Source: a virus. Taken from it: a DNA stretch of 26,916 nt. Shown here piece by piece: positions 1 through 26,916 of the stretch. Under the pieces are notes generated by a model that saw only the letters and a program-made list of their open reading frames with translations, was not told where the DNA came from and did not search any database. Location of the stretch: positions 1-26,916 of IMG/VR virus record IMGVR_UViG_3300026078_000079; one strand, written 5' to 3'. Within the stretch, counting starts at the first letter, position 1. Every line of letters starts with the position of its first letter. A program made the position numbers and the translations under genes.

Positions 1-1157
1 CTTGCGGTCCCCGTTAAATTAGTCGCGATGCCGCTGGACGGTGTTCCAAGCGCACCACCATTTACTACGGGTGATCCAGCGGTTCCAATATTCGCAGCAA
101 GTGCAGTCGCAACGCCAGTACCGAGTCCGGTAATAGAGCCGACAGCCGGAGTAATAGTAACATTTGACGCAGCCGTCGCTAGGCCCTTAGCATTCACTGT
201 GAAAGTGCCGCTTTGCGTAGCCGATCCAAAACTTCCCACATTCGCGTTAACCGTAGCGAGCGTGACCGCTCCGGTATTAGCCAAAGTCGCATCACCACTC
301 ATCGCCACATCAGCTGCAACATTCGATGCATTGCCGACAAAAATATGAGTATTGGTAAGCGCTTTGCTACTAACCGCACTATCAACATAAGCAGTGCTTG
401 CGGCCTTGGTGCTATTGTCTCCGGCGGGTTGCGTTCCCACTACTGCATTGCTTAAGCTCGGAGCGGTAGCCAATACCACGTTGCCAGTACCGGAGACGGC
501 AGTGAGCGAAGTGCCGTTGACTTTTAAAATATTTAGCGCACCGGCGGTATCAATGGATAACCCAGCAACTACGCCCGCATCAGAGATAGTGGCGGGCGTA
601 TTCTGGACAATCTGCCCCGAAGTGCCGTTGAACCGAACAATAGCATTATCAAAAGAAACACCCGGACCTTCAACGCCGTTAAATTCTTTTACCGATCCAA
701 TGACATTCCATTCCGTGCCGTTGAAAATTAATTCAGCAGATTCATAGTCAATATCGAGAATCTGCGTTGTTTGCCCATCAACTGTTTTGCCGTTTCCGTC
801 GATAGTAATCGGGAAAGAGGCCGCATTGCCTGCACCATCTTTAATGATATAAGATTGGCTGGTTGATGGCGACGCGGGTAGCGTAACGGTAGTAATTTCC
901 GGCGTAATCTTATTGATGGTAATCACGTAATCAGCGGGCAACGCCGCGTAATTACCGGGAGCGGTTATAATCGTTTCCGAACGCGCCGTAGTCACGCCGT
1001 TAATCGTGACATCCGTTAGCGTGACATTACTGAGATTGCCGCCAGTGAATTGCACATCATAATACAGTTGCCCAGCGATGCGATCACCGGGGCCACCGTA
1101 TAGATTATCAGGCATCCAAGTTAGCCTGCAAAGATCCTGTATGCAAAGATCGGCCAT
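1..1157 (-). CDS. Tail fibre protein, N-terminal part (runs off the left edge)
   Basis: The minus-strand frame is open from an ATG at 1157 to the window edge, giving 385 residues without a stop. The start overlaps the preceding stop as TAATG. Residues about 91-154 form a beta module (TLPA, then IKDGAG, ITIDGNGKTVDG, then a closing FNGTEWNVIG) found in many phage fibres. Further on come Ala/Thr/Gly-rich stretches typical of trimeric fibre shafts, such as SGDATLANTGAVTLATVN and GGALGTPSSGIATNLTGTA. It is the last gene seen in the virion operon, where P22 has its tailspike, so a role in receptor binding is inferred. The receptor-binding C-terminus is outside the window. Fibre assignment is firm; specificity is unknown. 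Confidence 0.8.
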   Translation of the reverse strand, partial: MADLCIQDLCRLTWMPDNLYGGPGDRIAGQLYYDVQFTGGNLSNVTLTDVTINGVTTARSETIITAPGNYAALPADYVITINKITPEITTVTLPASPSTSQSYIIKDGAGNAASFPITIDGNGKTVDGQTTQILDIDYESAELIFNGTEWNVIGSVKEFNGVEGPGVSFDNAIVRFNGTSGQIVQNTPATISDAGVVAGLSIDTAGALNILKVNGTSLTAVSGTGNVVLATAPSLSNAVVGTQPAGDNSTKAASTAYVDSAVSSKALTNTHIFVGNASNVAADVAMSGDATLANTGAVTLATVNANVGSFGSATQSGTFTVNAKGLATAASNVTITPAVGSITGLGTGVATALAANIGTAGSPVVNGGALGTPSSGIATNLTGTA

Positions 1158-1492
1158 TAGCGGTTATCAACGACAGTGATTGCAATTACCGGATTGGTCG
1201 CCGTAGCAATTGACGCGTACAGCTTCATATTTGCGTTAACACCACTCCATCCGCCACGGATATTAAGCGCTGATGCGGCAGTAGCAGCGGCAGCAGAACT
1301 TGTGCCGTCCTGGGTAACGGCATATTTGGTAACGCCACTGTCAAGAGAATAGTAAAGCGTTACAGTTCCTGAGCCAAACGTGCCGCCGATAAGGGCATTC
1401 GCGAACCATTCATCTTCGGCGCGCGGTTTTACCACATCACATACATAAACACTGGTATTCTGTGCGCTAAGGGCGGCGGTATAGATAGCCAT
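1157..1492 (-). CDS. Small structural protein of unknown function (111 aa)
   Basis: A 111-residue protein rich in Ala, Thr, Ser and Val with alternating hydrophobic stretches that suggest a beta-sandwich. I do not recognise the family. It starts with ATG behind a good GGAG Shine-Dalgarno site, and its TAA overlaps the ATG of the fibre gene, so the two are probably translated together. No signal peptide or membrane segment is visible. Position between the ejection-protein genes and the fibre gene suggests a virion component, perhaps a fibre-attachment or tail-tip protein; that is inference from neighbours only. Confidence 0.6.
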   Translation of the reverse strand: MAIYTAALSAQNTSVYVCDVVKPRAEDEWFANALIGGTFGSGTVTLYYSLDSGVTKYAVTQDGTSSAAAATAASALNIRGGWSGVNANMKLYASIATATNPVIAITVVDNR

Positions 1493-1553
1493 ATTAATTC
1501 TCCATATTATTTCTGTAAATCTACATTATTTGCGGCATCAGTGCCACCCAATT

Positions 1554-3410
1554 TTACATTTGTGCTAATTTTCCTGTTTTCGATAACGCTGAACCAATGG
1601 CCTTATATAATTCTGGACTGCGGATGGCTTTTTGCGCGCCGTAGGCCGCTAATCCTCCCGCAACGTAAGGAGCGGCTACATACGTAGCACCTAGGCCCAA
1701 AGCGCCCAAGACACCCTTGGCGGCTAGACTTTTCGGTGCAACGCTCTGAATAGCCCGAGTTACCCTATTTTTACCCTCTTGCGCTCCCTTAGATCTGATG
1801 TTGTCAAGCGCGCGATAGAGATTGGATTGATGGCGTAGTGACTCAATAACGTCTGCTTCGGGGACTGCCTGAGCCACCATCGTATTAATAGCTTGGCGAA
1901 CTTCTTGAATTGAATTAGTAATCGGCGCCTCCAGGGTAGGATTGAATGCTTTTTCTCCGCGCTGCGATGCAATCAGACGATCCAGGTCTTTGCGCGACTG
2001 AAGCAATCCAGATGCTGTTTGCGGATTCTGGGAAATAATATCCAATGCATTGTTAATAACACCCTCAGCAGCTTTAGCGCCATCGCCAACAATATAAGGA
2101 TTTTTGGCCAAATTAGATCGAACTGCAGAAAGTGAATTGACAATTACATCATCCGGAATGGCAACATCATTCTTTTTCAGTTTATCAACTAGGCTCTGAG
2201 ATTCAGTGTTCTTTGCATCCTCGATGGCATTATAGTTACCCAGAAGTGACTTACTTTTGCTGACGCCCGGTACTTGAGCAACGCTTGCCGCGATAGCTTG
2301 CTCTTGGGGAGATAATTGCACTTGACGATTACGCAGAATACCGCTTTCCGTGGATCTGCCGAACTGGTCAGTCTTCACGGCAGCAGTATCTTTAGGTAGG
2401 ATCAAATCTTTAACAAAGTCCGCTTTATTCTTAGATGCCGAAGTAGTAGCTGATTTCTCGATGGCATTACCGGCAGTTTCCAATGTCTTACCACCAGCGG
2501 AAGCCGCAGTACCACTCGCACCCAAAGCACTAGGAAGTGCCGCTAGATTGGCTACAGACTCAATATTTGCTGCGGCACGGGGATTGCTTTGCTGAAATTG
2601 GCCATAAGCATTTTGCGCTTGCGAACCAAAATTAGCCAGCGCTCCGCCGACATCCGTAGATTTCAGCCATTGCGCCGCAGAAGAAAGAGCATCTTTGGCT
2701 ATTTGTGGAGTAGCTGCAGAAATTGCATTGCCCATCGTATCAAGGGCAGAACCAGCCTCGCCCTTGCCAAGAATCTGAAGGGCAGTTTCTGGAGTAGATT
2801 GATTGCCCGCATATTCACTGAGCAGAGAATTAGTAACTTGACCCAGACGTTTTTCTAAGTCAGCGCCAACTTTCTGGCCGAAAGTTGGTTTTGCACTCAC
2901 ACCTATCATCTTCTGAAGCTGCTGTTGAGTAATGCCGGGAGGAACGCCTTGGACTATGGTCCCGTCAGGTAATTCCACATCAACCGTATCGTCAACTTTG
3001 GCATCCGATTGCGTACCAGTATCGGCTTGGGCATATTGCGGATTGCCTAGCTTGGATGTGATGCTCTTAACATAATTCTGCGTTTCCGGGGGCGCTGCCT
3101 GCATGCCGTACTTAGATAGATTGCCGCTGCCCCAATTGTAGGCGGCGAGCATACTGGGGACATCTCCGCCATATTGCTTTGATAAATCCCCGAACATCCT
3201 CGCCGCCCCATTGGCCGCCTGAAGGGGGTCAGTCGGGTCAATACCGTAAGCCTGAGCTGTGGCTGGCATGAATTGGAACGAGCCTAGCGCACCCTTGGGA
3301 GAAACCGCATTCGAGTTGCCTCCGGATTCTTGTTGCTGAACGGCAGATAATAGACCATTAGGCAGTCCATATTGCTGCTCAAGTGCACTCAATTGATTGG
3401 GGTCAATCAT
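1554..3410 (-). CDS. Ejection (internal virion) protein with lytic transglycosylase domain
   Basis: A 618-residue protein. Residues about 1-120 are an SLT-type transglycosylase domain: catalytic Glu28 in QQESGGNSNAVSPKGALGSF, then FQFMPATA near 46-53 and LAAYNWGSGN near 88-97. The fold cleaves peptidoglycan glycan strands. Near 140-165 is the ELPDGTIVQGVPPGIT motif seen in other phage virion proteins. A Gly/Ala-rich hydrophobic stretch near 564-592 could insert in a membrane. The size is close to P22 gp16 (609 aa) and the gene lies at the same place, after two other putative ejection proteins. It is likely packaged in the virion and injected to open a path through the cell wall. Start ATG overlaps the upstream stop as ATGA. 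The C-terminus may be frameshifted (see findings). Confidence 0.8.
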   Translation of the reverse strand: MIDPNQLSALEQQYGLPNGLLSAVQQQESGGNSNAVSPKGALGSFQFMPATAQAYGIDPTDPLQAANGAARMFGDLSKQYGGDVPSMLAAYNWGSGNLSKYGMQAAPPETQNYVKSITSKLGNPQYAQADTGTQSDAKVDDTVDVELPDGTIVQGVPPGITQQQLQKMIGVSAKPTFGQKVGADLEKRLGQVTNSLLSEYAGNQSTPETALQILGKGEAGSALDTMGNAISAATPQIAKDALSSAAQWLKSTDVGGALANFGSQAQNAYGQFQQSNPRAAANIESVANLAALPSALGASGTAASAGGKTLETAGNAIEKSATTSASKNKADFVKDLILPKDTAAVKTDQFGRSTESGILRNRQVQLSPQEQAIAASVAQVPGVSKSKSLLGNYNAIEDAKNTESQSLVDKLKKNDVAIPDDVIVNSLSAVRSNLAKNPYIVGDGAKAAEGVINNALDIISQNPQTASGLLQSRKDLDRLIASQRGEKAFNPTLEAPITNSIQEVRQAINTMVAQAVPEADVIESLRHQSNLYRALDNIRSKGAQEGKNRVTRAIQSVAPKSLAAKGVLGALGLGATYVAAPYVAGGLAAYGAQKAIRSPELYKAIGSALSKTGKLAQM

Positions 3411-4624
3411 TTAGCCCCCGGAAGGTCCGAGAATTTAATCACTTTGCGTCCAGAATTATCCGGCGCAGCAGACGATGGGGCAGTTTGCCCAACAACTCCG
3501 CGCAGCCGCTGAACGACTGCTTGGGCTTCTGGAGAATCAAGTTTGTCTTTGTTCGCAAAATCAGCCAGCGATTTAAGATCGGACAGCGTTTGCTTATTTT
3601 CAGGATTGATGATTTGCTTTGCGCTGTGGCCCATATTCTTTTGATACGAATTCGCCAGCTCATCTGCTTTGGATTGCATGAGATCAACCTTGCCCGCAAC
3701 AGTTCCCAGTAATTGTTTGGGAGAAAGATCTCCGCCGAAGCTAGAAGCCTGAGCATTGCGTTCATCTTGTGTAGTATCCCCCCCACTAGCTGCCGCTTTA
3801 GCTAACTCAGGAGCCACAGTTTGGACTACGGAATCCAGATTGGTGATCTTATTGCTGCCAAATTTACGATCAATCTTATTCTCGATATGATTTAGCCATT
3901 GATTTGAACCATTATTCAAATCAAGCCCAGCAAGCGCAACCTGGGCCAAATGCTTAGTAGCCGTGTTAATCGAAGTCAGAGCTTGACCAGATTTACCACC
4001 AGAACTGAAATCTTTTGCCGTGTTTTGACGCGCAGTGAAATCCGTTTTACTAATGCTCGGATCAAAATTGGTAGCTAGGGTGAGTAAGCCATTTTGCCGC
4101 AAGGAATCAGCATTGCCAACGCTTTCATCGCCGTTACTAATGGCCAGAACCTGCGCGCGGTAAGCGGGAGGAACAACGGTATTCAAGAAATCGTAATTAC
4201 GCTTGTCGTCTGGTGATTCTGGTTGGAATGTGTATGAGTCATTGGATGCCGAAGCTGGAGCGGCAGCGCCAGGATTTGCGGGAGCGGGTTGCTTGCCCTG
4301 GTTCCAAGTCGCAAGGGCGCTCGCCAGTGGATTTGTCAATTGCGTTTTTTGTTGTTCTAAGAGAGCATTTGCATAAGGTTGCGCGGCAATGTTAGGCGCG
4401 ATAGCAGCCAAATTGGCCAGTGGTGCAGTGGGAGAATTAGGATTAGTCGCCGCTTGCTGTGCGGCGAATTGCTGCAATGCTGGATATTGCGCAATTTGCT
4501 GACGTTGCTGTAAAACATCGGGATCGACAAAATTATTGTTCAGGCGCGTCAATGCGCCGGGAGAATTATCCCCGCTTAGAGAATCAATAATGCCGCCCAA
4601 TGCGCCAATTAAACTCGCGGTCAT
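3407..4624 (-). CDS. Putative ejection / internal virion protein (405 aa)
   Basis: The protein has a short glycine-rich hydrophobic start, then a long Gln/Ala/Asn-rich low-complexity first third, Pro/Ala-rich linkers near residues 105-125, and a helical C-terminal half (about 210-370) with features of alpha-helical phage DNA-transfer proteins. The end carries a basic RKVIKFSDLPG tail. It overlaps both neighbours by 4 nt (ATGA junctions). It corresponds in order to P22 gp20 (471 aa), one of three proteins ejected with the DNA. I see no catalytic motif. The function is assigned from composition, size and synteny, not from a recognised domain. Confidence 0.55.
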   Translation of the reverse strand: MTASLIGALGGIIDSLSGDNSPGALTRLNNNFVDPDVLQQRQQIAQYPALQQFAAQQAATNPNSPTAPLANLAAIAPNIAAQPYANALLEQQKTQLTNPLASALATWNQGKQPAPANPGAAAPASASNDSYTFQPESPDDKRNYDFLNTVVPPAYRAQVLAISNGDESVGNADSLRQNGLLTLATNFDPSISKTDFTARQNTAKDFSSGGKSGQALTSINTATKHLAQVALAGLDLNNGSNQWLNHIENKIDRKFGSNKITNLDSVVQTVAPELAKAAASGGDTTQDERNAQASSFGGDLSPKQLLGTVAGKVDLMQSKADELANSYQKNMGHSAKQIINPENKQTLSDLKSLADFANKDKLDSPEAQAVVQRLRGVVGQTAPSSAAPDNSGRKVIKFSDLPGAK

Positions 4625-4929
4625 AGTAAACTCCTAATAAAGTTCATGATGCCGCCACTATTCTGCGATGGATCGACTTGATATTGCTGGCTATTGAATT
4701 GCTGCCCCAAGAAATCACCGATATTGGTTGGATTCTGCCATGGCATAGATGGGGTCATAAAACTGTTAAGTTGGTTCATAATGCCAGAACCTTTTGCGGC
4801 TGATTGATCGTAAGGCAGCATCTCCAAAGGCTGCATAATAGACGCGCCCAGCCCCGGCTGGCCATCTTGTTGATGACGACCAATTGCCAGCTGCTGCAGG
4901 GCGGCCAATAATTGCTGCTGATCTATCAT
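4621..4929 (-). CDS. Small Gln-rich protein in the ejection gene cluster (102 aa)
   Basis: Gln, Asn, Met and Ser dominate the 102 residues, and there is no recognisable domain. The first 20 residues (MIDQQQLLAALQQLAIG) could form an amphipathic helix, and the last ten are hydrophobic (GGIMNFIRSLL). The first residues resemble the start of the transglycosylase protein (MIDPNQLSALEQQ), which may hint at a shared assembly or packaging tail; this is a weak resemblance. ATGA overlaps on both sides place it firmly in the operon. A minor virion or assembly protein is the best guess. Confidence 0.5.
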   Translation of the reverse strand: MIDQQQLLAALQQLAIGRHQQDGQPGLGASIMQPLEMLPYDQSAAKGSGIMNQLNSFMTPSMPWQNPTNIGDFLGQQFNSQQYQVDPSQNSGGIMNFIRSLL

Positions 4930-5627
4930 CCGAATAATCCCCCGAATATTCCCTTGCTAGAAGTCGATTGTTGGCTGCTGCTGCCGGTGCTGCCGCCAGA
5001 TGTCGGGAGAATACCAAGTGCCGCGCCAAGTTGTTGTAATGCCGTAATAGGAGCAGACGATTGTTGCCCTGCGAGGGCGCGCTGGTTAGCGCCTGCCGCT
5101 AATTGACCCTGCGCATCTTGCTGGCGCAATTGAGGCAATGTAGTTAACGCATTCTGCAATGCAGTGTTAAATTGACCGCCCAGCAAAGAGCCGATAGTAT
5201 TTGCTTGCGTATTAGCGATATCATTTGCACCTAGGGTTTGACGGTTACTGCCATATTGTCCCGCTGCAGTTAACGCACTTTTCAAAGCACTGTTTTGGCC
5301 ATATGCTTGTTGCTGAACTTGGTTAAGAACTGAATCATTATAAGGATTCATCTGCATTTGAATATCGCTGTTCAGCTGCTGCTGATCTGGGGAGAACCCA
5401 TGGTTAATAGCATTGTATGCCTGCGTCTCACCCTGCGTCTGGGCTAACGGCGTAAACATCTTGGTAAGATTGCCGCTGGTTAGCTGATTATTTACCTGAG
5501 TGCCGTAGTTCTTAAATGGCTGTTGCAATTCAGTCGGCAGAAGGCCAAATCCAGATTGCGAATTGGAGCTGCCGCTGGATTGCGATCCACCAAATAATGT
5601 TTGCGTGAGGCCGCTAAGGAAACCCAT
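4926..5627 (-). CDS. Putative ejection / internal virion protein (233 aa, gp7-like position)
   Basis: This 233-residue protein begins and ends with short Phe/Gly-rich segments (MGFLSGLTQTLFGG and GIFGGLFG) flanking Ser/Gly linkers. The centre is Gln/Asn/Ala-rich and mostly helical (about residues 60-200). The size matches P22 gp7 (229 aa), and it precedes the putative gp20- and gp16-like genes, as gp7 does. No signal peptide or catalytic motif is visible. The symmetric hydrophobic ends might contact membrane or the portal channel, but that is inference. Start ATG follows the upstream TAG directly; the end overlaps the next gene by 4 nt. Confidence 0.5.
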   Translation of the reverse strand: MGFLSGLTQTLFGGSQSSGSSNSQSGFGLLPTELQQPFKNYGTQVNNQLTSGNLTKMFTPLAQTQGETQAYNAINHGFSPDQQQLNSDIQMQMNPYNDSVLNQVQQQAYGQNSALKSALTAAGQYGSNRQTLGANDIANTQANTIGSLLGGQFNTALQNALTTLPQLRQQDAQGQLAAGANQRALAGQQSSAPITALQQLGAALGILPTSGGSTGSSSQQSTSSKGIFGGLFG

Positions 5628-5918
5628 CTAAAACGCTCCTACTGCGACCCTGCGCCATGCTGGCGTGCCGCTATTGTCAATCAAATAATATGCAAAACTC
5701 GCGGTTACGTTAAAATCACCCACCTTGTCCTGCACCAGCACATCGGCGCTGCTGCTAGGTATTCTACCAACTTTTCGCCCATTCACAAATATATTCTGTA
5801 GATTGTCAATGAAAGTGATATCTTTTTTACGCAGGCTCGTAATTTGGCGTAATTGGTCCTTGACATCCTGCAATGTCTCAGCGGGCCAATAAGGATATGC
5901 ATCAAAAGTATTGCTCAC
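5628..5918 (-). CDS. Small virion-operon protein of unknown function (96 aa, GTG start)
   Basis: Family not recognised. The 96 residues start with an aromatic-rich segment (NTFDAYPYWPAETLQDVKD), followed by a basic helix and a C-terminal beta-rich part. The start is GTG in a GTGA overlap with the stop of the tail-hub gene, which indicates translational coupling. Its stop abuts the start of the 233 aa gene. Given its place between the gp10-like hub and the ejection proteins, where P22 carries its needle gene and gp14, an assembly or tail-tip role is possible. It is far too short to be a P22-type needle. Confidence 0.5.
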   Translation of the reverse strand: MSNTFDAYPYWPAETLQDVKDQLRQITSLRKKDITFIDNLQNIFVNGRKVGRIPSSSADVLVQDKVGDFNVTASFAYYLIDNSGTPAWRRVAVGAF

Positions 5919-7966
5919 GGCGCAGTTCCTGCTTTTTGAGGCTGTTCATAACATTGGCCCATTAAGAATGACTGGCCAAGTTCACTTCCGGAGAAAGTAT
6001 AATCATAATAGCGTCCGTTCAGCTGCATGGGAACGCGCTCCGTAGTCGTGGCAATCGCATAATTACTGTTATTCATCGCCACAGATGATTGTGCGTAGTT
6101 GTAAAGTCGGCAATTCAGATTGACAGTTCCGGAAAAATTGAAATCAGGGATAAATTGCGTTTGGATAACCGTATCTTTGCCGGAAATGTATTTTTTGGTG
6201 GTAGCTGACCATGATAGTGGTAGGCCGTCCGCATCTACACCATTTTCCTGTAGATATAGCGTCCCGACATTGGCTAAACGCGGGTTACTCAAGCTTTGCA
6301 CCGGATATTCCGCCGCAGTTCTGTTCATCATATCGTTAACCCAGCAGCCAAGCTTGCGACTGAACCGGGCAATGCGATCACATTCATTGGATTGCGCGCT
6401 CGGGTAATGCCACCAGATTTCATCGTATTTCTCATTATACCACGCAAAAATCTTGAACCGCTGCGAGTAGTTCAGATCATCGAATACATAGCGCAGGATA
6501 GATGATTGCGTGCCGATATTGGATGGAATGACCTCAATCTTGCCGCCACGGAACATATAAAAGTTCTGTTGGCCCATCCAATATGCGTAGCCATTCACTG
6601 AAACACGGGCCATGGGCGATATAATGCCAATGGCTGCATCCAGAGTAGCAATCTGCCAAATCAGCGGCAGGCCAATATAGGTAAAAGTATAGGTCTGATT
6701 TTCTGTGAAGATAAGATTGTAACCGTCCACGGGACAGTGCGATATTAGCTTGCCAGCGCCTTCGACATAATCCTCGAACACCTGATTAGAGCTTGAGGCA
6801 GTCCATTGCGTGATATCGCCCTGGTCAGATGCGAATATCTTGTTTTCCGCATCATGTCCGAAGGTAACCAAGATATTATCAGATACAAAAATATAATTGA
6901 CATCAGTTGGCGCACCAGAAACCAAAGTGGGTGCAACGCTAGTATCATCAAGCCATTCATAGACGCCGCCAGAATTTCCCGGCGTCATAACTAAATTATC
7001 GCCATAGCGATCCACGAACCAAATGCGCGGATAGGTTTCGCCGGAGGAAGAAATAAGTGCTGTGCCATATAGACCTACGCCATATAGACCCGTGCCGTAT
7101 CCCTGCCCTAATCCTTGGTTAAGATTTCCCGCGTCAATCTGCGGGAAATAAATAGTGGAACCTCCGCCACTGCCACTGACCGATGAAGTGGCCGTTCCTG
7201 CGGTCATGAAATCGAACGTGTTCGTTGTGACGTTGCGAATAATAAATTCTAAGTTGATTGCTGCGGCCAAAATACCGCCAGTATTCGCAGCTCCCGAAAC
7301 TTTCACACGATAGCCATTGCTCAGACCATGCGCAGCAGAAGTAAGCGTTAAAAGACCGCTGGAGCGAACTACCGACGCACCGCCGCCCGTTCCGCTTGAC
7401 GTGGCGAGCGTAGCAACAAAAATCGTGTAACTATTTACGCCAACACTCCGCACAATATGCGCTGCGTTAATATCCGTATTAGGAATGCCATGCGTGGTTG
7501 ACGCACCCGACAATGTAATGGTGTCTCCTGCCTCTAGTAAGGATGCCTGCGTATCGGCCACAATGATGGTTCCGGAGCCATTCACGGTAGTAAGAGGGTT
7601 TGCCGCAAGAGTTCCATAATGCGTAGCCAGTGAATTAGCGGCGGCAACCGAGCTGGTATCAAGAGGTGAAATATTGGTAAGCTGCGACCCAATTAGCGAA
7701 TATAAATAAGAGTCGGTTCCTATAATCGTATAAATTTTATTATTCACCGTAGCGGAATAAATGGTTCGCACAGTGCCAGAAATAGTATCGCTATAATCAA
7801 AAGTCTGCGATGACCAACCACCGATCTTACGAACGCGGCCAGTAGTTGGGTCAAATCGAATATGCAGTGCGTCAGCCCAGCACGGAATATCCGAGGGCGT
7901 TGCGTCTGTAATCGGCATCACTCCAGGAGTAATGTCGATTTCGTTCATATCCGAGTTTTTTGTCAT
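5915..7966 (-). CDS. P22 gp10-like tail hub / packaged-DNA stabilisation protein
   Basis: The 683-residue protein resembles the gp10 family, which plugs the portal channel and holds tailspikes in P22-like virions. N-terminal residues 15-52 (DIPCWADALHIRFDPTTG, then RKIGGW) and the long beta-propeller-like region from about 310 on (repeated DGYNLIFTENQTYTF, GYAYWMGQQNFYMFRGG, RIARFSRKLGCWVND) fit this family. It is about 210 residues longer than P22 gp10 (472 aa). The excess is largely two related beta modules near residues 131-197 and 203-269, followed by a Gly/Tyr repeat (GTGLYGVGLYGTA). The start ATG overlaps the upstream TAA. Confidence is good for tail hub, moderate for exact homology. 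Confidence 0.7.
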   Translation of the reverse strand: MTKNSDMNEIDITPGVMPITDATPSDIPCWADALHIRFDPTTGRVRKIGGWSSQTFDYSDTISGTVRTIYSATVNNKIYTIIGTDSYLYSLIGSQLTNISPLDTSSVAAANSLATHYGTLAANPLTTVNGSGTIIVADTQASLLEAGDTITLSGASTTHGIPNTDINAAHIVRSVGVNSYTIFVATLATSSGTGGGASVVRSSGLLTLTSAAHGLSNGYRVKVSGAANTGGILAAAINLEFIIRNVTTNTFDFMTAGTATSSVSGSGGGSTIYFPQIDAGNLNQGLGQGYGTGLYGVGLYGTALISSSGETYPRIWFVDRYGDNLVMTPGNSGGVYEWLDDTSVAPTLVSGAPTDVNYIFVSDNILVTFGHDAENKIFASDQGDITQWTASSSNQVFEDYVEGAGKLISHCPVDGYNLIFTENQTYTFTYIGLPLIWQIATLDAAIGIISPMARVSVNGYAYWMGQQNFYMFRGGKIEVIPSNIGTQSSILRYVFDDLNYSQRFKIFAWYNEKYDEIWWHYPSAQSNECDRIARFSRKLGCWVNDMMNRTAAEYPVQSLSNPRLANVGTLYLQENGVDADGLPLSWSATTKKYISGKDTVIQTQFIPDFNFSGTVNLNCRLYNYAQSSVAMNNSNYAIATTTERVPMQLNGRYYDYTFSGSELGQSFLMGQCYEQPQKAGTAP

Positions 7967-8787
7967 TAAGCAAGACCTACTGCAAAAAACCCCCCAGTCA
8001 CGGCGGCATCGTACCCATTGTTGACCGTAAAACCAGTGTTGCTGATGCCGCTAATCGTATAGCGGCCTCCGTCAGCTGTTCCGAGAGTCCCGATAGGAGT
8101 AGCCGTAACTTGGTAAATGGTAGTAAATGCAGTTGGAAAAGTCTTTGCGGATGAAGTGTTCGCGGTTGTGCTAGATATCGCACCCCATTGAATCATTAGG
8201 CCGCCAGGCAATTTATAATACCCATCGGTCGCCAAACTTTTATTCCCAGCAAAAGCCGATGGAACAATAGCCTTGGCCGTGTCTGTGCCAGTTAGGACTT
8301 CAGAAGATGTCGCTAATTGGACAATACCTTTAACAGAGGTGGTCGCATCAACAACATTAGTGATTTTACTAACAATATTCCATCCCGTGCCATTGCATAC
8401 TAAAACTACATAGGCATACTGAGCAGACAACGCAAATGTCGCTGCCCCATCAATCAATTCAGCGCCGTTTCCATCAACCGTCACAGCATTCGTCGATGCG
8501 TCAATCTTCTTAACCGCGATAGTAAACCCATCGCCTGCATCAGCAGCGGCGGGCAAAGTCTCGGTGAATGCTGATGCAGTCGCATCGCAAAGCAATATTT
8601 TATGATTATCCGCAGTGGTGGCCGAATCCGTAGTGGTAACGGCGCGAGAAATAAAGCGCTGCGCAGTCCACAGCGCGGAATCAATCGTATCCATATCGCC
8701 ATTAAGATAGCCGCCCCACAGATCCTGATCGGTAGCGTTATTTACTAGCGGCTTCGCTAAATCGAAATGTGTTGTAAAAGTAGGCAT
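7966..8787 (-). CDS. Tail fibre-like protein with gp53-type C-terminal domain
   Basis: The 273-residue protein starts with a short helical attachment region (HFDLAKPLVNNATDQDLWGGYLN) common at the N-terminus of phage appendage proteins. Residues about 75-140 form a beta module closing with CNGTGWNIVS, related to the one in the fibre gene at the left edge. After a short linker (SVKGIVQLATSSEV) comes a C-terminal domain opened by GYYKLPGGLMIQWG, the hallmark of gp53-like fibre tips, ending with NGYDAAVTGGFFAVGLA. It probably binds a receptor or caps another fibre. Its gene lies between the glycosyltransferase and the hub gene, so it may be a short hub-bound fibre. Confidence 0.75.
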   Translation of the reverse strand: MPTFTTHFDLAKPLVNNATDQDLWGGYLNGDMDTIDSALWTAQRFISRAVTTTDSATTADNHKILLCDATASAFTETLPAAADAGDGFTIAVKKIDASTNAVTVDGNGAELIDGAATFALSAQYAYVVLVCNGTGWNIVSKITNVVDATTSVKGIVQLATSSEVLTGTDTAKAIVPSAFAGNKSLATDGYYKLPGGLMIQWGAISSTTANTSSAKTFPTAFTTIYQVTATPIGTLGTADGGRYTISGISNTGFTVNNGYDAAVTGGFFAVGLA

Positions 8788-9392
8788 TATGCAGCCTTTC
8801 CGTAGGGGTAATCACCAATATGCTTCATGGCGATATCGTGGTGTAAGTGAATCTTAAGGCCATGTTCGCGCACTTTTTTGCAGAAGAACAAATCTTCTCC
8901 CAGATAGTCGTTACTTTCGGGTAACCAGCGAACCTCAAAGAGTGGCGCGGGAATATCTACCAGTGCGCCAAGACGAATCAGAACCGCACCGAATCCAATC
9001 CAACCAACCTCTGAAACACCCAATATATCGTTTCCAGTGATAAGCTGGTTATCCAGCGTATACGCAGTCGGCTTGGACGCAATCGGGCTTTTTGTCATAT
9101 AATTCACGCCCACGATATCCTTATCCGCCGCTAGCAGCATCTCCAGCAAATTACCCTCGAATCCCATATCATCATCAAGGAACAAAATGTGCGTCGAGCC
9201 GATGGATTGCGCGTGACGTACAGCCATCTCTCTTGCTTTCGGCAAGAGTGACGCCCCCATCATTGCGTTAAGCTCTAATGGGATTCCCTTAAGCGTGGCT
9301 TGCCGTACCAGCGCACAAATTGAAGTGCCAAATTGAGCCTTCCAATCTCTGCAACTAGGTACGGCAATATATACTCTTACTTCGCGATCCAA
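8787..9392 (-). CDS. Family-2-like glycosyltransferase
   Basis: GT-A-type glycosyltransferase. A first beta strand (VRVYIAVPSCRDW) opens the nucleotide-sugar fold. The HILFLDDDMGFE segment supplies the DxD metal site, and a GEDLFFCKKVREHGLKIH motif near the C-terminus followed by MKHIG matches the acceptor/base region of small phage GT2-like enzymes. It would transfer a sugar from a nucleotide donor, perhaps onto virion proteins or host surface glycans. There is no in-frame ATG near the start. I chose TTG at 9392, behind a weak GGATGG; TTG at 9416 is the alternative. Both overlap the upstream gene, by 16 or 40 nt. About 200 residues is short for GT2, so an accessory domain is absent. Confidence 0.75.
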   Translation of the reverse strand: MDREVRVYIAVPSCRDWKAQFGTSICALVRQATLKGIPLELNAMMGASLLPKAREMAVRHAQSIGSTHILFLDDDMGFEGNLLEMLLAADKDIVGVNYMTKSPIASKPTAYTLDNQLITGNDILGVSEVGWIGFGAVLIRLGALVDIPAPLFEVRWLPESNDYLGEDLFFCKKVREHGLKIHLHHDIAMKHIGDYPYGKAA

Positions 9393-9733
9393 GTGAGGCC
9401 ATCCGCGCTGGTGCAAGTGAAGATAAACGGAGTACGCGCCGTTGCGGAGAAGGACGCATTGGTGCTGCCATTATTGATCGTGCCGCCAACGGGCGGGTAA
9501 ACCAGCAGCGCGTTGGTCGCGGCAGAGCTATAAATCTCTACAGTGCGGCCCGGGACTTTTGCCTTAGTAAGCACAACGCCATTGGTGCCGGATGCGCCAG
9601 TAACGAGATTAAGAGGATGACCGACCAGAGTAGCGTCCGTTTGGGCGCTCCCCGCTGCGGCGAACGTCTTTTGACGGGCAAGTGCAAGAATCCCCAGGGA
9701 CTCCGCAGTGCCGTCAGTAAGATATCTACCCAT
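9377..9733 (-). CDS. Small beta-rich structural protein (118 aa)
   Basis: The 118 residues end in a beta module: GTNGVVLTKAKVPGRTVEIY, then LLVYPPVGGTINNG, and a closing FIFTCTSADGLTWIAK. This layout resembles the fibre modules at 7966-8787 and near the left edge, with a strand pair, an aliphatic/Gly turn and a Trp-containing last strand. Start is ATG at 9733. The 3' end overlaps the glycosyltransferase start. A head- or tail-decorating protein is plausible and it is a possible substrate of the adjacent glycosyltransferase, but no direct evidence is visible. Confidence 0.6.
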   Translation of the reverse strand: MGRYLTDGTAESLGILALARQKTFAAAGSAQTDATLVGHPLNLVTGASGTNGVVLTKAKVPGRTVEIYSSAATNALLVYPPVGGTINNGSTNASFSATARTPFIFTCTSADGLTWIAK

Positions 9734-9765
9734 AGTTTAAATCCTTTTAGTTGATGAGAGGTGAG

Positions 9766-10410
9766 TTAGTACGAAGTTAGAATTGAATTAACAGTGAGAG
9801 AACCTGTCGCATTATCCTTGCGGGTTGTCTGCAACAGGTTCTCGTATTCATCTTGGGCGCGCGCCATGAATGCCTGATACATCGTCATGTCCTGACGGAA
9901 ATCGCGGCTACCATATGCGGCAGCAGTGTATTGCAAAAGAATGTTGGCATTCTCGGAAAAATCATTGGTGTCATCATCCGTTGCAAAATCATCATAGTTG
10001 CGCAAATAGAAACGGCGCAGCGTGTAATCTCGGTCCGGGATGGGATAGACTTGATATTCGGTTGATGCTTGGCGTGAATACCACCATGGTTGCCCAACGC
10101 CGTTAGATAGATACATCGCATTGTACATCGACTCTGAAACTTTCTTCAGAGGATAGCGAATGCCGGAATATTCAATGACAAATGCATCGTCAATTGAAGG
10201 GACTAAGAAATCATCCGGAAGCGGAATAGTAGTCACCCCCTGCGGTATGATTGTTGTATCCGTAATTTCATTGAACCAGAAACGATCATTTTTCCAATAG
10301 CCAAGCGCCATGTTAATCAGATCTGTCACATCGTCAGATGAAACAGCGGTATTGTTCGGGTCTTGCAACCTTTTCGATACCCACTGTTTCATCTGTACGA
10401 GTGTAGCCAT
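9766..10410 (-). CDS. P22 gp4-like head-to-tail adaptor
   Basis: A 214-residue mostly helical protein. The start (MATLVQMKQWVSKRLQD, then DVTDLINMALGYWKNDRFWFNE) and the central PLPDDFLVP and TEYQVYPIPDRDYTLRRFYLRNYDDF segments fit the gp4/tail accessory factor family, which binds below the portal ring after packaging and receives the tail hub. It is longer than P22 gp4 (166 aa). Its position after the coat gene and before the gp10-like gene is the P22 order. The start ATG overlaps the stop of the upstream gene by one base (TAATG). The C-terminal 30 residues are polar and may be the flexible portal-clamping tail. Confidence 0.75.
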   Translation of the reverse strand: MATLVQMKQWVSKRLQDPNNTAVSSDDVTDLINMALGYWKNDRFWFNEITDTTIIPQGVTTIPLPDDFLVPSIDDAFVIEYSGIRYPLKKVSESMYNAMYLSNGVGQPWWYSRQASTEYQVYPIPDRDYTLRRFYLRNYDDFATDDDTNDFSENANILLQYTAAAYGSRDFRQDMTMYQAFMARAQDEYENLLQTTRKDNATGSLTVNSILTSY

Positions 10411-10889
10411 TAAGCAATCAATACCGGCTGATCGTAAGCGAACGGAATATTGAAGGTAATGTTACCAGTAGTCGTGGTAGCTGCGCCAAAAGTAGCAACC
10501 ACCCAACCATTGCCGGTGGAAACGAATTCCATCCAGTTGGTAGCAGTAGGAGCCACAAAGCCGCCAGCTTGCGGTGCAGTCGAGCCAGACGTAATAAGCG
10601 TCAGCGCGTCCGTGCCTTGAACGGTATCCTGATAAGCAACGCCCAGGCTAATGGTAACGTTGGTCGAGCTATCAAGATCAGCTACGTTGAAGTTGTAACC
10701 GCCAAGACCGGCAAAAGACATGCCGCTATTGAACGGGAACAAGCCAACGATAGCAGTAGTGGCCGTAGTGGCGGGAACCGAGATTTCACCCTGAACGCGA
10801 CGGACTGCGCCGGAGCGGTCATCCTTCGTTTTCAGAAAGTCGGTGTAATCACCAGCAAAGCCAGTAGGAACGATTGTAGGAAGTGCCAT
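10410..10889 (-). CDS. Small capsid-associated protein (159 aa), possible decoration protein
   Basis: This protein is rich in Gly, Thr, Ala, Val and Phe with alternating beta-strand patterns and very few charges after residue 35. It has a strong ribosome site (AAGGAG, 7 nt from ATG) and sits directly after the coat gene, the usual place for decoration or head-stabilising proteins. I do not recognise a family. Residues 20-40 contain the only basic/acidic cluster (KTKDDRSGAVRRVQGE). High expression is expected from the ribosome site and the proximity to coat. Decoration function is inferred. Confidence 0.6.
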   Translation of the reverse strand: MALPTIVPTGFAGDYTDFLKTKDDRSGAVRRVQGEISVPATTATTAIVGLFPFNSGMSFAGLGGYNFNVADLDSSTNVTISLGVAYQDTVQGTDALTLITSGSTAPQAGGFVAPTATNWMEFVSTGNGWVVATFGAATTTTGNITFNIPFAYDQPVLIA

Positions 10890-10900
10890 TTTATATCTCC

Positions 10901-12025
10901 TTAGCTATGTGCTGCTGCGTAGGTGGAGATAACGAATACGCCAATATCCAACGAGTTCGATGCCACAGTCTTTTTCAGACCATAGATCATGCGACCCTCC
11001 AGACCTTTGTAGTATTCGTAGTCTTTCAACTGCGAGAAGTATTTAAGCGGAACCGATTTGTCAGTCGGACGGCCACCAAACGGGCTAGCGAAGGTAAGGG
11101 CATCCTTACCAACCAGAACCGCGCGGCGAACAGTCGTAATAACAGCCGAGGTGCTTGCGTTGACGCCATATGCTACGCGGGGGGCCGAGTAGATATTAAC
11201 ACCCGCGTATTGACCAAGGCACGGCATGCTAGCCACCATTACGCCATCCAGTTGCGACGAATCGCCACCAGTTGCGCGCGCAAGAGCCATCGGGAACCAT
11301 TGAATCTTACCCGAGGTATCTTGTTTAAGGTCGGTCAGCTGATACGAGTGGACATACAGATCGAACGTCTGGTCATCCAAGCGTTCAATCGGCTGGTCAG
11401 AAGCGTCAATTTGCTCAACAGCGAAATCAATCAGATCACAGGTGAAGGTGTTGCTCGAAGTCAGCGACTGATCGTTCGCTACGCCGCCAGCGTACAGAAT
11501 ACGGCTCGTCGAGGGTGCAACGGGTACGTTGTGGCCAGTAACAAACAGGCGGTTGCTACCGCTCCAAGTGGTGCCGTTTTCGGTCCACGAGGTCGGGTAA
11601 GCGCCAGCCAGTTGCTGGAACACAGCGGTATCAAGCAATTCTTTGTGACGATTCGGAATCACCTGACGGGTGCGTTCCGGGAAGTCAACAAGAGTACGTT
11701 GCTGTTCGATGGTGTCGTCATTCGGGTTAAGAACGCCGATACGGGTTACGTTAATCGCCATCGTGAATGCGCCCAGATTGAGTGCTTCCTCGTTGCCGTC
11801 CAGCGTACCGCCTTCACCAACCGGGATACCGGTCAGTTTGTTGGTATAGTCATAGGTAATATTATCACCACGGGCCTTCTGACCGAGGAATTCCTCAGCA
11901 TAGAAGATACTGCCGCGCGCAAAAAGATGCCCGAAGCAAGTACGTTGACCCATGTTTACCCAATCTTCCGAAGCCCACAGTTTCAGTGTAAGGGCATTTG
12001 CGGAAGTCATAGCAGTTGATGCCAT
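10901..12025 (-). CDS. Major capsid protein, N4-gp56 / DUF4043-like
   Basis: The 374-residue protein has the signature of N4-gp56-type coat proteins: an N-terminal helix (LKLWASEDWVNMG), a segment ending EEFLGQKARGDNITYDYTNKLTG, and GEGGTLDGNEEALNLGAFTMAINVTRIGV. Near the end, RRAVLVGKDALTFASPFGGR and FSQLKDYEYYKGLEGRMIYGLKKT match the conserved late part of this family. It adopts an HK97-like fold and forms the icosahedral shell. It follows the scaffold gene, as expected. The ribosome site AGGAG stands 7 nt before the ATG and an inverted repeat (12044-12069) lies just upstream. Family assignment is from memory of motifs; the coat role is very likely. Confidence 0.85.
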   Translation of the reverse strand: MASTAMTSANALTLKLWASEDWVNMGQRTCFGHLFARGSIFYAEEFLGQKARGDNITYDYTNKLTGIPVGEGGTLDGNEEALNLGAFTMAINVTRIGVLNPNDDTIEQQRTLVDFPERTRQVIPNRHKELLDTAVFQQLAGAYPTSWTENGTTWSGSNRLFVTGHNVPVAPSTSRILYAGGVANDQSLTSSNTFTCDLIDFAVEQIDASDQPIERLDDQTFDLYVHSYQLTDLKQDTSGKIQWFPMALARATGGDSSQLDGVMVASMPCLGQYAGVNIYSAPRVAYGVNASTSAVITTVRRAVLVGKDALTFASPFGGRPTDKSVPLKYFSQLKDYEYYKGLEGRMIYGLKKTVASNSLDIGVFVISTYAAAHS

Positions 12026-12043
12026 GGTAAACTCCTGTAAATG

Positions 12044-12069
12044 GTTGAATGAATTAAACTATATTCAAC
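12044..12069 (-). repeat. 7-bp inverted repeat in the coat leader
   Basis: Arms GTTGAAT and ATTCAAC flank a 12-nt A/T-rich loop, ending about 9 nt upstream of the AGGAG of the coat gene. A stem here would leave the ribosome site free and could stabilise the coat mRNA. Between 12070 and 12217 I find no gene; only peptides of about 20 residues could be encoded. Confidence 0.45.
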
Positions 12070-12217
12070 TGCTAGATACAGTGAGTTAAAGGCCCACGAA
12101 GCCGCTGTGTTTTTACATGCACGACCATGTGTTGCAGAGGGGGCTATCGCTGCCCGCTGCGCCGCCATTTAAATCCATGCGGTGGCCTGTTCGTAACGTG
12201 AACGACGCGTTTAGTAT

Positions 12218-12238
12218 GAATAATCTACATGATTATTC
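12218..12238. repeat. Perfect 8-bp inverted repeat in the scaffold-coat gap
   Basis: GAATAATC, a 5-nt centre (TACAT), then GATTATTC. The arms match perfectly, are A/T-rich, and have no following T-run on either strand. It may be a protein-binding dyad overlapping the candidate coat promoter, or a weak RNA hairpin that protects the coat transcript end. Confidence 0.5.
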
Positions 12239-12250
12239 TGTATTACTCAA
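12222..12250 (-). promoter_or_regulatory. Candidate promoter for the coat gene
   Basis: On the minus strand TTGAGT (12250-12245) is followed after 17 nt by TAGATT (12227-12222), each matching four of six consensus bases. It lies just past the scaffold stop, in the only long gap of the head operon, so it could boost coat transcription. An inverted repeat covers the -10 and spacer. No experimental support; weak match. Confidence 0.3.
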
Positions 12251-12258
12251 GATATATT

Positions 12259-13101
12259 TTAGCTGCTCAGCAACCGGCGCTTTTCTTCCTTGGGAAGCTT
12301 TGCCCATTCGCCAACACTTAGGTCGGCTGCGGCAGCCTTGGTAAGCTTGCCCTCAGAACGTCCAGATGATGCGGCCATGCCTGTGCTTTTTGCGCGATTC
12401 TTGGCTACTTTAGACAGGTCGGGCTTTAATTCCTCTTCTTGCGCAACTTCTGCCTTTTTTTCCTGGGCCTTAAACCCAAGTTCTTTTGCCTCATGATATA
12501 ATTCTTCAATGGGATCATAGCCCTTGCGCACATAATCGCCAGCCTTAGCCAGCAAAGTGCGTTTGGTTTGTTCTGCCACTTCAATGTTAGACATGCGCGG
12601 ATTCTGGATCTTGATGCTTTGCGCTAAGGCAAGTGCATATTGCTGCGATACGGATTCATAATCAGGTGCAGTGCGTTGGAACTTCTCTTCCAACGCCGCG
12701 AATTCACGTTCGGCACCACGAATGCGCTGCTCTTCAACAAGCGATGCTATTTCCGGGGGCGTTTCCTGTCGGCTCGCGATCTCTTCAACCTCATCCTTAA
12801 CAGCCGCCTTCTGCGATGCACGCAGTTCGTCAATCTCTCGCTGCAATGCCTCATTCTTTTTGCGTTCAGCGGCAGCTTCACGACGCAAGCGCGCAGCACC
12901 AGCAGAATCCGTTTCTTCCTTCTTTTCTTCGACTACAGATTCTTTTTTCTCTTCTTCTACCGCCTCAACCGGATCTTGCGCTTCTTCTTCGGCAGGACTT
13001 TCCTCAGCAGATTCCTCAACCTCTTCCACTTCTTCAGCCTCCGCCAATTCAGCGGATTCGATTTGCTTCTTCAGTTGTTCCATTTCTTCAAAAAGACTCA
13101 T
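12259..13101 (-). CDS. Capsid scaffolding protein
   Basis: The 280-residue protein has an extremely acidic N-terminal third (runs of Glu from about residue 18 to 65), a charged coiled-coil-like middle (LRREAAAERKKNEALQREI), and a small basic C-terminal region (GKLTKAAAADLSVGEWAKL and PKEEKRRLLSS). Scaffolds of this kind bind coat through a C-terminal helical hairpin and are absent from the mature virion; P22 gp8 has 303 residues. The gene lies between portal and coat. The start is ATG behind AAGGGGG. There is a 233-nt gap to the coat gene. No protease gene or cleavage site is obvious. Confidence 0.8.
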   Translation of the reverse strand: MSLFEEMEQLKKQIESAELAEAEEVEEVEESAEESPAEEEAQDPVEAVEEEKKESVVEEKKEETDSAGAARLRREAAAERKKNEALQREIDELRASQKAAVKDEVEEIASRQETPPEIASLVEEQRIRGAEREFAALEEKFQRTAPDYESVSQQYALALAQSIKIQNPRMSNIEVAEQTKRTLLAKAGDYVRKGYDPIEELYHEAKELGFKAQEKKAEVAQEEELKPDLSKVAKNRAKSTGMAASSGRSEGKLTKAAAADLSVGEWAKLPKEEKRRLLSS

Positions 13102-13122
13102 AATTCCCCCTTGGAATTTAAA

Positions 13123-15273
13123 TTACATACTAGTTAAAGCGCGAGTAACACGATGCTCATGGTCGGCTGAACGAGATTCTACAGACGTTTTATGTGCATT
13201 AGCAAGTGTTTCGATAGTTTCCGCGTGCATTTTTGGAATTTCAGCCTCGCTTACGCCAGCATCTTTCATCGTTTTAATGGCCTGAGCGGTGTTCTTCTGA
13301 GTCTCTGACTTGATTTTATCCACTTCACCCGACTGGATATATTGCTGCATAGCTTGCAACTGCTGTTGCATCATCTGGAATTGTTGAGGATCGACCTGTT
13401 GCTGCGGCTGCATGGCTTGCGTTAAGCGATTGCGAACATCGCCATCCAAGCGATAGAACTGGAGCGATTCAGTAATAAATGACATGCCCTGTTGTGCCGC
13501 ACCGGCTGTGAGTAAGTTAAATCCTGCCTGAGACAGCATAATAGCGGTTTCTTGCTTCTCGTCGCTTGACTGTGATGCTTCTTGAATATCCACGTCATAA
13601 TCTGGCGCAAGTTTATCCTCTGCCAACTGCATGAATTCAGCAGCACCATCTTCGCCAGTAATGCGAATCCATTGACCGCGATTGTTCTCAACCCATACAC
13701 GGATTAAATCTGCCATCAAGCGCGCATCTTCTTTTTGGTACAGTGTAATTGAATCGAAGTAACGCGCGAATTTGCTGATAACTTGGCGGATACGGCGCTT
13801 ATACAGAAGGCCAGACTGATCCTCTTTGCTGATATCACCAAGGAACGCAGGGTCAACTCCGTTAGACGCAATATTGGCTTCCGATAGCGTGATAATATTC
13901 TCTAGACCAGTCGGCACCGCGCCCTGGGTTTTCTGCTGGATCTTGCCCGCAGCAAGAGCGCCAGATGCAACCTTAATTACGGCGTCAGTCTTGGCCCACT
14001 TAGTTTCAAAGTCCGCAATATCCTCTACCGCGTCCTCTTCGATCATCACGCCGCCCTTGCTGTTGGCAGCGATGGTGAACATCAGTTCGGTGAGGGCCTT
14101 GTTCTTATATTTCTGCGGCTCCATCATGGGGTTCACCATGCCCATCCACATCTTGCGCGTGTGGTTCCATGTGCCAGTCTTAAACTTAATCGAGAAGCCC
14201 TGCTGACAGATGGATTTAAACCAAGTGAATACATGTTCGCCAGATACAACGGCGCTGTAATAAACTTCGCGCTTGAATGGAATCGGCTGAATAAGGCTGC
14301 CAAATTGCTTAACCAGTTTTTGCTTCACTTGTTCGTCAAACGTCAAATCCTCAGCAGTCGGGTCAAACTCGAATGCGTCCCCTTGCTCAGTGTCGCCCGG
14401 CAGTACGATGGACGCCTTAATCTCATCCATCTTCAGCTTCATGAACATGGCATCAAGCGGATCGTTCGTTGAGTAAAGAGGATTGGCCGCCTTGTAGAAT
14501 GTCTCGTATTCCATCCATTGATGATCGTAAACACGGACCATTTCCTGGTCTTTCGATGTCCATTCCACCGTGTTCATCAGCTTAATTTTGTCGTAAATAC
14601 CGCCGTATGGATTGAACACATAGCCCGTATCGCTTGGATCTTCATCTGATACTGCTTCAAAATCTTCTTGCTTAGAATCCTGAAACAGCTTTAGCGCATC
14701 TTGAAGTTCATAGTCCTCATAATAACCAACCCATCGGGCGTCGATGTTGTTCTTCCATTTGGCCGCCGGATCCCAATACACGCAGTCTGGGGCGATATTC
14801 TTCTTGAATATCTCGCCATTCGGCATCGTAGTCGCGTGGCCTATCTGGTAGGAAATCTCTGTATCAACTGCCCCATACCCACAAACCAGCATATCCAGAT
14901 CCTGATCTGATTCAATCTGGTCTGCATTGGTTTTCTCACGGTGATAGTCCGCAATGCCATTCATGTTCTTAGAATAAAGCTGTTGCCCCTGATTCTGATT
15001 AAGACGAGCCACATACTTAGCTTGTCGGCGATTCTGCGCCATAAAGCCAGCAACGGAATCGACATTCTTCTGAACATCATTGAAGTTAACCATCGCGCGG
15101 CGTCTGCGGCCCCACGTATCCTCGAATTGAATGCGGTCAGAGTAAGTCATCTGGTCCGCATTATAGAACGAGTAACAGCTTTCGGTATTCTCCCGCTGCT
15201 GTGACAGCCCGCGATTGGATATCTCTTTCTGTTTCTTGAATGTCTTAACTACATCGGCCTTGTTCATCGCCAT
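13123..15273 (-). CDS. P22-like portal protein
   Basis: A 716-residue protein, nearly the size of P22 gp1 (725 aa). Conserved portal segments include ADQMTYSDRIQFEDTWGRRR, NDVQKNVDSVAGFMAQNRR, a wing-like region with DCVYWDPAAKWKNNIDARW, and ISKEDQSGLLYKRRIRQVISKF. The C-terminal part is a Gln-rich helical stretch (QPQQQVDPQQFQMMQQQLQA and a long following helix) that could form a barrel into the capsid, as in P22. A dodecameric ring at one vertex is the known role: it docks terminase during packaging and then the gp4-like adaptor. The start ATG lies 2 nt after the terminase stop. The ribosome site is weak, so translation is probably coupled. Confidence 0.85.
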   Translation of the reverse strand: MAMNKADVVKTFKKQKEISNRGLSQQRENTESCYSFYNADQMTYSDRIQFEDTWGRRRRAMVNFNDVQKNVDSVAGFMAQNRRQAKYVARLNQNQGQQLYSKNMNGIADYHREKTNADQIESDQDLDMLVCGYGAVDTEISYQIGHATTMPNGEIFKKNIAPDCVYWDPAAKWKNNIDARWVGYYEDYELQDALKLFQDSKQEDFEAVSDEDPSDTGYVFNPYGGIYDKIKLMNTVEWTSKDQEMVRVYDHQWMEYETFYKAANPLYSTNDPLDAMFMKLKMDEIKASIVLPGDTEQGDAFEFDPTAEDLTFDEQVKQKLVKQFGSLIQPIPFKREVYYSAVVSGEHVFTWFKSICQQGFSIKFKTGTWNHTRKMWMGMVNPMMEPQKYKNKALTELMFTIAANSKGGVMIEEDAVEDIADFETKWAKTDAVIKVASGALAAGKIQQKTQGAVPTGLENIITLSEANIASNGVDPAFLGDISKEDQSGLLYKRRIRQVISKFARYFDSITLYQKEDARLMADLIRVWVENNRGQWIRITGEDGAAEFMQLAEDKLAPDYDVDIQEASQSSDEKQETAIMLSQAGFNLLTAGAAQQGMSFITESLQFYRLDGDVRNRLTQAMQPQQQVDPQQFQMMQQQLQAMQQYIQSGEVDKIKSETQKNTAQAIKTMKDAGVSEAEIPKMHAETIETLANAHKTSVESRSADHEHRVTRALTSM

Positions 15274-15275
15274 GA

Positions 15276-16826
15276 TTAGAAATCTTCCCAGGTTTCAGGC
15301 GCAGATCCACGCGCGCTTCGGATAGCTTTGGAAACCATACTAGCACGCTCTTTGGGGAATGTCATGCACAATTCTACAGAATATACACGTGATATGGCAT
15401 CCAACATATCGTCATGCCTCGCGCGGGGGAACATCGACATTTCACCCTTAAATTCAGTCATCAGGTCAAACTTGCGCCCCTCTTGGTCCACATAGGCCAA
15501 CGTGCCTGGGAAATACCAGCGCCCCTGCTGCATGTCGGGTATTAACTTCCGGATACGTTCTTCCTTAATCATCGAGCCGCCAATCTCAACAAGCGGGAAG
15601 TGGTATGCGTCAAGTCTTTGTTTCTCACGGATATAATGCGTGTCCGTCATCATGCCGTATTTCTCGTAGCCGACCTTTGGATTGCGCCCGGATAATTGCA
15701 TCCACTTGCGAACCAGCATGAATAACGTGTCAACGCGTTCCGTGGGGTTGAGTCTGTCGCGAACCATATCAAGCAAGTAATAGTTCTGGTCAGGCCCCAT
15801 GCCAATCACTGCCATCACGGTCCAATCGGATGTTTTCTTTTTCTTCTTGTTCATTTCCTCGCCGCCAGCAGGATCGACGAGAATGCAGATATTCATTTCC
15901 TTAGGCTTAATGCCGCCTTCAGCATATTGGCCCAACCATTCTTCTTTAAATTCGCCCCCGCCAATAGGAACGGGCTCTTGTAGGTATTGACCAACATAAT
16001 TGTATTCCGCCATATCTAGGCGCGTCTGGTCTAGGATTTCGCGCGACAGCCGTTGCGGCATCAGTAAATCACCCGGCTTCATTTCCCATTTCTTGTTGCC
16101 CAGCTCAATGGTGATCGGTGCTTTAGCTTCGGCAGGCAACTTCAGATGCACCCATGTTCCGTCTTTCAGTAAATTCCCGGTCGGATCCTCCTCATGAACA
16201 CGCTGCATCACGAGGATGAACTTACCAGTGCGCTTATCGTTAAAGCGGCTGAAGAACGTAGTGCGGATATTCTCATTCGTGCTATTGCGGATAGTTTCAG
16301 AACCGGCTTCCATTGGCTTAATGGGGTCATCTAGAATAATAATCTCGGCACCAATCCCGGTCACCGGACTGAGCGCTGACGCGGCATAGTATTGCCCGGC
16401 TTGCGTAGTCTCGTAGTGAGTGTTGCGGTCCAGTTCAGGATTAATGCGGGTGCCAGGGAATGTAGACTGATACCAAGGGTCTTTGATAATGCGCCTACAT
16501 GCCATGCTATTCTGCTCAGCAACTTCATGGCCATATGACGATACAATGAACTTAGTATCGGGCTTCTTACCCATTACCCAGGCCGGGAATGCGCGGGCCA
16601 CCATAAAGCTTTTAAGCGTTCGCGGCGGCATGTTGATGATGAGGCGCTTTATATCCCCACGATACACTGCCTCCAAAAACTCAGCGATGCACTCAAGATG
16701 CCACGTCCACTCAAATGTGGTTCCCGGCTCTACCAATTCAAAGGCCTTGGCTGCGAACATGTAGAACCGCTCGCGACATGCGGCCTGAACAGTGCGTGAA
16801 TCAGCCACTAATAACCCGGTCAGCAC
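15276..16826 (-). CDS. Terminase large subunit (packaging ATPase and nuclease)
   Basis: The N-terminal ATPase has a Walker A-like motif LIINMPPRTLKSFMVAR (residues 63-77, with Arg-Thr-Leu in place of the usual Gly-rich loop), Walker B EIIILDDPIK (161-170), and a QRVHEEDPTG segment. The C-terminal RNase H-like nuclease starts at ILVDPAGGEE (Asp318) with DWTVMAVIG after it and ends with the RHDDMLDAISRVY acidic motif. It translocates DNA into the procapsid through the portal and cuts the concatemer. The start is uncertain: GTG at 16826 overlaps the upstream gene by 26 nt, while GTG at 16808 overlaps by 8 nt. Neither has a good ribosome site. The cleavage mode (headful or cos) cannot be read from the sequence. 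Confidence 0.9.
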   Translation of the reverse strand: MLTGLLVADSRTVQAACRERFYMFAAKAFELVEPGTTFEWTWHLECIAEFLEAVYRGDIKRLIINMPPRTLKSFMVARAFPAWVMGKKPDTKFIVSSYGHEVAEQNSMACRRIIKDPWYQSTFPGTRINPELDRNTHYETTQAGQYYAASALSPVTGIGAEIIILDDPIKPMEAGSETIRNSTNENIRTTFFSRFNDKRTGKFILVMQRVHEEDPTGNLLKDGTWVHLKLPAEAKAPITIELGNKKWEMKPGDLLMPQRLSREILDQTRLDMAEYNYVGQYLQEPVPIGGGEFKEEWLGQYAEGGIKPKEMNICILVDPAGGEEMNKKKKKTSDWTVMAVIGMGPDQNYYLLDMVRDRLNPTERVDTLFMLVRKWMQLSGRNPKVGYEKYGMMTDTHYIREKQRLDAYHFPLVEIGGSMIKEERIRKLIPDMQQGRWYFPGTLAYVDQEGRKFDLMTEFKGEMSMFPRARHDDMLDAISRVYSVELCMTFPKERASMVSKAIRSARGSAPETWEDF

Positions 16827-17184
16827 ATTGCAGCAATGTCATGGGCTTCATACGCATTGTGCCTTCGTCATTCTTCTTACCGCATTTCATTGACCAGCGC
16901 TCGCCATTCTCATCAATAGAAAATGTAAGCCCGCGTGCGATATATGGCTGCATTAGTTCAAGCGCCCAATCATTATTTATATTCTTCGCCGGAGGTCGGC
17001 TCATCAGTCTTGCGTCGTACTCCGGTTTAGGAATGACAATCTCCGGCTCGGGCTGCATGTTGGTTTGCTTCTGACGAATAGCATCAAGCAACTGCGTCTG
17101 GTCTTTCTTAAAGATATCATCGACGCCATAGCCCTGGGCGATAGCACGCAGTTCGGTTATGGATTTGGATTGGATGGAAGACAT
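16801..17184 (-). CDS. Small protein with Rho-N/SAP-like helical start (127 aa)
   Basis: Residues 5-40 (SITELRAIAQGYGVDDIFKK, then a QLLDAIRQ helix) resemble the helix-extension-helix folds of Rho-N or SAP-like domains, which often bind nucleic acid. The rest (EPEIVIPKPEYDARLMSRPP, and a compact C-terminal unit with WALELMQPYIARGLTFS and GERWSMKCGKK) is not recognised. It overlaps the large terminase start, so a packaging-related role is possible. It could be a DNA-recognition partner, but the better small-terminase candidate is at 18289-18549. The ribosome site is a weak GTAGGTAG. Confidence 0.55.
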   Translation of the reverse strand: MSSIQSKSITELRAIAQGYGVDDIFKKDQTQLLDAIRQKQTNMQPEPEIVIPKPEYDARLMSRPPAKNINNDWALELMQPYIARGLTFSIDENGERWSMKCGKKNDEGTMRMKPMTLLQCADRVISG

Positions 17185-17192
17185 ACAGCTAC

Positions 17193-17456
17193 CTACTTAA
17201 TTTGTTTCTTGGCCTTCCGCCAACCAAATTCAAGGCCAAACGCGCCAATGATTTTCTTGAAACGCGATTGCTCGTGTTCCAGAAGATCCACTAGACTCAT
17301 CCAATCTCGCTGAGACATTTCTTCCGCGCTCTTCTGCATCTTAGCATACTGATCGTGAATATAATTGCTCACGAAATCAGAAAGCATCCTAGCTTCCGGT
17401 TGCGTAATTTTCACATCACCTGCCTGCGCATAGAATGCATCGAGGATTTCCTGCAT
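17193..17456 (-). CDS. Hypothetical helical protein (87 aa)
   Basis: An 87-residue, mostly helical and basic-ended protein (ending FGWRKAKKQIK). Not recognised. Its ATG overlaps the preceding stop as TAATG and the next gene starts 8 nt after its stop, so it belongs to the packaging operon. The amphipathic helices (LSDFVSNYIHDQYAKMQKSA) suggest an oligomer or a DNA-associated protein, but there is no known motif. Confidence 0.5.
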   Translation of the reverse strand: MQEILDAFYAQAGDVKITQPEARMLSDFVSNYIHDQYAKMQKSAEEMSQRDWMSLVDLLEHEQSRFKKIIGAFGLEFGWRKAKKQIK

Positions 17457-17938
17457 TACGCCAACACAACATTCGTGTACGCATTCGGGCCAGTTGCCGC
17501 GCCACCCTCAAAATGCTCTTTAGGCATGCCACGCAACGCACGCGGCCCCTTGGCAACTTCAGACGCCTTGAACTTAATCAGAGATAACGGCATCCATAGC
17601 GTGCCACTATCCTCACGCAAGATTCGCCCAGCATCATTAACAAACATAAACCGCCAGCTAATGTCATCATACTTATCATGCAAGCGAGTCTGTCCTGCTT
17701 TGATTTTCGCAATCGCTTCCTGGATCTGCTCGGGCGAGCAATACTCAACTACCTTTTCCACTGCATCCTCACTCACCACTTCAGGAACATGCGGTGCAGG
17801 CTGCGTAACCTTATTCATGATATTCTCCACCACTGTTTTATCAGCTTGCTTGTGATGTGTGCGGACGCCAACTTGAATTGCGAGCTTATCCAAAGACGCG
17901 CGATCCATCGTATGCAGTTGATTCAGATCAATACTCAT
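17456..17938 (-). CDS. Hypothetical protein in the packaging operon (160 aa)
   Basis: A 160-residue protein with no recognised domain. The N-terminal part (DLNQLHTMDRASLDKLAIQV) looks like a short helical hairpin similar to the Rho-N/SAP-like start of the neighbour at 16801-17184. The middle has EKVVEYCSPEQIQEAIAKIK, and the C-terminal half is beta-rich with WRFMFVNDAGRILREDSG. I chose ATG at 17938 because GGGAG stands 8 nt before it and the upstream stop is one base away; the frame stays open to an ATG at 17962, which lacks a ribosome site. Confidence 0.5.
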   Translation of the reverse strand: MSIDLNQLHTMDRASLDKLAIQVGVRTHHKQADKTVVENIMNKVTQPAPHVPEVVSEDAVEKVVEYCSPEQIQEAIAKIKAGQTRLHDKYDDISWRFMFVNDAGRILREDSGTLWMPLSLIKFKASEVAKGPRALRGMPKEHFEGGAATGPNAYTNVVLA

Positions 17939-17939
17939 A

Positions 17940-18263
17940 CTATGCGCTCCCAACAGTTGCATCCGCTAACTTGGGATATTTCGCATTATGCTGTTCAATG
18001 AAGAATTGGAGTTCGTTAATCAGGTCCTCAGCAGCAGAGATTGGATCTTCCAGCAGCGTTAGAATTTTAGCAAAGCGATCCGTGATGTCACCAAGATCCT
18101 GCTCAGCCACATAAGCATAGTCGCCAAGTTCTTTTGCGTATTCCAGCAAGTTTGGCAGCCCCAGCACTTCAATCACGCCCGACTTGCTGGCGTCAAGTGC
18201 CTGAGCAACTGCCCAGCCATTCAGTTGCGAACGATAATTCTTAAATGCACCATTGTAGCTCAT
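17940..18263 (-). CDS. Hypothetical helical protein (107 aa)
   Basis: The 107 residues are predicted mostly helical, with an acidic centre (KELGDYAYVAEQDLGD, then an IL-TLLEDPISAAEDLINELQ helix). Not recognised. Its start ATG is preceded by AGGGGGACTAC, a good ribosome site. It is followed after one base by the next gene. No membrane segment or catalytic motif is seen. It lies between the putative small and large terminase genes. Confidence 0.5.
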   Translation of the reverse strand: MSYNGAFKNYRSQLNGWAVAQALDASKSGVIEVLGLPNLLEYAKELGDYAYVAEQDLGDITDRFAKILTLLEDPISAAEDLINELQFFIEQHNAKYPKLADATVGSA

Positions 18264-18288
18264 GTAGTCCCCCTAGACTATTTACAGG

Positions 18289-18549
18289 TTATTTGTGTGA
18301 ATTAATGTATTGCTCCAGCAATTGCTTGTCAAGCTCGGATAATTCTTTCGTTGTTTGGATTGCGCCACCGTCTTTGCCGGTAAGTTCGGATCGGTTCAGA
18401 TCCGGCACGGTTTTGGAAAGGAACAGCTTGGCTGCATTGATCTGGCTGGGCGTCATTTCGATTTCGCCATTGGCATGTTTCAGCACACGGGCCATAAGGC
18501 TGCCGATCTTATGTTTATTGCGCCACGTAGGCTCTTCAATATTCGCCAT
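18289..18549 (-). CDS. Putative terminase small subunit
   Basis: The 86-residue protein has the motif ARVLKHANGEIEMTPSQINA followed by AKLFLSKTVPDLNRSELTG. I associate this pattern with short phage proteins annotated as terminase small subunits, where the MTPSQ segment begins a DNA-binding helix-turn-helix. It would recognise the packaging site and recruit the large subunit. It is shorter than P22 gp3 (162 aa). Four small genes separate it from the large subunit, which is unusual. There is no clear ribosome site, and the start lies 4 nt after the HNH gene stop, so expression may depend on coupling. Assignment is moderate. Confidence 0.5.
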   Translation of the reverse strand: MANIEEPTWRNKHKIGSLMARVLKHANGEIEMTPSQINAAKLFLSKTVPDLNRSELTGKDGGAIQTTKELSELDKQLLEQYINSHK

Positions 18550-18553
18550 GATT

Positions 18554-19081
18554 TTACTTAATTAATCGGGGAAAGTTACCTTTTGCAAGAGTCTCCCCAG
18601 ATGACTCTTGAGGGTTGCACATTATATTCAATATGTCTTGGGAGCTGTAACCACGATTGCTGAGATTTATAATTAAATTAATATCTTCTATAATTATGCT
18701 ATTTACTCGTGACGTATTGGCCAATCTGCTTATCCACCTGCAATTACCGGGATTATAGCCACGATTTGGATTAATTCTATCCAAATGCATGCCAATTTGG
18801 AATCCATTTGATTCTGCCCATTTTTTAAAGGAGATGTAGTCACTCCATTCCTCGCAAACCTTTATACCTTTTCTAATATATGAGGGTGATTTTTTGGTTC
18901 TCCCAATCATATCCTTCCAATGATAATAAAGTTTCTCAGAACCGCGTCCGTCGCAATTCCCATTCTCGTATCGTTTCTTCACGGCGAGGAGCGCGGCGCA
19001 ACCCCTACATGTGGCGTTTATGCTTCTTTTTTCTTTTACCAATTTTTCCCTACCGCACTGAGGACAGAAGCACGCGTACAT
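18554..19081 (-). CDS. HNH-type (homing-like) endonuclease
   Basis: A 175-residue protein. It opens with a zinc-ribbon (C6-x2-C9 and C25-x2-C28), followed by a WKDMIGRTKKSPSYIRKG segment and KVCEEWSDYISFKKWAE. The active-site region is MHLDRINPNRGYNPGNCRW (residues 98-116), the pattern of free-standing phage HNH enzymes. The last 50 residues include a helix-turn-helix-like stretch (NLSNRGYSSQDILNIMC) that may bind DNA. It probably nicks or cuts DNA and may spread as a homing gene. It is more A/T-rich than its neighbours, lacks a clear ribosome site, and lies directly upstream of the putative small terminase. Confidence 0.7.
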   Translation of the reverse strand: MYACFCPQCGREKLVKEKRSINATCRGCAALLAVKKRYENGNCDGRGSEKLYYHWKDMIGRTKKSPSYIRKGIKVCEEWSDYISFKKWAESNGFQIGMHLDRINPNRGYNPGNCRWISRLANTSRVNSIIIEDINLIINLSNRGYSSQDILNIMCNPQESSGETLAKGNFPRLIK

Positions 19082-19085
19082 AATT

Positions 19086-19265
19086 TTAATACTTCTTTGA
19101 TTTCGGCATTTTTACTTTAAGAAGATTTGGATTGTCTTTCTTTGCCTGCTTACTCGATGCCCTCGTCGCACTGGCCAAAATCGCACCCGCATTCTTCATC
19201 GGGATACCCTCTTTCTTTGAAATTGACTGCTGTACGTTGCTAAAACCTTTTGGACCCTTAGCCAT
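19086..19265 (-). CDS. Small basic protein (59 aa)
   Basis: An intact 59-residue frame, short enough to be missed by length cut-offs. It starts with ATG (MAKGPKGFSNVQQSISKKEG) behind AGAGGA and ends with a Lys-rich tail (VKMPKSKKY). The middle IPMKNAGAILASATRAS segment is a helix-like motif I have seen in small phage proteins of unknown function. At about one quarter Lys/Arg it may bind nucleic acid. It begins one base after the stop of the 57 aa gene and is followed by the HNH gene. I consider it real because of the ribosome site, the composition and the tight packing. Confidence 0.6.
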   Translation of the reverse strand: MAKGPKGFSNVQQSISKKEGIPMKNAGAILASATRASSKQAKKDNPNLLKVKMPKSKKY

Positions 19266-19266
19266 A

Positions 19267-19440
19267 TCAATCCTCTAACCCATGTGAAAATTCATCAATC
19301 GTAATTACCGGAAACGCATGTCTGTAATTGTCCAACACGTCTCCGTCATCCGTCGCATATTCCCAATTCTCTGCCATAATTGTCTTTTTGGCAAGCGTTC
19401 TTTTTTTACCGTCCAGGGGTGTGTCGTATTTTACGATCAT
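19267..19440 (-). CDS. Small acidic-ended protein (57 aa), first gene of the late operon
   Basis: A 57-residue frame beginning MIVKYDTPLDGKKRTLAKKT and ending in the acidic TIDEFSHGLED. Not recognised, but strong base packing with the next gene (TGA one base before ATG) and natural composition argue that it is coding. There is no ribosome site in front of ATG 19440. Instead a good -10 box ends 7 nt upstream, so the message may be leaderless, or a downstream ATG (residue 22) may be used. It is the first gene after the 299-nt gap behind the primase-helicase gene. Confidence 0.5.
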   Translation of the reverse strand: MIVKYDTPLDGKKRTLAKKTIMAENWEYATDDGDVLDNYRHAFPVITIDEFSHGLED

Positions 19441-19447
19441 GGGATGG

Positions 19448-19475
19448 ATTATACGGGATTGGATTTGGAATGCAA
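19448..19475 (-). promoter_or_regulatory. Candidate late promoter, leaderless-looking
   Basis: On the minus strand a perfect TATAAT (19453-19448), preceded by TTGCAT (three of six) at a 16-nt spacing. The A of ATG 19440 is 8 nt past the -10, so transcription would start at or next to the start codon. It is well placed to drive the whole leftward virion module. Confidence 0.5.
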
Positions 19476-19508
19476 GAACCTAAAAAACGACCCTCAAAAA
19501 GTCTACAT

Positions 19509-19553
19509 AGCCCATCGGGACCAGCGCTTCAGTGCTGAAGCCCTTGATGGGCT
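19509..19553. other. Long interrupted stem-loop in the non-coding gap
   Basis: Outer arms AGCCCATC (19509-19516) and GATGGGCT (19546-19553) pair perfectly over 8 bp. Inside, GCTTCA (19526-19531) pairs with TGAAGC (19536-19541) around a GTGC loop. On the minus strand a T-run follows about 9 nt after the outer stem, too far for a standard terminator. It could end the primase transcript, regulate the late leader, or be a bacterial-type palindromic repeat. Confidence 0.55.
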
Positions 19554-19583
19554 TAGCATGTCGGCGCGCATTTTGCAAGCACT

Positions 19584-19611
19584 ATTTTACTAAATAAATA
19601 CAAAAAGTTAA
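19584..19611 (-). promoter_or_regulatory. Second candidate leftward promoter
   Basis: On the minus strand TTAACT (four of six), a 16-nt spacer rich in T, and TAAAAT (five of six). It is upstream of the hairpin 19509-19553, so a transcript from here would include that structure in its leader. The A/T-rich setting makes chance matches likely. Confidence 0.3.
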
Positions 19612-19739
19612 AGATGTGCGCCAGTAAATTTGCAGCAATATATAAGGCAAAAACTAAGCACTAGCGATTACAATAGGTTGCGACGCGCAAAGTTGCGTGC
19701 GCCGAATTATGCATAAGAAATGCACAGTTAGATATTAGC

Positions 19740-21614
19740 TTATATGAGTATGTTTCCGGTATCTTCATCGAGCCATATAATGTGACTCATTTGAGCCAAC
19801 ATCACACCGAGCATTTCTTGAATGCTTCGGCTTCTGGGTAGTCCGTATTTATGCTCGTAGAGCTTCGAGAAGCCTGCTGTGGTATGGTATACGTTCCGGC
19901 TTGCGTCGTCTCTTAGGCGCTCTAAGATCGTGTCCATGCGCTTCTGACGGTCAACGCGGTGCTTGCTGCCGCTTTCTTCCATCTTCTTGACGGCCCGGCT
20001 TTGTTCGTCGGCTACTTCTACCCATTTGCCATAATCTTTGTCTACGCGCTTATTTGGGATGCGCTCGCCGTTACGGACCTCGTAAGTTAGTACACATTCG
20101 CTGATTTCCTCGTCGGTGCGGTACATGAGCATTCCGGTTGTGTAGTAACGTCTTAGACTGGATGCGCCGCTGAACATCTGGAAGGGATCTTTAAATAGTT
20201 CGTCCTTAGCGATTTTCTTGGTGTGGTGGACCAAGATAAAGGCTGTGTGCGGTGCAGCATATTCACGCAGGGCCTCTACGCGGGATTTTAAGAACGTCAT
20301 CATTTGAGCGTTGTCATTCTCGCTCTCCTGGTCATATATGTTGCTGATGGGGTCGATGGCGATGATATCGGGCGGCCCATATTTAAAGCAATGCGCAATG
20401 GTGTTGCCGACCCTTGAAACGCCATCTTCATCCAGTAACATGCGCAGCTGGGGCGTGATGATGAGGTTTTTAGAGCATTGGGCGTATTCTTTCTCGCTGA
20501 GGTCAATAGCCTGAACGCGCTCCCTTAGATAATCATATTGTATCTCTGCCTGCATGTAGAATATGCGCAATGGGCGTCCGGGTATCATGCCGAGGAATTC
20601 AGAACCAGCAGCCATTTTAGCCATCCAGCTTAGTAGGAAATCTGATTTGCCGACTTTGGGTGCGCCACCGAACACTAGCATTCCTGCGTTGGTTAGGATG
20701 CGTGGAGCGATTAAATCATCGGGAATGGGCGTCCGGTCATGATTTAAATGGTCAAAGCTGAAATGAGGTATGATGTTGAAGAAATAGCCGTAAATATCTT
20801 TACCGGCACAGAAGATATCGTTAAAATCGCCAGGAGTTTCTGGAATAACGTAAGGAATTCCTAGTTCTGTATTGATGCGCTTAGCGATTTTGTTACCGGA
20901 TTCGGATTTTCCTGTGTCATTATCCGCTGCTACAAGCAAATGCTTCCAATGCAAATCTTTTAGAATGCGGCAGACTGTGAGCATATTGCTATCACCGCCG
21001 CAAATAACTACGCACAGGCCCGTTGCCTCATGGATGCTGGCTCCGGTAGCGTAGCCGCTTGTGACGACGATTCTCCTGCGGTCACCTTCGATTAGATGAA
21101 AACATCCTCCAGCGCGTCCGGAACGGAATAATTTGGGTGAAACACTGATATTTTGGAAATTCCAGAATTTGCCGCTGACATCGCGCATGGGCATATAGGC
21201 AATGCCTTGCGTGTCTATTTTAATGCCGAAAGCGCCGACCTTCTTTTTTTCCAGATATTCACAGTGCGTCGTTGATTCTTCGATGGCATCCCAAACGCGC
21301 AAATTAAATATAGCATGCTGATCGCGTTCGGCTTCAATGCGATGTGCTGCCTCAAGTTTACGCGCCTCAATCTCGCGGCGTTCGTCGGGTGTTATTTTAT
21401 GCGTGACTAATTCTGCATCTGCCCAATATTCATAATCACCATTCTTGCGCCAGTCACCATAGACGCCCCTGCCAGTTTCAAATTGAATAGCCCAGCACGG
21501 CTTGTCATGCCTACTGTCTGAATGCGCGAAGCGATAGATTCTACCGTCAGCCGGAATAGGCCGATCAATAATAAACCCATGCCCTCGCAGGAAATCCTCG
21601 AAGGCTGCTGACAT
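19740..21614 (-). CDS. Primase-helicase (Toprim plus RecA-like helicase), Toprim Glu missing
   Basis: A 624-residue protein. A short N-terminal domain contains WAIQFETGRGVYGDWR. Residues about 180-260 are a Toprim domain (RIVVTSGYATGASIHEATG, then LLVAADNDTG). Residues 310-520 are a RecA-like helicase with Walker A FGGAPKVGKSDF, Walker B DIIAIDPISN (Asp421), and FILVHHTKK. Such proteins prime and unwind phage DNA. The usual Toprim catalytic Glu (normally EGYAT) is Ser186 here, while the DxD Asp residues are kept. The C-terminal region (TAGFSKLYEHKYGL) looks like a winged-helix unit. It follows the ribbon-helix-helix-like gene by 3 nt, so both probably share one leftward promoter. Confidence 0.8.
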   Translation of the reverse strand: MSAAFEDFLRGHGFIIDRPIPADGRIYRFAHSDSRHDKPCWAIQFETGRGVYGDWRKNGDYEYWADAELVTHKITPDERREIEARKLEAAHRIEAERDQHAIFNLRVWDAIEESTTHCEYLEKKKVGAFGIKIDTQGIAYMPMRDVSGKFWNFQNISVSPKLFRSGRAGGCFHLIEGDRRRIVVTSGYATGASIHEATGLCVVICGGDSNMLTVCRILKDLHWKHLLVAADNDTGKSESGNKIAKRINTELGIPYVIPETPGDFNDIFCAGKDIYGYFFNIIPHFSFDHLNHDRTPIPDDLIAPRILTNAGMLVFGGAPKVGKSDFLLSWMAKMAAGSEFLGMIPGRPLRIFYMQAEIQYDYLRERVQAIDLSEKEYAQCSKNLIITPQLRMLLDEDGVSRVGNTIAHCFKYGPPDIIAIDPISNIYDQESENDNAQMMTFLKSRVEALREYAAPHTAFILVHHTKKIAKDELFKDPFQMFSGASSLRRYYTTGMLMYRTDEEISECVLTYEVRNGERIPNKRVDKDYGKWVEVADEQSRAVKKMEESGSKHRVDRQKRMDTILERLRDDASRNVYHTTAGFSKLYEHKYGLPRSRSIQEMLGVMLAQMSHIIWLDEDTGNILI

Positions 21615-21617
21615 GGG

Positions 21618-21815
21618 CTACTTCTTCATGAGATTGCGGATTACAGAGCGCATATATTCATGCGGCATAAGTCCAAGGGATTCACATTTGTGGTATATGA
21701 AGTCCGACATTTCTTCATCGGCACAGGTGAAATAAAACCGAATGTTAGGCCCGCTTGTTGGCTGCGGAGGCGGAAGGGTTGTTTTTCTCTTGCGGTAATT
21801 TTTTGGCCCCTTCAT
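21618..21815 (-). CDS. Ribbon-helix-helix-like DNA-binding regulator (65 aa)
   Basis: The 65 residues have a basic start (MKGPKNYRKRKTTLPPPQP), then a beta strand (PNIRFYFTC) and two helices (DEEMSDFIYHKCESLG and MPHEYMRSVIRNLMKK). This strand-helix-helix order fits Arc/MetJ-type dimeric repressors, though I cannot prove it. The ribosome site AGGAGGG is strong. It is the first leftward gene of the divergent region, whose iterated 9-bp sequences overlap its own promoter, so autoregulation and control of the primase-helicase gene are likely. It could also be a non-repressor replication accessory protein. Confidence 0.55.
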   Translation of the reverse strand: MKGPKNYRKRKTTLPPPQPTSGPNIRFYFTCADEEMSDFIYHKCESLGLMPHEYMRSVIRNLMKK

Positions 21816-21835
21816 ATTCCCTCCTATAAGGTGTG

Positions 21836-21862
21836 TCGCACTAATCGCACCGATTGCACGTC
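21836..21862. repeat. Three 9-bp tandem units, operator-like
   Basis: Units TCGCACTAA, TCGCACCGA and TTGCACGTC share a core yGCAC at exact 9-nt steps (GCAC at 21838, 21847 and 21856). AATCG-CAC-CGATT (21843-21855) is also a perfect 5-bp dyad. The units cover the -10 region of the leftward promoter and could bind the adjacent ribbon-helix-helix-like protein. Confidence 0.45.
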
Positions 21863-21869
21863 ATGTCAA
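21841..21869 (-). promoter_or_regulatory. Candidate leftward promoter for the regulator and primase-helicase
   Basis: A perfect TTGACA (21869-21864) lies 17 nt before GATTAG (21846-21841), which matches only three of six -10 bases. The good -35 and poor -10 may reflect regulation. The 9-bp iterated units span spacer and -10. Confidence 0.35.
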
Positions 21870-21892
21870 TAAAATAATGTTCCCAATAAAAA

Positions 21893-21906
21893 TTACACTA
21901 CTGTAA
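21893..21906. promoter_or_regulatory. Operator-like palindrome between the divergent promoters
   Basis: TTACA-CTAC-TGTAA, perfect 5-bp arms with a 4-nt centre, midway between the leftward -35 and the rightward -35. It is a candidate binding site for a dimeric regulator of either transcript. Confidence 0.35.
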
Positions 21907-21914
21907 AATAGTTG

Positions 21915-21943
21915 TTGACCCATTCCATTGCGTGGGGTAAAAG
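21915..21943 (+). promoter_or_regulatory. Candidate rightward early promoter
   Basis: TTGACC (five of six) with 17 nt to TAAAAG (four of six). Start of transcription would be about 30 nt before ATG 21980. A CATTCC/GGAATG inverted repeat (21921-21926 and 21947-21952) straddles the -10. The leader carries the AACTGATGGAG motif shared with other early genes. Confidence 0.45.
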
Positions 21944-21979
21944 GTGGGAATGAGATGAGTTTAACTGATGGAGATTATG

Positions 21980-22315
21980 ATGTTCGGATTATTTGGAATC
22001 AGTAAAGAAATAAAGGAAATGAACGCACAAACCATGAAAATGGTATCTGCACATAACGCGAAAATAGATGCTAAGGAGATTGAATACGAAGCTGCTCAAT
22101 CACTCGATGTGGAACCTTCTGTGAAGGGGAATAAAGTTATTTATTACGATCCTGAGGCAGTGGAGCACGGGACTAGACGCGCCGGAAACGGCATGATTTT
22201 CTGTTTCGGTAGCGTAGATATTCGCGGTAACAAAAAGATATTCAAAAATCAATTCGGGAAAACCGAAAGAATAGAGATTTTTAAGCCGTTTTCGCTTCGA
22301 CTAGCTTGCGCATAA
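21980..22315 (+). CDS. Hypothetical early protein (111 aa)
   Basis: A 111-residue protein with a short hydrophobic start (MFGLFGISKEIKE), a helical charged stretch to about residue 40, and a beta-rich C-terminal half (NKVIYYDPEAVEHGTRR, FGSVDIRGNKKIFKN). Not recognised. The frame is open from an ATG at 21968, but the GGAG at 21970-21973 can serve only a later start, and ATG 21980 has ideal spacing (6 nt). It is the first rightward gene behind the divergent control region. Confidence 0.55.
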   Translation: MFGLFGISKEIKEMNAQTMKMVSAHNAKIDAKEIEYEAAQSLDVEPSVKGNKVIYYDPEAVEHGTRRAGNGMIFCFGSVDIRGNKKIFKNQFGKTERIEIFKPFSLRLACA

Positions 22316-22338
22316 CACCAACTGATGGAGATTTAGAG

Positions 22339-22614
22339 ATGACCACCGAAACTGAATACACGCCGACGCCTTTTTGTGAAAACACTGGCGTTTTGATTAA
22401 TGCCTCAGAATGTTTGGCCCACCGGACCATAGGCGGCATTGGTTTTGAGCGGCTAGCAGACCAGCAAGCATTGATTGATGATTTGGTTGAGGCTTTGGAG
22501 GAGATAGAACGCTTTATCAGTTTCGGCGAAAATCTGCCAACTGCGGCTAATTTTAAACGGATAGGTCGAAAGGCTCGCGATGCACTCTCAAAAGCCCGTG
22601 GCGAAGGAGAATGA
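22339..22614 (+). CDS. Hypothetical early protein with helical C-terminus (91 aa)
   Basis: A 91-residue protein. The first third has no obvious fold (MTTETEYTPTPFCENTGVLI). Residues 45-91 are one long acidic-to-basic helical region (LIDDLVEALEEIERFISFGE, then AANFKRIGRKARDALSKARG), a C-terminal pattern common in small phage early proteins. I chose ATG 22339 over the upstream frame start at 22306 because GGAG lies 8 nt before it, in the same 14-base leader (AACTGATGGAGATT) found before the previous gene. Its stop overlaps ATGA at 22611. Confidence 0.55.
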   Translation: MTTETEYTPTPFCENTGVLINASECLAHRTIGGIGFERLADQQALIDDLVEALEEIERFISFGENLPTAANFKRIGRKARDALSKARGEGE

Positions 22615-22616
22615 TT

Positions 22617-22940
22617 GTGAATTTACACCAGCAAGCAAAGAAATTTATATCAACGTTGCCAGCGCCCGGTAGATCAAAAGACGGCGCAGTGGTCCATGAT
22701 TATACATTACGTGGGCCAGGACACGACTATAATTTTAATCCGCGAAATGATGGTCTAGAGGCCAGTATGATTGGCTGGGGTCGTGGCATTAAAGATGGAG
22801 ACTATCTGATTCTCGCGCACCAAGATGGTGATACAACGCGCTATAGAGTTAAGAGCATTAATTATTTTATGGACCCCAGGGATATGTGGAAAGCTGATGT
22901 AGAATTTGCACCGCGCTCTAGAGAAGAAAAGGGAGAATAA
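22617..22940 (+). CDS. Hypothetical beta-rich early protein (107 aa)
   Basis: Contains VVHDYTLRGPGHDYNFNPRN, a GRGIKDGDYLILAHQDGDTT segment and RYRVKSINYFMDPRDMWKAD, which read like a small beta barrel (PUA/ASCH-like folds look similar, but I cannot confirm). Start choice: AAGGAG at 22604-22609 is only 1 nt from ATG 22611 but 7 nt from GTG 22617, so GTG is more likely, adding or losing just two residues. The gene overlaps or abuts its neighbour and is followed 2 nt later by the Lar-like gene. Confidence 0.55.
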   Translation: MNLHQQAKKFISTLPAPGRSKDGAVVHDYTLRGPGHDYNFNPRNDGLEASMIGWGRGIKDGDYLILAHQDGDTTRYRVKSINYFMDPRDMWKADVEFAPRSREEKGE

Positions 22941-22942
22941 CC

Positions 22943-23296
22943 ATGGATAAAGAGATTAAACTTCGTGAGTGTCCGTTTTGTGGGTCAAAGCCTATCTATG
23001 GTGGGTATCCCGATGTTTCAATTCAATGCAAGCAATGCAGGCAATCGATAGTGAAGGCATCTTGGTATAAAGGAGATATGGGTACAATGGAGGCATCATG
23101 GAACACCAGAGCAGAATCACGCAAACTAAAGATGTTTGATGAGTTGATATCCAATGCTGGTACTTTTGACGGACAATTGACTAACTTGTTTTCTCAAATG
23201 AACGAAGGCAAGAATCCGAATAATCGTGCAGCGTTAATGGCGTCTTGGATAAATCTTAAGGATGTTCTCGCCAAAGCTAAGAAGGAGATAGTGTGA
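22943..23296 (+). CDS. Lar-like zinc-ribbon protein (restriction alleviation family)
   Basis: A 117-residue protein. Residues 8-57 have the Lar-family layout: CPFCGSKPIYGG (C10, C13), a second knuckle CKQCRQS (C29, C32), and the closing ASWNTRA motif. Lar of Rac prophage lessens host type I restriction. Family members in phage early operons are often of unknown function, so restriction alleviation is only a possible role. The C-terminal 60 residues are helical and unrelated to the core motif. The ribosome site is a modest GGGAGAATAACC. The stop overlaps the next gene. Confidence 0.65.
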   Translation: MDKEIKLRECPFCGSKPIYGGYPDVSIQCKQCRQSIVKASWYKGDMGTMEASWNTRAESRKLKMFDELISNAGTFDGQLTNLFSQMNEGKNPNNRAALMASWINLKDVLAKAKKEIV

Positions 23297-23553
23297 TGCG
23301 CCCACACCATAAAGGCCCACAAGCCAACCGCTTATGCGACGAAAGCACCATGGAGAAAATCACATTGCTTTTGCTTGGCGGCAATACCTATGCCCAGGTG
23401 GCCGAGCAAGTCGGCATTGAGTTTAAGAAATTGAAATCGCTGATTGCAAATCATGGCCTGGCAAAGGGTCAACCTGAGCGTCGTTTTAGATGTAAGGTGA
23501 AAAATCCGGGATGGGATTTTGCTGGGGAGAATTTAGTTGGGGTTAGGGATTAA
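23296..23553 (+). CDS. Small helix-turn-helix-like protein (85 aa)
   Basis: A basic 85-residue protein. LLLLGGNTYAQVAEQVGIEFKKLKSLIANHG resembles a helix-turn-helix of the resolvase/terminase type. Its C-terminal part (RRFRCKVKNPGWDFAGENLVG) is unassigned. The start could be GTG 23293 or ATG 23296; ATG has AAGGAG 8 nt upstream. Its last 21 bases overlap the end of the convergent VRR-NUC gene. A regulatory or DNA-binding role is likely. Confidence 0.5.
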   Translation: MRPHHKGPQANRLCDESTMEKITLLLLGGNTYAQVAEQVGIEFKKLKSLIANHGLAKGQPERRFRCKVKNPGWDFAGENLVGVRD

Positions 23554-24045
23554 TCCAACTGCCTCTGCAAACGGATTCTCAAATTCCTCATATCCTCTTG
23601 GCGTCGGTGGATTAAGCCCGCGCCGAACTAGATGTATATACTGCATCCTCATATTTTGCTCACTGGAAGATAAAGTCGGGAATTTATACATGCTGACAAG
23701 CCCAAATGATTTCAACGCAGCAATGATGGTCGCCGGAGAATTAGCCACTGCATGAGGGAAACCGACCATATCCATACGGTCTGCAAATTCTTGTTGCTTG
23801 GGTGAATATTTAGCTTTGACGGCAGCCCGCTTCAGTTCAAGTGTAGCAAAGTTACGATATGGCCAAATAAGGCAATAATCATGCACCCCAGCAAGCACCC
23901 CAATATCCTTTAAAATCTTTCCCTGAATTTCATTTGTCGCGTTTTCGTTTCTGGTGTGCCAAGCCAAAACATGGGGAAATGCGTAGCGCATAAAATTAAC
24001 GAAAGCTATCCCGAGTTGTGATTCAGATGAACCATCAAGCACCAC
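23533..24045 (-). CDS. VRR-NUC domain nuclease
   Basis: A 170-residue protein on the strand opposite to its early-gene neighbours. It has the VRR-NUC active site pattern: Glu8 in SSESQLG, Asp56 in LAGVHDYCLIWP, then TLELKRAA (Glu70, Lys72), followed by QQEFADRMDMVGFPHAVA. This PD-(D/E)xK-related fold acts on branched or single-stranded DNA ends; many phages carry one as a Holliday-junction or replication-fork nuclease. The C-terminal 50 residues are polar and unassigned. It starts at GTG 24045 (GTG 24042 is equally possible), with GGAG close upstream and overlapping the HTH gene stop. It probably acts with the Sak4-like and SSB-like proteins. Confidence 0.7.
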   Translation of the reverse strand: MVLDGSSESQLGIAFVNFMRYAFPHVLAWHTRNENATNEIQGKILKDIGVLAGVHDYCLIWPYRNFATLELKRAAVKAKYSPKQQEFADRMDMVGFPHAVANSPATIIAALKSFGLVSMYKFPTLSSSEQNMRMQYIHLVRRGLNPPTPRGYEEFENPFAEAVGLIPNPN

Positions 24046-24229
24046 GATTCTCCAATTCGATTTGCATCTTAATCCGCTTCAAATCCGCCTTGTAATAAAG
24101 CCAAACCGGACCGATACGCATATAGGGCTTGAGGCCATATTTTTCCTTCACGGGGTAAAATTGCGTTCGATGCGCCAAGCCAAGGAATTCCGCAGCTTGT
24201 GTGGCGTTCAAAAGATTTTTCGTATCCAT
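24035..24229 (-). CDS. Excisionase-like helix-turn-helix protein (64 aa)
   Basis: A 64-residue protein. NLLNATQAAEFLGLAHRTQF is a typical winged helix-turn-helix start of excisionase/MerR-like small proteins; the rest (MRIGPVWLYYKADLKRIK) is the beta wing and a basic helix. Such proteins bind DNA and often regulate phage operons or assist site-specific recombination. No integrase was seen in this window. It is upstream of and translationally coupled to the VRR-NUC gene, and it is divergent from the Sak4-like gene. The shared promoter interval has a symmetric TTGACA inverted repeat that it may bind. Confidence 0.55.
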   Translation of the reverse strand: MDTKNLLNATQAAEFLGLAHRTQFYPVKEKYGLKPYMRIGPVWLYYKADLKRIKMQIELENRGA

Positions 24230-24240
24230 GTATTATTACC

Positions 24241-24292
24241 TTGACAGTGTTGATGATGATGCTACTTTGGCAGGGAATCACACTATTGTCAA
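24241..24292. repeat. Inverted repeat with opposed -35 elements between HTH and Sak4-like genes
   Basis: TTGACA (24241-24246, plus) and TTGACA on the minus strand (24292-24287) face each other symmetrically around 24266. Both arms continue with GTGT and GAT bases, with a 3-nt insertion on one side. Each could be a -35 with 17 nt to the same hexamer 24264-24269 (poor -10 on either strand). It is probably a shared control region of the divergent genes. Confidence 0.45.
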
Positions 24293-24310
24293 ACACTGAT
24301 GGAGGATAAA

Positions 24311-25192
24311 ATGAGTAAGCTTAAAGCGGTCAAACCCAAAACAGCGGAACCCAAGAAACCAGCGATTCTAATTATGGGTGAAGCCGGGATGGGGAAAACT
24401 TTTACCTCCCTGGATTTTCCTAAAGTATATTATATTGATGTGGAGCGGGGAGCCACCAATGACCACTACACCAGCAAATTAGAAAAATCGGGCGGCGTTT
24501 ATTTCGGCCCAGATCAAGGTTCGCAGAGTTTTGATGAGGTCCTTGAACAAGTCCGCGCCTTGCGTTCCGAAAAGCATGACTACAAAACACTTGTCATTGA
24601 CAGCTTCACAAAGCTATTCAACATCGCCATTGCTGATGAGCAAGAACGCCTGAAACAAAGGAAGCAAGAAGATGCATTCGGAGCCAGCAAAAAACCTGCT
24701 GTGGCATATGCCCGCCAACTAGTAAATCTGCTTGGCAGCCTGGATATGAATGTTATTCTAATTTGCCATGTTAAACCCAATTGGGAGGGCGGAGAACAGA
24801 GGGGTGTTGTAGAGGATGGATGGGACAAGCTTCGCTACGAATTGGACCTAACCATGGAAATACGCAAGCAGGGCGGTGCACGCATGGCCCTGATTCGCAA
24901 ATCTCGCCTAGAGCAGTTCCCAGAGGGCGCTAATATTCCTTGGTCTTACGAAGAATTTTCTAAGCGATGGGGTAAGGATGTTATCGAACAGGAGGCAACC
25001 CCGGTATGTCTGGCCACCGAAGATCAGCTTAAAGAATTCAGATATCTTAGCAGCATCGTTAAGATCCCCGAAGGCCAGGAAGACAAATGGCTAAAAGTCG
25101 GCGGAGTAGAAAAATTCGAGGATATGGCCACCGATAAGATGCAACTTATCATCAATATTCTTAAATCTAAAATTACCGCGACTACTAATTAA
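24311..25192 (+). CDS. Sak4-like AAA/RecA-type ATPase, recombination module
   Basis: A 293-residue protein starting MSKLKAVKPKTAEPKKPAIL. It has Walker A MGEAGMGKTFTS (residues 22-33), Walker B KTLVIDSFTK (Asp97), a conserved VILICHVKPNW strand near 148-157, and a C-terminal region without known motif. This layout fits Sak4-type single-strand annealing ATPases, which are shorter relatives of RecA and act with SSB. It probably promotes phage DNA recombination or repair. The start is ATG 24311 (GGAGG, 5 nt); an upstream ATG at 24299 lacks a ribosome site. The leader shares ACTGATGGAG with other early genes. The DUF669/SSB-like gene two genes on supports the call. Confidence 0.7.
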   Translation: MSKLKAVKPKTAEPKKPAILIMGEAGMGKTFTSLDFPKVYYIDVERGATNDHYTSKLEKSGGVYFGPDQGSQSFDEVLEQVRALRSEKHDYKTLVIDSFTKLFNIAIADEQERLKQRKQEDAFGASKKPAVAYARQLVNLLGSLDMNVILICHVKPNWEGGEQRGVVEDGWDKLRYELDLTMEIRKQGGARMALIRKSRLEQFPEGANIPWSYEEFSKRWGKDVIEQEATPVCLATEDQLKEFRYLSSIVKIPEGQEDKWLKVGGVEKFEDMATDKMQLIINILKSKITATTN

Positions 25193-25213
25193 TTTTAACC
25201 TAAGGAGAGAAAT

Positions 25214-25459
25214 ATGAGTAACGATAATTCGCAAAACACCAATAAACCTCAACCGAAAAATCCGGTTGACCGCGCTTTTAGCAAAATTACCGATAAAGCC
25301 GTTCAAGAAATCGACAAAAAGATTGATACAAAAGTAGAAGATTACATTAAAACCAAAAAGCTCTTGGATGCCATTTTATCTGAAATTACTGACTTAGAAT
25401 CAGAGAAGCAAGCTATCGTGGAGGAAAACAAGGCCCTTCGGAAAGGTATCTCGGTTTAG
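25214..25459 (+). CDS. Hypothetical coiled-coil protein (81 aa)
   Basis: An 81-residue polar protein: Asn/Gln/Pro-rich start (MSNDNSQNTNKPQPKNPVDR), then a Lys/Glu/Ile-rich helix (DKAVQEIDKKIDTKVEDYIK) and a heptad-like ILSEITDLESEKQAIVEENK stretch that suggests a coiled coil. The ribosome site AAGGAG is strong (7 nt from ATG). It lies between the Sak4-like and DUF669/SSB-like genes and may be an accessory protein of that module. No family recognised. Confidence 0.55.
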   Translation: MSNDNSQNTNKPQPKNPVDRAFSKITDKAVQEIDKKIDTKVEDYIKTKKLLDAILSEITDLESEKQAIVEENKALRKGISV

Positions 25460-25461
25460 CT

Positions 25462-25938
25462 ATGCGCGGCAGATGCTTCGATGTTGTGGCTACTCGCTGG
25501 AAAACAAGAGTGGAGTGGCCGCGAGATAAAGATGCAAAAGTAGAATGGATTGGTTTTGAAGCAAATATTCAATGGTTGCTTTATGAGGGCTGGAAAATAT
25601 TTCTCGAAACCAATCATTTTACGAAAGAAACAAAGGTATTATTCAGACATGAGAAGCATGTATGTTTTGCAAAAGCATCATATACTCCGGGATTTACTAT
25701 AGTTGTGTATTCCATGACTAACCAATCGAAGTTATGGGATATTCGGGCTAAGATTGGCGATCATTTAATAGCCATGAATGATATCGACAGGTCTTGCTTG
25801 CTGGATATTTTAATCAAAGATGTCCAACCCAAAAAGATTAAGAGAAATAAAGTAATTGATATAAATAATTATATTGAAACCAGAACTGAGGTTCTAAACA
25901 AACGGAGAAATAACCATGCAATTCACCCCCAAAACTGA
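25462..25938 (+). CDS. Hypothetical early protein (158 aa)
   Basis: Not recognised. The protein has many aromatic residues (TRWKTRVEWPRDKDAKVEWI, WLLYEGWKIFLE) and alternating beta stretches, then a Lys-rich C-terminal tail (KKIKRNKVIDINNY). The start ATG stands 2 nt after the preceding TAG with no good ribosome site, so coupling is likely. Its 3' end overlaps the next gene by 23 nt. It is flanked by recombination genes, which suggests a DNA-metabolism accessory, but nothing in the sequence shows it. Confidence 0.5.
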   Translation: MRGRCFDVVATRWKTRVEWPRDKDAKVEWIGFEANIQWLLYEGWKIFLETNHFTKETKVLFRHEKHVCFAKASYTPGFTIVVYSMTNQSKLWDIRAKIGDHLIAMNDIDRSCLLDILIKDVQPKKIKRNKVIDINNYIETRTEVLNKRRNNHAIHPQN

Positions 25939-26410
25939 CGCAGATTTCCAACAAGAAGAAACCGAACGCAAAAACAAATTCGTTTGGCCTGCGAATTCTG
26001 TTGTTGATTACGAAATCAAATCGGCAACCGAGAAGCTGAGTAAAAAAGGCAAAGACATGATCGAGGCCGATGTCGATGTCTATAACGCAGCCGGAGAAGC
26101 GCAAACTATTCGCGTATGGCTCGGCGAATGGAATCTATGGCTGGTCAAACATATTTGTGAAGGTAATGGGCTGCTGGCTGAATACGAAAGCGGGAATGTT
26201 CATGATTATGATCTGATTGGCAAAACCGGCAAAGCAAAACTGAACATCCAAAAAGGTGCGCAGAAAGAAGATGGGACTTTCTATCCGGATAAAAATGGTA
26301 TCGCTGATTTCTTGCTAAACGACGAACAGCAAGTGGCCAAGACTGAACGTAAGACTGCGTTGGCCAAGGCTTCCGGTGATTTTGATTTTGAGGATACAGT
26401 CCCATTCTAA
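25916..26410 (+). CDS. DUF669 / SSB-like protein
   Basis: A 164-residue protein. The pattern (MQFTPKTDADFQQEETER, IKSATEKLSKKGKDMIEADV, VWLGEWNLWLVKHICEGNGL, YDLIGKTGKAKLNIQKG) resembles DUF669 phage proteins, which look like single-strand DNA-binding folds and lie next to Sak4-type genes. The last residues, DFDFEDTVPF, resemble the acidic tip of bacterial SSB (DDDIPF), which docks partner proteins. It probably coats single-stranded DNA for the Sak4-like ATPase. The ribosome site is CGGAGAAATAACC before ATG. No other catalytic motif. Family assignment from motif memory. Confidence 0.65.
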   Translation: MQFTPKTDADFQQEETERKNKFVWPANSVVDYEIKSATEKLSKKGKDMIEADVDVYNAAGEAQTIRVWLGEWNLWLVKHICEGNGLLAEYESGNVHDYDLIGKTGKAKLNIQKGAQKEDGTFYPDKNGIADFLLNDEQQVAKTERKTALAKASGDFDFEDTVPF

Positions 26411-26413
26411 ATA

Positions 26414-26462
26414 TAATCATTGACTATATCGTTTATATGTGGTTTAAGCGCATCAATGATTA
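26414..26462. repeat. 10-bp perfect inverted repeat before the repeat-protein gene
   Basis: TAATCATTGA (26414-26423) and TCAATGATTA (26453-26462) are perfect arms separated by 29 nt. A possible -35 TTGACT (26420-26425) lies within the left arm; the -10 is weak (TTTAAG). The right arm ends 8 nt before the AGGAG, so an mRNA stem could control access to the ribosome site, or a dimeric protein may bind. Confidence 0.5.
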
Positions 26463-26480
26463 ACTGATGAGGAGAGAGAA

Positions 26481-26916
26481 ATGACTAACGAAACGATCAA
26501 AAACCAAGCAGAACTAGAAATCGAAGCACTCGCTGATGTATTCCGCATAGCAACGAGCGGCTTTGATGATTTTTATAAGGAAGCGGAGAAGAAAGACAAG
26601 GGCGACTCCAGCAAGGCTGCGTCCTCGGGCTACTCCAGCAAGGCTGCGTCCTCGGGCAACTACAGCACGGCTGCGTCCTCGGGCGACTCCAGCACGGCTG
26701 CGTCCTCGGGCTACTCCAGCAAGGCTGCGTCCTCGGGCGACTCCAGCACGGCTGCGTCCTCGGGCTACTCCAGCACGGCTGCGTCCTCGGGCTACTCCAG
26801 CAAGGCTGCGTCCTCGGGCGACTCCAGCAAGGCTGCGTCCTCGGGCGACTCCAGCACGGCTGCGTCCTCGGGCTACTCCAGCAAGGCTGCGTCCTCGGGC
26901 AACTACAGCAAGGCTG
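26481..26916 (+). CDS. 27-bp tandem-repeat protein, N-terminal part (runs off the right edge)
   Basis: The ATG at 26481 follows GAGGAGAGAGAA. Residues 1-40 (MTNETIKNQAELEIEALADV, then FRIATSGFDDFYKEAEKKDK) are helical and charged. From 26601 to the edge the protein is 11 full copies plus part of a twelfth of a 9-residue unit GDSSKAASS; only residues 2 (Asp/Tyr/Asn), 3 (Ser/Tyr) and 5 (Lys/Thr) vary. A 9-residue SxA/SSG period suggests a beta-solenoid (related phage repeats of similar AASSG type exist, function unknown). GC content of the repeat is about 70%, far above the flanks. The end and function lie outside the window. Confidence 0.85.
   Translation, partial: MTNETIKNQAELEIEALADVFRIATSGFDDFYKEAEKKDKGDSSKAASSGYSSKAASSGNYSTAASSGDSSTAASSGYSSKAASSGDSSTAASSGYSSTAASSGYSSKAASSGDSSKAASSGDSSTAASSGYSSKAASSGNYSKA
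26601..26916 (+). repeat. 27-bp in-frame tandem repeat array (11.7 copies seen)
   Basis: Units start every 27 nt: 26601, 26628, 26655, 26682 and so on to 26898, the last cut by the window edge. The unit is 9 codons. Apart from codons 2, 3 and 5, all copies are identical at every base, including third positions, which means recent amplification or ongoing gene conversion. Confidence 0.95.

Follow-up and report, generated by a model that had tools for sequence, protein, structure and literature searches.

The window, the whole stretch of 26,916 bases analysed here, is a linear viral record whose contig terminates within a tandem array. This array (26600-26916) was the only one found in the window by TRF, with a period of 27, 11.7 copies, 93% matches and 0% indels, and its units are in the frame of the repeat-protein ORF listed in Table 1. 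Codon 2 of the units is GAC, TAC or AAC, codon 3 is TCC or TAC and codon 5 is AAG or ACG, while the remaining codons are invariant. The initial annotation, made from the sequence alone, had described eleven complete units and part of a twelfth that vary at codons 2, 3 and 5 alone; our reading agrees, also with the unit order that it listed. Its estimate of about 70% G + C in an A/T-richer setting was likewise borne out, as the array has 69%, compared with 47.7% for the window and 40% for the kilobase upstream. The Sak4-like gene, in contrast, had been placed two genes upstream of the repeat gene, but three ORFs lie between them. As a by-product of its 27-bp period, the array can be read without stops in one more forward frame and in two reverse ones as well (26497-26916, 26563-26916).

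Table 1. Features of the repeat-protein gene and of neighbouring genes in the window
Feature	Position	Strand	Basis
Lar-like restriction alleviation protein (phrog_599, 2e-6); belongs to the early cluster that includes the repeat gene	22943-23296	+	Profile match
Sak4-like ssDNA annealing ATPase (AAA_24; phrog_124), four genes upstream of the repeat gene	24299-25192	+	Profile match
164-aa gene directly upstream of the repeat gene, without family match	25916-26410	+	ORF list, family search
Shine-Dalgarno-like AGGAGAG upstream of the ATG at 26481	26470-26476	+	Direct reading
Repeat-protein gene, 5' part, running off the contig end	26481-26916	+	ORF list, comparison with L002/L135
N-terminal segment of about 40 aa, type A 'QAELEIEALADVFRIATSGFDDFYKEAEKKDK', predicted helical	26481-26600	+	Common to many phage loci; AlphaFold helix
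Eleven 27-bp (9-residue) units, G-[DYN]-[SY]-S-[KT]-A-A-S-S	26601-26897	+	Sequence reading, TRF
Partial twelfth unit (GNYSKA), 19 bases	26898-26916	+	Sequence reading, comparison with L002

The gene is complete in a near-identical 33.5-kb contig (L002/L135), which is 99.97% identical to the window over 6,272 bases, the first 11 units included (blastn). The complete gene encodes 331 aa, comprising a short helix, the array and a conserved C-terminal domain of about 190 residues that follows the last D-type unit. The two sequences diverge at 26909, where the window continues into an NYSK unit and L002 into the C-terminal domain. This unit type is absent from the rest of the window array. The end of the window may represent an extra unit (a variant path) or a mis-extended contig end, and the exact unit number in the window is uncertain. 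The complete protein matches phrog_4433 (1.9e-15) and phrog_27197 (8.4e-13); the window ORF stops short of the C-terminal cap. Neither the window ORF nor the L002 protein had a Pfam match, DUF7666 included, but DUF7666 is present in a relative (L018, 5.8e-29). PHROG 4433/27197 and DUF7666 are the only known families matched, and all are functionally unassigned. PADLOC gave no match, no near match was found in E. coli complete genomes, and the literature, as far as our partial coverage reached, held no description of the unit sequences, of DUF7666 or of hypervariable tandem repeats in phages. Two candidate functional labels were rejected: for the ADP-ribosyltransferase label of DUF7666 in Acinetobacter phages, a profile search of solved structures was empty, and an A1 profile match to Spt5 (E 6e-4) falls within the repeats and was taken as compositional.

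A search for relatives, which had been proposed along with the initial annotation, was productive. Three protein scans and one unit-profile scan of viral contigs recovered about 60 contigs with the same repeat, and a scan of bacterial and archaeal genomes added 8 loci, one of which, in the isolate Janthinobacterium sp. CG3 (L097), contains the complete gene. The repeat gene occurs in many unrelated bacteriophages, with 4 to 34 complete units per array. At least four N-terminal types (a short helix, an 'FPQGG' helical domain, DUF7666 and a phrog_18079 type) and two related C-terminal caps are found together with the repeat. In Tetrasphaera phage TJE1, the C-terminal domain of the window type forms a separate small gene (orf51; L173, 5094-5492), indicating that it is an independent module; this gene is close to an ERF-family gene, with one gene between them. 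Two separate repeat-protein genes with different arrays are apparently present on a single phage contig (3300028766_000008; L134 and L158). In the cultured phages Emek (L179) and fEg-Aba01 (L186) the gene is frameshifted, and thus it is not always needed; the fEg-Aba01 array is open for a stretch in another frame.

Structure prediction, also proposed at the outset, returned one 7-residue beta-strand and an S-G turn per unit (AlphaFold). In the model of the window family, confidence within the array is low (pLDDT mostly 41-67), whereas the model of the Janthinobacterium prophage protein (230 aa) is good (pLDDT about 75-87 in the array, overall pTM 0.68). From the alternation along such a strand, residues 3 and 5 would point outwards and the small A/S residues inwards. 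Fold searches with the two models gave no significant match among solved structures.

Polymorphism was analysed in 697 units of 67 arrays, taken from contigs of viruses and bacteria. Codons 2, 3 and 5 encode more than one amino acid in 66, 60 and 63 of these arrays, respectively, but have synonymous variants in only 1, 2 and 2; at the remaining codons, synonymous polymorphism was found in 4-11 arrays and amino-acid polymorphism in 0-6. Mean heterozygosity is 0.43 at unit nucleotides 4, 8 and 14 versus 0.042 at fourfold sites of the same units, a ten-fold excess that favours the three sites in 66 arrays and the fourfold sites in none (Wilcoxon p about 2e-12). None of 120 simulated neutral arrays with unit turnover gave this contrast. 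Thus, DIVERSIFYING selection on the protein keeps the three sites diverse, and the units are otherwise homogenised, array by array. The constant codons themselves vary between phages, with 50 signatures in the 67 arrays, which indicates that each array was homogenised separately and that the pattern does not reflect common descent of one DNA unit. The arrays do not resemble CRISPR-like or other non-coding arrays either, since the reading frame is kept and the substitutions are protein-directed. Array finders can nevertheless take the repeat gene for a phage CRISPR, as in Vibrio phage 1.185.O, where the coding array of a relative (L184, 1857-2074) is annotated as CRISPR spacers.

The residues used are D, N or Y at position 2 (E and H are rarer), S or Y at position 3 (H, N and G rarer) and T or K at position 5 (R rarer). 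Products of transitions, namely F, M or I (e.g., TTC, ATG), are rare or absent at codons 3 and 5, and hence the alphabet reflects selection on the protein and not mutation bias. Across 69 arrays, linkage between residues drops with distance inside the unit, from z = 17.9 for positions 2-3 to 6.7 for 3-5 and 2.6 for 2-5 (4, 6 and 10 nt apart, respectively), as expected if exchange breaks linkage. The earlier statement that AAC in codon 2 always goes with TAC in codon 3 concerns just two units in the window, although codons 2 and 3 are strongly linked over the wider set.

These data bear on the possibility that the array is a structural or solubility scaffold, the length and unit types of which drift through the ordinary turnover of a coding minisatellite with no recognition role. 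Slippage and recombination add units to tandem arrays and remove them in any case, and the wide length range of the arrays and the lack of strong non-random order would fit such drift. However, neutral turnover cannot produce the ten-fold excess over fourfold sites seen in 66 of 67 arrays, and did not do so in the simulation, nor can it single out identical sites and residues in phages whose codons differ, and we consider a mere scaffold unlikely.

The number and order of units change between near-identical phages. Two metagenomic loci with flanks 99.85-99.9% identical carry 6 and 10 units (L139 and L140); with identical 4-kb flanks, L092 and L146 differ by one unit and L112 and L141 differ in unit content. 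In four of the five metagenome pairs (L092/L146, L112/L141, window/L002 and L121/L129) the arrays touch a contig end, and these pairs carry lower weight. Among cultured P. aeruginosa phages, Flu_PA14_4 and YA3 are 99.8% identical in both flanks and have 27 and 28 units, respectively, with a longest common run of 3 units, no more than in shuffled arrays. Large repeated blocks of 8 and 12 units are found inside these two arrays (3.9 and 4.5 in shuffles). Some close pairs (L114-L116, S107/S135 and 5371/5399) have identical arrays; thus, change is frequent but not universal. The proposal in the initial annotation of a rapidly changing, recombining repeat protein is in keeping with these results: number and order are not fixed among related phages, although some close pairs are identical, and the diversity is confined to three codons. 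The unit order had also been called non-random-looking, but neither a clear autocorrelation nor a strong non-random pattern was found. Simulated block duplication gives no autocorrelation as well, and random order is therefore not used as evidence; a period-2 order (two units per coil) showed a weak even-odd contrast (p = 0.03) on which we do not rely.

The same few residues recur in the cultured relatives. At residues 2-3, the P. aeruginosa phages use the words NR (50), DY (37) and YQ (32), with 9 others. Salmonella phage and coliphage relatives have 11 (ES18), 22 (SEN22), 4 (S107) and 4 (ECO95) units, mostly with D/N/Y followed by Q/W/R/C. Edwardsiella phage GF-2 has 21 units on another backbone (GxxAxIGSS), with DS, DR, ND or YY and with R or Q at position 5, and the same three positions therefore vary on different constant residues.

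Such words call to mind TAL effectors, in which homogeneous DNA units are told apart by an adjacent residue pair drawn from a small set and arranged in varied order. By this analogy, the pair at residues 2-3 would be a code letter, and the unit order would spell out a nucleic acid or a repetitive polymer as the target. The phage units do share homogeneous, near-identical DNA and a tightly linked variable pair in varied order, the P. aeruginosa phages use almost only three words, and GF-2 has its own DS, DR, ND and YY. The TALE repeat, however, has 34 residues and is helical, with two helices, whereas the phage unit has 9 residues and forms one strand in the models. Moreover, no nucleic acid-binding domain was recognised, and near-identical phages, which presumably have the same genome targets, have unrelated array orders. 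A reader of this type is thus quite unlikely.

The genomic setting is that of early genes. The cultured relatives lie in early operons (ES18 gp53, SEN22, S107, the P. aeruginosa phages, GF-2 and fLi-Aba), and in lambdoid relatives the repeat gene is located directly after the antiterminator N and before cIII/kil/erf. It adjoins ral in UPF_BP1, and in SEN22 it is next to a gene for superinfection exclusion. Of the neighbours recognised in the metagenome phages, the most frequent encode HTH repressors, Erf, exonucleases, helicases, polymerases and HNH nucleases, and no structural genes are among the frequent neighbours. The repeat-protein sequence has no hydrophobic N-terminal stretch. This setting is indicative of an early intracellular protein and, as far as position tells, makes a role on the virion surface unlikely. 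It had been suggested earlier that the array could belong to a surface protein. A protein of the virion surface or tail, with diversity that serves host range, would be in line with the beta-repeat stacks that are common in tail fibres and adhesins and with the tailspikes among the weak, non-significant matches of the PDB comparison. The gene and its relatives are nevertheless surrounded by early genes for regulation, recombination and replication and not by virion genes, and we regard a virion protein as very improbable.

A diversity-generating retroelement, or another form of targeted mutagenesis of the three positions, might be considered given that many variants could be derived from an AAC TAC AGC AAG template through adenine changes. 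However, the adenine in the invariant AGC hardly ever changes, and variation in codon 5 is nearly confined to its second base. In addition, 40 viral records with the array, which are possibly incomplete, yielded no reverse transcriptase in a search whose control gave signals in the expected genomes; this last result argues against a retroelement model, and the chance of such a mechanism appears slight. That the array is an assembly artefact, a concern raised earlier in favour of which 40 of 68 array-bearing contigs end in an array (ten of them at both ends), can be practically dismissed, as many arrays are found in cultured phages and 29 are complete within contigs, one of them in the Janthinobacterium CG3 isolate genome. 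The presence of the array accounts for the many phage contigs that break off at a single point. Ten 'linear' records, among them 3300022557_000010, 3300045391_001696 and 3300047496_000093, have the same kind of array at both contig ends; each is probably an entire genome, circular or redundant, that was opened at the array.

Taken together, the most probable explanation, to which we assign a probability of roughly 55%, is that the array forms the middle of an early intracellular phage protein and is predicted to be a selected, recombining beta-repeat surface for recognition of, or as a decoy for, a changing partner. The protein would consist of a short N-terminal domain, a stack of beta-repeats (probably a solenoid) and a conserved C-terminal cap. 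Each 9-residue unit would contribute one short strand and show side chains 2, 3 and 5 on the surface, so that, with a small alphabet, the protein would display a string of a few 'letters'. Arrays change through the gain, loss and replacement of units, and misaligned (unequal) recombination between units or arrays would be the cause; the repeated blocks and the decay of linkage fit unequal recombination or array exchange, which we infer to be responsible. The initial annotation had suggested the phage's own Sak4-like protein as a possible shuffling agent, but this is not general, as a Sak4-type AAA_24 domain is above the cut-off in only 8 of 40 array-bearing records. With less certainty, the variable face may bind a varying partner, much as fungal NLR sensors do with their hypervariable repeats. 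The most likely partner would be a protein of host defence or regulation or one of a competing phage; a decoy role is also possible. More tentatively, the family might represent a widespread form of combinatorial recognition in phages, in which strand units with two- or three-residue words are recombined into strings and provide an intracellular, rapidly changing surface against host defence or rival phages, a binding surface that possibly guides the different N-terminal domains.

Compared with known families, the closest are the proteins of PHROG 4433/27197, including those with DUF7666 (PF24703) such as ES18 gp53, which have the same order of N-terminal domain, 9-residue repeats and cap and the same variable positions 2 and 3. 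The N-terminal domain of the window protein is not DUF7666, however, its type of C-terminal domain is longer, and its unit consensus is GxxSxAASS instead of GxxSAATNT or GxxSAASNT. Phage diversity-generating retroelements (e.g., PMC6199706) are alike in having hypervariable positions within a fixed scaffold, but no reverse transcriptase was found with the arrays, in records that may be incomplete, and it is tandem units that vary. The WD40 repeats of the Podospora NLRs het-d and het-e, of the HIC (high internal conservation) kind, are near-identical through concerted evolution. Four of their codons are hypervariable under diversifying selection, their arrays are polymorphic in length, and short-read assembly fails on them (PMC12222747). 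The phage arrays share with them the near-identical repeats, the few hypervariable selected codons, the polymorphism in number and order between close relatives and the assembly symptom, seen in the same 40 of 68 contigs. They differ in that the phage protein is an early protein built of 9-residue beta-repeats, not WD40 propeller blades, and no NLR architecture with WD40 repeats was found, the window ORF and the L002 protein having no Pfam family. Hypervariable repeat proteins as such are already known, and what is described here is a phage protein family without a described function. By analogy, it would work like an HIC-repeat sensor without being a member of that group. If its variable face does recognise a partner, phages would have a route other than retroelements to diversify an early intracellular protein, comparable to the hypervariable repeat sensors described in fungi, and in tractable carriers such as Salmonella phage ES18 and the P. 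aeruginosa phages this partner can be sought directly.
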